Source: Ensifer adhaerens (GTDB lineage: Bacteria > Pseudomonadota > Alphaproteobacteria > Rhizobiales > Rhizobiaceae). Taken from it: a stretch of 64,000 nucleotides of DNA. The notes beneath the pieces are model-generated. The model ran no database searches and was not told the origin of the DNA. It was given only the letters and a program-made list of their open reading frames with translations. The DNA lies in assembly GCA_900215285.1 (NCBI GenBank), contig OCMG01000003.1:558001-622000 (forward strand), in the 5' to 3' direction. Shown piece after piece: positions 1-64,000 of the stretch; positions within the stretch are counted from its first letter, which is position 1; every line of letters begins with the position of its first letter. Position numbers and translations under genes: made by a program.

Positions 1-1711
1 CAAGCCCGAGGCCAAGCCCTTCTCCCGGCCCTTTGGTCGTGTGGAAGGGCTCGAAGAGCCGGGTTTGTTCGGTTGCATCGATGCCCGCACCATTGTCCGA
101 GACTGTCAGGACGCAGACGGCATCCTCGCTGGTGAGCATCACCTCGATCACCGGCGTGTCGCATGCGCGCACGGCGTCGATGGCATTGTTCAGGAGATTG
201 AGCATCACCTGATCGAGCTGCGTCCCGCTGCCATTGACCAGCACGCCGTCGTCCAGGCGATCCACCGTCGTGATGCCGAGGTCGGCAAAGCGGAATTTCA
301 GCAGCACCAGCGTGCGGCGGACCTGTGCCGCCAGATCGAGTTGCACAAAGTCCTCGTCCTTCCGGCGCGCCAGTCGCTTCAATTGGTTGGTCAGTTCCGA
401 AACGCGCCCGACAATGTCGCTCATGGTGTCGAAATTGCCCTTCGCCACGTCGAGCTTCTGGCGGTCGACCAGCAGTCGGGTAGAGGCGATATAGGTCTGA
501 AGTGCCGCGAGCGGCTGGTTGATTTCATGGGCGAGACCGGCAAAGCTCTGTCCGATGGCGGCGAGCTTCTCTGCCTGGGTGAGATTGGTGCGGGTGACGT
601 CGAGTTGCCGCTCCGCTTCCTGGCGCTCCTCGATTTCCCGTGCAAGTCGCTCGTTGGTCTCCCGCAATTCGCTGGTCCTTTCGTCGACGCGCGCCTCCAG
701 AACCTCCAGAGCCCGGCGCGCGACGGCCTGCGCCTTGCGCCGTTGCAGGAAGATCATCACCCCCGCGAGGGCCAGTAACTGGGCCAGGACGGCAGCCAGC
801 GCCAATGTGTTGGCAAGTCGCTCCACCGAACCGAGATCGGCGAAATAGTTCAGCAACCAGCCATCGGGCCCGAAGGGGGTCGTTGCCCGCAGACGCTGCG
901 GCGCGTTCTCGTCTCCGAATATCGCGCGTTCGTAGCCGCTCTCCTTGGTGAAGGTAATTCCGGCGGCGTCAATCGCCGCATCGCCATAGCGCCGCTCGCT
1001 CGTCAGCTGTCTTAGCTGGCCCGGGCTGACGGACCCGATCGCCGTGTAGCGCCATTGTGGCCGCGAAGAGAGGAAGATGATCCCCTGGCTGTCGTTCATG
1101 GCGACCGTTTCGCCGGCATCACGCCATTGCTGCTCGACCGGCAGGAGGTCAATCTTGACGATCGCGACGCCGACGACGACCTGATCGATCAGAATGGGTG
1201 TCGCCAAGAAATAGCCAGGCTGTCCGGTTGTTGCGCCCACGGCATAGTAGTTGCCGAAACCCTTGCCGAGCGCATCCAGAAAATAGGGCCGGTAGCTGTA
1301 GTTCTGCCCGACGAAACTGCCCGGCGTGTCGAAGTTGCTCGCCGCGATCGTCATCCCTGTCCTGTCGGTGACGAAAAGCGCCAGCGCACCGGACGCACTG
1401 GAAATACGTTCCAGGAGCTGGTTGGCGGCGAGGCGCTTCTCGGGCGTCATGTCCTGCCGGAAAAGGTCCTCGATCTCCCGCGAACGGGCGACCACCTCCG
1501 GCAGGTAGCGGAATCGCGCGATGCTGGTCGACAGCGTGGCTGAAATCAGCCGCAGGCGCTCCTTGGCGGTGCGTGCGACGTCGCGCGCTCCGTAGTCGAC
1601 GGCGGCCTCCCTGACCAGAAAGGCCGTTGCACCCAGAACGACTGCAAACAGCAGCAAGAGCGGAAGATATCGACCGCGCAACCCCCATCCTCCACAAGCA
1701 TCACCGCTCAT
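1..1711 (-). CDS. Sensor histidine kinase, DctB-like (3' end outside window)
   Basis: Membrane sensor kinase of the C4-dicarboxylate sensor (DctB) type, which autophosphorylates and passes phosphate to a response regulator. I translated it directly from the minus strand: ATG at 1711, then a hydrophobic segment (RYLPLLLLFAVVLGATAFLV) and a periplasmic sensor region. The H-box is AHEINQPLAAL with His at residue 395, followed by the N-box (LLNNAIDA), DNGAGI and the start of the glycine-rich ATP lid (GEGLGLGL), where the window begins. About 570 residues are visible, so only the last part of the ATPase domain is missing. The signal sensed cannot be told; a partner DctD-like regulator would lie to the left. 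It lies 45 bp downstream of the ABC ATPase gene on the same strand, so co-transcription is possible. Confidence 0.85.
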   Translation of the reverse strand, partial: MSGDACGGWGLRGRYLPLLLLFAVVLGATAFLVREAAVDYGARDVARTAKERLRLISATLSTSIARFRYLPEVVARSREIEDLFRQDMTPEKRLAANQLLERISSASGALALFVTDRTGMTIAASNFDTPGSFVGQNYSYRPYFLDALGKGFGNYYAVGATTGQPGYFLATPILIDQVVVGVAIVKIDLLPVEQQWRDAGETVAMNDSQGIIFLSSRPQWRYTAIGSVSPGQLRQLTSERRYGDAAIDAAGITFTKESGYERAIFGDENAPQRLRATTPFGPDGWLLNYFADLGSVERLANTLALAAVLAQLLALAGVMIFLQRRKAQAVARRALEVLEARVDERTSELRETNERLAREIEERQEAERQLDVTRTNLTQAEKLAAIGQSFAGLAHEINQPLAALQTYIASTRLLVDRQKLDVAKGNFDTMSDIVGRVSELTNQLKRLARRKDEDFVQLDLAAQVRRTLVLLKFRFADLGITTVDRLDDGVLVNGSGTQLDQVMLNLLNNAIDAVRACDTPVIEVMLTSEDAVCVLTVSDNGAGIDATEQTRLFEPFHTTKGPGEGLGLGL

Positions 1712-1756
1712 GTCGAGCAGGACCCGTGCACACGCACTCCCCGCATGCCTCCATCT

Positions 1757-2590
1757 TCAATCAAGCGTGAGGCCACGACGTTCGTCAAGTGCGAACCGAT
1801 CATGCTCCGCGTGGACAACGCTTGCGAGTTCCTTCTTGATGGCGTTGAACTCCACGGAGTTGCTGTCGCGCGGATAGGGCAGGTCGATGGCGACATCCTG
1901 CTTGATCGTCCCGGGGCGATAGGTGAGGATGACGACGCGCGAACCGAGATACACGGCTTCCTCGATGGAGTGCGTGACGAAGACAATCGTCTTTCCGACG
2001 CTGCGCCAGATGCGCAGCAGCTCATCCTGAAGCGAGCGCCGCGTCAGCGCATCCAGTGCGCCAAAGGGTTCGTCCATCAGCATGATCGGCGGATCGAGTG
2101 CGAGAACGCGCGCAATAGCCACACGCTGGCGCATGCCACCGGAGAGGTCCTTCGGGAAGCGATGGCGAAATTCCTTGAGCCCCAGCATCTCGAGCAGTTC
2201 GTTGACGATGCGGGCTTTCTCCTCGTTTCCGGTTCCGCGAATGTCGAGACCGAATGCGATATTCGCCTCGACCGTCATCCAGGGGAACAGGGCATATTCC
2301 TGGAAAACCATGCCGCGATCCGGGCCGGGCGCCGTGACAGGTTTGCCGGAGACTTCGAGCGTGCCCGATGTCGGCAGCGAGAAGCCGGCGATGGCGTTGA
2401 GCAGGGTTGACTTTCCGCAGCCCGAAGGCCCCAGAAGGCAGACGAATTCGCCCGGCCTGATTTCCAGATCGATATCTTTCAAGGCCACGACCCCGCCGGG
2501 TTCCGCGCCGAAAATCTTGTTTACGCCTGCGGCCCGCACCAGCGGCTTCGCCAAGGCTTCCATGTCCTTCACGGTATGATGCGCGTTCAT
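1757..2590 (-). CDS. ABC transporter ATP-binding protein, NitT/TauT (SsuB/TauB-like) family
   Basis: Cytoplasmic ATPase of an importer for nitrate, sulfonate, taurine or similar small molecules. Walker A is GPSGCGKST, the signature is LSGGMRQRVAIARVLA, and Walker B is IMLMDEPFGALD; length 277 aa is normal for the family. I start it at MNAHHTV (2590) because a strong GGAGGAG ribosome site lies just upstream; the longer open frame to 2797 overlaps the permease gene and has no family similarity. It is the last of three genes in the order binding protein, permease, ATPase. The substrate cannot be fixed from the ATPase. Confidence 0.9.
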   Translation of the reverse strand: MNAHHTVKDMEALAKPLVRAAGVNKIFGAEPGGVVALKDIDLEIRPGEFVCLLGPSGCGKSTLLNAIAGFSLPTSGTLEVSGKPVTAPGPDRGMVFQEYALFPWMTVEANIAFGLDIRGTGNEEKARIVNELLEMLGLKEFRHRFPKDLSGGMRQRVAIARVLALDPPIMLMDEPFGALDALTRRSLQDELLRIWRSVGKTIVFVTHSIEEAVYLGSRVVILTYRPGTIKQDVAIDLPYPRDSNSVEFNAIKKELASVVHAEHDRFALDERRGLTLD

Positions 2591-2676
2591 GATGTCTCTC
2601 CTCCCGAGTTGATCTTTGCTCGCTTTGCCGATGAGCGGTCGGTGAGGGAGCCCGCTGTGCGCGGGCTCCAAGCCTG

Positions 2677-3483
2677 TCAGGATTCGATGCCCCGGTGCCA
2701 GCGCAGCAGGTGGTTGTTGATGCGGTTCACGCCAACATCGATGGCCAGGCCCAGAAGACCAATCGCAATCATGCCGGCGATGACCTTGTCCGACCACATG
2801 TATTCCCGGGCCTCCAGGATGCGGTAGCCGAGGCCGCTGTTGACCGCGATCATCTCCGCCACGATGACGACGATGAAGGCCGTGCCGATGCCGATGCGCA
2901 TGCCGGTCAGCACATAGGGCGTGGCAGCCGGCAGGATGACGCGGCGGAACATGGTCATGCGGTCGGCACCGAGATTGGTCGCCGCGCGGACATAGATGCT
3001 GTCGACGTTGCGAACGCCGGTGATCGTGTTGATCAGCACGGGGAAGAAGGCCCCGATGGAGATCAGGAAGATCGCCGGCGGATCACCCAGCCCGAACCAC
3101 AGGATCGCCAGCGGAATATAGGCGATCGGCGGGATCGGGCGCAGGAACTGTACCACCGGGTTGAGATAGGCCTCAAACCGGCGGTCGGTGCCCATCAGCA
3201 ATCCGAGCGGCAGGGCGAGACCGGCGCCCACGGCAAAGCCGAGAATGACGCGGCGCATGCTGGCAACCAGATCGCTCAGCAACTCGCTCGACCAGATCCA
3301 GTCCGAAAAACCGGCGCTGTCTGCATAGGTCTGCGCCGGCAGGAGATAGGTCCAGAGCCTTTCGAGAATGGCAACCGGCGAGGGCAGGATTACCGGCTTG
3401 ATGAACCCGGACTGCGACAGCAACTGCCACAGGACCAGCAGCACAACCGGAACCGCCAGATTTCTGAAGAGCGTGCGGGTCAT
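2677..3483 (-). CDS. ABC transporter permease, SsuC/TauC-like
   Basis: Inner-membrane permease of the NitT/TauT importer family, 268 aa. It starts with a hydrophobic helix (FRNLAVPVVLLVLWQLLSQSG) and carries the typical family stretches LRPIPPIAYIPLAILWFGLGDPP and, in the EAA-type loop, AATNLGADRMTMFRRVILPAATPYVLTGMRIG, which contacts the ATPase. The gene starts 4 bp after the stop of the binding-protein gene, so the two are translated from one message. Substrate is presumably the same as that of the neighbouring binding protein. Confidence 0.9.
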   Translation of the reverse strand: MTRTLFRNLAVPVVLLVLWQLLSQSGFIKPVILPSPVAILERLWTYLLPAQTYADSAGFSDWIWSSELLSDLVASMRRVILGFAVGAGLALPLGLLMGTDRRFEAYLNPVVQFLRPIPPIAYIPLAILWFGLGDPPAIFLISIGAFFPVLINTITGVRNVDSIYVRAATNLGADRMTMFRRVILPAATPYVLTGMRIGIGTAFIVVIVAEMIAVNSGLGYRILEAREYMWSDKVIAGMIAIGLLGLAIDVGVNRINNHLLRWHRGIES

Positions 3484-3487
3484 CGGC

Positions 3488-4447
3488 TTACTTCGCCTTC
3501 AATGCGTCGTTGAGCAGATCGGTCTTCACCCAATCCGTTGCCTTCGGCGGATTGGCAAGCTTCCCGACGCCATACTTGACCATCATGTCGGTCGTGATCT
3601 GGACATGCTCGGGCGTGATTTCATACGAATAGGGCGAATTGCCAATCGCATCCTTGAAGTCCTGATCGGTGATCTGGCCCTTGAACATGTCGTTGATGAC
3701 ATATTTCTCGGCTTCCGCCGGATGGTCGATGAAGTATTTCGTTGCCTCGACGAAGAGCTTCATCGTGCGCTCGGCAACGTCCTTATTGTTGTAGAAGCTT
3801 TCCGAGAAGACCAGCGAGCGCACTGGCATGCCGAGCGGTGTGTCGTAAGGCTTCAGGATTTCGACGCCGAAGCCCTTGTTGACCGCCTGACTGGCCTGCG
3901 GCTCCGACTGGCACATGGCGTCGATATTGCCGGCCATCAGCGCCTGATTGAGATCGGCAAAAGCCATGTAGACGATCTGGACATCCTTGCCGGGCTTTTC
4001 CGACCAGGTGAGACCGGCCTTGCTGAGTTCGGCCAGGAGCAGCAGTTCCTGCGCGCCGCCACGGGCCACGCCCACTTTCTTGCCCTTGAAATCGGCGACT
4101 GACTTGATGCCGCTCTTTTCGCCCGCAACCATGCGGGCGCCGCCCTTGGCGAAGCCGGCTACGGCATAGATCGGCACGCCCGAGGCGCGACCGGCAATGG
4201 CGGCATCGACGGCGCTCGCCGCGACATCGACTTCGCCCGCAACGATGGCCGGCAGAATGTCGATACCCTTGGCGAAGAAGCGTTCCTCGATCTGAAGATT
4301 ATACTTCGGCGCCAGTTCCTTCATGTAGGAAATGGCCCCGTAATGGGCGAACTTGAGATTGCCGAGCCGGACCTTGTCGGCGGCATGAGCGGATGTTGCA
4401 GCAACGAGCGCAGCAGCTACCAGCAGGTAGCGTGTCAAAGACTTCAT
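3488..4447 (-). CDS. ABC transporter substrate-binding protein, NitT/TauT family
   Basis: Periplasmic binding protein of 319 aa that delivers substrate to the adjacent permease. The signal peptide is MKSLTRYLLVAAALVAATSAHAA. Family features are the early IAGEVDVAASAVDAAIAGRASGVP stretch, the SVADFKGKKVGVARGGAQE segment and the C-terminal YFIDHPAEAEKYV motif. The start at 4447 is chosen because it begins the signal peptide and has a GGGAGGAAA ribosome site; the frame stays open to 4732 but that extension covers the promoter region. Substrate is unknown: nitrate, sulfonate, thiamine-precursor and aromatic importers all share this fold. A tandem 18-bp repeat lies about 160 bp upstream. Confidence 0.88.
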   Translation of the reverse strand: MKSLTRYLLVAAALVAATSAHAADKVRLGNLKFAHYGAISYMKELAPKYNLQIEERFFAKGIDILPAIVAGEVDVAASAVDAAIAGRASGVPIYAVAGFAKGGARMVAGEKSGIKSVADFKGKKVGVARGGAQELLLLAELSKAGLTWSEKPGKDVQIVYMAFADLNQALMAGNIDAMCQSEPQASQAVNKGFGVEILKPYDTPLGMPVRSLVFSESFYNNKDVAERTMKLFVEATKYFIDHPAEAEKYVINDMFKGQITDQDFKDAIGNSPYSYEITPEHVQITTDMMVKYGVGKLANPPKATDWVKTDLLNDALKAK

Positions 4448-4604
4448 GATTTCCTCCCAAAACAGGTAGACCCCTCCACGGGTCACTTTGAGAGTATGCA
4501 GGCATCGTGCCAGAACGCGCCTTTGCTCATACATTCTTGTCAAGTCATTGGAACATATGTTTTTTACCGAGAATGCGGATTTTCCCGATTTGCCGGATTC
4601 CACA

Positions 4605-4643
4605 AGCCGGGCAAGAAATTGCTTGAGCCGGGCAAGAAATTGC
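4605..4643. repeat. Tandem 18-bp direct repeat, 21-bp period, upstream of the importer
   Basis: AGCCGGGCAAGAAATTGC occurs exactly at 4605-4622 and again at 4626-4643. The start-to-start distance is 21 bp, two turns of B-DNA, which would put two protein copies on the same face. It lies 158 bp upstream of the binding-protein start codon and reads like a tandem operator, but no regulator gene is adjacent. Confidence 0.6.
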
Positions 4644-4701
4644 CGACCTTTAAGGGCGAGGGCGATACGGTTCAGGCCCCCTGTCTCCCGCAAACCGGGA
4701 A

Positions 4702-5121
4702 TTAAATCTTCAGCAGGGCGGTGCCTCGACATATGGCCGCCGCGGGATATGGAACCATGACGCGACGGCGAGCGAAGGCTGCCGGAACCTTGGTGTTGGC
4801 AAGCCAGCCGCCATAGCCGATGCCGGCGTCCTCCAGGGCTTTCAGTGCATCCCCGGGATAGCGCACACCACGCTCCGTCGTCGTCAGCCGAAGTGTTCGG
4901 GCCGGCTCGATCAGGAATTGGCGAATTTCGGCCGAACGCTCATCATCGCCCCAGTCGCCGACCCAGATGAGGTCGCTGGTCCTCTCGACCTCCGGCATGA
5001 TCGCCGTCGAACCACCTTCATCTTCAAAAGCTCCCCGCAGGTTCCGATCGCCCCAACGGATGGAACAAGCCGTCTCTCGCACAGTTCTACCAAGGCGCCA
5101 CCCCGGCGCTCCGAAGCACAA
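4702..5121 (-). pseudogene. Remnant of a CgeB-like glycosyltransferase
   Basis: The middle of this 139-residue frame (DLIWVGDWGDDERSAEIRQF to GYGGWLANTKVPAAFARRRV) matches my memory of the internal part of CgeB/DUF3880-type glycosyltransferases, which are about 370 aa long. The region that should follow (xVHVPRRPYV... and the GIPTIR..EALACGIP donor-binding segment) is missing: after VMVPYP the sequence runs into an unrelated tail and stops. The N-terminal half is also absent. I read it as a gene fragment left by deletion, not a working enzyme. A stress-type promoter for the next gene lies inside it on the other strand. Confidence 0.6.
5062..5086 (+). promoter_or_regulatory. EcfG-type promoter GGAAC-N17-GTT
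   Basis: GGAAC at 5062-5066 and GTT at 5084-5086 with 17 bp between them match the general stress sigma factor (EcfG/RpoE2) consensus of alphaproteobacteria. It is 53 bp upstream of the 64-residue gene at 5140 and probably also serves the DUF4142 gene behind it. Confidence 0.7.
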
Positions 5122-5139
5122 GAGCGGGAGGGGCGACCA

Positions 5140-5334
5140 ATGCCCGAAGGTTCAGAACGAAAGACGCACCACGCACTCGACAGGCTGGCGCGGAAGGAGA
5201 GAGAAGAATTTCTGCGCCGTTCATCGACGCAGTTTCTTGAATGCGCAATTCATCTCTGTGCGACCCACATGTCACTCGGCGACGTCGCCGATCTGCTGGA
5301 GGAAGAGGCGCGCCTGCTGCGCATCTACCAGTAG
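5140..5334 (+). CDS. Small hypothetical protein (64 aa)
   Basis: I do not recognise a named family. The protein is charged and mostly helical, with KEREEFLRRSSTQFLECAIHLCATHMSLGDVADLLEEEARLLRIYQ at its C-terminal side, which looks like two amphipathic helices. The start is MPEGSERK, preceded by GGGAGG at 8-13 bases; the frame is open upstream to 4918 but that part overlaps the glycosyltransferase remnant on the other strand. The upstream GGAAC-N17-GTT promoter and the DUF4142 gene 51 bp downstream suggest a stress-induced two-gene unit. Function unknown. Confidence 0.7.
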   Translation: MPEGSERKTHHALDRLARKEREEFLRRSSTQFLECAIHLCATHMSLGDVADLLEEEARLLRIYQ

Positions 5335-5385
5335 GAAACGTCACCGCCTCGGCAAGTTTTCCGTCCTGGAGAGGAGCAAACAATC

Positions 5386-5937
5386 ATGAAAGCCGCCATT
5401 CTTACGACGCTGTTGACGCTTGCGCTTCCACTCGGCGTGGCGGCACAGCAAACGCCGCCTGCAAGCGAACTTCCAGCAACCGCCACGCCGGCCAATCCAC
5501 AGGAGGGCCAGGCGCCGGGTGCGGATCTTTTCGTCGAACAGATGGCGTCTTCCAATCTCTTCGGCATTGAACTCGCGCGTCTGGCACAGCAACGCTCGAG
5601 CGAACCCCGCGTCAGGGCGCTGGCCGAGAAGATCATTCAGAACGATCAGAAATCCCAAGACGAATTACAGGCCGCCGCCAACGAGCAGGGTGTCCGCTTT
5701 CAGGCGAACCTGACCGGTGGACAGGCCGAGAAGCTGAACGCGTTGAAAGACGCGCCTACCGACCAGCTCGACAATGTATTTCTGTCTGCCCGCATGGCAA
5801 CAGCGCAAACGCAAATGTCCTTGCTGTCGCTATACGGTAGCAAGGGCACCGCGGGGGCGCTGAAGCGCTACGCGTTGACCGAATTCCAGCAGGTCCGTAT
5901 GAACTTCCTTGAAGCCCACGACATGTCAGGGAAATAG
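5386..5937 (+). CDS. DUF4142 domain protein, exported
   Basis: Protein of 183 aa with a signal peptide (MKAAILTTLLTLALPLGVAAQQ), a Pro/Ala-rich linker and a DUF4142 domain from about residue 45 (FVEQMASSNLFGIELARLAQQRS..RVRALAEKIIQNDQKSQDEL) to the C-terminus. DUF4142 proteins are four-helix, ferritin-like bundles of the periplasm; they are frequent in alphaproteobacterial stress regulons, but no biochemical activity is established that I can name. It follows the 64-residue gene with no promoter of its own that I can see, so it is likely read from the EcfG-type promoter at 5062. Confidence 0.85.
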   Translation: MKAAILTTLLTLALPLGVAAQQTPPASELPATATPANPQEGQAPGADLFVEQMASSNLFGIELARLAQQRSSEPRVRALAEKIIQNDQKSQDELQAAANEQGVRFQANLTGGQAEKLNALKDAPTDQLDNVFLSARMATAQTQMSLLSLYGSKGTAGALKRYALTEFQQVRMNFLEAHDMSGK

Positions 5938-5941
5938 TCGG

Positions 5942-5963
5942 ACGACGGCATCCACGCCGTCGT
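5942..5963. terminator. Stem-loop after DUF4142 gene
   Basis: ACGACGGC (5942-5949), a 6-base loop, and GCCGTCGT (5956-5963) form a perfect 8-bp stem just behind the stop codon. There is no T-run, so it may be a Rho-dependent or mRNA-stabilising hairpin. It sits between two convergent genes. Confidence 0.4.
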
Positions 5964-5984
5964 AAGCGAGGATCGGCCTGAACC

Positions 5985-6209
5985 TCAGAGGGGGCGGTTG
6001 AAGCGTGAGATCAGCCGCAAACGGTTGCGCATGACATCGAAGTCATTCACTCCGTTCTGGTACATTTTGATGGCGCGTCCGGCGATGGTGCTCGAATGGG
6101 AACCATCATGGTCTTCAACGTCAAGGCACACGTCCTTGACCACCTTTTCGATGTCCGAGAGTTCCGAGGGTGAGAAATAGCCGGAATAGCGTGCTGTATT
6201 GGTGGACAT
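5985..6209 (-). CDS. Small hypothetical protein (74 aa)
   Basis: No family recognised. The sequence is compact and soluble: it begins MSTNTARYSGYFSPSELSD and contains IEKVVKDVCLDVEDHD, GSHSSTIAGRAIKMYQNGVND and ends RNRLRLISRFNRPL. The AAGGAGG ribosome site 5 bases before the ATG at 6209 is very strong, which supports a real gene. It stands alone between two stress-type units; no GGAAC-N17-GTT site was found in front of it. Composition is like that of a small helical protein with an Asp/His-rich middle. Confidence 0.65.
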   Translation of the reverse strand: MSTNTARYSGYFSPSELSDIEKVVKDVCLDVEDHDGSHSSTIAGRAIKMYQNGVNDFDVMRNRLRLISRFNRPL

Positions 6210-6373
6210 TTACGCCTCCTTTCAGTGAGAGGCTCATTGAGTCATTCTTGACTTCCACGAGAGACAGGGTATCGCAACAGGCTCCGTACGACAACCTCTG
6301 GACGGAGAAATAACCAGCAGGCGGCCCGATGCGTGTCCGGGTCGGCCTGCGGCGTTGATTGTTCCCATGCGAC

Positions 6374-6592
6374 CTATCGGTCGTTTTCTGGGGGGTCTTC
6401 TTTCGTCTTTCCGGCGTCTGCCAAGGTTCTGCGGCGTGGATCCTGCAGGTTTTCTCCCACCGCATCCCGATCTTTTTCGGGATTGTCCTTGGCCTTCATG
6501 TAGCCGCGCGGGGTGTTTTCCTGAGGCCCTTCCCAACGCGGAGACTGTTCTGTCGTGCCGGGAGCTCCGTCCTTTGGCTTTTCGAGTGTCAT
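6374..6592 (-). CDS. Small hydrophilic protein (72 aa)
   Basis: Very polar, Pro/Lys/Asp/Glu-rich and probably disordered (MTLEKPKDGAPGTTEQSPRW at the start, TKEDPPENDR at the end), with almost no hydrophobic residues. Such proteins recur in rhizobial stress regulons, but I cannot name a function. The gene is supported by an AAGGAG ribosome site 8 bases before the ATG and by a GGAAC-N17-GTT promoter 41 bp further up, inside the end of the antiporter gene. Confidence 0.65.
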   Translation of the reverse strand: MTLEKPKDGAPGTTEQSPRWEGPQENTPRGYMKAKDNPEKDRDAVGENLQDPRRRTLADAGKTKEDPPENDR

Positions 6593-6633
6593 ATGTTGCG
6601 CTCCTTGAATTCGTTTCCTCAGACCCTGGCCCT

Positions 6634-6658
6634 AACCGGACAGTCAGCCTTCCGTTCC
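6634..6658 (-). promoter_or_regulatory. EcfG-type promoter for the 72-aa gene
   Basis: On the minus strand GGAAC (6658-6654) and GTT (6636-6634) are separated by 17 bp, with the start codon 41 bp downstream at 6592. The site overlaps the last codons of the upstream antiporter gene, so the small gene can be switched on by itself. Confidence 0.65.
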
Positions 6659-7906
6659 TTGCGAGCTGTCTCCGACATAGTGTCTGACGAGGCGGGGCAG
6701 CGTCAGCGTCTGCACGATCACCGAGAACACGATCACGGCATACGCTCCCGCCAGGATGTAGGGACGGGCGTCGCTCGCCGGCAGCGCGAGCGCCAGGGCT
6801 GCGGAAATGGCGCCCCGGATCGCGCTCCAGGTCAAAAGCACGGGAGCGCCAGGGCCGAAATCCAGCCATTTGCCGACCGAGAGCATCGAGAAGCGTACGG
6901 CGAGGTAGCGCGCGGCCAGCACGATCGGGATAGCGAGGAGGCCATTCAGGACCACGCTCATGTGAAGGTTCAGGATCAGGACCTCAAGACCCAGAAGTGT
7001 GAACAGGATTCCGTTCAGCATGTAGTCGACCAAACGCCAGAAACCGAAGAAATACGAGCGCGTCTGCGAACTCATCGCCAGCGGTGCTCCGCGATTGCCG
7101 ATAAAGATGCCGGCGATGACAACGGAAATCGGCCCGCTGAAGCCCAGGGTATTCGCAAGCGCGTAGGTCCCCATGACAAGCGCCAGCGAAAACAGTACCT
7201 CGTCGGAATAATCGTTGACTGACCGTATCGCGTGAAAGGCGATGTATCCGCCGGCAAGTCCGAGGAGGACGCCGCCCAGCATCTCCTGCAGGAGACTTAA
7301 CGCAATCTCCCCGGGACCCGGGTTTTCGGGTCCGGTCATCGCGAATTGCAGCGCAACTGTGAAGAGGACGATGGAAACGCCGTCGTTGAAGAGGGATTCG
7401 CCAGAAATTTCCGTTTCGAGCGCTTCCGGCAGCGTCACCGTTTTCAGCGCGGCGAGTGCCGCAACCGGGTCCGTCGGCGCAATCAATGCGCCGAAGACCA
7501 GGCACCAGGCGAAACTCAATGGCAGGCTGAGCACCTGCACGACCAGCCAGCAGATACCCGCGACCAGAAAGGCGGAGATGACAACGCCCAGCGTCGCCAG
7601 AAGGGAGACCATGGGTGCGCGGGAGCGTAGCTTGCCCCAATCGACCGTGACGGCGCCGGCGAAAAGCAGGAACGCCAGCATTCCGTTCATCACGGTTTCA
7701 TAGAAATCGATTTCGCCCAGCGCCCATTTCAGCCGCCGCGGGATGGTTTCCGATGGAAACAGGAATTCGATACCCAGCAGGGCGAATGCCGCCGTCACCC
7801 CCATGATCAGCAGCGCGACGTTGCTGGGCAGCGCCAGAAATCGCCGGTTGAACCAGCTGAAGAATGCCGTTGCCACGACGAGGACAGATATTGTCTGGAA
7901 GAGCAA
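6644..7906 (-). CDS. Na+/H+ antiporter, CPA1 (NhaP-like) family
   Basis: Inner-membrane cation/proton exchanger of 420 aa. It has about a dozen hydrophobic segments and the two CPA1 hallmarks: APTDPVAALAAL, containing a membrane-embedded Asp, and GESLFNDGVSIVLF with the Asn-Asp pair that carries ions. Length agrees with NhaP-type proteins without a long cytoplasmic tail. The start at 7906 (MLFQTISVLVVAT) begins the first membrane helix. An EcfG-type promoter lies 35 bp upstream, which points to a role in salt, pH or desiccation stress. Ion preference (Na+ or K+) cannot be read from the sequence. Confidence 0.92.
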   Translation of the reverse strand: MLFQTISVLVVATAFFSWFNRRFLALPSNVALLIMGVTAAFALLGIEFLFPSETIPRRLKWALGEIDFYETVMNGMLAFLLFAGAVTVDWGKLRSRAPMVSLLATLGVVISAFLVAGICWLVVQVLSLPLSFAWCLVFGALIAPTDPVAALAALKTVTLPEALETEISGESLFNDGVSIVLFTVALQFAMTGPENPGPGEIALSLLQEMLGGVLLGLAGGYIAFHAIRSVNDYSDEVLFSLALVMGTYALANTLGFSGPISVVIAGIFIGNRGAPLAMSSQTRSYFFGFWRLVDYMLNGILFTLLGLEVLILNLHMSVVLNGLLAIPIVLAARYLAVRFSMLSVGKWLDFGPGAPVLLTWSAIRGAISAALALALPASDARPYILAGAYAVIVFSVIVQTLTLPRLVRHYVGDSSQGTEG

Positions 7907-7941
7907 GGATTATCTCCGGGCAGGCGAGACTGTATTCAAGC

Positions 7942-7966
7942 AACTTCTGAAAATACGTTTGGTTCC
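7942..7966 (-). promoter_or_regulatory. EcfG-type promoter for the antiporter
   Basis: GGAAC (7966-7962) and GTT (7944-7942) on the minus strand, 17 bp apart, with the antiporter ATG 35 bp downstream. It is back to back with the forward site at 8007. Confidence 0.7.
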
Positions 7967-8006
7967 ACCAGGATGGTTCGACGGCGGGTGCATCTTCATG
8001 AATCAG

Positions 8007-8031
8007 GGAACCAATCTGCCCGGCGGCGGTT
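8007..8031 (+). promoter_or_regulatory. EcfG-type promoter immediately before the MgtC-like gene
   Basis: GGAAC (8007-8011), 17 bp, GTT (8029-8031). The first ATG of the MgtC-like frame is only 9 bp behind the -10 element, so the transcript would begin at or within a few bases of the start codon and be leaderless, or translation begins further in. Confidence 0.65.
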
Positions 8032-8040
8032 CTGCCCGAC

Positions 8041-8556
8041 ATGATGGACGGAATTTTTGATCAGGCGGCATCGACGGAATACCTTCCGTGGAGCGCCATC
8101 TTCATCCGCCTGCTTCTGGCAATGGTCTGCGGCGCCGTTGTCGGTTTCGAACGGGAGTGGCGGAATCATTCGGCCGGGCTGAGGACACATATCCTCATCA
8201 GTCTCTCTGCTGCCGTGTTGGCGACCATTGCCCTGGAACTGGGCCGATCGAAGCTTTTCGAGGGCGATTTCCGCATGGATCCCATGCGTCTGGTCGAAGC
8301 CGTGACCAACGGCGTCGCCTTCCTGGCCGCCGGCATGATCGCCTTCACGCGCGGGCGGGTCGTTGGTCTGACGACGGGAGCCGGCATGTGGCTGGCCGGC
8401 GCCATAGGTCTCAGTGCCGGTTTCGGGTTCTGGCGCATCGCGCTCGTAGCGACCTGCGCCGCGCTCATGATCCTGTGGCTGATGCGATACGTGGAGAGGA
8501 CTCTGCCGCGCGAGAACGCGAACCAGAAGGAAAACCATGGCGAACCGAAAGCTTAG
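8041..8556 (+). CDS. MgtC/SapB family membrane protein
   Basis: Protein of 171 aa with the MgtC domain: IRLLLAMVCGAVVGFEREW, then RTHILISLSAAVLATIALE, AVTNGVAFLAAGMIAF and RVVGLTTGAGMWLAGAIGLSAG, giving four to five membrane helices. MgtC proteins help bacteria survive low Mg2+, acid or intracellular life, and in some species act on ATP synthase; this short form lacks the soluble C-terminal domain. Start could be ATG 8041, ATG 8044 or later because the predicted promoter is so close. The next small secreted-protein gene lies 67 bp downstream and may share the transcript. Confidence 0.88.
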   Translation: MMDGIFDQAASTEYLPWSAIFIRLLLAMVCGAVVGFEREWRNHSAGLRTHILISLSAAVLATIALELGRSKLFEGDFRMDPMRLVEAVTNGVAFLAAGMIAFTRGRVVGLTTGAGMWLAGAIGLSAGFGFWRIALVATCAALMILWLMRYVERTLPRENANQKENHGEPKA

Positions 8557-8623
8557 CTGCGGGCCAAGAAGCGACACGCCGACACCCGTTCCTGATTGTC
8601 GAACCGATCTGCGGAGGATCAAC

Positions 8624-8950
8624 ATGAGCACGAACTCCCTGCAAAAATTGCTGGCGCTGTCGGCAACCCTGCCCCTTATTCTCCTCCTGCCGCACCAAGC
8701 CTTCTCGGCGGAAAAGCCGGCCCAGCCCTGCAAGGTTCAACCGCACGCGCAGGGCCAGTCGCCGCAGGCCAACAACCAGCCGGAAGAGAGCCGGCTTGGA
8801 GATTGCGGTGGAGTCCTGCATCCGCCCGCCGTCGGCGATCCGGAACTCGTCAAGCCGGCGCCCAATGTCGGAAAAATGCCCGTCATTCCGCCTAGCGCGG
8901 TACCGCAAGAGGGTGAGAAGGGAAACGACGAGCAGAGGCCGGCGAAATAG
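8624..8950 (+). CDS. Small secreted hypothetical protein (108 aa)
   Basis: Begins with a clear signal peptide (MSTNSLQKLLALSATLPLIL to PHQAFSAEKPA) followed by a low-complexity Pro/Gln/Asn-rich mature part with two Cys (QPCKV and LGDCGGVLHPP) that could form one disulfide. I do not know a function. The start is set at 8624 by the signal peptide and a GGAGG ribosome site; the frame is open to 8537 but that overlaps the MgtC-like gene. Likely co-transcribed with that gene. Confidence 0.7.
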   Translation: MSTNSLQKLLALSATLPLILLLPHQAFSAEKPAQPCKVQPHAQGQSPQANNQPEESRLGDCGGVLHPPAVGDPELVKPAPNVGKMPVIPPSAVPQEGEKGNDEQRPAK

Positions 8951-8986
8951 CAGCGGCAAACCGCCGCCGTCCGGCCTGAGAGTGTG

Positions 8987-9970
8987 TCAGAAGGTGATGA
9001 ACGCCTTGACGAAGCCGTCCGGACGGTCGCGGGTGGCGTTCAACGCCGTTCCTAGCTCCTCAAGCGGGTAGCCATGCGTGATGTAGGGCAGGGGATCCAG
9101 CCGCCCGGCGAGCGTGGCCTCTACCGCGTCGCGCATGCCCTGCATATAGGTCGCGGGGTCGCGTTCGTGGGCGTTGATCACATCGATACCCCGCCGGTTC
9201 CAGAGTTGCGTATTCATTTGTCGCGGGCCATCCTCGTGATAGCCGGCGATGACCAGCGTCCCGCGTTCGCGCACGAGTTCCGCGGAGAGATCAAGCGGCC
9301 ACTGCATGCCCACGGCCTCGATGACCACATCGCAGAAGCGCCCGCCGGTGAGGGCTTCGACGCGGCGGATGATCTCGTAACGATCTTCCATCGGAACAAG
9401 GTGTGCAGCGCCTGCATCGCGCGCCAGTTCGAGGGCAAAGGATCGGCGGGAGATCGCGATCACCTCCGCACCTGCTGCCGAGCAGAGCTGAACGAGGAGC
9501 AGGCCGATGAATCCCGTCCCCACGATGGCAACAATATCCCCCGGCGCAACACCGCTGCGTTTGAAGATATTCATCGCACAACCGAGCGGCTCGCCGGGAA
9601 AGGGTTGTGGATCAAGTGTGGAGGGAAGTTTGATTACCTGCGTTTCCGGTGCAACGTCGTATTCCGCATAGGCGTGGCTCGACAGCATCGCCACCCGATC
9701 GCCCGGCTTGACCGTGCTGACCTCGTCTCCGACCGCATCGATCCTGCCCCAGCCCTCATGCCCGAGATTGCCCGGCTCTGATGGAAACTGCATCCATTCC
9801 GGGCCGGCCCATGGACCGAGGTTTGAGGCGCAGACGCCGCATCCTTCCAGCTTGACCCGGACATCGCGCGGCCCCGGCTGTGGAACAGGGACCTCTCGAA
9901 CTTCCATCTTTCCGGGCCCAGTCTGCACGGCGGCCTTCATGCGCGCCCCGGCCTTGTTTGCCTCGCTCAT
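8987..9970 (-). CDS. Zinc-type MDR alcohol dehydrogenase family protein
   Basis: Oxidoreductase of the medium-chain dehydrogenase superfamily, 327 aa. The catalytic-zinc pattern is visible (EGCGVCASN and NLGHEGWGR), as is the nucleotide-binding motif IVGTGFIGLLLVQ; the four-Cys structural zinc loop is absent, so it is a shortened branch of the family. The substrate is unknown; related proteins act on polyols and sugar derivatives. Start is MSEANKAGARM at 9970, preceded by AGGAGA; MKAAVQTG at residue 11 is an alternative. An EcfG-type promoter sits 33 bp upstream, so it belongs with the stress genes around it. Confidence 0.85.
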   Translation of the reverse strand: MSEANKAGARMKAAVQTGPGKMEVREVPVPQPGPRDVRVKLEGCGVCASNLGPWAGPEWMQFPSEPGNLGHEGWGRIDAVGDEVSTVKPGDRVAMLSSHAYAEYDVAPETQVIKLPSTLDPQPFPGEPLGCAMNIFKRSGVAPGDIVAIVGTGFIGLLLVQLCSAAGAEVIAISRRSFALELARDAGAAHLVPMEDRYEIIRRVEALTGGRFCDVVIEAVGMQWPLDLSAELVRERGTLVIAGYHEDGPRQMNTQLWNRRGIDVINAHERDPATYMQGMRDAVEATLAGRLDPLPYITHGYPLEELGTALNATRDRPDGFVKAFITF

Positions 9971-10003
9971 TCGGTTTCTCCTGACCAAATTACCTGCCGG
10001 CCT

Positions 10004-10028
10004 AACCGCGCTTGCTCTCCCCTGTTCC
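10004..10028 (-). promoter_or_regulatory. EcfG-type promoter for the MDR dehydrogenase
   Basis: GGAAC (10028-10024) and GTT (10006-10004) on the minus strand, 17 bp apart, 33 bp before the ATG at 9970. It forms a divergent pair with the site at 10051-10075, with only 22 bp between them. Confidence 0.7.
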
Positions 10029-10050
10029 GGAAGAAGATGCTCAGCGGTGC

Positions 10051-10075
10051 GGAACAATAGCGCGCAGTCGTGGTT
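10051..10075 (+). promoter_or_regulatory. EcfG-type promoter for ku
   Basis: GGAAC (10051-10055) and GTT (10073-10075) with 17 bp between; the ku ATG is 38 bp downstream. It ties DNA end joining to the general stress response. Confidence 0.7.
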
Positions 10076-10113
10076 TGACAGGCTCCGACAGCTCTCCGAG
10101 AACGGGACATCAA

Positions 10114-10905
10114 ATGGCACGAACACGAGACTGGAAAGGCCATCTCAAACTTTCGCTTGTGACAGCGCGGGTCTCTTTGGCGGCAGCAACGACACAATCC
10201 CGCAAGATCCGTTTCCATCTGATCAATCGCGATACCGGTAATCGTGTCGAAGCCCGCTATTTCGACAGCAAGACGCATCGCCCTGTCTCTGATCGCAATC
10301 AGGTCAAGGGCTTCCCCAAGGACGATGACGACAACGATTTCGTGCTTCTGGAAGACGACGAGATCGACGCGGTGGCGCTGGACAGCACGCGCACCATCAA
10401 TATCGAAGCCTTCGTGCCCGAGGGATCGGTGGCCTGGATCTGGTATGAGAAGGCGCATTTCCTCAGGCCGGAGGACGAACTCAGCGAGGAGGCCTATGGC
10501 GTCATCCTGCAGTCGATGCGAGAGCACAAGGTTCTCGGTATCGCGCGGCTGGTGCTCTACGGACGCGAGCGTGCCGTCCTGCTGGAACCGTTGCGCAACG
10601 GTATCATCCTCTGGACGCTCCGCTATGGCGAGACCGTCAGGGACCCGGTCGTCGATCTGCACAAGCTTCCGAAGCCGGACGCGGCGGCGATGGAGCGGCT
10701 TGAAAAGACCATTGAAAAGAAATGCGGAAAATGGCGGCCTTCCCTGGTCAAGGATCCGATACAGAAGCGGATGGCCGAGCTCATCGAGGAGCGCAAGGCG
10801 GATATCAAGAAGGCCGACAAGTCGCCCTCGAAAGCCCCCGCAGGACAGACAGGGCGCATCATCGACATCACGGAGGCGCTCAGGAACAGCCTGCGCAGCC
10901 CCTGA
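10114..10905 (+). CDS. ku: Ku protein (non-homologous end joining), first copy
   Basis: Bacterial Ku of 263 aa, a ring that binds broken DNA ends and recruits LigD. It has the Ku core: WKGHLKLSLVTARVSLAAAT, RIRFHLINRDTGNRVE-type segment (here KIRFHLINRDTGNRVEARYF), INIEAFVPEGSVAWIWYEKAHFL, and KVLGIARLVLYGRERAVLLEP. I start it at MARTRDWKGH (10114), which aligns with the family; the open frame back to 10012 contains its promoter. It converges on ligD with a 10-bp gap. It is clearly different in sequence from the second Ku at 13393, so the two are not a recent duplication. Confidence 0.93.
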   Translation: MARTRDWKGHLKLSLVTARVSLAAATTQSRKIRFHLINRDTGNRVEARYFDSKTHRPVSDRNQVKGFPKDDDDNDFVLLEDDEIDAVALDSTRTINIEAFVPEGSVAWIWYEKAHFLRPEDELSEEAYGVILQSMREHKVLGIARLVLYGRERAVLLEPLRNGIILWTLRYGETVRDPVVDLHKLPKPDAAAMERLEKTIEKKCGKWRPSLVKDPIQKRMAELIEERKADIKKADKSPSKAPAGQTGRIIDITEALRNSLRSP

Positions 10906-10915
10906 TGCGGCCGGG

Positions 10916-13390
10916 TCAGGGAAGCGGCCGCGCGGCCTCGAAGAAGTCCGCCCACGGATCGGATGCCAGATTATCCAGCCGGCCGCGCACGTTGCCGAGG
11001 CTGAAATGCGCCGGTCCGATATCCGGCGTCAGTTCCGACCAGTCCAGCGGCATGGAAATGGCAGCGCCCGGGCGCGCTCGTGTCGAATAGGCGGCAACCG
11101 CCGTGCTGCCCCGTCCGTTGCGAAGATAGTCGATGAAGATGCGACCGTGCCGCTTGGCCTTGGTGGCGACGGCAATGTAGCGCGCTGGGTCATCCTTGGC
11201 CATGTCAGTCGCCAGTCGCTTGGCATAGGCCTTGACCTTTGGCCAACGGGCCTGCGGCTTGAGGGGGATGACGACGTGCAAGCCCTTGCCGCCGGAGGTC
11301 TTGACGAACGCCGCAAGGCCGTCCTTTTCAACGCGATCCTTCAATCCCTGCGCCGCGTCAATGACGGCTGACCATTCAACGTCATCTGCGGGGTCCAGGT
11401 CCATGGTGATCATGTCCGGCTGTTCCCAATTCCGCGTTGTCGTTCCCCAGGGATGGATTTCCAGGCAGCCCGACTGCGCCAGCGCCACAAGGCCATCGAA
11501 ATCGAGAATCCTGAGCGCCGGCTTGCCGCCCTTGTCCTTCGGGTCGATGATCTCGTTGATGCTCTTGTTCATCCCGCGCCATCCGTGTTTCTGGAAGAAA
11601 TGGGGCCCCTGGATGCCGTCCGGGCATCTGACAAGCGCAAGAGGGCGATCGACAACGAAAGGGGCCATGAGCCGCCAGGCTTCAGCGTAATAGTCGACGA
11701 GCCCCTGCTTGGTGACGCCGTCGTCAGGCCAGTAGAGGCGGTCCGGGTGGGTCAGCTTCACCTGTGACTGCGGGGCTTTCGGTCTCGCTTCCACTTTACC
11801 CTCCTTGACGATTTCGCGCGCCGGCTTGTCCTCCCGAATGCCCCGAAAGGCCGCGTGGCGGAGATTACCATCGGCCGACCACGCGCGGAACTCGACCTCC
11901 GCGACCAGTTCGGGCTTCACAAAGACAAGCTGACGGCGAGCCGACGCATCGAGCGCTTCGGCAAAGGGGCTTTTTTCCGTCACAAGCGGCTTCAGGCGAT
12001 CGAAAAGCATTTCCGCGACGTCGCGGCTAAATCCTGTCCCCACACGACCGACGTGACGTAGCGCTTCACCCTCATATACGCCGAGCGCGAGGGACCCGAT
12101 CGCTGTCTTGGAGGTCGAGGACGGAGCATAGCCGCCGATGACAAATTCCTGTCGCTCCGAGCATTTTGACTTGATCCATTGCCCGGTGCGGCCGGAGCGA
12201 TATTTCCCGTCGGCCCGCTTCGAGACGACGCCCTCCAGGCTGAGGCGGCAGGCGTGATCGAGGACCAGCCCGCCGGCCTCGTCGAAATGCGCACTGTAGC
12301 GTATTCGGGGTCCGACATTCTTCAGCAACACTTCGAGCTTCGCCTTGCGATCCTTCAGCGCTGCCGCGCGCAGATCGTGGCCGTTGAGATGGAGAATGTC
12401 GAACGCATAAAAGACGAAGCGGTCGCTTCGCTCCTCGCTCAGATCCTTCTGCAGGGCGGAGAAGTCGGACACCCCGTTTGCCCGCTCCACGACCATCTCG
12501 CCGTCGAGCAGGGCTGCCTCGGCGGGCAAGGCACGAAGGGCCTGAGCAAGATCCACTCCAAACTTCTCTGTCCAGTCGAGCCCGCTGCGGGTTAACAGGG
12601 CGATTTCCCCGTGGTCAAGCCGGACCTGAATCCTGTAACCGTCGAACTTGATCTCATGCAGCCATGCCGCGCCCTTGGGCGGTGCGGCCTTCAGGGTGGC
12701 AAGCTGCGGTTCGACAAAGCCCGGCAAGCGTCCCCGTTTGGCCCCCTTGGGCCAGTTGGTTTCGGTTGCGGATCCCTTGGGAGCCGGCTCTCCGACCGCC
12801 TTGCCGTTGCTCCAGCGCGCGACAGGTGCCTTGGCCATCTCCTCGATCCGCTTCTTCGACTTGACCGAAAGCGGCATCTCTTCGAGCAGTTCATCGCCAT
12901 GATCGGGGCGGGCTGCCTCGTCTTCCCCCTTGATCAACAGCCAGTTGTTTCGCTTCTCGCCGCTGCGCGGCTTCATGCGGACGAGATGCCAGCGTCCGGA
13001 AAGCTTTTCGCCCTCCAGCGAGAATTCGAGATGGCCCTTCTTGAGGCCCTTGTGGGCATCACCGATTGCATGCCAGATCCCGCGATCCCAGAGAATGACG
13101 GCACCGGCGCCATACTGCCCCTTCGGGATTTCGCCTTCGAAATCGCCGTAGGCCAGCGGGTGGTCCTCCACCTCCACCGCCAGCCGCTTGTCTTCCGGAT
13201 CGAGGCTCGGGCCCCGCGTTACGGCCCAGCTTTTCAGGACACCGTCCAGTTCCAGCCGAAAATCGTAATGCAGCCGGCGTGCCGCGTGTTTCTGGATCAC
13301 GAAGCTGGAGCCTCCGGGCTTGGCATCCGTGCCCTCGGGCTCGGGTGTCTTGTCGAAACGGCGGCGGGCATTATAGGTCTGGAGGCTCAT
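10916..13390 (-). CDS. ligD: ATP-dependent DNA ligase D (LigD)
   Basis: Multidomain end-joining enzyme of 824 aa. Order is phosphoesterase, ligase, polymerase: residues about 1-160 hold the 3'-phosphoesterase (RLHYDFRLELDGVLKSWAV, EDHPLAYGDFEGEIPKGQYG), about 220-520 the ligase with nucleophile Lys248 in EIKFDGYRIQ, and about 540-824 the primase-like polymerase with MDLDPADDVEW as metal site and FVKTSGGKGLHVVIPL. All key residues I can check are present. It starts 2 bp after the stop of the second Ku gene on the same strand, so it is the last gene of a topIB-orf-ku-ligD unit. Confidence 0.96.
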   Translation of the reverse strand: MSLQTYNARRRFDKTPEPEGTDAKPGGSSFVIQKHAARRLHYDFRLELDGVLKSWAVTRGPSLDPEDKRLAVEVEDHPLAYGDFEGEIPKGQYGAGAVILWDRGIWHAIGDAHKGLKKGHLEFSLEGEKLSGRWHLVRMKPRSGEKRNNWLLIKGEDEAARPDHGDELLEEMPLSVKSKKRIEEMAKAPVARWSNGKAVGEPAPKGSATETNWPKGAKRGRLPGFVEPQLATLKAAPPKGAAWLHEIKFDGYRIQVRLDHGEIALLTRSGLDWTEKFGVDLAQALRALPAEAALLDGEMVVERANGVSDFSALQKDLSEERSDRFVFYAFDILHLNGHDLRAAALKDRKAKLEVLLKNVGPRIRYSAHFDEAGGLVLDHACRLSLEGVVSKRADGKYRSGRTGQWIKSKCSERQEFVIGGYAPSSTSKTAIGSLALGVYEGEALRHVGRVGTGFSRDVAEMLFDRLKPLVTEKSPFAEALDASARRQLVFVKPELVAEVEFRAWSADGNLRHAAFRGIREDKPAREIVKEGKVEARPKAPQSQVKLTHPDRLYWPDDGVTKQGLVDYYAEAWRLMAPFVVDRPLALVRCPDGIQGPHFFQKHGWRGMNKSINEIIDPKDKGGKPALRILDFDGLVALAQSGCLEIHPWGTTTRNWEQPDMITMDLDPADDVEWSAVIDAAQGLKDRVEKDGLAAFVKTSGGKGLHVVIPLKPQARWPKVKAYAKRLATDMAKDDPARYIAVATKAKRHGRIFIDYLRNGRGSTAVAAYSTRARPGAAISMPLDWSELTPDIGPAHFSLGNVRGRLDNLASDPWADFFEAARPLP

Positions 13391-13392
13391 GA

Positions 13393-14220
13393 TCAGCTGG
13401 CCTTTCTGGTCTTGCCGCGGGAGTGCCGGTTGCGTTCAGCACGATGGTCGCTGTCTTTCGCGCTCAGGCGCAGCGCCTCGCGAAGATCGATCACCTTGTC
13501 CTCGGCTCGTGGTTTTGACGCCGGTAGCTCGCGTCCTTCCATCTTGGCGCGGACGAGGTCCATCAGCGCGGCTTTGTAGCGGTCATGATAGTCTGCCGGG
13601 TCGAAGCTGCTCATCTTCTTCCTGATCAGATGGCCGGCCAGATCCAGAAGCTCCTCATCGTATTCGGGTTCGGAGAGCCCGCGAAAGGCGTTTCGGGCGG
13701 AACGGACCTCGTAGTCGTAGCTGAGTGTCGAGGCGAGGACGGTCCCTTCGTGAGCGCGCACGATCAGCGCCCGGTTGCGCCGGAAGAGCACGGCTTCGGC
13801 GAAGGCGACGGTGGAGGTCCGCTCAAACGCCTCGCCCAGGGCGCGAAACGCCTCTTCGTCTGCTCTCTCTGCCGGCGCAAGGAAATAGGGCTTGTCGAAA
13901 TAGAGCTTGTCGACCGCCGCGCAGGGCAGGAAGTGCTTGATGGCGATGGTCTTGTCGCTGTGCGGTACGAGGCTGGTCAGAACATCGGGTTCCATGAGGA
14001 CATAGGTGCCGTCATCCAGTTCGTAACCGCGCACCTGCGCATCGCGCTCGACGGGGTCTTCCGTTTCGCTGTCAACGAAGCGGCGCTCGACGCGGTTGCC
14101 GGTCTTGCGGTTGACGATGTGGAAGGAAACCTTTTCGGCAGACGACAGCGCGGAATAAAGTCCCACGCCACATTCGATGCCGAGGCCCTTCAAGCGGCCT
14201 TTCCACAAAGCCCGGGGCAT
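13393..14220 (-). CDS. ku: Ku protein, second copy
   Basis: Ku of 275 aa translated just ahead of ligD. Family signature runs from LWKGRLKGLGIECGVGLYSA and KVSFHIVNRKTGNRVERRFV through IAIKHFLPCAAVDKLYFDKPYFLAP to the acidic/basic tail SKDSDHRAERNRHSRGK-like end (AKDSDHRAERNRHSRGKTRK), which is Lys/Arg rich and may bind DNA. Its ATG overlaps the stop codon of the upstream 96-residue gene (TAATG). Two different Ku proteins around one LigD resemble the Ku3/Ku4 pair of Sinorhizobium meliloti, which is thought to work as a heterodimer; that comparison is from memory. Confidence 0.94.
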   Translation of the reverse strand: MPRALWKGRLKGLGIECGVGLYSALSSAEKVSFHIVNRKTGNRVERRFVDSETEDPVERDAQVRGYELDDGTYVLMEPDVLTSLVPHSDKTIAIKHFLPCAAVDKLYFDKPYFLAPAERADEEAFRALGEAFERTSTVAFAEAVLFRRNRALIVRAHEGTVLASTLSYDYEVRSARNAFRGLSEPEYDEELLDLAGHLIRKKMSSFDPADYHDRYKAALMDLVRAKMEGRELPASKPRAEDKVIDLREALRLSAKDSDHRAERNRHSRGKTRKAS

Positions 14221-14510
14221 TACCTCACACGCCTCCTGCCTGCCTGCTCATCGGATGCCAGTGCCGTCTCGATCTCGGCAATATCGTCGCTCGTAACCAC
14301 CGGCACGGGGTCGGAGACGATGGCCGAGAGGACGTCACGCGAGACAACCCCGCTGCGGATGGCCTCTTCGAGAGCCTCCCGGGTCGACCGCTCGGCCTTG
14401 AGTTCGGCATAGAGCGCCATGATGAGCCGATCCCGCGGATCGGGCTCGGAAGGGGGCTGTGACTGGATCGGTTCTCTTGTCATGGAATCCAAATCGTCGG
14501 CAGGCGGCAT
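14220..14510 (-). CDS. Hypothetical protein (96 aa) in the ku-ligD operon
   Basis: No family recognised. Acidic, with a predicted helical core (RDRLIMALYAELKAERSTRE, ALEEAIRSGVVSRDVLSAIV) and a disordered, Pro-rich start. The stop codon shares a base with the ATG of the second ku, and the gene begins 16 bp after topoisomerase IB ends, so it is embedded in the repair operon and translationally coupled. ATG at 14483 (MTREPIQ) is an alternative start. Placement suggests an accessory role in end joining or merely co-regulation; the sequence alone does not show which. Confidence 0.65.
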   Translation of the reverse strand: MPPADDLDSMTREPIQSQPPSEPDPRDRLIMALYAELKAERSTREALEEAIRSGVVSRDVLSAIVSDPVPVVTSDDIAEIETALASDEQAGRRRVR

Positions 14511-14526
14511 TTGTTCCGGCCCGGCT

Positions 14527-15552
14527 TCAACGGCTTTCCAGAAATGTCAGCAGGCGCTGTTCGTCGGCCCTCAGGCCATCCTTGCGGGGAAGAGCCTCGG
14601 CGGCCCGATGCTTCAGATCCGCACCGAGGAAAGGGTCCGTTACGATCTGCAGAACCTTGGGATGGATATAGCTCTTGCGGCTGATGGCCGGCGTGTTCGA
14701 AAGCTCGTCTGCCGCGGCCTGGGCCATCATCTTGATCGTCGGCCGCTCGTCTTTCACGAGGAGCTGGAGAGCCGCGGAAAAGGCCGCGAGCGTTCCGCCC
14801 CATGTGCGGAATGTCTTGGCAGAGGCAGGCGCGTCGCTGATCTCGGCGATATAGCGGTTGAGCTGGCTCGAATCGACCGGATGGACTGCACCCGCATCGT
14901 CCTGCCACACGAAAAGCTCGCGCCCTGGCAGGTCGGCAATGCTTTCGAGAATGCGCTGCAGGCGCGGCGCGCGCAGGTGCCGTCGGACCTTCTTGCCGCC
15001 CTTGGCGAGGAATTGCAGTTCCAGCCCTTCACCGAACCGAACGTGGCGCTTGAGCAGCGTTGTGGCGCCATAGGTGCCGTTCTCGGCCATATACTGCCGA
15101 TTTCCCACTCGAAGATGGGCGGCATCGAGCAGAAGGACGAGCGCGGCGAGAGTTGCCCGTTCGGGATCGTCCAGCCGCTGGGCGTCCGTCAGGACGCGAC
15201 GGCGCAGTGAAGGCAGGGCGTGGCCGAACGGGATGAGCTGTTCGAACTTATGCTCGTCACGCAGCGCCTGCCAACGTTCGTGGTAGCGGTATTGCTTGCG
15301 CCCACGATCGTCATAACCGGTTGCCTGCAGGTGGCCATCGGGGAGGGTGCAAATCCAGACGCTGCGGTAGGCTGGAGGGATAGCGAGCCGCGCGACCCTT
15401 GCCTTCTCGCTCTTGTCCGAGAGCGGCGCGCCGTCCGGCAGGTGATAGCTGAAGCCCCGGCCGCGCTTGCGCCTTTTGATTCCTGGTTCACGATCGCTGA
15501 CATAGACAAGGCCGGCTTGTCGCAGGAGCTTCGGATCAAAAGGATCATTCAT
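14527..15552 (-). CDS. DNA topoisomerase IB (poxvirus/bacterial type)
   Basis: Relaxes supercoils by nicking one strand through a 3'-phosphotyrosine. At 341 aa it has the size of bacterial topoisomerase IB. Family segments visible are IPPAYRSVWICTLPDGHLQATGYDDRGRKQYRYH, LRVGNRQYMAENGTYGATTLLKRHV, and near the C-terminus TFRTWGGTLAAF and SNTPAISRKSYIHP, whose Tyr is the catalytic residue. I start at MNDPFDPKL (15552); the frame is open to 15618 with an unconvincing Arg/Cys-rich extension. It heads the minus-strand group with ku and ligD, and in rhizobia such genes are often stress-induced. Confidence 0.93.
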   Translation of the reverse strand: MNDPFDPKLLRQAGLVYVSDREPGIKRRKRGRGFSYHLPDGAPLSDKSEKARVARLAIPPAYRSVWICTLPDGHLQATGYDDRGRKQYRYHERWQALRDEHKFEQLIPFGHALPSLRRRVLTDAQRLDDPERATLAALVLLLDAAHLRVGNRQYMAENGTYGATTLLKRHVRFGEGLELQFLAKGGKKVRRHLRAPRLQRILESIADLPGRELFVWQDDAGAVHPVDSSQLNRYIAEISDAPASAKTFRTWGGTLAAFSAALQLLVKDERPTIKMMAQAAADELSNTPAISRKSYIHPKVLQIVTDPFLGADLKHRAAEALPRKDGLRADEQRLLTFLESR

Positions 15553-15639
15553 GGGGGCTGTTCGTATCGTCAGGCGAGCGCCGCACTCGTCGCAGCCGCA
15601 ACTGCGACGACGGGGCAACCCGGGTGGAAGGGGGAGGGA

Positions 15640-16281
15640 TCAGGCCTGCGTCAGAGTGGCATTGCGGTCCTCGTCGGGACGCTGCCGGATCCGCAGATTA
15701 TTCTGTACGTTGCTGACGCCAGAAACCGTGTCGGCACAGTCTTCCGCGCGGCGCTTGTCGGCGCGGCTGGCGACTTCGCCGCTGAGCGTGACTTCGCTGG
15801 CGCTGACTGCCACCTCGATGGCGGATGCGTCCAGATGCGGGTCCTCGGTCAATCGGTCGTTGACGTCTTCCTCGATGCGTTCGTCCGCGCGCTGGTAGCC
15901 GCGCGGTCCCTTGCCTCGGTGTTGGCCCTCTTCGCGCCGATCGCCATAATAGCCTTGGCCGCTCCGCTCTTCGCTACCGCGAAACGAGCGCTGGTAAGGA
16001 TAAGCAGCGCGGGCATAGCCGCCGCGCTCGAGCGGATGGTCGGAGGGATAGAAGCCGCTGGCGGCGTAGCGCGCATAGCCGCTGCCGGTGGGGCCCCCGT
16101 CTCCATAGCCCTGATCGAACCGGTCGCCGGCGCCATGCTGCATGCCGTAGCGAGGAACGTTGCCGCCGTAGGTGCTGCCGTCATAGGTTCCCCCATGTCC
16201 GCGTTCGTGGGGCTCGCGGCCTGGATGACCCGCGACGATTGGCCCGCGTCGGCGCCCGTATTCGTAATCCCGGTCGTGCAT
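15640..16281 (-). CDS. BON domain protein with Gly/Tyr/Arg-rich N-terminal half
   Basis: 213 aa. The first 125 residues are low complexity and rich in Gly, Tyr, Arg and His (RGHGGTYDGSTYGGN, RFDQGYGDGGPTGSGYARY). The last 80 form a BON domain (RIEEDVNDRLTEDPHLDAS, VAVSASEVTLSGEVASRADKRRAEDCADTVSGVSNVQNNLRI), which binds membranes or other hydrophobic ligands and occurs in osmotic-shock proteins such as OsmY. No signal peptide is visible, so it is probably cytoplasmic. An EcfG-type promoter is 36 bp upstream. The function of the N-terminal half is unknown. Confidence 0.85.
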   Translation of the reverse strand: MHDRDYEYGRRRGPIVAGHPGREPHERGHGGTYDGSTYGGNVPRYGMQHGAGDRFDQGYGDGGPTGSGYARYAASGFYPSDHPLERGGYARAAYPYQRSFRGSEERSGQGYYGDRREEGQHRGKGPRGYQRADERIEEDVNDRLTEDPHLDASAIEVAVSASEVTLSGEVASRADKRRAEDCADTVSGVSNVQNNLRIRQRPDEDRNATLTQA

Positions 16282-16317
16282 CTCGATCTCCTTTGAATGT
16301 TGCGTCCTATGAAATCC

Positions 16318-16342
16318 AACGTCGCGCCGGATCTATTGTTCC
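16318..16342 (-). promoter_or_regulatory. EcfG-type promoter for the BON gene
   Basis: GGAAC (16342-16338) and GTT on the minus strand (16320-16318) with 17 bp between, 36 bp before the ATG at 16281. Confidence 0.7.
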
Positions 16343-16368
16343 TGTTTTGCTGCAAGGCTTCTGCGGCA

Positions 16369-16581
16369 TCAGCTCCGTCTGTTTCCTACGGGCTTGACTG
16401 CGCTTGCGTCCGGTTCGGGGGGACGGTTGTGAATGGTCGCGTCCTCGGAACCATTGATCACGCGCGGCTTGGCATCGGCGACGCCATCGTTCTTGCCGCC
16501 CGCCTGCTTGGGGGCAAACTGACCCTCCGCATCGCGTTCGATTTCCTGCGCCTTGCCGGATTTCGGGCTGGGTTCGCGCAT
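16369..16581 (-). CDS. Small hydrophilic protein (70 aa)
   Basis: Polar, Lys/Asp/Pro-rich and probably disordered (MREPSPKSGKAQEIERDAEG at the start, PDASAVKPVGNRRS at the end). I start at 16581 because GGAAGGAAG lies right before this ATG; an in-frame ATG at 16614 would add 11 residues. No recognised domain. It lies with other stress genes, but I found no GGAAC-N17-GTT site directly upstream. Could be a DNA- or protein-protecting hydrophilin-like protein; that is only a guess from composition. Confidence 0.55.
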   Translation of the reverse strand: MREPSPKSGKAQEIERDAEGQFAPKQAGGKNDGVADAKPRVINGSEDATIHNRPPEPDASAVKPVGNRRS

Positions 16582-16646
16582 TGGACTTCCTTCCCTATGT
16601 TCACTTTGGGGCACCCCACATCTCGGGTAGAGGGCGCAAAATCTGT

Positions 16647-16910
16647 CTAGCCGCGCTCGATGAACTTGTTGAACCGGCTCTTCTCACCGCTGGCGGTTTC
16701 TTCCTGGAACAGGAAGGCCAAGTTCGACTCCTCGAAAATCCGGAAAAAGTCCTCCCATTCGACTTCGGTCAGATCCTCGTCCTTCTCACGAAAGTCGATG
16801 CGCAGAATGCCGCTCTTGCCATTGCCGGCGACCGTGGAAGGACGTCCCTTGCGGGCTTCAATCCACGTGCGGATCTTGTCGTGGTCCGTCGTTTGCTGTG
16901 CTTTTGCCAT
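16647..16910 (-). CDS. Small conserved protein (87 aa), often mislabelled as a branching enzyme
   Basis: Sequence pattern HDKIRTWIEARKGRPSTVAG, LRIDFREKDEDLTEVEWEDFFRIFEESNLAFLFQE, SRFNKFIERG belongs to a small family common in rhizobia. From memory, database entries for it carry the name 1,4-alpha-glucan branching enzyme, which cannot be right for an 87-residue protein without any glycosidase domain. Real function is unknown. The ATG at 16910 has a GGAGGATCA ribosome site. It is divergent from the DUF892 gene and lies within the stress island. Confidence 0.75.
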   Translation of the reverse strand: MAKAQQTTDHDKIRTWIEARKGRPSTVAGNGKSGILRIDFREKDEDLTEVEWEDFFRIFEESNLAFLFQEETASGEKSRFNKFIERG

Positions 16911-17128
16911 CGTGATCCTCCTTTTTCAGATTTTGCGACGCCGAGGGGCGCCAAGAGGTCGCAACTCCGCTGTTCCGACCAGATCGAGAAGACTTTGGCT
17001 TTCATGGGGACCTCTGCGGCGTATGACCTCGTCTGGCGTTCAAACTCCCCAGATTTGGCAAGGTTCCGCAGACCCATGTCCGGCCGATCCAGGGACATCC
17101 GCCTGAATGTGGAGCCCGCGCCGGCATG

Positions 17129-17153
17129 GGAACAAATGCGAAAGCCACAGGTT
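17129..17153 (+). promoter_or_regulatory. EcfG-type promoter for the DUF892 gene
   Basis: GGAAC (17129-17133), 17 bp, GTT (17151-17153), with the ATG at 17205. It is the last of the eight sites seen in the 5-17 kb region. Confidence 0.7.
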
Positions 17154-17204
17154 CGACGGTGGCGCGGAACATCACTCACGGAAACTCATCAAGGAGCCCC
17201 TTCA

Positions 17205-17705
17205 ATGGCTGACAAGACCCTCAACGACCTGTTCTACGAAACGCTTCGCGACATCTATTATGCCGAGCGGAAAATCCTGAAATCGCTTCCGAAAATGGCG
17301 CGCAACGCCCAGAGCGAAAAGCTCAAGAACGCCTTTCTGAAGCACCGCGACGAGACCGAAGGCCAGGTTGAACGCCTGCAGCAGGTCTTCGAAATCATCG
17401 GCAAGAGCGCCCGCGCCAAGACCTGCCCGGCTATCGACGGCATCGTCGAAGAAGCCGAGGAGATCATGGAGGACTTCAAGGGCATGCCGGCCCTCGACGC
17501 CGGCTTGCTGGCTGCGGCCCAGGCGGTCGAACACTATGAGATCAGCCGCTATGGCACGCTGGCCACGTGGGCCCGCGAATTGGGCATGAAAGACGCAGTG
17601 ACGCTTCTTGAGCAGACCCTTGCCGAGGAATCAAAGACCGACGAGGCGTTGAGCAAGATTGCCGAAACGGCCGTCAACCAGGCTGCGCAGAAAAAGGCTG
17701 CCTGA
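17205..17705 (+). CDS. Ferritin-like DUF892 (YciE/YciF) family protein
   Basis: 166 aa, starting MADKTLNDLFYETLRDIYYAERKILK and containing FLKHRDETEGQVERLQQVFE and AAQAVEHYEISRYGTLATWARELG, the two pairs of helices with Glu and His residues that make a di-iron, ferritin-like fold. Members such as E. coli YciE/YciF are induced by osmotic stress and stationary phase; the exact activity is not settled. The start is set by AAGGAG 9 bases before ATG 17205; the frame is open far upstream but crosses the promoter region. A strong terminator follows 41 bp after the stop. Confidence 0.92.
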   Translation: MADKTLNDLFYETLRDIYYAERKILKSLPKMARNAQSEKLKNAFLKHRDETEGQVERLQQVFEIIGKSARAKTCPAIDGIVEEAEEIMEDFKGMPALDAGLLAAAQAVEHYEISRYGTLATWARELGMKDAVTLLEQTLAEESKTDEALSKIAETAVNQAAQKKAA

Positions 17706-17746
17706 TCCGGCAACATAGAACGGTTGACAGGCGTCAACAGGTCAGG

Positions 17747-17780
17747 AACCCGGCGGAGCGATCCGCCGGGTTTGTTGTTT
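17747..17780 (+). terminator. Intrinsic terminator after the DUF892 gene
   Basis: AACCCGGCGGA (17747-17757), a GCGA tetraloop (GNRA type), and TCCGCCGGGTT (17762-17772) make a perfect 11-bp stem followed by TTGTTGTTT. It closes the stress island and insulates the next operon. Confidence 0.88.
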
Positions 17781-17879
17781 CGGACCTGCCCGCGCGACAC
17801 CATTCAGACGTGCAAAGCCAGCCACCCGCTAACCCTTGTCAGGAGTCGGTCATCCAATCTTCATAAGCGTGACAAATCG

Positions 17880-17897
17880 CTGTCAATGGATTGTCAC
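17880..17897 (+). promoter_or_regulatory. Pho box (PhoB site) before the phosphonate monoester hydrolase operon
   Basis: CTGTCAATGGATTGTCAC holds two 7-bp half sites, CTGTCAA and TTGTCAC, separated by 4 bp, as in the PhoB consensus (CTGTCAT-N4-CTGTCAT). It ends 55 bp before the ATG at 17953 and a weak -10-like TTCATAT follows about 10 bp later. Supports induction by phosphate starvation. Confidence 0.65.
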
Positions 17898-17952
17898 CCA
17901 GTCTGCTTCATATGGCCTGCGAAACGCGGGCCTTCCTGACAAAGAGCAGACC

Positions 17953-19509
17953 ATGAACCACCCCAATGTCCTCCTCATCGTCGTCGACCAGTGGCGCGGC
18001 GATATCCTGCCGGCCCTGGGCACGGCACATCTGAAGACGCCCAATATCGATCGGCTCTGCCGCGAGGGCGTGACATTCCGCAATCATGTCACGACGACTG
18101 TTCCGTGCGGTCCGGCCCGGGCCAGCCTGCTGACGGGACTGTACCAGATGAACCACCGGGCGGTGCAGAACACCATTCCGCTGGATTCACGGCACACCAA
18201 TCTGGCGCATGCGCTACGGTCGGTCGGGTACGATGCGGCAATGATCGGTTACGCGACTTCTGTTCCGGATCCGCGCCGCACCTCTCCCAATGATCCGCGT
18301 TTTGCCCTTCTCGGCGACATGATGGACGGCTTCCGGCCCGTCGGCGCTTTCGAGCCGGAGAAGGAGGGCTATTTCGGCTGGCTTGCGCATCACGGCTACA
18401 AGGTTCCGGAAAATCGCGACGATGTATGGCTCCCCGAAGGCGAGGACGCCGTTCCCGGTGCGACCGACCGTCCCGCCCGCGTGCCTGCCGAGCTCTCGGA
18501 CACCGCCTATTTTACAGACGCGGCGCTGCGCTATCTCAAAGGGGTCGGCAAGAGGCCGTTCTTTCTGCATCTCGGCTACTGGCGGCCGCATCCGCCCTTC
18601 GTCGCTTCCGCGCCTTATCATGCCATGTACCGGCCCGAGGACATGACGGGGCCGGTGCGCGCCGCAACGCCGGAAATCGAGGCGCAACAGCATCCCTTGC
18701 TCGACTTCTATCTGCGCAAGACCGCCAACTCGGGATTTTTCCAAGGCGCTGAAGGCTTTGCCGCAGAACTGAGCGAAGACGAAATCAGGCAGATGCGCGC
18801 GACCTATTTCGGCATGATGACCGAAATAGACGACTGCCTCGGAAAAGTGTTCGCCGAACTCGACGAGACCGGCAAGTGGGATGAAACGCTGATCATCTTC
18901 ACGTCCGATCACGGCGAGCAGCTGGGCGACCACCACTTGCTCGGCAAGGTCGGCTATTTCGACGAAAGTTTCCGCGTGCCTCTCATCGTGAAGGATCCGA
19001 GACGCAAAGACACCGCCGGACGCATCGAAGACGCGTTTACAGAAAGTATCGACGTCATGCCGACGATTCTCGACTGGCTCGGCGGGGAAATTTCCAGGGC
19101 CTGCGATGGCCGGTCACTTCTCCCGTTGATCGGCGGCACCAAGCCTGCCGACTGGCGCACCGAACTGCACTACGAGTTCGATTTCCGCGATGTCTATTAT
19201 TCCGAGCCCGAGAAGGAACTCGGGGTTGGCATGGACGAAGCGAGCCTTTGCGTCATTCAGGATGAGTCGTACAAATATGTCCACTTCGCGACCCTGCCGC
19301 CGCTCCTCTTCGATCTGAAGGCAGATCCCCATCAGTTCACCAATCTGGCCGAGGATCCGGCCTTTGCCGGCGTCGTCAAGGATTATGCGCAGAAGGCCTT
19401 GTCCTGGCGTCTGATCCACGCCGACCGGACGCTCACCGCTTATCGCAGCACGCCCCGCGGTCTCGAAAACCGCGCCTCCCAATCTTCCTCCCAAACGTCG
19501 AAGGACTGA
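17953..19509 (+). CDS. Phosphonate monoester hydrolase / phosphodiesterase (alkaline phosphatase superfamily)
   Basis: 518 aa, close to the full length of the Rhizobium leguminosarum PMH (514 aa) and matching it, as I remember that sequence, over nearly every stretch (for example LTGLYQMNHRAVQNT, SDHGEQLGDHHLLGKVGY, DWLGGEISRACDGRSLLP). These enzymes hydrolyse phosphonate monoesters and phosphodiesters, with weaker sulfatase activity. The nucleophile is a formylglycine made from Cys52 in TVPCGPARASLL (CxPxR motif), and metal ligands are in VVDQWRGD and SDHGEQ. A maturase must modify Cys52; none is in the window. There is no signal peptide, so the substrate must be imported. Start at MNHPNVL is 55 bp past the Pho box. 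First gene of a six-gene operon. Confidence 0.9.
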   Translation: MNHPNVLLIVVDQWRGDILPALGTAHLKTPNIDRLCREGVTFRNHVTTTVPCGPARASLLTGLYQMNHRAVQNTIPLDSRHTNLAHALRSVGYDAAMIGYATSVPDPRRTSPNDPRFALLGDMMDGFRPVGAFEPEKEGYFGWLAHHGYKVPENRDDVWLPEGEDAVPGATDRPARVPAELSDTAYFTDAALRYLKGVGKRPFFLHLGYWRPHPPFVASAPYHAMYRPEDMTGPVRAATPEIEAQQHPLLDFYLRKTANSGFFQGAEGFAAELSEDEIRQMRATYFGMMTEIDDCLGKVFAELDETGKWDETLIIFTSDHGEQLGDHHLLGKVGYFDESFRVPLIVKDPRRKDTAGRIEDAFTESIDVMPTILDWLGGEISRACDGRSLLPLIGGTKPADWRTELHYEFDFRDVYYSEPEKELGVGMDEASLCVIQDESYKYVHFATLPPLLFDLKADPHQFTNLAEDPAFAGVVKDYAQKALSWRLIHADRTLTAYRSTPRGLENRASQSSSQTSKD

Positions 19510-19512
19510 TTC

Positions 19513-21135
19513 ATGTTCACAACGTCAAGACGCGGCTTCATCCTGCTCACCGGCAGCGCACTCGCCATGCCGCATCTGGCTTTCTCGCAGTCTGCTGCTC
19601 GGCCGGAAATCACGATTGCTGTCCAAAAGCTCGCAACCTCTAACACGCTCGATCCGTTGACCGAGCAGTCGAATGTCGGCATGCGTGTCATGAATTCCTA
19701 TATGGAATGCCTGATCGAGACCAATCTTCTCGGCAAGCTGGAGCCCAAGCCGGCGCTGGCGACAAGCTGGAAGCGCATCGACGACAAGACCGTCGAGCTG
19801 GAATTGCGCAAGGGCGTGAAATTCCACAACGGCGATGAAATGACCGCCGAGGATGTCGTCTTCACCTTTAGCGCCGCACGGATGATGGGCGACACCACAC
19901 CCGCCGGCTGGGACAAGACCATGATGGTCGACCAGAAGAACGTCGTTCAGCGCAGCAAGGAGTTGCCGCCGCAAGTGCCTGCCGTTTCGCGTCGTCTCTG
20001 GCCCGCGCTGGTCAAGGTCGAAGCCACCGGCACGCATACCGTGCGTTTCGTCAATGCCACGCCCGATGTGACGATGGAAGGCCGCATCATGGCGCTTGGC
20101 TCCCAGATCATCAGCCGGCGCGCCTTTGACGAGGCCCCGAGCTGGCTCGATTTCGCCCGCAAGCCGATCGGAACCGGTCCCTACAAGATTGCAAAATTCA
20201 CGCCCGACACCGAACTTGTCCTCGTCAGCCACGATGACTATTGGGGTGGTTTGCCGCCGCTGAAGCAGATCCGCTTCGTGCAGGTTCCGGAGGCCGCCCA
20301 GCGCGTCAATGGCGTTCGCGCCGGTCAGTACGACATGGCCTGCGACCTGACCCCTGATCAGTTTGCCTCGGTAACCAGCGACCCCAAGCTCGAAGTCGTC
20401 GGCGGCATCATCAACAATATCCGTGTCACCTGCTTCGACATCTTCAATCCCACCCTGAAGGACGTGCGCGTACGTCAGGCCATGCTGCATTCCATCGACC
20501 GACAGATGATCGTCGATCAACTCTGGATGGGCAAGACCATCGTTCCCAAGGGGGACCAGTTCGAATGGTATGGCGACATGTATCTGGGTGACTGGAGCGC
20601 GCCCGAATACGACCCGAACAAGGCCAGGCAATTGCTCAAGGACGCCGGCTACAAGGGCGATCCCATTCCGTACCGCCTGCTCAACGACTACTACACGCTG
20701 CAGGTCAACAATGCGCAGGTGATGGTCGAGATGTGGAAGCAGGTCGGCCTCAATGTCGAGATCGAGATGAAGGAAAACTGGTCCCAGATCTGGGATCCGG
20801 CGGGCAAGCGTGGCGTCCACGACTGGTCGAGCGGCGGCAGTTTCCCGGATCCCGTGGCGACCCAGCCGAACCAGTGGGGTCCGCAGGGTCAGCAGGTTCA
20901 GACCGGCGAATACAAGAATGACGAAGTGACGACGCTTTGCGGCGTGCTCCAGACATCGACCGATCGCGCGGCGCGAAAGAAGGCCTTCCAGCGGATGCTC
21001 CAGATTCTCGAACGCGAAGATCCCGCCTACGGCGTGATCAACCAGAACGCCACGTTCACCGCCAAGGCGAAGTCCGCAAAATGGAAGGTGTCGCCGTCCT
21101 TCGCCATGGACTTCCGTCCAGGCAATTGGGGGTAG
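19513..21135 (+). CDS. ABC transporter substrate-binding protein, peptide/nickel (family 5) type
   Basis: Periplasmic binding protein of 540 aa. The leader MFTTSRRGFILLTGSALAMP has a twin-arginine look (SRRGF), suggesting Tat export. SBP family 5 features: LEPKPALATSWKRIDDKTVELELRKGVKFHNGDEMTAEDVVFTF, GTGPYKI, DVRVRQAMLHSIDRQMIVDQLW. It starts 3 bp after the hydrolase stop. Family 5 proteins bind peptides, nickel, opines and sugar phosphodiesters such as agrocinopine; because it is locked between a phosphodiesterase and its transporter, the ligand is probably the ester that the hydrolase cleaves. Confidence 0.9.
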   Translation: MFTTSRRGFILLTGSALAMPHLAFSQSAARPEITIAVQKLATSNTLDPLTEQSNVGMRVMNSYMECLIETNLLGKLEPKPALATSWKRIDDKTVELELRKGVKFHNGDEMTAEDVVFTFSAARMMGDTTPAGWDKTMMVDQKNVVQRSKELPPQVPAVSRRLWPALVKVEATGTHTVRFVNATPDVTMEGRIMALGSQIISRRAFDEAPSWLDFARKPIGTGPYKIAKFTPDTELVLVSHDDYWGGLPPLKQIRFVQVPEAAQRVNGVRAGQYDMACDLTPDQFASVTSDPKLEVVGGIINNIRVTCFDIFNPTLKDVRVRQAMLHSIDRQMIVDQLWMGKTIVPKGDQFEWYGDMYLGDWSAPEYDPNKARQLLKDAGYKGDPIPYRLLNDYYTLQVNNAQVMVEMWKQVGLNVEIEMKENWSQIWDPAGKRGVHDWSSGGSFPDPVATQPNQWGPQGQQVQTGEYKNDEVTTLCGVLQTSTDRAARKKAFQRMLQILEREDPAYGVINQNATFTAKAKSAKWKVSPSFAMDFRPGNWG

Positions 21136-21137
21136 TG

Positions 21138-22161
<1,024 letters not shown>

Positions 22162-22175
<14 letters not shown>

Positions 22176-23145
22176 GTTGCGCGGTATCGGACGAGACTAT
22201 GCCGGTCGCAGCCGATTGTTCGGCAGGCATGCGCCCGTCAGCGCCGTTCTCGACGTTTCTCTGGAGCTGGAGCGGGGTCGGATCCTGGGTCTGGTGGGCG
22301 AGAGCGGCTGCGGCAAGTCGACGACGGGTCGTATCGCGCTTGGCCTCGACAAGCCGACGAGAGGGGAAGTCGTTTTCGAAGGAAGGCCGATGCCGCCGGC
22401 GGGCTCGCCATCCTGGAAGGCCTCGCGCCGACAGATGCAGTACATTTTCCAGGACCCGCTCGGTGCCCTCGACAAACGGATGAGGATCATCGACCAGATT
22501 GCCGAGCCGCTCCATATCCATGGCATAGGCGATCCGGACAGCCGCAGGGAGACGGCCGCGCAATTGCTGCGTGACGTTGGTCTTCAGCCTCACATGGGCG
22601 ACGTGTATCCGCTGCAATTGTCGGGCGGTCAGCGCCAGCGCGTCGTGATTGCGCGTGCGCTGGCCATGAAGCCGGAGCTTCTCGTTTGCGACGAGCCCGT
22701 CTCCGCGCTCGATGTTTCCATCCAGGCGCAGGTCATCGGTATCCTGACCAACCTGCAGAAAAGGCTTGGTCTGGCGATGATCTTCATCAGCCATGACCTG
22801 AAGCTTGTCGGTACGATCTCGGATGAGGTCGCCGTCATGTATCTCGGGCAGATCGTCGAGCGAGGCAGCCCCCAGGAGGTCTTCTCGGTGCCCGCCCACC
22901 CCTATACGCGCGTGCTGCTCGCCTCCATCCCGCAGCCGTTGCGCAGCAGTGCGCGGCCCGTGCTGCAGGGCGAGCCCCCGGACCCCTCGCAAAGGCCGGC
23001 CGGTTGCGCCTTCCATCCCCGCTGTCCGGTTGCGGTCGAGACCTGCCGCAGCAAGGCTCCGGTTCTGCAGGCCGTCCACGGGACGCATCAGGCGGCGTGC
23101 CATCTGGCGAGCGTCAGTTCCAATTTTGCAAGGCAGATGGCGTGA
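22162..23145 (+). CDS. ABC transporter ATP-binding protein, DppF/OppF-like
   Basis: 327 aa second ATPase of the same importer, overlapping the previous gene by 14 bp. Walker A GESGCGKST, signature LSGGQRQRVVIARALA, Walker B LLVCDEPVSALD, and the C-terminal RPAGCAFHPRCPVAVETC motif. It pairs with the DppD-like ATPase to drive the two permeases. Its stop shares a base with the next start codon (TGATG). Confidence 0.92.
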
Positions 23146-24068
23146 TGCTGTTCTTTTTTCTCCGTCGCCTCGCGCGGGCATTCCTGACGATCCTGATCGT
23201 CGTCGCTTGTGCCTTTGTCGCGCTCAGAACGACAAGCGACCCGTCCGTCGTCATCCTTGGGCCGGATGCGCCGCCGGAGGCCGTGGCGGCGTTTCGTGCC
23301 GCTTGGGGGCTCGACAAGCCGTTGATCCAGCAGTTTGCCTATTATCTCTGGGGCGTCGTGCACGGCAATTTCGGCATATCGATGCTCGACGGCCAGAAGG
23401 TCCTGCCCATGGTGCTATCGCGCGTTTCGGTCACGCTGGAAATCATGGCGCCTGCGCTTCTACTCGGCGTACTGGCCGGCGTTTCATCGGGTATCTATGC
23501 TGCCCTGAACCGGGGCAAGACGCTGGATCAGCTGGTCATGCTGGCTGCGGTTTCCGGTTTTGCCGTGCCAGGCTTCGTTCTCGGTCTCGTGCTGGTTCTG
23601 ATCTTTGCGGTCCAGCTGCATTGGCTTCCCGCCGGCGGCAATCGCGAATGGACCGGTGCCATTCTTCCGGTCATTACGCTTGCGACGGGGTGGGCGGCCA
23701 TTCTTGCCCGCTTCACCCGCTCGGCGATGATCGAAGTTCTCGATCAACCTTACATTCTGACCGGGTCGGCGAAAGGCCTTCTGTGGCGCGCCGTGGTGAT
23801 GCGGCATGCTCTGCCTAACGCGGCCATTCCTGTGGTGACGATGATCGGTTTCATGGTCGGCGGCCTTCTGGCCGGTGCCGTCGTCACGGAAAGCGTCTTC
23901 AGCTGGCCGGGTCTCGGGCAACTCATCGTGACCGCAGTCACGTCTCGTGACGTTTCGGTGGTCCAATGCGTCCTGGTTCTGGTCGCGACGACGATGGTGA
24001 TCTCAAACATGACGGTCGACCTGCTCTATGGCTGGCTCGACCCGCGTATCAGAGGAGCGTCCCGATGA
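23145..24068 (+). CDS. ABC transporter permease, DppB-like
   Basis: 307 aa, with N-terminal helix MLFFFLRRLARAFLTILIVV, the periplasmic loop of DppB proteins (LGLDKPLIQQFAYYLWGVVHGNFGISM-like), and ALPNAAIPVVTMIGF..GAVVTESVFSWPGLGQLIVTAV near the C-terminus, the region that contacts the ATPases and lines the pore. Start chosen by overlap with the ATPase stop; the longer frame back to 23004 runs within that gene. Fourth component of the hydrolase-linked importer. Confidence 0.92.
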   Translation: MLFFFLRRLARAFLTILIVVACAFVALRTTSDPSVVILGPDAPPEAVAAFRAAWGLDKPLIQQFAYYLWGVVHGNFGISMLDGQKVLPMVLSRVSVTLEIMAPALLLGVLAGVSSGIYAALNRGKTLDQLVMLAAVSGFAVPGFVLGLVLVLIFAVQLHWLPAGGNREWTGAILPVITLATGWAAILARFTRSAMIEVLDQPYILTGSAKGLLWRAVVMRHALPNAAIPVVTMIGFMVGGLLAGAVVTESVFSWPGLGQLIVTAVTSRDVSVVQCVLVLVATTMVISNMTVDLLYGWLDPRIRGASR

Positions 24069-24931
24069 CCTTGGACATTCAGGCGGCGGCCGTTGAAGAC
24101 ACGCGCGTCTGGCGATTGCCGAAGGTTTCGTTCATCGTCGGCTGCGCGATCGGTTGGGCGGTGCTGATGATCCTGATCGCCGTTTTCTCCGAGCAGATTC
24201 GCCCCTACACGATCACGGCCATGGATCTTGGCGCGCGCGCGAAGCCCCCGGTGTTCCTAGGCGGCGATCTCCACCATATTCTCGGCACGGATCAGCTTGG
24301 CCGCGACGTCTTCTCGCGCCTGATCGTTTCGATCCGCGTCAGCCTGACCATCGCCGTGTCCGCCACCATTCTGGGCGTCCTGTTCGGCGCCGCGATGGGG
24401 ATTGCAGCCGCCCATTTCGGCGGAATCATCGAGCAGATCGTTCTCATTCTCATCGACGTTCAGGCGGCTCTGCCCTTCATCATCCTGGCCCTGTCCGCGC
24501 TCGCCTTCTTCGGGAATTCCCAGATCCTGCTGATCTGCCTGCTGGCGCTCTATGGTTGGGAGCGGCACGCGCGGATCATCCGAGGGCTCGCGCTCGCCGC
24601 CAAGGAGCAGGGGTACATGCTGGCGGTCAAACAGCTCGGCGCGGGATCAGGCCGTCTTTACCTGCGACACCTTCTTCCCAACATCGCGGCCACGATGGTT
24701 GTGTCGGCAACGCTCGCCTTCCCGGAAGTCATTCTTGCGAGCAGCGGGCTGTCATTTCTCGGACTTGGCATCCAGCCACCCAACACCGACCTCGGCAACA
24801 TGGTCGGCTACGGACGCAGTTATCTGGAGACCGCGCCCTGGATTCCCTTGGCACCCTCGCTGGTCATCGTGCTGACCACCCTTTCGATCAGCACGATCGG
24901 GGACTGGCTGCGCGACAAGCTCGGCACCTGA
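24065..24931 (+). CDS. ABC transporter permease, DppC-like
   Basis: 288 aa. It carries the DppC pattern HHILGTDQLGRDVFSRLIVSIRVSLTIAV, RHLLPNIAATMVVSATLAFPEVILASSGLSFLGLGIQPP and GNMVGYGRSYLETAPW. The ATG overlaps the previous stop (ATGA). It is the last gene of the operon; the gap to the iron-uptake genes is 174 bp and contains a separate promoter region, so the operon ends here. Confidence 0.92.
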   Translation: MTLDIQAAAVEDTRVWRLPKVSFIVGCAIGWAVLMILIAVFSEQIRPYTITAMDLGARAKPPVFLGGDLHHILGTDQLGRDVFSRLIVSIRVSLTIAVSATILGVLFGAAMGIAAAHFGGIIEQIVLILIDVQAALPFIILALSALAFFGNSQILLICLLALYGWERHARIIRGLALAAKEQGYMLAVKQLGAGSGRLYLRHLLPNIAATMVVSATLAFPEVILASSGLSFLGLGIQPPNTDLGNMVGYGRSYLETAPWIPLAPSLVIVLTTLSISTIGDWLRDKLGT

Positions 24932-25049
24932 TCCCGCAGTTGGACAGCCATCAAGTGCCGAGCCGCGCATAACCGTCGCGGCTTGGGATGGGCGCGCTGT
25001 CCATTCGGCGTACGTAATATAATGCGGCCTGACAATTTTGCCACAAAGT

Positions 25050-25064
25050 TGACTTTTTTAGTCT
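25050..25064. promoter_or_regulatory. Possible iron-responsive operator upstream of efeU
   Basis: GACT-TTTTT-AGTC at 25051-25063 is an inverted repeat; with its flanks it reads TGA-N9-TCT, one base away from the rhizobial RirA operator TGA-N9-TCA. It lies 42 bp before the efeU start in an AT-rich stretch. Weak evidence by itself; the regulated genes are the reason to mention it. Confidence 0.3.
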
Positions 25065-25105
25065 TATTTGTTGCCGCATCCCATCCACAGCGGTATGACG
25101 CTGAC

Positions 25106-25948
25106 ATGCTTGCACCATTTCTCATCATGTTCCGCGAGGGCGTCGAAGCGGCGTTGATCGTCGGTATCATCGCCAGCTATCTCAAGCAGACCGGACGCGG
25201 CGTCTGGATGCCCGTCGTCTGGATCGGTATACTGCTGGCCATTGCGCTCTCGCTTTTCGTCGGTGCGGGCTTGCAGATCGTCAGCGCCGAGTTTCCGCAG
25301 AAAATGCAGGAGCTGTTCGAGGCGGTGATCGGCCTTGTCGCCGTCGTCGTGCTCACCTCGATGGTGTTCTGGATGCGCAAGGCCGCCCGCTCGATCAAGG
25401 CGGAGCTGCATCACTCCATCGATGAGGCGCTGGCATCCCATTCGGGCGGTTTCGGGCTGGCGGCGATGGCCTTTCTCGCCGTCGTGCGCGAGGGTTTGGA
25501 ATCGGTCTTCTTTCTTCTGGCGACCTTCCAGCAATCCGGCAGTGCGCTGGCCCCGCTCGGTGCCCTTCTTGGTGTTCTTCTCGCCGTTCTCGTGGGCTAT
25601 GGCATTTACAGGGGCGGCTTGAAGCTCAATCTTCGCCGCTTTTTCCGCTGGACCGGCGTCTTCATCCTGATCGTAGCCGCCGGCATTCTGGCCAATGCAG
25701 TCAAGGCCCTGCACGAGGCGGGCCTCTGGAACCACTTCCAGACCGTCGTCTTCGATTTCAGCGCCCGGCTTCCGCTCGATAGCCCGCTCGGCTCGGTTCT
25801 CGGCGGCATTCTCGGCTATATCGACGCGCCGACGATCAGCGAGATCACGGTGTATGTCGTCTTCCTCGCCGTCTCGCTGTTCCTGTTCCTGGCGCCGCAT
25901 GCCCCGGGAGAGGACGCCAAGGCCTCTCATTCTGCCCGCAAAACCTGA
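25106..25948 (+). CDS. efeU: Iron permease, FTR1/EfeU family
   Basis: 280 aa inner-membrane protein with two REGxE motifs that bind iron in the membrane: FREGVEAALIVG (Glu at residues 11 and 14) and VVREGLESVFFLLATF in the middle. About seven hydrophobic helices follow the FTR1 plan. Start is ATG 25106 (MLAPFLIMFREGVEA), because the first REGxE helix is always at the very N-terminus; the open frame to 24983 would place an unrelated tail in front. First gene of efeU-efeO-efeB plus a second EfeO-like gene, the ferrous/ferric uptake system used at low pH and low iron. Confidence 0.93.
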   Translation: MLAPFLIMFREGVEAALIVGIIASYLKQTGRGVWMPVVWIGILLAIALSLFVGAGLQIVSAEFPQKMQELFEAVIGLVAVVVLTSMVFWMRKAARSIKAELHHSIDEALASHSGGFGLAAMAFLAVVREGLESVFFLLATFQQSGSALAPLGALLGVLLAVLVGYGIYRGGLKLNLRRFFRWTGVFILIVAAGILANAVKALHEAGLWNHFQTVVFDFSARLPLDSPLGSVLGGILGYIDAPTISEITVYVVFLAVSLFLFLAPHAPGEDAKASHSARKT

Positions 25949-25962
25949 AAAGATCGAATGCG

Positions 25963-27153
25963 ATGAATGCAACGCCCCCCAAGGATCTTCTCCCGCGCAA
26001 GCTCGTGACAGCCGGGATCGTGTTGTCCGGCATCCTCGTGCTGGCTGCGGGCGCCGCGTTCTACTACGCCTCGCGCTATTCCCAGGCAGAACACAAGGCC
26101 ACGGCAGATGGAGCGGTGACGGTGACCATTGCCGGCAAGAGCTGCGAGCCGAACGCGTTGACCGTCCCGGCCGGACGCACCGTCTTCCGGATCGTCAACA
26201 AGTCTGACCGCGCGGTCGAATGGGAAATCCTTGATGGCGTCATGGTGCTGGAGGAGCGGGAGAATATCGCCCCGGGCTTCACGCAAAGCCTGACGGCATC
26301 GCTGGAGCCTGGCGATTACCAGATCACCTGCGGCCTCCTGTCGAACCCGCGCGGGTCGCTCCATGTTACGCCCGCGACGGGAGGCGCAAAGTCAGCCGCC
26401 CAGCCCTCGATGAAAGCCTTTATCGGCGCGATGGCGGAATACAAGGTCTATCTCGCTCGCGAAACGGACGGCTTCGTCACGGCCGTGAACGATCTGGCCG
26501 CTGCCATCAAGGCCGGCGATCCGGCCAGGGCCCGAGCGCTTTATGAGCCGGCGCGCGTCGCCTATGCGCATCTCCTGCCGATCGCCGGTCAGATTTCCGA
26601 TCTCGACAGCGCCATCGACGCCCGCGCCGACTATTTCGAGAAGAAGGAGCAGGACCCCGCCTTTGGCGGCCTGCACCGCATCGAATACGGGTTGTTTGCC
26701 CAGAACAGCCTCGATGGTCTCGCGCCCGTCGCCGAGAAGCTCGCAGCCGATGCCCAGACCCTTGGAAACCGCATCCACGATCTGCGAATCGCTCCCGCGC
26801 AGATGATCGGGGGCGCGGCGGCCGCGATGGATCGCTTCGCCACCGCAGGCTCGGGGCTCGACGAAGACCGCTACGCCCACACCGATCTGGCCTCTCTGCA
26901 GGCATCGTTGGACGGCGTGCAGAAGATCACCGATCTGATTGCTCCCGTCGCCGCCAAGACGCATTCCGCCCTGATCGAGCAAATCGGCAGGGACATCGTG
27001 ACGCTGCAGACGTCGCTCGACACATACCGCCATACGGACGGCTATGTCTCCTATTCAACCCTGACCGAAGACGACAAGTCCGACCTGAAGAAGCAGGCCG
27101 CAGCGCTTGCCGCCGATCTCGGCAAGCTTCTTGAAACCTTGAGGTTAAGCTGA
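25963..27153 (+). CDS. efeO: EfeO: cupredoxin plus imelysin (M75) domain periplasmic iron-binding protein
   Basis: 396 aa. An uncleaved or cleavable N-terminal helix (LVTAGIVLSGILVLAAGAAFYY) is followed by a cupredoxin-like domain (residues about 45-125: VTVTIAGKSCEPNALTVPAG to YQITCGLLSNPRGSLHV) and an M75/imelysin domain (about 145-390) with the hallmark HRIEYGLF metal-site motif and EDRYAHTDLASLQ. EfeO takes iron in the periplasm and hands it to EfeU. It starts 14 bp after efeU and its stop overlaps the efeB start. Confidence 0.93.
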   Translation: MNATPPKDLLPRKLVTAGIVLSGILVLAAGAAFYYASRYSQAEHKATADGAVTVTIAGKSCEPNALTVPAGRTVFRIVNKSDRAVEWEILDGVMVLEERENIAPGFTQSLTASLEPGDYQITCGLLSNPRGSLHVTPATGGAKSAAQPSMKAFIGAMAEYKVYLARETDGFVTAVNDLAAAIKAGDPARARALYEPARVAYAHLLPIAGQISDLDSAIDARADYFEKKEQDPAFGGLHRIEYGLFAQNSLDGLAPVAEKLAADAQTLGNRIHDLRIAPAQMIGGAAAAMDRFATAGSGLDEDRYAHTDLASLQASLDGVQKITDLIAPVAAKTHSALIEQIGRDIVTLQTSLDTYRHTDGYVSYSTLTEDDKSDLKKQAAALAADLGKLLETLRLS

Positions 27154-28475
27154 TGACAAACCAGAAAAACACGAAAGATGATGAAAGCCTCGCATCGCCC
27201 GCACGCCGACGTCTGCTGATAGGTGCGGGCGTGGGGGCCGCCGGCGTGATCGCCAGCGCAACGGGCGCAGCCGCCGCCGAGACCATGACGCCGAGTGCGG
27301 TCACGAATGCGCCGGAAAGCGACCGACTGGGCGAGAGCCAGCCCTTCCACGGCCTGCATCAGACCGGCGTCGTGACACCGCGTCCCGCAGCGGGCCTCGT
27401 CGTCGCCTTCGATGTGCTGGCACAGAATCGCGCCGATCTCGAGCGGCTTTTCCGCACGCTGACGGACCGTGCCGCGTTCCTGATGAAGGGCGGCCCCGTT
27501 CAGCAGCTTGATCCGAAATTCCCGCCTGCCGATTCCGGGATTCTCGGGCCTGTCGTCACGCCGGACAATCTGACGATCACCGTCTCCGTCGGCGACAGCC
27601 TGTTCGACGGCCGCTTCGGCCTGACCAGCGCAAAGCCGAAACGCCTTCAGGTCATGAAGGACTTTCCCAATGATGCGCTTCAGCACGAGCTTTGCCACGG
27701 CGATATCCTGATCCAGTTCTGCTCGAACACGCCCGACACGAACATTCACGCACTGCGCGACATCATCAAGAACATGCCGGACTTGATGATGGTGCGCTGG
27801 AAACAGGAAGGCACCGTGCCGGTCCAGCCGCCGCATTCGGAAAGGGCGAAGGAAAGCGCGCGCAATTTCCTCGGCTTCCGCGATGGCAGCGCCAATCCGA
27901 ATTCGGCCGATCCGGCATTGATGGACAAGATCGTGTGGGTGCAACCAGGCGGTGATGAATCCGACTGGGCCTCGCATGGCAGCTACCAAGCCGTGCGCAT
28001 CATCCGCAATTTCGTCGAGCGATGGGATCGTACGCCCCTCCAGGAGCAGCAGACGATCTTCGGTCGGCAAAAGGCAAGCGGGGCGCCGATGGACGGCAAG
28101 GTCGAAACCGATATTCCCAATTACGCCGCCGACCCGGACGGCAAGATCACGCCGCTGACTTCCCATATCCGCCTTGCCAATCCGCGCGACAAGGAGGCCG
28201 AAGCCCATCTCATCCTGCGCCGGCCGTTCAACTATTCCAACGGCGTCAACAAGGCGGGCCAGCTGGAGATGGGCCTTCTCTTCATCGCCTATCAGGCCGA
28301 TCTCGAAAAAGGGTTCATCCATGTTCAGAACAGGCTGAACGGCGAGCCGCTGGAGGAATATCTCAAACCCATTGGCGGCGGTTATTTCTTCGTTCTGCCG
28401 GGTGTCAGGGACAGCCAGGATTTCTTCGGGCGCAGCCTGCTTGAAGCCACCGGGCCAGTGAATGTGCGCGGCTGA
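27153..28475 (+). CDS. efeB: EfeB: deferrochelatase/dye-decolourising (DyP-type) heme peroxidase, Tat-exported
   Basis: 440 aa. The Tat signal is ARRRLLIGAGVGAAGVIASATGAAAA. DyP features are the GxxDG motif in NFLGFRDGSANP, whose Asp is catalytic, and the C-terminal GQLEMGLLFIAYQADLEKGFIHVQNRL segment. EfeB oxidises Fe2+ or acts on heme with peroxide in the periplasm and supplies Fe3+ to EfeO/EfeU. Its ATG overlaps the efeO stop (TGATG), so the three core genes are coupled. Confidence 0.94.
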   Translation: MTNQKNTKDDESLASPARRRLLIGAGVGAAGVIASATGAAAAETMTPSAVTNAPESDRLGESQPFHGLHQTGVVTPRPAAGLVVAFDVLAQNRADLERLFRTLTDRAAFLMKGGPVQQLDPKFPPADSGILGPVVTPDNLTITVSVGDSLFDGRFGLTSAKPKRLQVMKDFPNDALQHELCHGDILIQFCSNTPDTNIHALRDIIKNMPDLMMVRWKQEGTVPVQPPHSERAKESARNFLGFRDGSANPNSADPALMDKIVWVQPGGDESDWASHGSYQAVRIIRNFVERWDRTPLQEQQTIFGRQKASGAPMDGKVETDIPNYAADPDGKITPLTSHIRLANPRDKEAEAHLILRRPFNYSNGVNKAGQLEMGLLFIAYQADLEKGFIHVQNRLNGEPLEEYLKPIGGGYFFVLPGVRDSQDFFGRSLLEATGPVNVRG

Positions 28476-28535
28476 ATGGCGTTTTTCAGGCCCCACTGTC
28501 CCAACTTCAAACCGTTCCAAGCAAGGAAAAGCTAC

Positions 28536-29363
28536 ATGATACGTCGTACGTCACTTCTGTCCGCCGCCTCCGCCATCGTCATTCTCGCGAGCACGGGCCT
28601 GGCTCAGGCCAAGGTCGCTCCCGAAGATCTCGTTCAGCCGATCGCCGACTACAAGATCTATGTCGAGAAGAACCTCGACAAGCTTGTCAAGGATACCAAG
28701 GCTTTTACCGATGCGGTCAAGGCAGGTGATCTTGAGAAGGCCAAGAAGCTTTATGCGCCGACCCGTGTGACCTATGAGACGATCGAGCCGGTTGCCGAAC
28801 TCTTTTCCGACCTCGACGCCGCCATCGACTCGCGCGCCGACGACCACGAGCAAAAGGAAAAGTCGGCCGACTTCATCGGCTTCCATCGCATCGAATACGG
28901 GCTGTTCCATGAGAATTCGGCCAAGGACCTCGGGCCCCTTGCCGACAAGCTCTATGCGGATGTCACGGAATTGCAAAAGCGCGTGAACGGGCTGACCTTC
29001 CCGCCGGAAAAGGTGGTCGGCGGTGCCGCAGCCCTGATCGAAGAAGTCGCCGCAACCAAGATCACGGGTGAGGAAGATCGCTACAGCCACACCGATCTCT
29101 ATGACTTCCAGGGTAATGTCGACGGCGCCAAGAAGATTGTCGATCTGCTGACGCCGCAGATCAAGCAGGAGGATCCGGCGCTCTTGAAGAAGATCGACGA
29201 GAACTTCGCGACCGTCGACGGCATCCTCGCCAAGTACAGGACGAAGGATGGTTTCGAAACCTATGACAAGCTGACCGACGCGGACCGGAAGGCCCTTGCC
29301 GGGCCGGTCACGACACTGGCCGAAGACCTGTCGAAGCTTCGCGGCACGCTCGGACTGAACTAG
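28536..29363 (+). CDS. EfeO/EfeM-like imelysin protein without a cupredoxin domain
   Basis: 275 aa: a signal peptide ([23 protein letters not shown]), then an M75 domain beginning at about residue 30 that repeats the layout of the EfeO M75 domain ([45 protein letters not shown] end). This short type is known in other bacteria as EfeM. The start is at ATG 28536 with AAGGAAA before it. It lies 60 bp after efeB and is probably part of the same transcript, giving the operon two different iron-binding M75 proteins. Confidence 0.88.
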
Positions 29364-29420
29364 AGAACTGGGGCGCAATCGGGCCGGGTTTGGTATCCGC
29401 ATTGCGTCGTATGAAAGAGA

Positions 29421-29458
29421 GAACGCCTCAAGCCATCGGTTGCTTGGGGCGTTCCTTT
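29421..29458. terminator. Terminator between efe operon and nosX
   Basis: AACGCCTCAAGC (29422-29433) pairs with GCTTGGGGCGTT (29442-29453), with one G-U pair, and is followed by CCTTTTC. It serves the efe operon and stands between it and the convergent nos operon. Confidence 0.75.
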
Positions 29459-29546
29459 TCAATTTTCCCCGTTCGCGGGCCCATTCTGGAGCGCGACCTC
29501 TTCCCGTTGCGGTGCGGGCTTCTGATTTGGCTCGCCTGCCTGAAGT

Positions 29547-30521
29547 TCACGAGACTCGCGCATCGAGCCCGCTTTCCCGCAGCCGAACGACGTCGCTATC
29601 GGACATCAGGATCGCGGCGGTCGAATAAGCGTCGGCGATCGCGGCCGACGGATGAATGACGCTGGCGCGACTGTGGAAATGGCGGCTGAGCCCGAGTTGC
29701 GGATGCAGGATGTGGCCGGCGCTGCCAGCGCCGTCAAACGTCGTGCCCAGCATCATCGAGGTTGCGACTGCCATGTCATGGATCGTCAGACGCTCGGCCA
29801 GCATCTCGCCCGAGGGGTCTTTCTTTATGCCGACATGCCAGCCACGGCCGTCCACGCCTGCGCCTATGGCCTGGATCTCTCCGATATCGAGCAGCATGTT
29901 GCCGTAGCCCCGCGACCTGAGCAGGGCGGCGATGCAATCGGTGATGTAGCCTTGCGCTATACCGTTCAGGGTCAGCGCCATGCCGGGTTGAGCGAAAGCG
30001 ATGCGGGTGTCATCGAGGATAAGCTTGTCCAAGCCGACACGCGCGAGCACCGGAGCAAGCTCTCGCGTCATAGGCAGACGAGCGCGATGCGCCCTGGTGA
30101 ACCACTCCGCATAAAATCTGAAGAGCGGCTGAACCGTGGGATCGAACAATCCGCCGGTCCGGCGATGCACGGTGCGGGAGAGGGCCAGCACTTCCAGAAG
30201 CTCCGGCGGCGGATCGGTGAGCGCACCGTCGCGGTTGAGGCGAGAGAGTGCGCTATCCTCCCGGTAAAGGCTGAAAATGCCTTCGAGCCGGGCAATTTCG
30301 GCTTCGACCGCTGCCAGAACAGGCCTGGCTTCGGCATCGCTTGCGCCGACAAGCTCAATTTCGGCATGAGCGCCAAGCGCCTGCCCACTCCACCGGACGG
30401 GTGCCGCGGCGAAGGCATGCGGTGCCATCAGGGCAGACGGCAGAGCCGCGCCGGCGACCAGAACGGCGCCTATGAACAGCGCGCGGCGGCGGGTGACGGG
30501 TTTCGAGAAGATTGGTGTCAT
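29547..30521 (-). CDS. nosX: NosX: FAD:protein FMN transferase (ApbE-like) for nitrous oxide reduction
   Basis: 324 aa ApbE-family protein that attaches FMN covalently to NosR. It has a Tat signal (TRRRALFIGAVLVAGAALPSAL), then FSLYREDSALSRLNRDG, GGLFDPTVQPLF and the ApbE stretch LLDIGEIQAIGAGVDGRGWHVGI and IADAYSTAAILM. I start at MTPIFSKPV (30521), because a GGAGG ribosome site lies 7 bp upstream; the longer start at 30557 would overlap nosL. Last gene of nosRZDFYLX. Confidence 0.93.
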   Translation of the reverse strand: MTPIFSKPVTRRRALFIGAVLVAGAALPSALMAPHAFAAAPVRWSGQALGAHAEIELVGASDAEARPVLAAVEAEIARLEGIFSLYREDSALSRLNRDGALTDPPPELLEVLALSRTVHRRTGGLFDPTVQPLFRFYAEWFTRAHRARLPMTRELAPVLARVGLDKLILDDTRIAFAQPGMALTLNGIAQGYITDCIAALLRSRGYGNMLLDIGEIQAIGAGVDGRGWHVGIKKDPSGEMLAERLTIHDMAVATSMMLGTTFDGAGSAGHILHPQLGLSRHFHSRASVIHPSAAIADAYSTAAILMSDSDVVRLRESGLDARVS

Positions 30522-30525
30522 GGCT

Positions 30526-31074
30526 TCAGCCTCCATGCGCGGCGGGCATCGACGCATCCATGCCGACCTGCGCCTGCTGTTTGATATAGCTGTCCGGAAT
30601 GTCCTTCAGCGCGACGATTTGGCCGCCCGTCTCAGCAACGAACGCGTCTGCGGCTTTTCGGTCGGAGAAGGGCACGGCGTCGGGCGTCTCCATGCCGCCG
30701 CGCTTGCGGCTTTCGATGACATAGATGGCCGCATCCGCCTTCATCCAGTTGTCGACGCCGGGCTCCTGCCAGGATTTCGCCTTGCCCATGTCGCTGACAT
30801 AGACGGCGGTCACGTCCGCATCGTGTTCGGCACCGCGCAGATAGGCGACGGCATCGACCACTTCGGCAAACCAGAGCGGCGCGTCCATGCCCTTCAAATG
30901 CACTTGCGCCTTCGGGCCCGGATGGTCGAGCACGTACATCTGGCAATTGTGGCCAACGGCTTCCGCCGTCATCGTCGTCGGCGCGGGCGGTGCCGAGGCT
31001 TCATTGCCGTTGCAGCTGGCGAGAAGCAGCGTGAGCGCTGCGCCGGCGAGAAAAGAGGTCCAGTTGCGGGTCAT
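30526..31074 (-). CDS. nosL: NosL: outer-face copper chaperone lipoprotein
   Basis: 182 aa lipoprotein: lipobox LLLASC, then the NosL motif AEAVGHNCQMYVLDHPGPKAQVHLKG, whose Cys/Met/Asp residues bind copper, and ADAAIYVIESRKRGGMETPDAVPFSDRKAADAFV. NosL delivers Cu+ for the CuZ site of NosZ through the NosDFY complex. Start overlaps the nosY stop by 4 bp. Confidence 0.94.
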   Translation of the reverse strand: MTRNWTSFLAGAALTLLLASCNGNEASAPPAPTTMTAEAVGHNCQMYVLDHPGPKAQVHLKGMDAPLWFAEVVDAVAYLRGAEHDADVTAVYVSDMGKAKSWQEPGVDNWMKADAAIYVIESRKRGGMETPDAVPFSDRKAADAFVAETGGQIVALKDIPDSYIKQQAQVGMDASMPAAHGG

Positions 31075-31904
31075 GGTGTCAGTCTCCTGATCTGGAAATA
31101 GCCCGCGGCAAGTGCCGCGACGAGCCAGGCGAAGAGCCCGAGGAGCGCGTACGTCGCGCTGAAGGGCAGCGTATTGGCTATGCCGTCTAGGCCGCTGACC
31201 GGGGCCGCGTTTTCAAGCCCTGCGAGGTTGAAGATGCGGAAGGCGTCGCCCGGATTGGCGGTGACGAAATAGGGGAGGAGCGCCTTGGTGAAGACCCCGT
31301 CCTTGTCGGCGAGAATGCCGGCGAGCAGCGCCAGATCGTAAAGCACGGTGGCGACGAGCCAGACGCCGATGGCCACCGCTGCGGCCTGGCCGGCGCGCGG
31401 CGAGGCGACCGAGATCATCAGGCCGATGGCAACGAAGACCGAACCCAGCAGTAGGCCGGTCAGACCCAGTCGCACGATGGCGGCAAGCCCGCTCATGTCC
31501 ATGCCGTAGGCAAAGATGGCGGCGACGCTGGAGATCGTGAGACTCGCCGTAATCGCGATTGCCAGCACCGCGATCAGACCGAGCGCCTTCCCGGCCAGCA
31601 GCGCGCCGCGCCAGATCGGCGTCGCCAGCACCAGCGCCATCGTGCCGCGCTCCACCTCGCCGGCGATGCTGTCATAGGAGATCAGGAGCGCGATGAGCGG
31701 GATGAGATAGACGGAAAGCGTGGCGAGGCTTGCTGCGGCGAGCGTCAGGATGCCGGCCTTCAGGTCCAGCCCGCCGGCACCGGAAAAGGTGAGCGCCAGC
31801 GAGAAGAGCGTCATGACGCCGGTCGCCAGAATGAGCCAGCGATTGCGCAGCGCGACGCGGAATTCGATGGAGGCGACGGCCCCGACCTTGGTGAGAGGGC
31901 TCAT
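31071..31904 (-). CDS. nosY: NosY: permease subunit of the NosDFY complex
   Basis: 277 aa with six or so membrane helices (RWLILATGVMTLFSLALTFS, LATLSVYLIPLIALLISYDS, GTMALVLATPIWRGALLAGK). It forms the transmembrane part of the NosDFY transporter needed to assemble the copper-sulfur centre of NosZ. Its ATG overlaps the nosF stop by 4 bp. Confidence 0.93.
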   Translation of the reverse strand: MSPLTKVGAVASIEFRVALRNRWLILATGVMTLFSLALTFSGAGGLDLKAGILTLAAASLATLSVYLIPLIALLISYDSIAGEVERGTMALVLATPIWRGALLAGKALGLIAVLAIAITASLTISSVAAIFAYGMDMSGLAAIVRLGLTGLLLGSVFVAIGLMISVASPRAGQAAAVAIGVWLVATVLYDLALLAGILADKDGVFTKALLPYFVTANPGDAFRIFNLAGLENAAPVSGLDGIANTLPFSATYALLGLFAWLVAALAAGYFQIRRLTP

Positions 31905-32818
31905 GCGGCGTCTCCGTTCTCGGCACGGTTGGAATAGAAGCGGTAGATATCGTCGAGGCTCGGCAGCGCGATATCGATGTCGTCGATCTCCTCGCGCCGC
32001 TCGGTGAGGCGGCTGACGAGGTCGATCTTGGCACCGGGCTCGCAGGAGAGTTCGACCGAGCGTCCGTTGATGCGCGTGCCGCCGAAGCGGTCGCTGAGCG
32101 CATCGGCCTGACCCTCGCGGGCCTTGATGCGGATGGTGATCGGCAGGCGCGCGGCTTCGGCCAGCGCCTTGATGTTGCCGTCGGCCACCAGCCGGCCTTT
32201 CGACAGGATCGCTATGCGGTCGATATGTCCCTCGACTTCAGTCAGGGCGTGGGAAGAGAGGAGGACGGCAGCGCCTTCGCTCGCCACGCGGTCGATGATC
32301 TCGTAGAATTCGCGGCGTGACACGGGATCGAGCCCGCTCGTCGGCTCGTCCAGCAGCAACAGGTCCGGCTTGCCGATCAACGCCTGCGCAAGCCCAAGCC
32401 GCTGGCGCATGCCCTTGGAATAATCGCCGACGCGGCGGCGGGCGGCCTGTGAGAGCCCGACGAGATCGAGGAGCGTCAGCGCGGCCTTCGGATCAATGGT
32501 TTTCAGCTTGGCGAAATAGGTCATGATCTCGATGCCGGTCAGCATGCGCGGAAAGGCGACCTGTTCGGGCAGGTAGCTGACGGAGCGGCGCGCGTGTTCG
32601 GAGCCGGGCGCATCGCCGGCAACCGTGATGCGGCCGGCCACCGGCTTGAGAAAGCCCAGAACGCATTTGAAAAGCGTCGACTTGCCGGCACCGTTATGGC
32701 CGAGAAGCGCGAGCTTCTCGCCGGGTGCGACATCGAAGCTGACATCCTGAAGCGCCTTCAGGTCGGCGAAGGTCACGCCGACGCCTTCAATCTTGAGAAT
32801 GGAGGTCTCTGCGGTCAT
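31901..32818 (-). CDS. nosF: NosF: ATPase subunit of the NosDFY complex
   Basis: 305 aa ABC ATPase. Walker A GHNGAGKST, signature YSKGMRQRLGLAQALIG, Walker B LLLLDEPTSGLDP. It energises NosY in copper-site maturation of NosZ. It overlaps nosD by 4 bp at one end and nosY by 4 bp at the other. Confidence 0.94.
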   Translation of the reverse strand: MTAETSILKIEGVGVTFADLKALQDVSFDVAPGEKLALLGHNGAGKSTLFKCVLGFLKPVAGRITVAGDAPGSEHARRSVSYLPEQVAFPRMLTGIEIMTYFAKLKTIDPKAALTLLDLVGLSQAARRRVGDYSKGMRQRLGLAQALIGKPDLLLLDEPTSGLDPVSRREFYEIIDRVASEGAAVLLSSHALTEVEGHIDRIAILSKGRLVADGNIKALAEAARLPITIRIKAREGQADALSDRFGGTRINGRSVELSCEPGAKIDLVSRLTERREEIDDIDIALPSLDDIYRFYSNRAENGDAA

Positions 32819-34098
32819 TGCGTGCCGCCTTTCGTTGCGAGGTCTGGCGTGTCGAGCCCGGCACCGGCCGGGCTCATCAGCGGATGGCTATCGATGACGC
32901 CGCCGGGGAGAAGTCCCGGGAAGCGCGATTGCGCCCAGCGGATCATCTGCACGGCGGGCGAACCCAGCAGCAGCCGGCTTGTCGGCTGGCTCCAGGTCAT
33001 GCGGTCGATGGAATCGTTCGGTCGGTAAGGGCTGTCGGCAATGCCGTCGCGGTTGACGTCGAAGGCGACATGGCCTGCCCAGTAATTGCCGCGACCCTTG
33101 AGGCTCCATTCGAGCCAACGGGAGCCGACATATTTGACCTCGGTGCGGTCATGGATGAAGGCGTTGCCGGTCATCGTGACGTTCTCGGAGCCGCCGGTGA
33201 AATGAACGCCGATGTCGCAGCCTTCGAAACGGTTGGCGGAAATCGCTGCCTTGTTCACGTTGTAGACGAAGAGGCATTTCTCGCCGCCGTCGCGAATGTC
33301 GTTATGGGCGAGCCGGGCGTCGGTGACGTAGTTCAGGAAGATGCCGTGCGTCCGGTCGCCGTCCGACAGGTTGTTCGTCGCCTGCACCTGCCGCGAGTAC
33401 ATGAAGGCATAGCCCATGTCGTTGCCGGTGGAGCTGTTGCCGAAGACCTTGATATCGTTGGCATACATGGAATGGATGGCGAAGCGGACGTCATGCATCC
33501 GGTTGTCGCGATATGTCGCATGGTGCGACGTAGTGATGAAGATCCCGTCATTGCCGCCGCTGATTTCGTTGTTCGCAACGGTCAGGCCCGGCGAGTTCCA
33601 GACATAGATGCCGGGGCCGCGTTCGGCGCGGTGCAGGTCGGTGCGGTTGGCGATCGTGTTGCCTTCGACAAAAGCGTCCTTGCCACCCTGCATGTCGATG
33701 CCGATGAGATTGCCGGTGAGGCGATTGCCGATGAGGCGTGCCTTGTCAGCACCCACCTCGACCTTGATGCCCGCATCGAGCTGCTCGAGCTTTGCCCCCG
33801 AGCCTTCGATATCGACGCCTTGGATCGTGACGCCGACGGCCTTGATGGTCACGACCGAGCCCTCACCATTGCCGAGGATGCGGGCCTTGCCGTCGCCCTC
33901 GATGGTCAGCGGCTTGTCGATGTCGACCGGCCCGGCATGGTCGCCCATGCCGAGCCGGATCGTGTCGCCGGGCGCTGCCGCCTTCAGCGCGGCGACGAGC
34001 GCGCCGGGTTCCGCATCCACTGTCAATTCCGCGCCAGTCACAGGGTGCGACGAGACGGAAGCCAGCAACAGGGCGAGGAAAACGGCGCGCTTGCTCAT
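32815..34098 (-). CDS. nosD: NosD: periplasmic beta-helix protein for NosZ maturation
   Basis: 427 aa with a signal peptide (MSKRAVFLALLLASVSSHPV) and a right-handed parallel beta-helix of the pectate-lyase type: repeated turns such as ADKARLIGNRLTGNLIGIDM, GLTVANNEISGGNDGIFI, DIKVFGNSSTGNDMGYAFM. It docks on NosFY and works with NosL. The start is MSKRAVF at 34098, 4 bp after nosZ; the open frame to 34257 overlaps nosZ. Confidence 0.93.
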   Translation of the reverse strand: MSKRAVFLALLLASVSSHPVTGAELTVDAEPGALVAALKAAAPGDTIRLGMGDHAGPVDIDKPLTIEGDGKARILGNGEGSVVTIKAVGVTIQGVDIEGSGAKLEQLDAGIKVEVGADKARLIGNRLTGNLIGIDMQGGKDAFVEGNTIANRTDLHRAERGPGIYVWNSPGLTVANNEISGGNDGIFITTSHHATYRDNRMHDVRFAIHSMYANDIKVFGNSSTGNDMGYAFMYSRQVQATNNLSDGDRTHGIFLNYVTDARLAHNDIRDGGEKCLFVYNVNKAAISANRFEGCDIGVHFTGGSENVTMTGNAFIHDRTEVKYVGSRWLEWSLKGRGNYWAGHVAFDVNRDGIADSPYRPNDSIDRMTWSQPTSRLLLGSPAVQMIRWAQSRFPGLLPGGVIDSHPLMSPAGAGLDTPDLATKGGTQ

Positions 34099-34102
34099 GG
34101 CG

Positions 34103-35998
34103 TCATGCCTTTTTCGGATGGACGAGCATGCGGCCGCGCATTTCCATGTGCAGCGCATGGCAGAACCACTGGCAATAGTACCAGTGCACGCCCGCCCGGT
34201 CGGCGGTGAAGGTGACCGAAGCGGTCGCCTGCGGGCCGATTTCCATGGCGATGCCATGGTTGCCGAGCGTGAAGCCGTGGGTCAGATCGTCCACGTCGTC
34301 CATGTTGGTGATGGTGATCGTCACCTCGTCGCCCTGGTTGACCTCGAACTTCTCGAGGCTGAATTGGGGCGCGACCGAGTGCATGTAGACGCGTACCTTG
34401 TTACCGTCACGGATCACGTCTGCTGCATAGTCGAGGTCGACGCCGTCGGCCTTGGCGCGCTCCCGTGCTTCCGCCCACATCGGGTCGTCACGCTTGTAGA
34501 CGCTCACCGGATTGACGATGTCGGCGCGCACGAGAATGCAATCGTGTGGTTCGGCAAAGGTCGGGCCGTCATGGACGATCTTCATGCTGTCGCCGGCAAT
34601 GTCGATCAGCTGGTCGTTCTCCGGCTTCAGCGGGCCGACATTGATGAACCGGTCCTTGGAGAACTTGTTGAGCGAGATCAGGTATTTGCCATCCGCTTCC
34701 AGCGTTTCGCCCATGGTCGTGTGGTTGTGGCCAGGCTGATACTGGACGTCGATCTTCTGGATGATCGGATCGACCTTCTCGCCGGCATAAGCACGAACGG
34801 CCTTTTCGATGTTCCACTTCACCATCTGGCTGTCGAGGAAGAGCGTCGTGTAGGCGTTGCCCTTGCCGTCATAGGCGGTGTGAAGCGGCCCCAGACCCAG
34901 CTGTGGTTCGGCAACGACGGCGCTGCGGGGCTCGGCACCGTTGAAAACGGCTTCGAGCTTGCGCACATCGACGACGGTGACGGTTGGAGACAGCTTGCCG
35001 TTGAGGCACAGGTGGATCTTGTCCGGGGCCATGTTGCAGCCATGCGGCGAGTTCGGCACCGGGATATAGCGGGTGTAGGGCGAACCATGGCGGCCGTCGA
35101 GAACCTTGACGCCCTTGTACTCCTTGAAGTCGCCCTTCTTGATACCGGCCTCGATGCGTGCGATGTCGAAGACAATGACCCAGTCCATCGGGCTTGCCGT
35201 CATCTCGGCGAGCGTTACGCCTTCTTCGGAATTGTAGCAGGTGGAGAAGGCGTATTTGCCTTCGTAGTCCGTGTCGCAATTGTCAAGGTTGCCATCAACG
35301 ATGACCTGCCAGGCCACTTCCATCGTATCACCGTCGATGGCCGTGAAGATCGCATGATATTTCTTGGGGTCGTCGAGGATGATGCCGTCGTTCGGCAGCG
35401 GAATGCGGTGTTCGCCATTGGCGAAGACATAGCCCGTGCGCGGCCATTTCTGCGGACGCAGGCCGTGAATGTCGCTGGTGTTCGGGATTTCGATGACCTT
35501 GTCGACCTTCATGATGTCGCAGCGGACACGGGCAACGCGGGTGTTGGCCTTGTCGTTGGCGAAGAGATAGCGTCCGTCATAGGTGCCCTTGGTGAAGGAC
35601 ATGTGCGGGTGGTGCAGGTCGCCGTTCTGGTAGGTCTTCATGCCGCGCTTGGCGAGGAATTCCTTGGTTTCCGGAAGAAGGTTCTCCGTCAGGATCTTCA
35701 GGCTTTCGTTCGTCTCGCCCCAGCCGGTGGCCGAGCAGCGGTTGAAGACCGGAATGCGCATCAGTTCGCGCATCGAGGGAACGCCCATGATGCGGATTTC
35801 GCCGGCCTGGCCGCTCGACCAGAAGCCATAATATTCGTCGAGTTCACCGGGATGGATCTCGTGATACGCACCGTTGGCGGCGGCTGCGCGCCGCGGGATG
35901 AGGCCTTCGGCCCCGCCGGCCAGCAGGGCCCCGGCAAAAGCCGCGCCGCCTGCTGTCGAGCCGAGAAGGCCTCGACGTGAAATCTTGTTGTCACTCAT
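34103..35998 (-). CDS. nosZ: NosZ: nitrous oxide reductase, Clade I (Tat-exported)
   Basis: Reduces N2O to N2 in the periplasm. 631 aa with Tat leader [22 protein letters not shown], the CuZ-site motif DLHHPHMSF in the seven-bladed propeller, further CuZ ligands in [16 protein letters not shown] and [13 protein letters not shown], and the C-terminal CuA cupredoxin with [15 protein letters not shown] (Cys-x3-Cys, His, Met). Nothing is missing. The ATG overlaps the nosR stop by 4 bp. The Tat leader and the gene order RZDFYLX place it in Clade I, typical of alphaproteobacterial denitrifiers. Confidence 0.97.
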
Positions 35999-38265
35999 TG
36001 GACTACTCCTTCGTTGGATATCCCGGCGGCGTCCCCCGCCGCTGGTTGGGATTTGAAATTGACCTTGGGCTGGCCATCGATTTTGGGTGCGATACCCGTC
36101 TGGCGTTCGAAGCGTTCACGCTTCTTGATGCGGCCGACGACGACGGGGCACTTGGAAGTGTGCTGGTAGAGAACCTGGCAGTGCAGGCAGGAGATGCATT
36201 CGTTGGGGTTGATCTCACCCGTCGGATGGATCGCCTGAACCGGGCATTCCTTGGCGCAGACCTGGCAGGGATTGCCGCATTCCTTGTAGCGCTTGAGCCA
36301 GCGGAACATGTGCAGCCGCGCCGGGATGGCGAGCCCGCCGCCGAGCGGGCAGACATAGCGGCAGTAGAAACGCTCGATGAAAAGACCGGGGGCGAGCATG
36401 GCCAGCGCGAAGAGCACATAGGGCCATGGCCGGGCGAACTTCAGGATGATCGCGGTCTTGAAAGGCTCGATCTCGGCATAGTGCTCTGCCATGTCGAACG
36501 AGTAGAGCGACATCCCGAAGAGCCCGAGGAAGATGATGTACTTGATCGGCCACAGGCGCTCATGCAGGCCCCAGGGAAGGGTGAACTGCGGCACGCGGAA
36601 CAGGCGGGCGATCTTGTTCGACAGTTCCTGCAGCGCGCCGAAGGGGCAGAGCCAGCCGCAATAGGCCCCGCGCGCCCAGAAGAGCAGTGCCGCGGCCACC
36701 GCAAACCACATGATGAAGATCAGCGGATCCATCAGGAAGGTTTCCCAGCGGAAATTGCTGAACAGCGCTGAGATCACGGCGAGCACATTGACCACCGAGA
36801 GCTGCGCATTCGCATACCAGCCGATGAAGACCAGCGTGAAGACGAGGAACGAGGTGCGGAGGATCGAGAAGACGCGCTCGTTGCGGGTGGCGAAGGTCTG
36901 GAAGAAGAAGATCAGGGTGAGCCCTGCCAGCCCCGCCGCGAGCACGGCGACGTCTCCCTTCTTCGCCTGCCAGATCTTCGTCCAGAGGGCGTTGCGGATC
37001 GTCGCGGCGCTGTCGGGGCCCTCCGTGGACACGGTCGGGCTTGCTGCCGGAGCTTGAGGGGTTACGGCAGCCAGATACGGCTTGGGCAGGTCGTAGGACA
37101 GTTCATAATTGCGGAAGAGCTTGTCGATCGCGCCGACCGGGCGCTGGACGAGCATCTGCAGGCGGAAGGGTTCTGCCGGATCGAAGCCCGAGGCCTTGCG
37201 GATGATGAAGAGATCGGCCTCCTTCATCGCCGGCGCACCATCGGCGGCGATCTGGTTCATGCGGAGATGATCGCGGTCGTGGAAGCGGTTTGAGATCTCG
37301 CCCTGGATGACCTGGATGCGGTCGAAAATGCCGCCGCGGACATAGCCTGAACCCTTGAACGACCAGCGTCCATTGCCGGCCACGAGGATCGCTTCGTCGC
37401 CTTCCTTGAGTGCTGCCTGCAGATTGCGGAAGCCGTTGTCGCCGAGCAGGCTCTTGCCGATCGAAGGCTGGCTGACGAGCGCGACCCAGAGATCGATATA
37501 GGCGTCGTTGCCGGGGCCGGGTTCAACATGCTCTTCCGAGCGCGGATCGCCAATGCCTTTGAAATCGCTGTTGATCTGATCGACATCAAGCGTGAAATGA
37601 CGGATGGAGCCGTCGCCGGCCAGCGTCTGCCAGTCCTTCACCTGATCCTTCGTGCGGTCCATTTGCCGCTTGGCCGAGGCGAGCTGGCTTTCCGGCGACA
37701 GGCCGCCGAGCGACAGGGCCTTTGCCACCTTGATCCCGGCGCGAACGATGGAATCATCGATGATCATGATGGTGACGGTCGCGCCCGAGACAATGTCGGG
37801 ATCATGCGCCGAGCCCTGCGACACGGCCTCCTTCTTGAGGTCGAGACCGGCATATTTCTCCGTCACGGCCTTGATGCGCGCTTCGGGAATCCCGACGAGC
37901 ACGATCGGTTCGTGATGCTGCATGAGGCGAACGCCGGTGATGACCGCATCATCCGAAATGCCGGCAAGGATATGAATCGGCTTGCCCGAATAGCCGGCGG
38001 TGGGCACGAAATCCGAGGTGAGGAAGACCCAGCCGATGCGCTTGCCATTCTTCATGGCGGCGACGACCGGGGCCTTGTCGCTCAAGGGACCATAGGCGTC
38101 TGCACCCGGCACGAGGTCCGAGGGCTTGGCCTTGTCGATGAATTCGCTGACGAGCGGTGCTGCGTCGGCGGTGTCGGTGAGGACGGCAGCAAACAGGATC
38201 GCCGCGAGCGCCACTAGGCTTGCCGCGATGAAATCTGTGCACCAGTCCTTGAACCCGAGGGGCAT
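35995..38265 (-). CDS. nosR: NosR: polytopic flavo-iron-sulfur protein, electron donor/regulator for NosZ
   Basis: 756 aa. A leader helix is followed by a periplasmic FMN-binding domain with the flavinylation motif DIVSGATVT (Thr modified by NosX), several membrane helices, then two CxxxCP motifs ([17 protein letters not shown]) and a ferredoxin-type C-terminus ([17 protein letters not shown] and [12 protein letters not shown]). I start at MPLGFKDW (38265), which has GGGAAG 7 bp upstream; ATG 38292 has no ribosome site. First gene of the nos operon, with an NnrR-type box 64 bp upstream. Confidence 0.95.
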
Positions 38266-38328
38266 GTCTGTCTTCCCGCTTGATATCAACATTTCGAGCG
38301 GAAACTAGCGGGAGAGCCTGAGACGAGT

Positions 38329-38342
38329 TTGCGATATCGCAA
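38329..38342. promoter_or_regulatory. NnrR-type box 1 (nosR-proximal)
   Basis: TTGCGATATCGCAA is a perfect palindrome of the TTGCG-N4-CGCAA form used by NnrR/FNR-family nitric oxide regulators at alphaproteobacterial denitrification promoters. Its centre is about 70 bp before the nosR ATG, consistent with activation from near -41.5. Confidence 0.7.
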
Positions 38343-38406
38343 TCAAAACCTAGAAGGGGCCGATCGTGCCATCGGATAGCCAGATCTGGCGATAACGGCT
38401 TTTTCT

Positions 38407-38420
38407 TTGCGTTAGCGCAA
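38407..38420. promoter_or_regulatory. NnrR-type box 2
   Basis: TTGCGTTAGCGCAA, a second perfect TTGCG-N4-CGCAA palindrome, 78 bp from the first and about 107 bp before the divergent DUF2249 gene. It probably serves that gene, or both promoters. Confidence 0.65.
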
Positions 38421-38520
38421 AATGACGTTTCGCCGGAGGCCTAGCCTTCGGGTCGCGGCGATACGGCCAGTCGCAAACAAAAGCCAATGATTTCAAAGGC
38501 CGCAGAGAGAATCGAATCTG

Positions 38521-38805
38521 ATGAGCGAAATGCTGACCGATCTGCCCACCATCGACGTGCGGTTGTTGCCGCCGCAGGAGCGCCACCCGAAAATTTTTGC
38601 GATGCTGGAGGCGCTGACGCCGAAGATGGGGATGCTGCTGGTCAGCGATCACGACCCGGTCCCGTTGCGCCGGCACATCGCGCTGCACTTTTCCGGGATG
38701 TTCGAGTGGCTGGCGCTGGAGGAGGGGCCGGATGTCTGGCGCGCCGAAATCCGAAGGCTTCCCCATTCCGGCTGCACCTGCGATGGGGACCGACATGGGA
38801 ATTGA
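38521..38805 (+). CDS. DUF2249 domain protein divergent from nosR
   Basis: 94 aa. It contains the DUF2249 pattern IDVRLLPPQERHPKIFAMLEAL, GMLLVSDHDPVPLRRHIALHF and WRAEIRRL. DUF2249 proteins recur next to denitrification and nitric oxide genes (with NorB, hemerythrin-like and nirK clusters), and are thought to be small redox or metal-related accessory proteins; their activity is not established. The His-rich start and end (RHPKIF, SGCTCDGDRHG) could bind a metal. It shares the palindromic regulator region with nosR. Confidence 0.8.
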   Translation: MSEMLTDLPTIDVRLLPPQERHPKIFAMLEALTPKMGMLLVSDHDPVPLRRHIALHFSGMFEWLALEEGPDVWRAEIRRLPHSGCTCDGDRHGN

Positions 38806-38888
38806 AGACTGAAGACGTGGGGTGGCCCCTCTGCAATTCGTCAGGCTCTTGAGATGCCGGGGAACAACCCTCTGGCATGATCGCGATA

Positions 38889-39833
38889 TCAGGCTTTGAA
38901 TGCCTGGTAGCTATAAGGCTTGCGTACCAGAGGCAGGAATTTCGCGCCTTCGGTTTTCAGGAATTGTGAGAAGGTCTGCATCGCGGGCGTGAAGCTGCGG
39001 TCGGAGCGCCAGACGGAAAACCATTCGCGTCGGATCGGCATGCCGACGACGTCGAGAATGACGAGGCGGCCGAGTTCGACCTCCGTCTCGATCGTGTGGG
39101 CGGAAATGAAGGCAACGCCCATCCCCGCCATGACGGCCTGCTTGATCGTCTCGTTCGAGGCCATTTCCCGACCGAGCTGTTCGAGCTTGCCGGGAATATC
39201 GGAGAAGAAGATTTCGAGCGAAAGCCGGGTTCCCGAACCCGACTCCCGGATCAGAAATCGTTCCCGACTGATTTCCTCCTTGCTGATCTCCCTCCGACCC
39301 GCCAGCGGATGGTCGGCCGGTCCGATGATGACGAGCGGATGATCTCCGAAAACCTGCGACTCCACCGGGATATGACGCGGTGGCCGGCCCATCAGGGCAA
39401 TATCGAGCCGATGCCCGGTCAAGGCGGCGACAATTTCCTCGCGGTTTCCGATGGTCAAATCGAGGCTTATTTCGGGGAATTTCTTCGAGAAGGAGGCCAT
39501 GAGGCGCGGGGCGAAATACTTGGCGGTGGATACGACGCCGAGCCGAAGCGTGCCGCGCCGGCCTCCGGCAATGGCCTCGATCTCATCGTCCAGGATGCGC
39601 AGGCGCTCATCGATCGTTTCGGCGGCCTCGATCACGGCGCGACCTGCGGCGGTTGGACGCAGGCCGTCCGTCAGGCGCTCGAAAAGAGTCACGCCGAGCT
39701 CTTCCTCAAGCTGTTGCAATTGCAGGGTCACAGCCGGGCCTGTCAGGCCCAACATATTGGCGGCCCTGATGATTTTCCCCGTTTCACTGATTGCCTTGAC
39801 AGCCCGTAGCTGCCGGAGCGTCACGTTTCGCAT
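38889..39833 (-). CDS. cbbR: CbbR: LysR-type regulator of the Calvin cycle operon
   Basis: 314 aa. N-terminal winged helix (TLRQLRAVKAISETGKIIRAANMLGLTGPAVTLQLQQLEEELGVTLFERL) and effector domain (RGTLRLGVVSTAKYFAPRLMASF to AGMGVAFISAHTIETEVELGRL), which in CbbR senses metabolites such as RuBP or NADPH. It is divergent from cbbF with a 104-bp shared promoter region, the standard arrangement for CbbR-controlled operons. STAKYFAPRLMASF is characteristic of the CbbR branch. Confidence 0.93.
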   Translation of the reverse strand: MRNVTLRQLRAVKAISETGKIIRAANMLGLTGPAVTLQLQQLEEELGVTLFERLTDGLRPTAAGRAVIEAAETIDERLRILDDEIEAIAGGRRGTLRLGVVSTAKYFAPRLMASFSKKFPEISLDLTIGNREEIVAALTGHRLDIALMGRPPRHIPVESQVFGDHPLVIIGPADHPLAGRREISKEEISRERFLIRESGSGTRLSLEIFFSDIPGKLEQLGREMASNETIKQAVMAGMGVAFISAHTIETEVELGRLVILDVVGMPIRREWFSVWRSDRSFTPAMQTFSQFLKTEGAKFLPLVRKPYSYQAFKA

Positions 39834-39854
39834 TCGCCGAAGTTAATAAAACTT

Positions 39855-39895
39855 ATCGGAAATGTAAAATAAATAAAATTCCATTACTTTCCGAT
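39855..39895. promoter_or_regulatory. Inverted repeat in the cbbR-cbbF promoter region, candidate CbbR sites
   Basis: ATCGGAAA (39855-39862) followed by TGTAA is mirrored by TTACTTTCCGAT (39884-39895). The block is very AT-rich and sits between the two divergent start codons. LysR proteins bind such dyads, so this is the likely CbbR recognition plus activation region; exact contacts are inferred. Confidence 0.5.
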
Positions 39896-39937
39896 TTTGC
39901 CGATGCTCCCTTCAGTTTCGAACCTGGGAGGGAAAAC

Positions 39938-40972
39938 ATGAGCGGAGCGACCCTTGACGCCTATCTGGGCTCTCATGCCAGTCTTGGCGGCGTCATGCCG
40001 CAGGCCGCCGCGCAACTGGTTCGCCATCTGGCGGCTGCGGCCCTGGCTTTGAACAAGACCATTGAGGAAGGACTTGTCGGTGTCGAAAGCCTCAATGGCG
40101 CCAGCCACAACGCCAGCGGCGACGCCCAGCACGCACTCGACATTCACGCCGACCGCCTGTTTGCCGAAGCTGCCCGCAAAGCCGACGTCGCCTTCTATGC
40201 CTCCGAGGAACAGCCCGAGGTCATGGCGCTGAATTCCGGCGGTCGGCTTGCGCTGGCGGTCGATCCGCTCGACGGCTCGTCCAATGTCGATATCAACATG
40301 TCGATCGGGACGATCTTCTCGATCCTCCCCGCGCTGGAGGATATGAATGCCTCCTTCCTGCAGGAGGGCAATCGTCAATTGGCGGCCGGCATCTTCGTCT
40401 ACGGGCCGCAGCTGGCACTGATCCTGACCCTGGGTCACGGCACGACGATCTTCACCTTCTCGCGGCATCTCGGCACCTTCGTGGAGACCCGACCGGAGAT
40501 TCTCGTTCCGGAAAGGACGACGAATTTCGCGATCAACATGTCCAACTACCGGCATTGGGACGAGACGGTCCGGGCCTATGTCGATGATTGCATCAAGGGG
40601 GCCGAAGGCGCGCGGGGCGCGGATTTCAACATGCGTTGGATCGCCTCCATGGTCGCCGATGTCTATCGCATCCTGGTCAAGGGCGGGATCTATCTCTATC
40701 CCGCCGATGCCCGCAGGGGATACGGGCGCGGGCGGTTGCGACTCGTTTACGAGGCCAACCCCGTCGCCATGCTGATGGAACAGGCGGGCGGCTCTGCCAC
40801 CGACGGCGGCCATCGGATCCTCAATCTAGTTCCCGACGACATACACGAACATGTGCCGCTGGTCTTTGGCTCCTCCTATGAAGTCGCCAAGGCCGCGCGC
40901 TATCTCGCCGCCCCGTCCGAAATCGGCCTGCGCCACCCGCTTTTCGGGCAGCGCGGCCTCTTTAGCGCCTGA
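39938..40972 (+). CDS. cbbF: CbbF: fructose-1,6-/sedoheptulose-1,7-bisphosphatase, class I
   Basis: 344 aa. Hydrolyses FBP and, in cbb operons, SBP to regenerate RuBP. Class I motifs present: ASGDAQHALDIHAD, FYASEEQPEV, the metal site VDPLDGSSNVDINMSIGTIF, and GGIYLYPADARRGYGRGRLRL with NPVAMLMEQAGGSATDG. It is the first gene of the operon and has GGGAGGG before its ATG. Confidence 0.95.
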   Translation: MSGATLDAYLGSHASLGGVMPQAAAQLVRHLAAAALALNKTIEEGLVGVESLNGASHNASGDAQHALDIHADRLFAEAARKADVAFYASEEQPEVMALNSGGRLALAVDPLDGSSNVDINMSIGTIFSILPALEDMNASFLQEGNRQLAAGIFVYGPQLALILTLGHGTTIFTFSRHLGTFVETRPEILVPERTTNFAINMSNYRHWDETVRAYVDDCIKGAEGARGADFNMRWIASMVADVYRILVKGGIYLYPADARRGYGRGRLRLVYEANPVAMLMEQAGGSATDGGHRILNLVPDDIHEHVPLVFGSSYEVAKAARYLAAPSEIGLRHPLFGQRGLFSA

Positions 40973-40986
40973 GCGGGAGAAGACCC

Positions 40987-41859
40987 ATGTCCAAGAAGTT
41001 TCCGATCATCGTCATTACGGGCTCGTCCGGTGCCGGCACCACGACCGTGCGCGACACGTTTGACAAGATTTTCAGCCGCGAGAAGATTTCCGCCGCCTTC
41101 ATCGAGGGCGACGCATTCCACAAATATGACCGCGCCGCCATGAAGGCGAAGATCGCCGAGGAGGACGCGCGCGGCAACAGCCACTATTCGCATTTCGGTC
41201 CGGACGCCAACGAGCTGGAAATTCTGGAATCGGTCTTCGAGGAATACGGACGTCGCGGCAAGGGCAAGACGCGTCACTATGTCCACGATGATCGGGAAGC
41301 GGCACGCTACGGCGTCCCGGCTGGCACGTTCACCGACTGGGAAGACCTGCCGGCGAGCGACCTGCTCTTTTACGAGGGTCTGCATGGCTGCGCCGTGACC
41401 GACAAGGTCAACCTGCCGCGCCATGTCGACCTGAAGATCGGCGTCGTGCCGGTGATCAACCTCGAATGGATCCAGAAGATCCATCGCGACAAGGCGACGC
41501 GCGGCTATTCGGCGGAGGATGTCAGTGACACGATCCTGCGCCGCATGCCGGATTACATGCACTATATCTGCCCGCAATTTTCCCAGACCAACATCAATTT
41601 CCAGCGTGTGCCGACGGTCGATACGTCCAATCCGTTCATCGCGCGCTGGATCCCGACACCGGCGGAATCGATGCTGGTCATCCGCTTCGCCAATCCGCGT
41701 GGGATCGATTTCCCCTACCTCCTGTCCATGCTGCCCGGCAGCTTCATGTCGCGCGCCAATTCCATCGTCGTGTCCGGCGAAAAGCTGGACCTAGCCATGC
41801 AGCTCATTTTCACGCCGCTCATCCACAAGCTTCTCGACGAGAAGCGCCGGGCATCATGA
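40987..41859 (+). CDS. cbbP: CbbP: phosphoribulokinase
   Basis: 290 aa, the octameric proteobacterial type. It phosphorylates ribulose 5-phosphate to RuBP, the substrate of RuBisCO. P-loop [10 protein letters not shown] is at residues 12-21; other family stretches are [39 protein letters not shown] and [13 protein letters not shown] (here [14 protein letters not shown]). It starts 14 bp after cbbF. Confidence 0.97.
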
Positions 41860-41870
41860 GGAGAGACCCG

Positions 41871-43877
41871 ATGAACATTCAAATCACGCCCGCGGCCGAC
41901 GAGATGACCGCCACGGAACGAGACATGGCGAATGCCCTGCGCTTCCTCTCCATGGATGCGGTGCAAGAGGCCAATTCCGGGCATCCCGGCATGCCGATGG
42001 GCATGGCAGACGTGGCGGCCGTTCTCTTCAACCGCTTCATCAAGATCGATCCCGCGAGCCCCGACTGGCCCGACCGCGACCGGTTCGTACTGTCGGCCGG
42101 CCATGGATCAATGCTGCAATATGCGATCCACCATCTCCTCGGCTATGCCGACATGGATGTCGAGGCAATCAGGAATTTCCGCCAGCTTGGCTCGGTCACC
42201 GCCGGTCATCCGGAATATGGCCATGCGCTCGGCATCGAGACGACCACCGGCCCGCTGGGTCAGGGGATCGCAACGGCGGTCGGCATGGCGATCGCGGAAG
42301 AAATGCTCGCGGCCCGCTTCAGCGACCTCGTCGATCACCATACCTATGTGATCGCCGGCGACGGATGCCTGCAGGAAGGCATCAGCCATGAGGCGATCGA
42401 CCTTGCCGGCCATCTCGGTCTCGGCAAGCTGATCGTGCTGTGGGATGACAACTCCATTTCGATCGACGGCGCGACATCGCTCTCGACCTCGATGGACCAG
42501 CAGGCCCGCTTTGCCGCCGCCGGCTGGCATGTGCAGTCGGTCGATGGGCATGATCCGGAGGCGATTGCCATGGCCATCGCCAACGCGCGCAAGTCGAAGA
42601 AGCCGTCGCTGATCGCCTGCAAAACCGTCATCGGCTTCGGCGCGCCCAACAAGCAGGGGACGCACAATGTCCATGGCGCGCCGCTCGGTGCCGAAGAGAT
42701 TGCTGCCGCGCGCAAGCATCTGGGCTGGGCGCACGAGCCCTTTGTCGTGCCCGCCTCCATTCGCGCCGCATGGGCAAAGGTGGCGGAACGGGGACGTCAG
42801 GCGCATCTTGATTGGCGGGTCCGGAAGGCCGCCAGCGGAGCTGCCACCGAATTCGATGCCGCGATGGACAGGAGCCTGCCTGCATCCCTTGCTGCAACGC
42901 TCGCCGATTTTCGCGCCGAGCATTTCGACAAGCGGACGAAGGTGGCCACCCGCAAGGCCTCGCAGATGGCGCTTGAGGTGATTAACGGTGTCATCGGCAA
43001 CACTGTCGGCGGCTCGGCGGACCTGACTGGTTCGAACCTGACCCAGACAGCAACGACAGCCTCGATCCGTCCCGGCGATTTTTCCGGCCGCTACCTTCAC
43101 TATGGCATCCGTGAACATGCGATGGCGGCGGCGATGAACGGGATCGCCCTGCATGGCGGCTTTATTCCCTATGGCGGCACATTCCTCGTCTTTTCCGACT
43201 ACGCGCGCGGCGGCATTCGCCTGTCGGCGCTGATGAAGCAGCGCGTCATCTATGTGCTGACCCATGATTCCATTGGCCTCGGCGAGGACGGCCCCACGCA
43301 TCAGCCGGTCGAGCATCTGGCGATGCTGAGGGCCACGCCCAATCTCAACATCTTCCGCCCCGCCGATATCATCGAGACTGCGGAGTGCTGGGAGCTGGCG
43401 CTTCAGGACGAAGAACGTCCCAGCGTGCTGGCGCTGTCGCGGCAGGACCTGCCGATGCTGCGCGAAGCCTCAAGCAACGAGAACCTGTCGGCGCGGGGCG
43501 CCTACCTTCTCCATGCGCCGGACGGCGACCGCGAAATCACCCTGATCGCCACCGGGTCGGAAGTGGAGATCGTCCGCGCCGCAGCCCGTCAGCTGGCAGA
43601 GGCCGGCATCAGGGCAGCCGTCGTCTCCATGCCGTCCTGGGAGAAGTTCGAGGCGCAGGATCGGGCCTATCGGCGCGAGGTGCTGGGCGTCGCCCCCCGC
43701 ATCGCCGTCGAGGCGGCAGGCCGCATGGGCTGGGACCGCTATGTCGGAGAGAACGGCGTCTTCATCGGCATGCCCGGCTTCGGCGCGTCGGGCCCGGCGG
43801 CGCAACTCTACGCCCATTTCGGCATCACCGCGCGGCATGTGGCGGATGAAGCGCGCCGCCTTCTGGAGAGGAACTGA
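41871..43877 (+). CDS. cbbT: CbbT: transketolase
   Basis: 668 aa thiamine diphosphate enzyme of the regeneration phase. Motifs: [13 protein letters not shown], the ThDP/metal site [32 protein letters not shown], and [25 protein letters not shown] take ATG 41871 because GAGGAGAG precedes it, 11 bp after cbbP; the ATG at 41856 overlaps the cbbP stop and has no ribosome site. Confidence 0.95.
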
Positions 43878-43882
43878 TCACC

Positions 43883-45100
43883 ATGCGCGCCCTTCCCGAT
43901 ATTCGCAGCATTGATGTTTCCGGCCAGCGGGTGATCATCCGCGCCGATCTCAACGTGCCGATGGCCGGTGGCCGGGTGACGGACCGCACCCGCATCGCCC
44001 GCTTCGCGCCCACAGTCCGGGCGCTGACCGACCGCGGCGCAAGCGTCGTCATACTCACCCATCTCGGGCGGCCGGAGGGTGAGAAGAACCCGGTCTATTC
44101 GACGCAGCCGCTCGCCGGCGTACTCTCCGAGGAACTCGGCCAGGATGTGCGCTTTGTCCCCGATTGCGTGGGCCAGCTCGCCGAATGGAACACCGGCCAT
44201 CTGGCCGAGGGCGAGGTCGTGCTGCTCGAGAACCTGCGCTTCTATCCCGGCGAAATCGCCAATGACCGCAATTTTGCGCTCCGGCTCTCCGTCCATGGCG
44301 ATCTCTATGTCAACGACGCCTTCTCCTGTGCCCACCGGGCGCATGCCTCGACCCAGGCCATTGCGGGATTGATGCCGGCCTATGCCGGGCCGTCATTGAT
44401 GGCAGAAGTCGAGGCGCTGAAGGGCGCGCTTGAGAGCCCGGAACGGCCGGTCGCGGCCCTTGTCGGCGGCTCCAAGGTTTCCACAAAGATCGATGTGCTG
44501 ACCAATCTGACCTCCAAGGTGGACACGCTCATCATCGGCGGCGGCATGGCCAACACGTTTCTGGCCGCGCTCGGCCATCCCATGGGCCGTTCGCTGCACG
44601 AGCCGGACGCTGCAAAAGTGGCGCGTGACATCATGGCGAGGGCAGCCGCGAGGGGATGCGAGATCATCCTGCCAAGCGACGTCGTCGTCGCGGCAGCCTT
44701 TGCCACCCATGCGGACCATCACGTTGTCCCGGCCGATGCCATTCCCGCCAACATGATGGCGCTGGATGTGGGACCGGAGACGACGGCCCGCATCATCGCC
44801 GCCATCAGCCGGGCAAGAACCTTGCTCTGGAACGGCCCGCTCGGCGCCTTTGAGCTCGAACCCTTCGGTGCGGCAACCTTTGCCGTCGCCCGCGCGGCGG
44901 CGGAGCGCTCGATGGCCGGACGGCTTGTCTCGATTGCCGGCGGCGGCGACACGGTCGCGGCCTTGAACGGCGCAGGCGTGACGGACGGCTTCTCCTATGT
45001 CTCCACCGCCGGCGGCGCGTTCCTCGAATGGATCGAGGGCAAGGCGCTGCCCGGCATCGAAATCCTCACCCGCAATTCCACCAGCACAAGGGTAGCTTGA
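43883..45100 (+). CDS. cbbK: CbbK: phosphoglycerate kinase
   Basis: 405 aa. It makes 1,3-bisphosphoglycerate from 3-phosphoglycerate, the product of RuBisCO. Motifs: [69 protein letters not shown] and [13 protein letters not shown]. It stands where many cbb operons have cbbG (GAPDH), which is not in the window. It begins 5 bp after cbbT. Confidence 0.95.
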
Positions 45101-45102
45101 CC

Positions 45103-46182
45103 ATGGCGCGCATCACTCTCAGACAGCTTCTCGACCACGCGGCGGAGAGGGGCTACGGCGTCCCCGCCTTCAACATCAACAACATGGAACAGGCGCTGGC
45201 CATCATGGAGGCGGCGAAAGCCTGCGACGCGCCGGTCATCATGCAGGTCTCACGCGGCGCGCGCGCCTATGCCAACGACATCATGCTGGCCAAGATGATG
45301 GAGGCGCTGGAGGCGATCTATCCCGATATCCCCCTCTGCATCCATCAGGACCACGGCAACAATGTCGCGACCTGCCTCTCGGCCATCCAGAGCGGGTTTA
45401 CCTCGGTGATGATGGACGGGTCGCTCAAGGAAGACGCCAAGACGCCCGCCGACTATGCCTATAACGTGGCCATCACCCGCGAAGTCACGCGCCTCGCCCA
45501 CATGGTCGGCGCCTCCGTCGAGGGTGAACTGGGTTGCCTGGGCTCGCTTGAAACCGGCCATGGCGAGGCCGAGGACGGGCATGGGTTCGAGGGCGCGCTC
45601 GATCGCTCCATGCTGCTGACCGACCCGGAAGAAGCGGCCCGTTTTGTGGCCGAGACCGGCGTCGATGCGCTGGCAGTCGCGATCGGCACGTCGCACGGGG
45701 CCTACAAATTCACGCGCAAGCCGACCGGCGAGGTGCTGGCGATGGATGTCATCGAGAGAATCCATGCGCGGCTGCCGAACACACATATCGTCATGCATGG
45801 CTCGTCCTCGGTGCCGGAGGAGTGGCAGGCCGTGTTCAACGAAAACGGCGGCGACATGCGCGAGACCTATGGCGTGCCGGTGGAGGACATCGTGCGCGGC
45901 ATCCGCTCCGGCGTGCGCAAGGTCAATATCGATACGGACCTGCGGCTGGCCGCGACGGCCGCCATGCGCCGGGTCGCGACCTCCGCGCGCTCGGAATTCG
46001 ATCCGCGCAAGTTCCTCAAGCCAGCGATGGATGCCATGCGTGAGGTTTGCATCGCTCGTTTCGAGGCCTTCGGCACGGCCGGCAATGCCAGCCGCATCAA
46101 GCCGATTGCCATGAGCGACATGGCGCGCCGCTACCAGTCCGGCGCGCTCTCGCCCCGATCAGAAACCCACAAGGCCGCCTAG
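45103..46182 (+). CDS. cbbA: CbbA: fructose-bisphosphate aldolase, class II (cbb type)
   Basis: 359 aa zinc aldolase for FBP/SBP synthesis. Motifs: [30 protein letters not shown] (zinc His), [37 protein letters not shown], and [10 protein letters not shown] with [12 protein letters not shown]. Start ATG 45103 lies 2 bp after cbbK; the frame is open to 45028 within that gene. Confidence 0.95.
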
Positions 46183-46212
46183 GCGCGGCAGGCCAATCAA
46201 GGAGAGAAGATC

Positions 46213-47592
46213 ATGGATCAGTCCAACCGCTACGCCAATCTTTCGCTCAAGGAAGAGGATTTGATCAGGGGCGGCAAGCACGTGCTCTGCGCCTATATCA
46301 TGAAGCCGAAGGCCGGTTACGGCTATCTCGAAACGGCCGCCCATTTCGCCGCCGAATCCTCGACGGGCACCAATGTGGAGGTCTCGACCACGGACAATTT
46401 CACCCGCGGTGTCGATGCCATCGTCTATGAGATCGACGAGGCGAGGGAGATCACCAAGATCGCCTATCCGGTCGACCTGTTCGACCGCAACATTACTGAC
46501 GGGCGGGCGATGATCGCCTCCTTCCTGACGCTGACCATCGGCAACAACCAGGGCATGGGCGATGTCGAATATGGCAAGATGCATGATTTCTACGTGCCGC
46601 CGAATTTCCTGCGCCAGTTCGATGGCCCGACCACGACCATCAAGGACCTGTGGCGGGTTCTCGGCCGTCCGGTCGTTGATGGCGGCTTCATTGTCGGCAC
46701 GATCATCAAGCCGAAGCTGGGGTTGAGACCGGCACCTTTCGCGGCTGCCTGCTATGATTTCTGGCTTGGTGGCGATTTCATCAAGAATGACGAGCCGCAG
46801 GGCAACCAGGTCTTCGCGCCGTTCAGGGAGACGGTGCGCGAGGTGCGCGACGCCATGGTGCGAGCGCAGGACAAGACCGGCCAGGCGAAGCTCTTCTCCT
46901 TCAACATCACTGCCGACGATCATTACGAGATGCTGGCGCGGGGCGAATACATCCTCGAGACCTTCGGGCCGGATGCCGACCATGTCGCCTTCCTCGTCGA
47001 CGGTTACGTCGCCGGGCCAGCGGCGATCACCACCGCGCGACGGAATTTCCCGCGTCAGTACCTCCATTATCACCGCGCAGGCCATGGGGCGGTCACCTCG
47101 CCGCAGTCGAAGCGCGGCTACACGTCCCATGTGCTCGCCAAGATGTCGCGGCTGCAGGGCGCGTCCGGCATTCATGTCGGCACGATGGGCTTCGGCAAGA
47201 TGGAGGGCGAGGCCTCCGATCGCGAGATCGCCTACATGATCACCGAGGATTCCGCGCAAGGACCGTTCTACCATCAGGAATGGCTGGGCATGAACCCGAC
47301 GACGCCGATCGTGTCCGGGGGGATGAATGCGCTCAGAATGCCCGGCTTCTTCGCCAATCTCGGCCATTCCAACATCATCATGACGGCCGGGGGCGGGGCC
47401 TTCGGCCATATCGACGGCGGAGTGGCGGGAGCGACATCGCTGCGACAGGCCGAGCAGTGCTGGCGACAAGGTGTCGATCCGCTCGACTTCGCCCGCGACC
47501 ACAAGGAATTCGCCCGCGCCTTCGAGAGCTTCCCGCACGATGCGGACCAGCTCTTTCCCGGCTGGCGTTCGCGCCTGAAAATCGCGGCATAG
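46213..47592 (+). CDS. cbbM: CbbM: ribulose bisphosphate carboxylase/oxygenase, form II
   Basis: 459 aa, the full form II length. It carboxylates RuBP. The signature [14 protein letters not shown] contains the carbamylated Lys and metal-binding Asp/Glu; [10 protein letters not shown] holds the catalytic Lys; [26 protein letters not shown] and [14 protein letters not shown] are also intact. Form II enzymes work without small subunits and favour low O2/high CO2, which suits an organism that also respires N2O. No cbbL or cbbS is present in the window. Confidence 0.97.
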
Positions 47593-47619
47593 TCCACTCT
47601 GGAATCGAAAGGCAAACCC

Positions 47620-48285
47620 ATGGCACCGATCATCGCACCCTCCATGCTGTCTGCCGACTTCTCCCGTCTGGGGGACGACATGGAGGGTGTCGTCCGTGCG
47701 GGCGCAGACTGGATTCACCTTGATGTCATGGACGGCCATTTTGTGCCGAACATCACCTTCGGGCCAGCGGTCATCAAAGCCTTGAGAGGTCGCACCGACA
47801 AGATTTTCGATTGCCACCTGATGATCGCGCCGGCCGATCCCTATCTGGAGGCTTTTGCCGATGCGGGCTGTGACATCATCACCGTCCACGCCGAAGCCGG
47901 CCCGCATCTCGACCGATCGCTGCAAAGGATCAGGCAGCTCGGCAAGAAGGCCGGTGTCTCGCTCAACCCCTCGACGCCGGAAAGCGTGATCGAATATGTG
48001 CTCGATCGTCTCGATCTGGTCCTCCTGATGACGGTCAATCCCGGCTTCGGCGGCCAGGCCTTCATTCCCGCCGTCGTCGAGAAGATCAGGCGCGTCAGGG
48101 CGATGCTGGGCGACCGGCCGATCGATATTGAAGTGGACGGCGGCATAACACCGCGCACGGCACCGCTCGTTGCCGCCGCCGGAGCCAATGTTCTGGTTGC
48201 GGGCTCCGCCATTTTCGCGGGGGAAGGCGAGGCCTCATGGAGCGCCAATATCTCGGCTATCCGAGCAGCGGCGAAGAACGTGTGA
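47620..48285 (+). CDS. cbbE: CbbE: ribulose-phosphate 3-epimerase
   Basis: 221 aa TIM barrel that interconverts xylulose 5-phosphate and ribulose 5-phosphate. Motifs: [72 protein letters not shown] and [12 protein letters not shown]. Last gene of the cbb operon; the next gene converges from the other strand. Confidence 0.95.
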
Positions 48286-48352
48286 CGGTGCCGCAACCTG
48301 GGGGATCCCGCCTTGTCGCCCCAGATGACGTGCGCCCGCGTTTCCCGATTGC

Positions 48353-49081
48353 TCAGGGGGTCAGTGGCTGCAGTCGCGCCGCCGCACTGTCGAGCGCCTT
48401 CGAGTCAAGCCAGCGGCGACGGGAGGCGTCCAGATGTCGATACATTTCCGATTGCGCCAGAAGGGGATCGCGGGCACTCAGCGCCTCGAAAATTGCCTGG
48501 TGCTCATGCAGCGCCAGTGACCATGATTTCACGCTTCCAAATCGATCCTGAAGTCGTTTCGCAATGGGGTTGTGACGCTCTTCAAAGAGCCCTGCAATGA
48601 TCTTCTCGATCACTGAATTGCCGGTCTGGCGCGCGATGAGCAGGTGGAAGGCCTTGTCCTGTTCGAGCGGCACTTGCCCCGCTCCCACCGCAGATGCCAT
48701 CTCTGACAGGATGTGTCTGAGATCCTCAATTGCCTCTTCCGTGATCCTGCTGGCGGCGAGGACGATGGCACTTCCCTCGATCATCGAGCGGGCCTGCATC
48801 AGTTCCGACGGACTTTCTCCATAAATTGGCGATGTATCTGTATTTTTTGCGGCGTCTGCGGTCAGGTAAATTCCAGAGCCGCCGCGAATTTCCACAGTCC
48901 CTTCGATTTCCAGCGCGATCAGAGCCTCGCGCAGCGAGGGTCTGGAAACACCAAGCTCCTGGGCGAGGTCGCGCTCGCTCGGAAGACGGGCGCCACTCTT
49001 GAGACCCTTCGCGCTAATTGACATTCGGATCTTGTCCGCAACCTGCTGGTAAAGCCGCCTTGGTTCTTCAGTTTTGCTCAT
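48353..49081 (-). CDS. GntR-family (FadR subfamily) transcriptional regulator
   Basis: 242 aa. The N-terminal winged helix-turn-helix is visible (RLYQQVADKIRMSISAKGLKSGARLPSERDLAQELGVSRPSLREALIALEIEG), as is an FCD ligand-binding domain with the metal-binding His pattern (DKAFHLLIARQTGN, LHEHQAIFEALSARDP, MYRHLDASRR). The start is ATG 49081 with GGGGGAA upstream; ATG 49111 would add 10 residues and run into the operator. It is divergent from the sugar ABC operon and most likely represses it until a sugar acid intermediate appears. Confidence 0.88.
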   Translation of the reverse strand: MSKTEEPRRLYQQVADKIRMSISAKGLKSGARLPSERDLAQELGVSRPSLREALIALEIEGTVEIRGGSGIYLTADAAKNTDTSPIYGESPSELMQARSMIEGSAIVLAASRITEEAIEDLRHILSEMASAVGAGQVPLEQDKAFHLLIARQTGNSVIEKIIAGLFEERHNPIAKRLQDRFGSVKSWSLALHEHQAIFEALSARDPLLAQSEMYRHLDASRRRWLDSKALDSAAARLQPLTP

Positions 49082-49103
49082 AACTCGTCTTTCCCCCAGT
49101 ATT

Positions 49104-49116
49104 TTGGTCAAGCCAA
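49104..49116. promoter_or_regulatory. GntR operator candidate, copy 1 (regulator-proximal)
   Basis: TTGGTCAAGCCAA lies 23 bp before the gntR start codon. It is the exact reverse complement of the core of copy 2 and close to the FadR-subfamily pattern TNGTNNNACNA. Confidence 0.6.
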
Positions 49117-49226
49117 TGACGTGCTGGCTTTTTGAATGCCGATCGGCTCATATTTTTTCGCATTTTATCACAATAACTTAGTCTGAACATCTCTTTGAAT
49201 TCCATTTTTACAGGAACTTCCAGCAT

Positions 49227-49245
49227 AAATTGGCTTGACCAATTT
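49227..49245. promoter_or_regulatory. GntR operator candidate, copy 2 (transporter-proximal)
   Basis: AAATTGGCTTGACCAATTT is a 19-bp dyad with arms AAATTGG and CCAATTT; its centre TTGGCTTGACCAA repeats copy 1 in reverse. It is 77 bp before the ABC ATPase start. Confidence 0.65.
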
Positions 49246-49321
49246 TTCTCTCGCGACTACTTCTTTTTGTCATGGGGCCGTGAGGAGCCTGCGTCTGGAC
49301 GCAGGACGGTTGAGAGGAAAT

Positions 49322-50899
49322 ATGATGGAATTGTCTTCCGGCGCAAGCACCTCGGCTGGCGCGATTTCTGCACAAGATATGGCGCAGGAGACGCTGCTGA
49401 CCCTTTCCGGGATCCGCAAGGAATTTCCCGGCGTTGTTGCGCTCGACAATGTTCATTTCAATCTTCGGCGTGGCGAAGTTCATGCGATCTGCGGTGAGAA
49501 CGGGGCCGGGAAATCGACGCTGATGAAGATCATCAGCGGAGTCTATCAACCGACGGCCGGCACCATCCGCTACAAGGGCGAGGACGTGCGCTATGCCTCG
49601 CCGCGCGAATCCGAAGCGGCAGGGATCGCCATTATCCATCAGGAACTCAATCTGATTCCCCACCTGACGGTGGCTGAAAACATCTTCCTGTCACGCGAGC
49701 CGAAACGTGGTCCGCTGGTCGATCGTCGGAAACTGAGAGCGGATGCGAAAGCCTGTCTCGACCGCCTCGGTGTCGACATCAGCCCCGACGCGCAGGTTCT
49801 CCGCCTTTCGGTGGCGCAGCGCCAGATGGTCGAGATCGCCAAGGCGCTTTCGCTCAATGCCGAAGTCATCATCATGGACGAGCCCACATCGTCCCTGACC
49901 GAGCAGGAGGCAAATCTCCTTTTTCGTGTCATCCGCGACTTGCGGTCAAAGGGGGCGGGCATAGTCTACATCTCCCATCGTCTGGATGAGATGGCCCAGA
50001 TCGTCGATCGCGTAACCATCCTGCGTGACGGCCGGTTCGTCTCCAGCGACGATTTTGCGGCAGTGTCCGTGAATGACATCGTGTCCCGCATGGTGGGCCG
50101 CTCGCTGGACGAGAAGTTTCCGGAGCGGACGTCGGTTCCGACGGCCGAACCGATCCTGCGCGTGAGGGGGCTGACGCGGACCGGCGTGTTTTCCGACATC
50201 TCATTCGACCTCATGCGGGGCGAAATTCTCGGCTTCGCAGGTTTGATGGGTGCGGGCAGAACCGAAGTCGCGCGCTCGATCTTCGGGGCCGAGCCGGCAG
50301 AGGCCGGCACGATCGAATTCAATGGTCGCGAGTTGTCGATCCGCTCGCCGCAGGACGCGATTGCGCAAGGGATTTCCTACCTCTCCGAGGATCGCAAGAG
50401 CCAGGGCCTCGCCATCAAGATGTCGGTGGCGGCCAATCTTCTGCTCGCCAACATGAACGCCGTCGCCAGTCGTTTCGGAATCATCGACCGCGGCAAGCAT
50501 AGGGATCGCGCATCCCATTATGTCGATCTGCTCGGTATCAAGACCCCATCTCTCGACCAGACGGTCAGCCGCCTGTCGGGCGGCAACCAGCAGAAGATCA
50601 TCATCGGGAAATGGCTGTTCCGCAATTCGCACCTGCTGTTTTTCGACGAGCCGACGCGCGGCATCGATGTCGGCGCGAAATACGCCATCTACAAGATCAT
50701 GGACGAGCTAGCCTCCAAAGGCATCGGCGTCGTGCTCATCAGTTCGGAACTGCCGGAGATCCTCGGCATGACAGACCGCGTGGCCGTGTTCCACGCCGGC
50801 AGGATCGCCAAGGTCCTCGATACCCGGGCGACAAGCCAGGAAGAAATCATGTTTTACGCTTCCGGTCAGGATGCGCAGCGCAAGGGAATGCAGCAATGA
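49322..50899 (+). CDS. Sugar ABC transporter ATPase, RbsA/MglA-like (double ATPase)
   Basis: 525 aa with two ATPase halves: half one has GENGAGKST and IIMDEPTSSLTEQE, half two has the degenerate GLMGAGRTEVARSIFG P-loop region, SGGNQQKIIIGKWL and LLFFDEPTRGIDVGAKYAIY. This layout is specific to CUT2 importers for monosaccharides (ribose, galactose, xylose). I take ATG 49322 with GAGAGG upstream; ATG 49325 is an equal choice. First gene of the operon behind the GntR operator. Confidence 0.94.
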   Translation: MMELSSGASTSAGAISAQDMAQETLLTLSGIRKEFPGVVALDNVHFNLRRGEVHAICGENGAGKSTLMKIISGVYQPTAGTIRYKGEDVRYASPRESEAAGIAIIHQELNLIPHLTVAENIFLSREPKRGPLVDRRKLRADAKACLDRLGVDISPDAQVLRLSVAQRQMVEIAKALSLNAEVIIMDEPTSSLTEQEANLLFRVIRDLRSKGAGIVYISHRLDEMAQIVDRVTILRDGRFVSSDDFAAVSVNDIVSRMVGRSLDEKFPERTSVPTAEPILRVRGLTRTGVFSDISFDLMRGEILGFAGLMGAGRTEVARSIFGAEPAEAGTIEFNGRELSIRSPQDAIAQGISYLSEDRKSQGLAIKMSVAANLLLANMNAVASRFGIIDRGKHRDRASHYVDLLGIKTPSLDQTVSRLSGGNQQKIIIGKWLFRNSHLLFFDEPTRGIDVGAKYAIYKIMDELASKGIGVVLISSELPEILGMTDRVAVFHAGRIAKVLDTRATSQEEIMFYASGQDAQRKGMQQ

Positions 50900-51912
50900 G
50901 TGAGATCGGGAAAATGTCCTCCCGCATGAGCGATCGCCAGAAGGATCTGGTACAGAAATTTGCCGCGCTCGGCAGCCTTGTTGCGCTGACTGCCGTCTTC
51001 TCGCTGACGAGCAATGCATTCTTCAGCATCGACAATGCCATGACGATCGCATTGCAGGTGACGTCCATCGGTCTTCTCGGCATCGGCGCAACGTGCGTCA
51101 TCATTACAGGCGGCATCGATCTCTCGGTTGGCTCGGTGCTGGCGCTCAGCGGCGTGGTGGCCGCTCTTGCGGTCAAGGAGTTTGATTTCCCCATCTGGCT
51201 CGGCATGGTGGCCGGCATTCTCACCGGAACGGTCTGCGGACTGCTCAACGGCATCGCCGTGACGCGGCTCAAGCTTCCGCCCTTCATCGCAACGCTCGGC
51301 ATGATGCTGATCGCACGCGGCTTTGCGTTGCAGATCACCGGCGCGCGTGCCGTCTCGGGTCTGGGTGATGCCTTCGGCGAACTCGGCAACGGCGCTCTGT
51401 TCCGCATTGAGAGCATTGGTGACGACGGCTTTCCGAATGTGACGTTTCCGGGAATCCCCTATCCGGTCATCCTGATGGTCGTGATCGCGATTGCCGTTTC
51501 CTACATGCTCAACCGCTCGGTTCTCGGCCGCCATATCTACGCGGTCGGCTCGAATGCGGATGCGGCGCGGCTCTCCGGCGTCAATGTCGATCGCGTCACC
51601 ATCTTCACCTACATCCTGTCCGGCACGCTGGCAGGCCTGACAGGCTGCGTATTGATGTCGCGTCTCGTCACCGGCCAGCCGAATGAAGGCGTCATGTACG
51701 AACTTGACGCCATTGCCAGCGCGGTCATCGGTGGAACATCGCTGATCGGCGGCGTGGGCACGATCTCGGGGACAGCCATCGGTGCCTTCGTCATCGGCAT
51801 CCTGCGCAACGGCCTGAACATGAACGGCGTCTCCGCCTTCATTCAGCAAATCATCATCGGCTTCGTCATTCTCGGAACCGTGTGGATCGACCAACTGCGC
51901 AACCGTCGTTGA
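50896..51912 (+). CDS. Sugar ABC transporter permease, RbsC-like
   Basis: 338 aa with about ten membrane helices and the CUT2 motif GIGATCVIITGGIDLSVGSVLALSG, NGIAVTRLKLPPFIATLGMMLIARG, AVGSNADAARLSGVNVDRV, and GTSLIGGVGTISGTAIGAFVIGIL. The ATG overlaps the ATPase stop (ATGA). It imports the sugar bound by the downstream binding protein. Confidence 0.95.
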   Translation: MSEIGKMSSRMSDRQKDLVQKFAALGSLVALTAVFSLTSNAFFSIDNAMTIALQVTSIGLLGIGATCVIITGGIDLSVGSVLALSGVVAALAVKEFDFPIWLGMVAGILTGTVCGLLNGIAVTRLKLPPFIATLGMMLIARGFALQITGARAVSGLGDAFGELGNGALFRIESIGDDGFPNVTFPGIPYPVILMVVIAIAVSYMLNRSVLGRHIYAVGSNADAARLSGVNVDRVTIFTYILSGTLAGLTGCVLMSRLVTGQPNEGVMYELDAIASAVIGGTSLIGGVGTISGTAIGAFVIGILRNGLNMNGVSAFIQQIIIGFVILGTVWIDQLRNRR

Positions 51913-52010
51913 TCGTTCAGGAATTCGGCTCTGGAGGCCGATCAATCAGGGGGCGGTTGTCGCTCCTTGTCTCAACCGGCTACCAAGCCATGTCTTACTG
52001 GGAGGAATAC

Positions 52011-52955
52011 ATGAAGAAGATAGTGTTCGCCGCTCTGGCAACCGCAGCAGCGTTCTGGGTCGTGCCGGCCAGCGCCGCCGATGAAATCGCCGTCATCGTC
52101 AAGACGGTGAATTCCAACTACTGGCAGAACGTCCAGAAGGGCGCAGACGCTGCGATCAAGAAGACGAACGGCAAATACACGATGACGTTCCAGGGCCCCG
52201 CATCGGAGTCGGCAATCGCTGACGAAGTGAACATGGTCGAGAACGCCGTGAACCGCAAGGTTGCCGGCATCGTGCTCGCGCCGTCCGACCCGGACGCTCT
52301 GGTTCCCGCCGTCAAGAAGGCCTGGGAAGCACATATCCCGGTCGTGATCATCGACTCCATGCTCGCCAAGGACTCCGACAAGTACTATCAGGCCTTCCTG
52401 TCGACGGACAACAAGAAGGCCGGTGAGCTTGCCGCGCAGGCGATGATCGACAAGGTCGGCAAGGAAGGCAAGATCGCCGTCATGTCCTACGTCGCAGGCG
52501 CCGGCTCCGAAATCGGCCGCGTCGGCGGCTTCGTCGAATATCTGAAGGCGCATTCCAAGCTTCAGGTCGTCGGCCCGTACTACTCGCAGTCCCAGATGGC
52601 GACGGCTCTGAACCAGACGACCGATGTGCTGGCCGCCAACCCGGACCTGAAGGGCATTTTCGGCGCCAATGAGCCGACCGCCATCGGCATGGGCCGCGCC
52701 ATCGTGCAGGCCGGCAAGGCCGGCAAGATCACCGCCATCGGCTTCGACGGCAACACCGACCTGCAGAACTTCGTCAAGGACGGCACGCTAAATGCCATCG
52801 TTGTCCAGAGCTCCTACCAGATGGGCGAAAAGGGCATCGAAACGCTTGAGAAGGTCCTGAAAAAGGAAAAGGTCGAGAAGTTCATCGACACTGGCGTCGT
52901 GCTGGTCACCAAGGAAAACATCGACAAGCCGGAAGCCAAGAACGTTCTCTACTAA
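52011..52955 (+). CDS. Sugar ABC transporter substrate-binding protein, RbsB-like
   Basis: 314 aa periplasmic binding protein. Signal peptide MKKIVFAALATAAAFWVVPASA; Peripla_BP_4 features VKTVNSNYWQNVQKGADAAI, GIVLAPSDPDALVPAVKKAWEAHIPVVIIDSML, STDNKKAGELAAQAMI, GIFGANEPTAIGMGRAI and AIGFDGNTDLQNFVKDGTL. It starts with GGAGG 5 bp before ATG 52011. A GC-rich hairpin follows the stop, as is common behind highly expressed binding-protein genes. Ligand is inferred to be L-galactose or a related L-sugar from the enzymes downstream. Confidence 0.94.
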   Translation: MKKIVFAALATAAAFWVVPASAADEIAVIVKTVNSNYWQNVQKGADAAIKKTNGKYTMTFQGPASESAIADEVNMVENAVNRKVAGIVLAPSDPDALVPAVKKAWEAHIPVVIIDSMLAKDSDKYYQAFLSTDNKKAGELAAQAMIDKVGKEGKIAVMSYVAGAGSEIGRVGGFVEYLKAHSKLQVVGPYYSQSQMATALNQTTDVLAANPDLKGIFGANEPTAIGMGRAIVQAGKAGKITAIGFDGNTDLQNFVKDGTLNAIVVQSSYQMGEKGIETLEKVLKKEKVEKFIDTGVVLVTKENIDKPEAKNVLY

Positions 52956-52964
52956 GCAGCATTG

Positions 52965-52990
52965 CGCGCGCCGGGCTTGTCCGGCGCGCG
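52965..52990 (+). terminator. GC-rich stem-loop behind the binding-protein gene
   Basis: CGCGCGCCGG (52965-52974), loop GCTTGT, CCGGCGCGCG (52981-52990): a perfect 10-bp stem without a T-run. Probably a partial terminator or mRNA stabiliser that lets the binding protein be made in excess over the downstream enzymes. Confidence 0.55.
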
Positions 52991-53014
52991 TCCTCTTCCC
53001 AAGGATCGATGTCG

Positions 53015-54022
53015 ATGAAAGCGTCCGAAACGCGCAAACTTCCCCGCTGCGACCTGAGCCTCTCCGTGATCGGTCTCGGCTGCGCCCAGATGGGAAATCT
53101 TTACCGGGTCACGCCGTATGAGGAGGCCAGAGGCGCATTTTCTGCCGCCTGGGACGCCGGCATTCGCTATTTCGATACCGCTCCCTATTACGGATATACT
53201 CGCTCCGAGCGCCGGCTCGGAACCATGCTGACTGATCTCGAGCGGCAGGACTACGTTGTGAGCACCAAGGTCGGACGCGTCATGCATCCGGATGACTCCG
53301 TGGGCGCCGTATCCGACGGCTATGCCGCGCCGCTCCCTTTCCGCCCGGTCTATGACTACACCTATGACGGCGTCATGCGCTCCTTCGAGGATAGCCGGCA
53401 GCGCCTGGGTATCTACGCGCCCGACATTCTGTTCATTCACGATATCGGCACAGTGACCCATGGCGAGAAGAACGCGCATTACTGGTCGCAACTGACCGGC
53501 GGCGGTTTCAAGGCGCTGGGCGAGTTACGCGATCAGGGACTGGTGAAGGCCGTGGGCCTGGGCGTCAACGAATTCGAAGCGATCCGCGATGCGATGCAGG
53601 TGTTCGACATCGACGTCGCGATGCTGGCCGGTCGCTACACGCTTCTGGAGCAGGAAAGCCTGTCCTTCATGGATGATTGCGCTGCAGCCGGCGTTGCCAT
53701 CGTTGCCGCGGGCGTCTTCAATTCGGGTCTGCTCGCCGGAAACCGCAAGTTCAACTACGAAGATGCACCCGAGAATGTCCTGGCGCAGGTGGATCGGCTC
53801 GATGCCGTGTGCCGTGAGATGAATGTCAGCCTTCAGGCTGCGGCTCTTCAGTTCCCGATGGCCCACAAGGCGGTTGTCAGTGTTGTATCGGGGGCGCGCA
53901 ACGCGTCCCAGATTTCCTCCAACGTCGCCTCGTTCGAAGAAGACATTCCTGTAGCCTTTTGGGCGGAATTGCGGACGCGCGGTCTGGTGGGCGAGGGCGC
54001 GCCCCTCCCGCATGAGGCCTGA
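53015..54022 (+). CDS. Aldo/keto reductase, L-fucose/L-galactose (D-threo-aldose) 1-dehydrogenase-like
   Basis: 335 aa AKR family enzyme that would oxidise a sugar at C1 to the lactone using NAD(P)+. The Asp/Tyr catalytic region is FDTAPYYGYTRSERRLGTML, Lys is in YVVSTKVGRVM, and His is in DILFIHDIG. This branch includes L-galactose, L-fucose and D-arabinose dehydrogenases and pyridoxal 4-dehydrogenase. I prefer ATG 53015, 9 bp after AAGGA; ATG 53009 is too close to it. The neighbouring lactonase fits a lactone product. Sugar specificity is inferred from the pathway. Confidence 0.85.
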   Translation: MKASETRKLPRCDLSLSVIGLGCAQMGNLYRVTPYEEARGAFSAAWDAGIRYFDTAPYYGYTRSERRLGTMLTDLERQDYVVSTKVGRVMHPDDSVGAVSDGYAAPLPFRPVYDYTYDGVMRSFEDSRQRLGIYAPDILFIHDIGTVTHGEKNAHYWSQLTGGGFKALGELRDQGLVKAVGLGVNEFEAIRDAMQVFDIDVAMLAGRYTLLEQESLSFMDDCAAAGVAIVAAGVFNSGLLAGNRKFNYEDAPENVLAQVDRLDAVCREMNVSLQAAALQFPMAHKAVVSVVSGARNASQISSNVASFEEDIPVAFWAELRTRGLVGEGAPLPHEA

Positions 54023-54024
54023 CC

Positions 54025-54849
54025 ATGCGGATCGATTCACACCAGCATTTCTGGCTGATGGAGCGCCGGCAGGGACAATGGCCGCCGCCGGAACTGGCCG
54101 CCATCCGCTACGACTTCCTGCCGCCGGAGCTTGAGCCGCAGCTGAAAGCGGCGGGTGTGGACGGCACGGTCGTGGTCCAGTCACTCGCGGAGACGGACGA
54201 CACACTCTTCCTGCTCGATCTGGCCTCGAAGAATGACTTCATTCTCGGCGTCGTCGGCTGGGTGGATATGAAGGCGGCGAATGCGCCGGATATGATCGCA
54301 GCACTTGCCAAGCATGAGAAGCTTAAAGGCGTCCGGCCGATGCTGCAGGGCATCGAAGATACCGACTGGATCGACGACCCCGCGCTTGCGCCGGCGGTCG
54401 CGGCCATGATCGAACACGATCTTGCCTTCGACGGTTTGATCCTGCCCCGCCATATGGCGCCATTGAGACGCTTTGCCGAACGCTTTCCGGATCTGCGGAT
54501 CGTGGTCGATCACGGCGGAAAGCCTCTCATAGCCGAAGGGAAATACGTCGCGTGGCGGCATGACCTCTCAGCACTCGCCCGCCTGCCTAACGTGTCCTGC
54601 AAGCTTTCCGGTCTTCTCGTCGAGGCCGGTGAACAGCGGCCTGAGGCGGTGCGCCCCTATGCCGAAACGATGCTCGAACTCTTCGGCGAAAAGCGGACGA
54701 TCTGGGGCAGCGACTGGCCGGTCGTCAAGCTCGTGACCGATTACCGGACATGGCTCGACCAGTGCCTCGACATCGTCCCCGATGAATTTCATGACGCAGT
54801 CTTTGGCGGCAATGCCATCGACTTCTACCGTCTCAAGCCGGGTCGTTGA
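54025..54849 (+). CDS. Amidohydrolase-2 family lactonase (L-fuconolactonase-like)
   Basis: 274 aa. Signature DSHQHFW at the start (metal-binding HxH), GVVGWVDMKAAN, LKGVRPMLQGIED, IVVDHGGKP and IWGSDWPV with the final Asp. COG3618-type lactonases open L-fucono-, L-rhamnono- and L-galactono-lactones to the free acids. It starts 2 bp after the aldo/keto reductase, whose lactone product it would hydrolyse. Cytoplasmic; no signal peptide. Confidence 0.88.
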   Translation: MRIDSHQHFWLMERRQGQWPPPELAAIRYDFLPPELEPQLKAAGVDGTVVVQSLAETDDTLFLLDLASKNDFILGVVGWVDMKAANAPDMIAALAKHEKLKGVRPMLQGIEDTDWIDDPALAPAVAAMIEHDLAFDGLILPRHMAPLRRFAERFPDLRIVVDHGGKPLIAEGKYVAWRHDLSALARLPNVSCKLSGLLVEAGEQRPEAVRPYAETMLELFGEKRTIWGSDWPVVKLVTDYRTWLDQCLDIVPDEFHDAVFGGNAIDFYRLKPGR

Positions 54850-54872
54850 GCCGGATACAGGAAACCCAGAAG

Positions 54873-56015
54873 ATGCAGTCCACCTCTCAAGACCGCGGCG
54901 AAAATCCGATCCTGCAATTTGGTACCAGCCGGTTTCTGCTGGCGCATGCCGACCTTTTCATCTCGCAGGCGCTGGGTCGCGGCGAGGCGCTTGGCAAGGT
55001 GACGCTGGTTCAGACGACCGGCAGCGGGGAAAGCGCAAAGCGCGTGGCGGCGCTGGCGTCCGGAGCCTCCTACCCCATACGCGTGCGCGGCCTTGCCGAT
55101 GGGAAGGTCGTGGATGAAGAGTTGCAAGGCAATGCCATCGGCAAGGCACTGTTTGCGGGGCGCGATTGGCCGGCGGTACGCCAGGCTGGACTGGCAGCCC
55201 GAGTCATCCTGTCGAATACCGGCGATCGGGGCTTCGTTCTCGACCCTTCGGACACGCGCGAGAGCATTGCCGACCGGTCCGTTGCGCCGCGCAGTTTCCC
55301 AGCCAAGATCGCCGCCCTTCTGCTTGAGCGTTCGGAAGCCACACCGCAGCGACCGGTGTCGCTCTTTCCTTGCGAACTCATCGAGAAGAACGGTGAGCGG
55401 CTACGGGACCTTGTCACCGGACTGGGTCGCGACTGGGGCTTTCCGGAAAGCTACTTCTCCTATCTCGACACGCATTGCCGCTTCGCCAACAGCCTGGTCG
55501 ACCGGATCGTGTCCGAACCGATCGACCCGGTCGGCGCGGTCGCCGAACCCTATGCGCTCTGGGCGATCGGCGAGCAGGACGGTCTGGTCCTGCCCTGCAA
55601 GCATCCCGCGATCGTCGTGACATCCGATCTGCAGCGCTATGAAACGCTGAAGCTCCACATCCTCAACCTCGGCCACACATTCCTGGCGGACCGGTGGCGC
55701 AAAGAGGGGAGTTCGGCCGCGGAGACCGTGCGGGACATCCTGGGCGATCCCGCAGTCCGCGCCGATCTCGAGGCGGTGTGGCGCGAGGAAGTTTTCCCGG
55801 TGATGGCCGCACGCGGCCTCGGGGACGAGGCGGTGGCCTATGCCGCCCAGGTTCTGGATCGCTTCCTCAATCCCTTTCTGGTGCACAGGCTGTCGGACAT
55901 CGCGAACAATCACCTTGAAAAGATCAACCGCCGCATCCGGCCCATGGTCGAGGCAGGCCGATCGCTCGACCTGACCCAGCCGCACCTTGCGGCCATGCTG
56001 GAAGAGACGGCTTAA
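54873..56015 (+). CDS. Mannitol dehydrogenase family protein, UxaB (tagaturonate reductase)-like
   Basis: 380 aa polyol-specific long-chain dehydrogenase. N-terminal PILQFGTSRFLLAHADLFIS and the catalytic Lys-Asn-His set in LKLHILNLGHTFLADRW are visible. UxaB converts D-tagaturonate to D-altronate with NADH. At 380 aa it is shorter than E. coli UxaB (about 480). ATG 54873 with AGGAAA upstream is preferred over the TTG at 54846 that overlaps the lactonase. Fructuronate reductase activity is an alternative, but the dehydrogenase next door makes tagaturonate the better guess. Confidence 0.8.
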   Translation: MQSTSQDRGENPILQFGTSRFLLAHADLFISQALGRGEALGKVTLVQTTGSGESAKRVAALASGASYPIRVRGLADGKVVDEELQGNAIGKALFAGRDWPAVRQAGLAARVILSNTGDRGFVLDPSDTRESIADRSVAPRSFPAKIAALLLERSEATPQRPVSLFPCELIEKNGERLRDLVTGLGRDWGFPESYFSYLDTHCRFANSLVDRIVSEPIDPVGAVAEPYALWAIGEQDGLVLPCKHPAIVVTSDLQRYETLKLHILNLGHTFLADRWRKEGSSAAETVRDILGDPAVRADLEAVWREEVFPVMAARGLGDEAVAYAAQVLDRFLNPFLVHRLSDIANNHLEKINRRIRPMVEAGRSLDLTQPHLAAMLEETA

Positions 56016-56026
56016 AGGAGCTGACA

Positions 56027-57046
56027 ATGAGAAAAGCGCTCGCCATTGAGGCCGAAAACTCCGCCCGTTTCCGCACGGTCGAAAGCCAGCCCGTGGGGGC
56101 CGGGGAGGTGCGCGTCGACGTGCGCCATGTCGGGCTCTGCGGCAGCGACCTCAATACCTATCGCGGCCTCAATCCGCTGGTTGCACTGCCGCGCATCCCC
56201 GGCCATGAGATCGGCGGAGAAATCCTCGAAGTCGCCGCGGACGTCGACCCGACGTTGAAGGTAGGCGCGCGCGTGATCGTCATGCCCTATACCAATTGTG
56301 GAACCTGCAGTTCCTGCCGCAAGGGCCGCCTTAATGCCTGCCGCTACAATCGCACGCTCGGCGTCCAGCAGGATGGCGGTCTGGCAGACGATATCGTTCT
56401 GCCGGCGGAGAAGCTGATCCTCAACGAGACGCTGCCTGCGCAGCGTCTTGCGCTGGTCGAGCCGCTCTCGGTCGGCTTCCATGCCGTGGCGCGCGGCCGG
56501 ATCGAAAAGGGTGACAAGGTCGCCGTTATCGGATGCGGCATGATCGGCATGGGCGCGCTGATCGGCGCGGTGGCCAAGGGTGCAGAGGTGCTTGCCATCG
56601 ACATGAGCGAGCACAAGCTTGAGATTGCCCGCCGCTTCGGCGCTAGCGTTACGGTGAACGGCCGTAGCGTGGACGTGGCAGCGCGCGTGGCCGAATGGAC
56701 GAATGGCGATGGCGTCGATGTCGCCGTGGAGGCCGTCGGGCTGCCAGACACGTTCGTCCAGGCCATCGATCTTGCCTGCTTTGCCGGTCGCGTGGTCTAT
56801 ATCGGCTATTCGAAGGCGCCGGTGACCTACGACACCAAGTTCTTCAATCTGAAGGAACTGGACATCATGGGCTCGCGCAACGCGACGATGGATGACTTCA
56901 AGGCGGTCATCGCGCATCTGGAGACGATCGGTGAAACCGCCGATCTGCTGATCTCGAAAGTCTTTGCCTTCGATGAAGCGGAGTCAGCCTTCCCCTATTG
57001 GCGCGGGAACCCCGATGCGCTGAAGATCATCATCGAGAGGTCCTGA
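56027..57046 (+). CDS. Zinc-dependent alcohol dehydrogenase, L-galactonate 5-dehydrogenase (LgoD)-like
   Basis: 339 aa MDR enzyme with the complete zinc signatures: LCGSDLNTYRG, PGHEIGGEI, and the structural zinc loop NCGTCSSCRKGRLNAC. The Rossmann motif is VIGCGMIGMGAL. LgoD-type enzymes oxidise L-galactonate at C5 to D-tagaturonate. It starts 11 bp after the UxaB-like gene, so tagaturonate would be made and reduced by products of adjacent genes. Sorbitol or threonine dehydrogenase activity cannot be excluded from sequence alone. Confidence 0.82.
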   Translation: MRKALAIEAENSARFRTVESQPVGAGEVRVDVRHVGLCGSDLNTYRGLNPLVALPRIPGHEIGGEILEVAADVDPTLKVGARVIVMPYTNCGTCSSCRKGRLNACRYNRTLGVQQDGGLADDIVLPAEKLILNETLPAQRLALVEPLSVGFHAVARGRIEKGDKVAVIGCGMIGMGALIGAVAKGAEVLAIDMSEHKLEIARRFGASVTVNGRSVDVAARVAEWTNGDGVDVAVEAVGLPDTFVQAIDLACFAGRVVYIGYSKAPVTYDTKFFNLKELDIMGSRNATMDDFKAVIAHLETIGETADLLISKVFAFDEAESAFPYWRGNPDALKIIIERS

Positions 57047-57089
57047 TTTCATTCGCCGGCCCGGTCGCCTTTCTGTCACGCTGCCGGCT

Positions 57090-57106
57090 CGCGCGTCGAA
57101 CGCGCG
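57090..57106. terminator. Small GC hairpin between convergent genes
   Basis: CGCGCGT (57090-57096) and ACGCGCG (57100-57106) form a 7-bp stem with a 3-base loop just ahead of the MarR stop codon. No T-run; weak terminator candidate for both strands. Confidence 0.3.
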
Positions 57107-57109
57107 GCG

Positions 57110-57553
57110 TCACGGCCCGCGACGCTTGAGGAATTCCAGTGCCTTGACCAGTTGACGTGCGATGTCTTCGCCAAGAGCGTCTCGCAATTGTCGGTCATAT
57201 ATCTTGGCGCGACTGCCGAGATCGTGAAAGACCGAAAGTCCGCGCTCCGTCAGGCTGAGAAATTCCGCCCGCCGGTCGTCTTCACTGGGCGTGCGCAGGA
57301 GGAAGCCCGCACTTTCCAGTGCCGTGACTGCACGGCTGACCTTTGTCTTTTCGACATGCGTGATCACGCAGATGTCCCTTGCGGTCATGGTGCCGAATTT
57401 GCCGAGATTGGCCATCACGCGCCACTGGGTCCGTGTCATCCCGTGCAGGTCGCGATAAACGGCCTGGAAGGATTGCGAGGTTGCCTCTGCCGCCTGATTC
57501 AGGAGGTAGGGAAGAAATTGTTCGAGGTCGAACTGGGTGTTGTGCTCAGTCAT
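57110..57553 (-). CDS. MarR-family regulator, probably of the homogentisate genes
   Basis: 147 aa winged-helix regulator: MTRTQWRVMANLGKFGTMTARDICVITHVEKTKVSRAVTALESAGFLLRTPSEDDRRAEFLSLTERG holds the DNA-binding helices and the wing. It lies 167 bp downstream of maiA on the same strand, with the hmgA remnant beyond it, so it probably once controlled homogentisate breakdown. ATG 57553 is the first start and fits the family length. Since hmgA is broken, its current targets are uncertain. Confidence 0.85.
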   Translation of the reverse strand: MTEHNTQFDLEQFLPYLLNQAAEATSQSFQAVYRDLHGMTRTQWRVMANLGKFGTMTARDICVITHVEKTKVSRAVTALESAGFLLRTPSEDDRRAEFLSLTERGLSVFHDLGSRAKIYDRQLRDALGEDIARQLVKALEFLKRRGP

Positions 57554-57720
57554 GAGACATCCAGGATGCTGCCGCTTCGAAACTTTCGGGTCACCTGAGG
57601 CGAGTCACGATCACCCAACGAGAGCATAATCCGACCGGAGCGAAACAAGGATCCATAAGATCATGCTTCAAACAATAGAGTCTGGAGCGCCGGTCTGATT
57701 CAATCAGATTGAAGAGCGCT

Positions 57721-58347
57721 CTAGGTGGCCCGAACCTTGTCGGGATGTGCTTCGGCGAAGGCCTTTATCGATTCCAGGTGCGATGCGATAGCGCCGGTTC
57801 TGGGAAATCGCGCCATGTCCACACCCCAGCGCCGCGCGTTGTAAACCTGCGGGACAAGGCAGATGTCGGCAAGGCTGATGGTATTGCCGTGGCAATAATT
57901 TCCCTGTGACCCTTGCGCGAGCAGGGCTTCGAAGTCGGCGAGGCCATCAGCGATGAAATGCTTCATCCAGTCCTCCATCGTCGTGCCGCCCAGGGAGACC
58001 GCGTAGCGTGCGACCCGCATGTTGCAGACTGGATGGATTTCCATGGCTATCGCGTAAGCCAGCGCCCGTACGCGCGCTCGTGCCACGGGGGCTTTGGGGA
58101 GCCATCCCGCGGTTCGTGTTTCATCCAGATATTCGAGGATCGCCAGCGACTGCGTGAGCGCTTCGCCATCGATTTCGAGGGTCGGGACCAGGCCCTGCGG
58201 GTTTCGGGCGAGATAGGATGGGGTGCGTTGGACGCCATCAACGAGATTGATTGGGTCGCTGCCATAGGGCAGGCCGAGCAGGTTCAGCCCGATCCGGACC
58301 CGGTAGGATGCGGACGACCGCCAGTAGTCGTGAAGGGTGGTTTCCAT
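57721..58347 (-). CDS. maiA: MaiA: maleylacetoacetate isomerase (zeta-class GST)
   Basis: 208 aa glutathione-dependent isomerase of tyrosine/homogentisate breakdown. Motifs: LHDYWRSSASYRVRIGLNLLGL with the zeta-class SSxSYRVR active site, NPQGLVPTLEIDGEALTQSLAILEYLDE, and ISLADICLVPQVYNARRWGVDM. Start ATG 58347 has GGGAGC upstream; ATG 58371 adds 8 residues without support. The gene looks intact, yet its pathway partners hmgA and fahA are broken or absent here. Confidence 0.9.
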   Translation of the reverse strand: METTLHDYWRSSASYRVRIGLNLLGLPYGSDPINLVDGVQRTPSYLARNPQGLVPTLEIDGEALTQSLAILEYLDETRTAGWLPKAPVARARVRALAYAIAMEIHPVCNMRVARYAVSLGGTTMEDWMKHFIADGLADFEALLAQGSQGNYCHGNTISLADICLVPQVYNARRWGVDMARFPRTGAIASHLESIKAFAEAHPDKVRAT

Positions 58348-58447
58348 GTTGCTCCCGCTTTCTTTTTGCATAAGTCAAATCTAACTTGAAAAAGTTGAAA
58401 GTGCAACTAGTTTGCCCCGCAAGATGGACGATCCGTTTGAGGAGACG

Positions 58448-58887
58448 ATGAACCCGCATGCGCTTGACGCTTCCATGATCCGTGCCCCGAGCCGGCTCGG
58501 TGTCCACGATGGCTATATGCCGGGCTTCGGCAATGATTTCGAAACGGAAGCCTTGCCGGGAGCTTTGCCGCAGGGACTGAATTCGCCTCAGAAGTGCGAA
58601 TACGGCCTTTATGCCGAGCAGCTTTCCGGCACGGCCTTCACCGCACCGCGCGACCAGAACGAACGCACTTGGTGCTACCGCATCCGTCCCTCGGCCAGTA
58701 TTGCTGGGATCCGATCCCGCATGCGGATGAAAAGCTGACCTGGGTCACCGGCATGCGCACGGTCACGACGGCCGGTGACGTGAACACGCAGACCGGCATG
58801 GCCAGTCATGTCTATCTCGTGACGGAATCGATGGTGGACGAGTATTTCTATTCCGCCGATGGTGAATTGGCGCACCAGCCCAAATAG
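58448..58887 (+). pseudogene. hmgA: hmgA (homogentisate 1,2-dioxygenase) remnant with internal deletion and truncation
   Basis: The first part encodes the HmgA N-terminus ([52 protein letters not shown]) from ATG 58448. At about 58695 the reading frame changes and the family sequence resumes about 25-30 residues later ([50 protein letters not shown]). It then stops at 58887, roughly 150 residues in all against about 450 for a working enzyme. The catalytic iron site in the C-terminal half is gone. Divergent from maiA, as in intact clusters. Confidence 0.88.
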
Positions 58888-59061
58888 ACTTGGCAATACC
58901 GTATCGAGACATGCTGATGTGGCGCTTGGGATCCCACACTCGGCAGGACCAATTTCATCACATTCGGCGCTTCGCTATGTCTCTTAGGCGTGCGCCGACA
59001 CCGCGATGAACTACGACGTTTCCAGTTGCTCAGCATGAGAGCGGCGTCGGCCCCGCGACGA

Positions 59062-59943
59062 TCAACTGCACGGTCTAGGCGAATTGACCATCAGGCAGAG
59101 GATCGTGTGGAGCACCTGTGCGGCGATCTGGGCGGTATTGGTCGTCGGGTCGTATTGCGGGGCGACTTCGACCACGTCGCCACCGACGATGTTGAGACCA
59201 TCGAGACCGCGCAGGATCTGCAGGACTTCGCGGGGAAGCAGGCCGCCCACGTCCGGCGTGCCGGTGCCCGGAGCAAAACCCGGATCGACGCTGTCGATGT
59301 CGAAGGATACATAGGTCGGGCCGCCGCCGACGATCTCGCGCGCCTTCGCGATGATCTGCGGCAGGGAATCCTCGTTGATCTTCTCGGCATGGACCACGGT
59401 CATCCCGCTTTCATAGGAGAATTCCCAGAGATACTCGGCCGGACCGCGAATGCCGATCTGGATCGTGCGGCGCGGATCAAGGACGCCGTCGAGAACGGCG
59501 AGGCGGAACGGACCGCCATGTGTGAACTTTGTTCCTTCATAGGGGCCGGATGTGTCGCAATGTGCATCGATATGGATGAGGCCCACCGGCTCCTTCGCGC
59601 CGACAGCCTTGAGGATCGACGACGTGATCGAATGGTCGCCGCCGACGCTGAGTGGACGCACACCCGCTGCAACGACACGACGATAGAAGGCCTCGATATC
59701 GGCGTGGCATAGGGTGAGATCGAAACGGCTCTGCAGCGGCACGTCGCCGATATCGGCGATCTTGGCCTGTGTCAGCGGCGAGACCTTGAGAACATGGTCA
59801 TAGGGTCCGATGCGCTCGATGGTGCGCACGGCGCGCGGGTCGAAGCGGGTGCCATTGCGATTGGTGACGCCGAGATCCATCGGAACGCCGAGCAGTGCGA
59901 TATCGAGACCTCCAAAGTCATCGGAATTTGCCGCATCGGGCAT
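59062..59943 (-). CDS. Arginase/agmatinase (ureohydrolase) family protein
   Basis: 293 aa. The binuclear manganese site is intact: GGDHSITSSIL, HIDAHCDTSG and SFDIDSVDPGFAPGTGTPDVGG. Members remove urea from agmatine, guanidinobutyrate or guanidinopropionate; the GGLLPREVLQILRGL segment fits the agmatinase/guanidinobutyrase side more than arginase. I start at MPDAANSDD (59943) with AAGG 8 bp upstream; a TTG at 59967 is possible. The N-terminus is some 30 residues shorter than many relatives, and the sequence directly beyond belongs to a regulator remnant, so a rearrangement may have trimmed it. Confidence 0.85.
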   Translation of the reverse strand: MPDAANSDDFGGLDIALLGVPMDLGVTNRNGTRFDPRAVRTIERIGPYDHVLKVSPLTQAKIADIGDVPLQSRFDLTLCHADIEAFYRRVVAAGVRPLSVGGDHSITSSILKAVGAKEPVGLIHIDAHCDTSGPYEGTKFTHGGPFRLAVLDGVLDPRRTIQIGIRGPAEYLWEFSYESGMTVVHAEKINEDSLPQIIAKAREIVGGGPTYVSFDIDSVDPGFAPGTGTPDVGGLLPREVLQILRGLDGLNIVGGDVVEVAPQYDPTTNTAQIAAQVLHTILCLMVNSPRPCS

Positions 59944-60263
59944 GGTGAGAGCCTTTCTCTCGGTCAAGCTGAACGACCCGGGGGAATCGCGGGCGCTCTA
60001 CGCCGTTGCAGACGAGCGCGGCGGCTGTGAACTGGTGTTGCGCATCTACGCACGGATGGCGCGGGATATCGCGGCTCGCCACGGCGCCCGATGCCCGCTT
60101 TGATGATCCCGAAATGACGGTCTTCATTGGATTGAGCGCGGTTACGGGACCGGTAAAAGCCGTGCTTGACGGACAGATGCCGGCCCGTGGAGAGCTGTTT
60201 GTCGAGAATGAGCTGATCGAACTGCTGAGCGCCTATCTTCAGACCTACAAGCTCCCACGATGA
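59942..60263 (+). pseudogene. TetR-family regulator remnant (C-terminal part, frameshifted)
   Basis: Frame one gives VRAFLSVKLNDPGESRALYA and VADERGGCELVLRIYARMARDIAARHGA; near 60087 the frame shifts and continues PDARFDDPEMTVFIGLSAVTGPVKAVLDGQMP..LIELLSAYLQTYKLP. Joined, this reads as the ligand-binding C-terminal domain of a TetR regulator. The DNA-binding half is absent: the sequence before it belongs to the agmatinase gene on the other strand. Not functional. Confidence 0.65.
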
Positions 60264-60462
60264 ACTGACTGTCCGCCTTGCTCTGACTGAAGCGGTCCCG
60301 GCTTGAACCGCAATGTTTGCTGCGACTTTTCCAGCAGATCCAGCGGCATTGAATGGCGATTTTCTGCCTCGCCACGCCAGATGCTGAAGGTAGAGCCGCG
60401 GGCGGCAGCCGAACTGGTAATGAGGTTAGCCCAAGAGCAGGCCAACTCGTCCAGTGCGTATA

Positions 60463-61164
60463 CTAGGCAACGGACGTGTGCGCCATAAGCTCGCGCAGCA
60501 GACCCGCGGTCTCCTTCGGTTTCTCAATCGGAGGCAAATGGCCGCAATTCGGGATCACCCTCAAGACCGAACCGTCGATCGCCGCGTGGATCGCTTTTGC
60601 ACACGCAACCGGGATCATCGCGTCATCGGCACCGGATATGACCATGGTTGGAACGTTGATGATGGAAAGCACAGGGCGCTGATCGTCACGGTGTAATACC
60701 GCTTCGATTTGTCGAGCATAGATATCGGCGCCGACGCGAACACCCATGTCCACGATCTCGCTTCTGACGTCTTCCTCGGCATCGGGATGAACCAACCGGC
60801 CAAGGCCTGCCTGGCCGGCCGCGCGAAGATCCACACCCGCCCGGAGCGCGGCGACAGTGCGTCGACGCTGATCGGCTTGTTCGGGCGTGTCAGGAAAGGC
60901 GTTGCTGTCGACGATCGCCAATCCCATCACGCGATCGGATGCCAGGCGCATGATTTCAAGCGCCACCATTCCACCCATCGACACGCCCGCAAGGACGAAA
61001 CTCTCGGGTGCTGAGGCCAGAATGCGATGCGCCATCGCAGACAGGCTATCGTCCTGCAATGTGTCGCCGACCGTGCAACGCGCATCATCGCCGAGCGCAT
61101 CGATCGTGCGCGACCACACTGCCGCATCGCTGCCAAGACCGGGAATGAGAACAAAATCAAGCAT
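60463..61164 (-). CDS. Alpha/beta hydrolase
   Basis: 233 aa hydrolase with the fold's landmarks: LIPGLGSDAAVWS (oxyanion strand), nucleophile elbow GVSMGGMVALE with Ser, an acid in ISGADDAMIPV and His in NCGHLPPIEKP. The substrate is unknown; size and layout match small esterases. It is divergent from a MerR-type regulator and has a promoter with the stretched spacer that such regulators act on, so it is probably induced by the regulator's ligand. Confidence 0.85.
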   Translation of the reverse strand: MLDFVLIPGLGSDAAVWSRTIDALGDDARCTVGDTLQDDSLSAMAHRILASAPESFVLAGVSMGGMVALEIMRLASDRVMGLAIVDSNAFPDTPEQADQRRRTVAALRAGVDLRAAGQAGLGRLVHPDAEEDVRSEIVDMGVRVGADIYARQIEAVLHRDDQRPVLSIINVPTMVISGADDAMIPVACAKAIHAAIDGSVLRVIPNCGHLPPIEKPKETAGLLRELMAHTSVA

Positions 61165-61185
61165 CGACTGTACCTCCGAACTTTG

Positions 61186-61216
61186 TTATACACCTTCGAC
61201 CATGGTTTAAGGTCAA
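61186..61216 (-). promoter_or_regulatory. MerR-type promoter/operator for the hydrolase gene
   Basis: On the minus strand TTGACC (61216-61211) and GTATAA (61191-61186) are separated by 19 bp, longer than the normal 17. Nearly all of the spacer is a dyad running from ACCTT at 61192 to AAGGT at 61213, 18 of 22 bases symmetric. This is the arrangement by which MerR proteins twist DNA to activate. Confidence 0.75.
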
Positions 61217-61221
61217 GAGCG

Positions 61222-61578
61222 ATGCGGATCGGTGAATTTGCGCGTGAAACGGGCGTGAGCGCGTCTGCCATACGCTTCTATGAGAAGCGTGGTTTGTTGC
61301 CGCCCTCGAAACGCCAGGCGAACGGTTACCGTGACTACGATGCGGATGACGTGCGGCTTATTCGCTTGATCGAGCAATCGCGCGCGCTGGGTTTTTCTCT
61401 CAAGGACACGGCGAAATTCATGCGCCGTCCGCAGGAGGAGCGCCGCGACAAGCGCCGGCTGATACCAATCCTTGCTGAAAAGCTTGCATTGCTCGACCGG
61501 CATCTTGAAGAGGTTCATCAGCGGCGAGCCGCTATCGTGGCGTTCATGAACCTGATCAATGTGTCAAAGCCTAAGTGA
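61222..61578 (+). CDS. MerR-family transcriptional regulator
   Basis: 118 aa. Short regulator with the MerR DNA-binding domain at the N-terminus (RIGEFARETGVSASAIRFYEKRGLLPPSKRQANGYRDYDADDVRLIRLI), a dimerisation helix (AEKLALLDRHLEEVHQRRAAIVAFM) and almost no effector domain. There are no conserved Cys residues, so a metal sensor is unlikely; a small organic ligand fits better. Start ATG 61222 gives the canonical family N-terminus, although the frame stays open upstream through the promoter. Confidence 0.9.
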   Translation: MRIGEFARETGVSASAIRFYEKRGLLPPSKRQANGYRDYDADDVRLIRLIEQSRALGFSLKDTAKFMRRPQEERRDKRRLIPILAEKLALLDRHLEEVHQRRAAIVAFMNLINVSKPK

Positions 61579-61731
61579 GCGAATTCGATTTCGTTTTGCT
61601 GAAGGCGCGAAGCGGCCGACGTCACACACAAGCGTGAAAATGCAAACCCCTACAATGTAGTTTCAGCCCACCAGATCTATTCCGGCGGGCCCAAAATTAA
61701 AGCAATGCGCCGGAACGGCGGAGCCTGGCAC

Positions 61732-62640
61732 CTAATGATCTGTCCGAACTTCGGGCACGATCGCATCAAGTTCAAGCATTGCCTTGTCGTCCAGCGACAC
61801 TGACCCTGCAGCGCAGTTTTCCTCGAGATGGGAAACGTTCCGCGTTCCCGGAATGAGCAGTATATTTTCAGATTTCTTCAAAAGCCAAGCCAAACCGACC
61901 TGCGACGGCGTCGCGCCCAATCGATCTGCGACGGCAATGACCTCGGGCTGTTCGGTCACTTTCGCCATGCCTGCCGCCGCGCCGCCCAAGGGAAAAAACG
62001 GAACCCAGGCGATCGCGTTGTCCGTACAGAATGTCAGGAGATCGTCAAATTGCCTGTCCACGAGGCTGTAGGCATTTTGAACGCAGGCGATACCTGCCGA
62101 CGAGACCCGACGCACCGTATCCAATCCTACGGCACTCAGGCCGAAAGCGGCGATCTTGCCTTCTTCACGCAACGCCACCAACGTTGCGATCTGATCGTCA
62201 ATGTCGACGAGCTGATCGCCTTTCGCGACATGCGGTCCGGTATCGGCACGACGCAGATTGAGCAGCGGGAGTTGCTCCAGACCGAGGCTTCTCAGGCTGC
62301 TCTCAACGCTCGCGCGTAATTGTTCGGGTCGTTGAGCGAGCTTTATCGGAGATCCCCCGCCCGGATTGGGGTCTGCGCCGATCTTTGTCGCCACGACGAC
62401 ATCGTCTTCTGACTGAAGCGCATCCCGCAGCAGGTGATTGACGAAACCGTTTCCGTAAAACTCGGCGGTATCAATATGATTGACGCCGAGCTCGAGAGCC
62501 CGTTTGACAAGCGCAATTGCAGCTTGGCGGTCGCCAGCACTGTTGCGAAGCTGCATCGCGCCGAACCCGACACGCGCGACGGTATGCCCCGCGAAATGAT
62601 GGAGCCCACCAGGGGGCGTCGGGTTAGGGGTCTGTGCCAT
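61732..62640 (-). CDS. Aldo/keto reductase
   Basis: 302 aa. AKR landmarks: VNHIDTAEFYGNGFVNHLLRDAL (Asp/Tyr), VVVATKIGADPN (Lys), PLLNLRRADTGPH where the catalytic His is normally in a LxxxHxxD context but here reads LRRAD, GKIAAFGLSAVGLDTV, and ILLIPGTRNVSHLEEN for cofactor binding. The missing catalytic-type His is common in the AKR13-like branch. The substrate is unknown. Start MAQTPNPTPPGG at 62640; divergent from a TetR regulator that probably represses it. Confidence 0.88.
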   Translation of the reverse strand: MAQTPNPTPPGGLHHFAGHTVARVGFGAMQLRNSAGDRQAAIALVKRALELGVNHIDTAEFYGNGFVNHLLRDALQSEDDVVVATKIGADPNPGGGSPIKLAQRPEQLRASVESSLRSLGLEQLPLLNLRRADTGPHVAKGDQLVDIDDQIATLVALREEGKIAAFGLSAVGLDTVRRVSSAGIACVQNAYSLVDRQFDDLLTFCTDNAIAWVPFFPLGGAAAGMAKVTEQPEVIAVADRLGATPSQVGLAWLLKKSENILLIPGTRNVSHLEENCAAGSVSLDDKAMLELDAIVPEVRTDH

Positions 62641-62677
62641 ACAAATGTCCTGTGCTAAGCGAGAGAAAGCGGAGTAC

Positions 62678-62706
62678 CCTCCGTTTTTTTGCACCCTAAA
62701 CGGAGG
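62678..62706. promoter_or_regulatory. TetR operator candidate between the aldo/keto reductase and tetR
   Basis: CCTCCGTTT (62678-62686) and AAACGGAGG (62698-62706) are perfect inverted arms around an 11-bp centre, in the 75-bp gap between the divergent genes. Typical place for a TetR site that shuts both promoters. Confidence 0.6.
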
Positions 62707-62715
62707 AGCCTCCAC

Positions 62716-63300
62716 TTGTCAAAACAATTGCGCCCCCGGGCCGATGCCACGCGTAACGAGGCGCGGCTTATTTCTGCCGCTCGCGAAGCGTTCCTCTCCG
62801 GGGAGGACAAGGTCTCGTTGGAACGGATCGCGGAAATCGCCGGTGTCGGTATCGGCACCCTTTATCGGCATTTCCCGAGCCGTGCTCATCTGGTCGAGGC
62901 GGTCTATCGCTTCGAACTCGACCACCTTATGTCGGGCGTCCCTGATCTTCTCGGCAAGAGCAGTGCCTTTGAGGCGCTACAAATCTGGCTGTCGCGATAC
63001 AGCGAGCTGATCTTGGCCAAGCGCGCAATGTATGATGCCCTTCGCGACGCGTTGACGTCGCGCCACGCCTCGACCTCGGCAACCTGGAGGCGCATCGATG
63101 AAACCCTCGCCGTCTTTATCTCCGCGGGGTCAGTTGACGGTTCCATTCGCGACGATGTCCGCTCGGACGATCTTACCGCCGCCCTTTCTGGCGTTGTCGC
63201 AGCAGCGACTTTTTCCGATGACCGGGAGCAGTTGCGCAGACTGTTGACGATCGTGGCAACGGGGGTCCGTCCGTTTGCCGATGAGAATGAAATTGGATAG
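62716..63300 (+). CDS. TetR-family transcriptional regulator
   Basis: 194 aa. Helix-turn-helix ATRNEARLISAAREAFLSGEDKVSLERIAEIAGVGIGTLYRHFPSRAHLVEAVY at the N-terminus and a helical ligand domain behind. I choose TTG 62716 as start because GGAGG lies 9 bp before it and because a start at the TTG 62689 would put the operator inside the gene. Likely repressor of itself and of the divergent aldo/keto reductase; ligand unknown. Confidence 0.88.
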   Translation: MSKQLRPRADATRNEARLISAAREAFLSGEDKVSLERIAEIAGVGIGTLYRHFPSRAHLVEAVYRFELDHLMSGVPDLLGKSSAFEALQIWLSRYSELILAKRAMYDALRDALTSRHASTSATWRRIDETLAVFISAGSVDGSIRDDVRSDDLTAALSGVVAAATFSDDREQLRRLLTIVATGVRPFADENEIG

Positions 63301-63413
63301 CCGGCGGCTCCGATCTCGGGGATCAAGTTCATTCCACCAGAGTCATGAACATCTGCGTGGTTGCCATAGGGCGTACCACGCTCTGGCCACGGGCATTTAC
63401 ACGCGCCCCGGCC

Positions 63414-64000
63414 TCACATTGCCTCTGTCAACATTCCCAAAAACGCGCGCACGGCCGGGTTGGTCCGGCGGCTTTCCGGCCAGACAACCGTGATATTGTG
63501 TCGCTCGACCGCGAAATCGGCGAGAACAGGAACCAATTCGCCGCGCCTGACCCAGGGTGTCGCCATGAAGCTGGTGGCCATGCCTATGCCGGCTCCCGCC
63601 GCGATCGTCGAGAGCACGGCCTCGCTCGCATCAACGGTGATCGCCGCTGGCGGCACGATCTCGATCTCGCGATCTCCGACCTGGAATGGCCAGCGGAACA
63701 ATTGCCCGCTGCTCTGATAGCGCAGGTTCACGGTCTCGTGGGCCTGAAGTTGATCCGGATGGGTGGGGCTATCTCGAGCGGCCAGATAGTCTGGCGCGGC
63801 ATAACAGCAGAGCCGGTGCGGCGAGAGTTTCCGTGACAGGAGGCGCGAGTCCGGAAGATCACCGATGCGAACGGCAATATCGATTCCCTCCTCGATCAGG
63901 TCCACCCTGTGATCGCTCAGCCGAAGGTCGAGCGTGACCTTCTGGTGGCCTGCGCGAAAGGCCGGCAGCAAGGGGGCGATGACATGCAGCCCGATCGGAA
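63414..64000 (-). CDS. LysR-family regulator (5' end outside window)
   Basis: 195 residues of the effector domain are visible: [80 protein letters not shown] and the C-terminal FLGMLTEAM. The RIGDLPDS segment is typical of the large LysR group close to AaeR/DmlR. The DNA-binding domain lies beyond the right edge. The target is unknown. Confidence 0.9.

What the first reader, a model, noticed from the sequence alone, without database searches (positions are those of the whole stretch)
17880..24931. Pho-box operon joining a phosphonate monoester hydrolase to its own peptide-class importer
An 18-bp PhoB-like site (two 7-bp half sites, 4-bp gap) precedes a tightly packed six-gene operon. It encodes a formylglycine-type phosphonate monoester hydrolase/phosphodiesterase with no export signal, a Tat-type family 5 binding protein, two ATPases and two permeases. 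The natural substrate of this hydrolase class is not established. The context predicts a phosphorus ester that is imported whole and cleaved inside under phosphate starvation. The layout parallels the agrocinopine (acc) system of Agrobacterium Ti plasmids, where a family 5 importer takes up a sugar phosphodiester, but with an unrelated hydrolase.
Basis: partly seen in the sequence, partly recalled or inferred. Interest (0 to 1): 0.82.

Follow-up and report, generated by a model that had tools for sequence, protein, structure and literature searches.

The report
Phosphate-starvation phosphodiester import-and-cleave operon
These six genes look like a kit that a soil bacterium switches on when phosphate is short, to carry a phosphorus ester into the cell whole and cut it there, and the importer turns out to be a relative of the one plant-tumour bacteria use to feed on agrocinopine.

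Summary
A PhoB-type site (17880-17897) precedes a compact six-gene operon: a formylglycine-type PehA (phosphonate monoester hydrolase/phosphodiesterase) with no export signal seen, a Tat-type family-5 binding protein, two ATPases and two permeases. I find kinship: the binding protein's nearest solved relative, by sequence and by fold of a predicted model, is AccA. The four AccA side chains reported to hold the phosphate (N54, Y375, Y376, S419) are all present in 69 of 69 binding proteins from pehA loci and in 0 of 40 other family-5 proteins. Sugar-specific contacts are mostly changed, so the ligand is probably not an agrocinopine. PehA plus importer recurs across Alphaproteobacteria, and so does the Pho-type site (17 of 34 independent upstream regions). 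Relatives use other P-ester hydrolases instead or as well (GDPD, NPP-type, calcineurin-like). Best reading: a phosphate-starvation module that imports a phosphodiester (less likely a phosphonate ester) and cleaves it inside; acc is a specialised cousin. The substrate is unproven and there are no expression or binding data. It is a new variant of a known kind that gives the orphan PehA/PMH enzymes a testable natural role.

The parts
17880..17897 (+). PhoB-type site CTGTCAATGGATTGTCAC
   Evidence: similar sites upstream of pehA in relatives
17953..19509 (+). pehA: formylglycine-type phosphonate monoester hydrolase/phosphodiesterase, 518 aa, no export signal seen
   Evidence: NF045661 964.7 bits, cut-off 900; 2vqr 8e-263; CGPAR at Cys52
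19513..21135 (+). family-5 solute-binding protein of the AccA clade, Tat-type leader
   Evidence: PF00496; AccA 4ra1 8e-76, next family 1e-29; phosphate-contact residues N54, Y393, Y394, S439
21138..22175 (+). ABC importer ATPase (OppD/DppD type)
   Evidence: PF00005 + PF08352
22162..23145 (+). ABC importer ATPase (OppF/DppF type)
   Evidence: PF00005 + PF08352
23145..24068 (+). ABC importer permease (OppB/DppB type)
   Evidence: PF00528 + PF19300
24065..24931 (+). ABC importer permease (OppC/DppC type)
   Evidence: PF00528

Best explanation
This is a Pho-regulon scavenging operon. When phosphate falls, PhoB binds 17880-17897 and turns on all six genes. The Tat-exported binding protein captures a phosphorus ester in the periplasm, gripping the phosphate with the side chains AccA uses (N54, Y393, Y394, S439, with N302 nearby). 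The ABC importer moves the ester in whole. Cytoplasmic PehA, with Cys52 turned into formylglycine by an FGE-family protein encoded elsewhere in the genome, hydrolyses it to an alcohol plus a phosphomonoester (or a phosphonate), which cellular phosphatases (or C-P lyase) finish. The likeliest ligand class is a phosphate diester with a hydroxyl beside the ester, such as a glycerophospho or sugar phosphodiester other than agrocinopine. SHOWN: site, genes, family assignments, conserved synteny, residue conservation, FGE- and PhoB-family genes in the genome. INFERRED: PhoB binding, induction, ligand, cleavage of that ligand by PehA.
For: Site: only 8 cores in the genome; others lie by ugpB and phnF/phnH. 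Recurrence: <=2 mismatches within 200 bp in 17 of 34 independent upstream regions of pehA with a nearby SBP (the window's is one of the 34), peak at the 6-bp gap (17 against 1-9 for gaps of 2-13), permuted half-sites mean 2.3 of 34; random 200-bp windows 87 of 3080; upstreams of other family-5 SBPs 2 of 40. Synteny: SBP directly downstream of pehA in 46 of the 80 best loci; in 289 class-wide genomes pehA (>=60%) in 9, SBP (>=50%) in 9, shared 8 (Fisher 7e-14; cut-offs set after seeing the gap in identities). Importer: AccA nearest by sequence and fold (ranks 1-11). Full N-Y-Y-S set in 69 of 69 SBPs from 46 pehA loci, 19 of 21 class-wide clade members (one of them identical over its last 400 residues to one of the 69), 10 of 15 plasmid sequences (AccA itself among them), 0 of 40 other family-5 SBPs. 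P-ester hydrolase within 7 kb in 12 of 19 clade loci, 0 of 40 controls. GDPD-linked SBPs of R. etli and R. tumorigenes carry the same L390/Q454/F530 letters and fall inside the PehA-linked clade, so a ligand both enzymes can cut is likely. FGE family (233 bits) and PhoB (342.7 bits, cut-off 296.2) in the genome. The acc operon is itself activated by phosphate limitation (review PMC4086400 citing Kim 2008; passage read); its accR has a core one mismatch off, starting 44 bp before the start codon.
Against: In 31 of 80 pehA loci no AccA-clade importer was found in the stretch held, mostly Reyranella-type, so PehA probably can work without it; several of these contigs are short. 17 of 34 independent upstreams have 3 or more mismatches, and the opposite strand of the same 34 gave 8 with <=2, more than random windows, so part of the signal is not orientation-specific. 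pehA loci without an adjacent SBP had such a site in 5 of 34. The hydrolase reference set was partly drawn from clade neighbours. Five of 15 plasmid sequences and 2 of 21 class members lack the full residue set, although most of these sit beside P-ester hydrolases or phnF: the four-residue grip is not needed for the pairing. In one search, 7 of 19 clade loci had no such hydrolase; three of these (L151-L153) have a calcineurin-like gene, the neighbours of the other four (L136, L138, L141, L146) were examined only in part. The pocket loop around S439 is modelled with pLDDT under 50. No expression, binding or enzyme data.
Confidence: 0.68

Rival explanations
1. The operon imports a phosphonate monoester (for example a sugar or glycerol ester of a phosphonate); PehA frees the phosphonate for C-P lyase.
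For: The enzyme class is reported to act on phosphonate monoesters and phosphodiesters (PMC5649143 passage). The genome has phnF and phnH with the same Pho-type site. In Mesorhizobium AR07 an AccA-clade importer with an exact Pho-type core sits beside phnGHIJ.
Against: Close relatives use GDPD, which is not expected to cut phosphonate esters, with the same pocket letters. C-P lyase is not linked to pehA here; PhnJ was found in 0 of 80 pehA loci and PhnF in 1 (L034). The AR07 binding protein has T in place of N54.
Confidence: 0.2
2. The importer is an ordinary peptide importer, and pehA is next to it by accident.
For: Family-5 importers are mostly peptide or nickel transporters (recalled), and many automatic names in the listing say so.
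Against: Conserved synteny across genera, nearest kin AccA rather than DppA/OppA, phosphate-contact residues absent as a set from 40 of 40 other family-5 SBPs.
Confidence: 0.04
3. The operon serves sulfate esters, since PehA belongs to the sulfatase superfamily.
For: PF00884 match and catalytic promiscuity in the superfamily (PMC5870055 passages).
Against: Pho-type site, PehA model above cut-off while arylsulfatase and choline-sulfatase models stay below theirs, AccA-like phosphate contacts, partner enzymes that are P-ester hydrolases.
Confidence: 0.03
4. It is an opine-like system that takes up an agrocinopine-type sugar-2-phosphate diester.
For: Importer homologous to AccA; phosphate residues kept.
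Against: Sugar contacts changed: E510->F530, E434->Q454, M372->L390, W178->L195. No match in the window to the accR-, accF- or accG-type proteins of pTiC58 at 1e-5.
Confidence: 0.08

Closest known systems
acc operon of Agrobacterium Ti plasmids (AccA importer, AccF phosphodiesterase)
   Same: Homologous family-5 importer with the same phosphate-holding residues; cytoplasmic phosphodiesterase in the operon; phosphate control.
   Different: Hydrolase is formylglycine-type PehA instead of GDPD-type AccF; no accR- or accG-type gene in the window; sugar-contact residues changed.
RlPMH (pRL90232, R. johnstonii 3841) and BcPMH (PehA of strain PG2982)
   Same: About 72% identity to the 3841 enzyme; active-site letters agree. 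RlPMH is encoded in the same operon type, and relatives 97-98% identical to a 206-residue stretch of BcPMH are too.
   Different: The published work on these enzymes treats the enzyme alone (recalled; papers not held); the operon, importer and phosphate control are the addition here.
UgpBAEC/UgpQ glycerophosphodiester uptake (recalled)
   Same: Pho-controlled import and cleavage of a phosphodiester; ugpB has a similar site in this genome.
   Different: Different ABC importer family and different hydrolase.
XanT-XanP xanthosan use in Xanthomonas (PMC12807533, passages read)
   Same: Uptake of an intact sugar phosphodiester and cleavage by a phosphodiesterase; its authors also compare it with agrocinopine.
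   Different: TonB-dependent transporter and 2H phosphoesterase, other protein families.

Membership tests
PehA / PMH | Equivalog model above cut-off | tested here: met
   NF045661 964.7 bits against 900
PehA / PMH | Formylglycine motif CxPxR and catalytic residues | tested here: met
   D12, C52, R56, Y100, T102, H213, D319, H320, K332 present, matching RlPMH by the alignment; which residues are catalytic is recalled. In the printed 2vqr and 2w8s chains the Cys position is not Cys
PehA / PMH | Hydrolysis of phosphodiesters and phosphonate monoesters | not testable with these tools
   No assay
AccA-type binding proteins | Nearest solved kin is AccA | tested here: met
   8e-76 against 1e-29 for the next family; ranks 1-11 by fold
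AccA-type binding proteins | Phosphate-contact residues N54, Y375, Y376, S419 | tested here: met
   N54, Y393, Y394, S439
AccA-type binding proteins | Pyranose-contact residues E510, E434, M372, W178 | tested here: not met
   F530, Q454, L390, L195
AccA-type binding proteins | Binds pyranose-2-phosphate | not testable with these tools
   No ligand assay
acc operon | AccF-type GDPD, AccG-type phosphatase, AccR-type regulator | tested here: not met
   tblastn of the three pTiC58 proteins to the window: no match at 1e-5
Pho regulon member | PhoB-type site upstream, recurring in relatives | tested here: met
   weaker or absent in half of the independent relatives
Pho regulon member | Induction by low phosphate through PhoB | not testable with these tools
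   No expression data

The most novel reading that the evidence does not exclude
AccA-type importers are a broad class of phosphate-starvation phosphodiester (and phosphonate-ester) importers in Alphaproteobacteria, most of them marked by an N-Y-Y-S phosphate grip. Each is coupled to an interchangeable cytoplasmic hydrolase of at least four kinds (PehA, GDPD, NPP-type, calcineurin-like). The natural job of PehA/PMH enzymes is to cut what these importers bring in, and the crown-gall acc opine system was recruited from this scavenging class.
Probability: 0.5. Interest if true: 0.75.

Novelty: new variant of a known kind. Interest (0 to 1): 0.62.

Why it matters
PehA/PMH enzymes are a well-known case of catalytic promiscuity, but their natural substrate is, to my knowledge, not established. 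Tying them to one importer with a readable phosphate grip turns that into a ligand screen of a single binding protein. It also suggests where the agrocinopine opine system came from, and points to a class of dissolved organic phosphorus (intact diesters) that soil bacteria may take up whole rather than cleave outside the cell.

Tried and rejected
Ordinary peptide importer: rejected by kinship and residues. Sulfate-ester role: disfavoured. Agrocinopine itself: disfavoured by the changed sugar contacts. The idea that the other 'alkaline phosphatase family' partners are also PehA was rejected: the five checked have no CxPxR (two have a T- or S-type variant somewhere), none matched PehA at 1e-5 in blastp, and all five match PF01663 well above cut-off. 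Naive longest-ORF calling in GC-rich loci gave shadow ORFs and was replaced by homology-anchored ORFs.

Limits and dropped rows. One search kept the best 80 of 303 relatives, many from close species. Two of 71 SBP ORFs under 500 aa were dropped. One search used 76 of the 80 loci plus the window; four with truncated or short upstreams were left out. In one search two loci with truncated pehA (L081, L083) were scanned at a wrong place; both count among the 34 without adjacent SBP, with 3 mismatches. The 40 controls were picked by hand from the listed rows (a capped list, strongest first; 11 of its 12 genomes), so they lean towards strong family-5 matches. Searches scored at most five candidates a genome. 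The calcineurin-like genes of L151-L153 were found after the count and are not in its 12 of 19; with them it would be 15 of 19, and the same query gave no match at 1e-5 in the 40 control loci.

Literature: searches (titles and abstract starts of the rows listed, capped lists) showed no paper linking a PMH to an importer; subscription papers are mostly not held. R. leguminosarum rhizosphere transcriptomes (PMC3333776, passages) do not name pRL9022x or pRL9023x genes in the main text.

Full report
WHAT IS THERE. The window holds, from 17953 to 24931 on the + strand, six tightly spaced genes: pehA, a family-5 solute-binding protein (SBP), two ATPases and two permeases. Two joints are gaps of 3 and 2 nt and three are overlaps of 14, 1 and 4 nt, which argues for co-expression. 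The 18-bp site CTGTCAATGGATTGTCAC at 17880-17897 ends 55 bp before the pehA ATG. A longer ORF in the pehA frame starts with TTG at 17836, but relatives begin close to the 17953 ATG.

PHO SITE. In the whole genome the core TGTCA-N6-TGTCA occurs 8 times, against 2 for the pattern read backwards. Besides this one, sites lie in front of ugpB (566.7 bits, cut-off 411), between phnF and the phnH side, and beside a DUF47 gene followed by a PHO4-family transporter gene, the last in the opposite orientation. The other four have no clear phosphorus gene, though one precedes a protein with a sub-threshold match to a phosphonate-associated membrane family. Among the best 80 pehA loci from named genomes, those with the SBP directly downstream had a site with at most 2 mismatches within 300 bp in 21 of 46 cases, the others in 5 of 34, and random windows in 4.3%. 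After merging similar upstream regions, 17 of 34 independent ones with a nearby SBP had such a site within 200 bp (random 200-bp windows 2.8%); among gaps of 2 to 13 bp the 6-bp gap stands out (17 against 1-9), and permuted half-sites average 2.3 of 34, this mean including the shifted GTCAT reading of the same repeat (21). The opposite strand of the same regions gave 8 of 34. Forty other family-5 SBPs gave 2 of 40. Half of the independent regions have only weaker sites, so phosphate control may not be universal.

HYDROLASE. PehA is an equivalog-level member and aligns over its length with RlPMH (2vqr) and BcPMH (2w8s). Cys52 lies in CGPAR, and the genome encodes an FGE-family protein (233 bits). 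The R. johnstonii 3841 gene on pRL9 lies in the same gene order. A 206-residue stretch of BcPMH is 97-98% identical to PehA of six Ochrobactrum/Brucella-clade loci that carry the same operon. So RlPMH, and close kin of BcPMH, belong to this operon type.

IMPORTER. The SBP's best solved relative is AccA (8e-76; next family 1e-29), 162 of 466 aligned residues identical. A predicted model (mean pLDDT 75.7) has AccA at Foldseek ranks 1-11. El Sahili et al. 2015 (PMC4526662; passages, abstract and sections 11 and 15 read) report that Asn54 and Ser419 contact both sugar and phosphate and that Tyr375 and Tyr376 hold phosphate oxygens. My mapping reproduces the residue letters of the paper at the positions checked except its Glu504, which reads Trp in the chain. 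The four residues are N54, S439, Y393 and Y394 here. All four are present in 69 of 69 SBPs from 46 pehA loci, 19 of 21 SBPs of the clade found in a class-wide sample of 289 genomes, 10 of 15 plasmid sequences (AccA included) and 0 of 40 other family-5 SBPs. The sugar contacts E510, E434, M372 and W178 are F530, Q454, L390 and L195 here; position 530 is F in 62 of 69 and position 454 is Q in 55 of 69.

CONSERVATION AND PARTNERS. An AccA-clade SBP was found in 49 of 80 pehA loci, directly downstream in 46; 20 loci carry two or three. In the 289 class-wide genomes pehA (at least 60% identity) was found in 9 and the SBP (at least 50%) in 9, with 8 shared; in 6 of these 8 the two lie on one contig within 5 kb. 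Relatives of the importer sit beside GDPD (acc of pTiC58, R. tumorigenes, R. etli, Devosia, pAt2), beside NPP-type enzymes, PF01663 (Nitratireductor, Pelagibacterium, S. garamanticum, Mesorhizobium AR07 next to phnGHIJ, Bradyrhizobium 172 next to a PEP-mutase-family gene), or beside calcineurin-like enzymes (Pelagibacterium, L151-L153). Two plasmid relatives (Marinibacterium, Paracoccus) showed no such hydrolase. Some operons hold PehA plus GDPD (L137, L140, L143), and nine pehA loci with an SBP also hold an NPP-type gene. Such hydrolases lie within 7 kb in 12 of 19 clade loci and 0 of 40 controls. In the tree, GDPD-only, PehA-only and mixed systems are interleaved within one 40-row clade (100/100), with AccA outside it but inside the larger 64-row clade; the controls are long branches, so the deepest split is not secure.

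MECHANISM. The simplest account is phosphate-starvation uptake of an intact P-ester by an AccA-type importer and its hydrolysis by PehA in the cytoplasm. A diester is favoured because GDPD-linked importers share the pocket letters. The end products and the phosphatase that finishes the job are not visible in the operon.

KNOWN OR NEW. Each part is known: PehA/PMH, AccA-type importers, Pho control, and phosphate control of acc (PMC4086400 passage). The ten literature searches listed in Tried and rejected showed no paper joining PMH to an importer. The addition is the joined module, its spread, the residue signature and the exchange of hydrolases.

Noticed in passing
L018, L019, L020, L021, L022, L025 pehA: A 206-residue stretch of BcPMH (2w8s; strain PG2982, named Burkholderia caryophylli) is 97-98% identical to PehA of Ochrobactrum/Brucella-clade genomes: the strain may be misnamed or the gene transferred.
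   Followed up: partly
L128, L129, L134, L135: AccA-clade importers lie beside asparagine-synthetase genes, in L128 and L129 also GHMP-kinase and NTP-transferase genes, in L128 a CDP-alcohol phosphotransferase gene, as if a phosphodiester compound were made and taken back up; L129 also has an autoinducer-binding protein and TraM.
   Followed up: no
L131, core starting 44 bp before the accR-position gene (6134): The DeoR-type gene before accA of pTiC58 is preceded by CTGTCACCAAACTTTCAT, one mismatch from the Pho core.
   Followed up: partly
e.g. L048, L054, L055, L059, L060, L063, L068 upstream of pehA: Many Reyranella-type pehA genes have a TCGTCACGATCTTGAAAC-like stretch 77-99 bp upstream but no AccA-clade importer nearby.
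   Followed up: no
20 loci, e.g. L015, L024, L033: Two or three SBP paralogs lie by one importer, suggesting a range of ligands.
   Followed up: partly
window 25103-29363: EfeU, EfeO, EfeB and a second EfeO-like gene (iron uptake) directly follow the operon.
   Followed up: no
window 10916-14220: Ku and DNA ligase D (non-homologous end joining) lie upstream on the minus strand.
   Followed up: no
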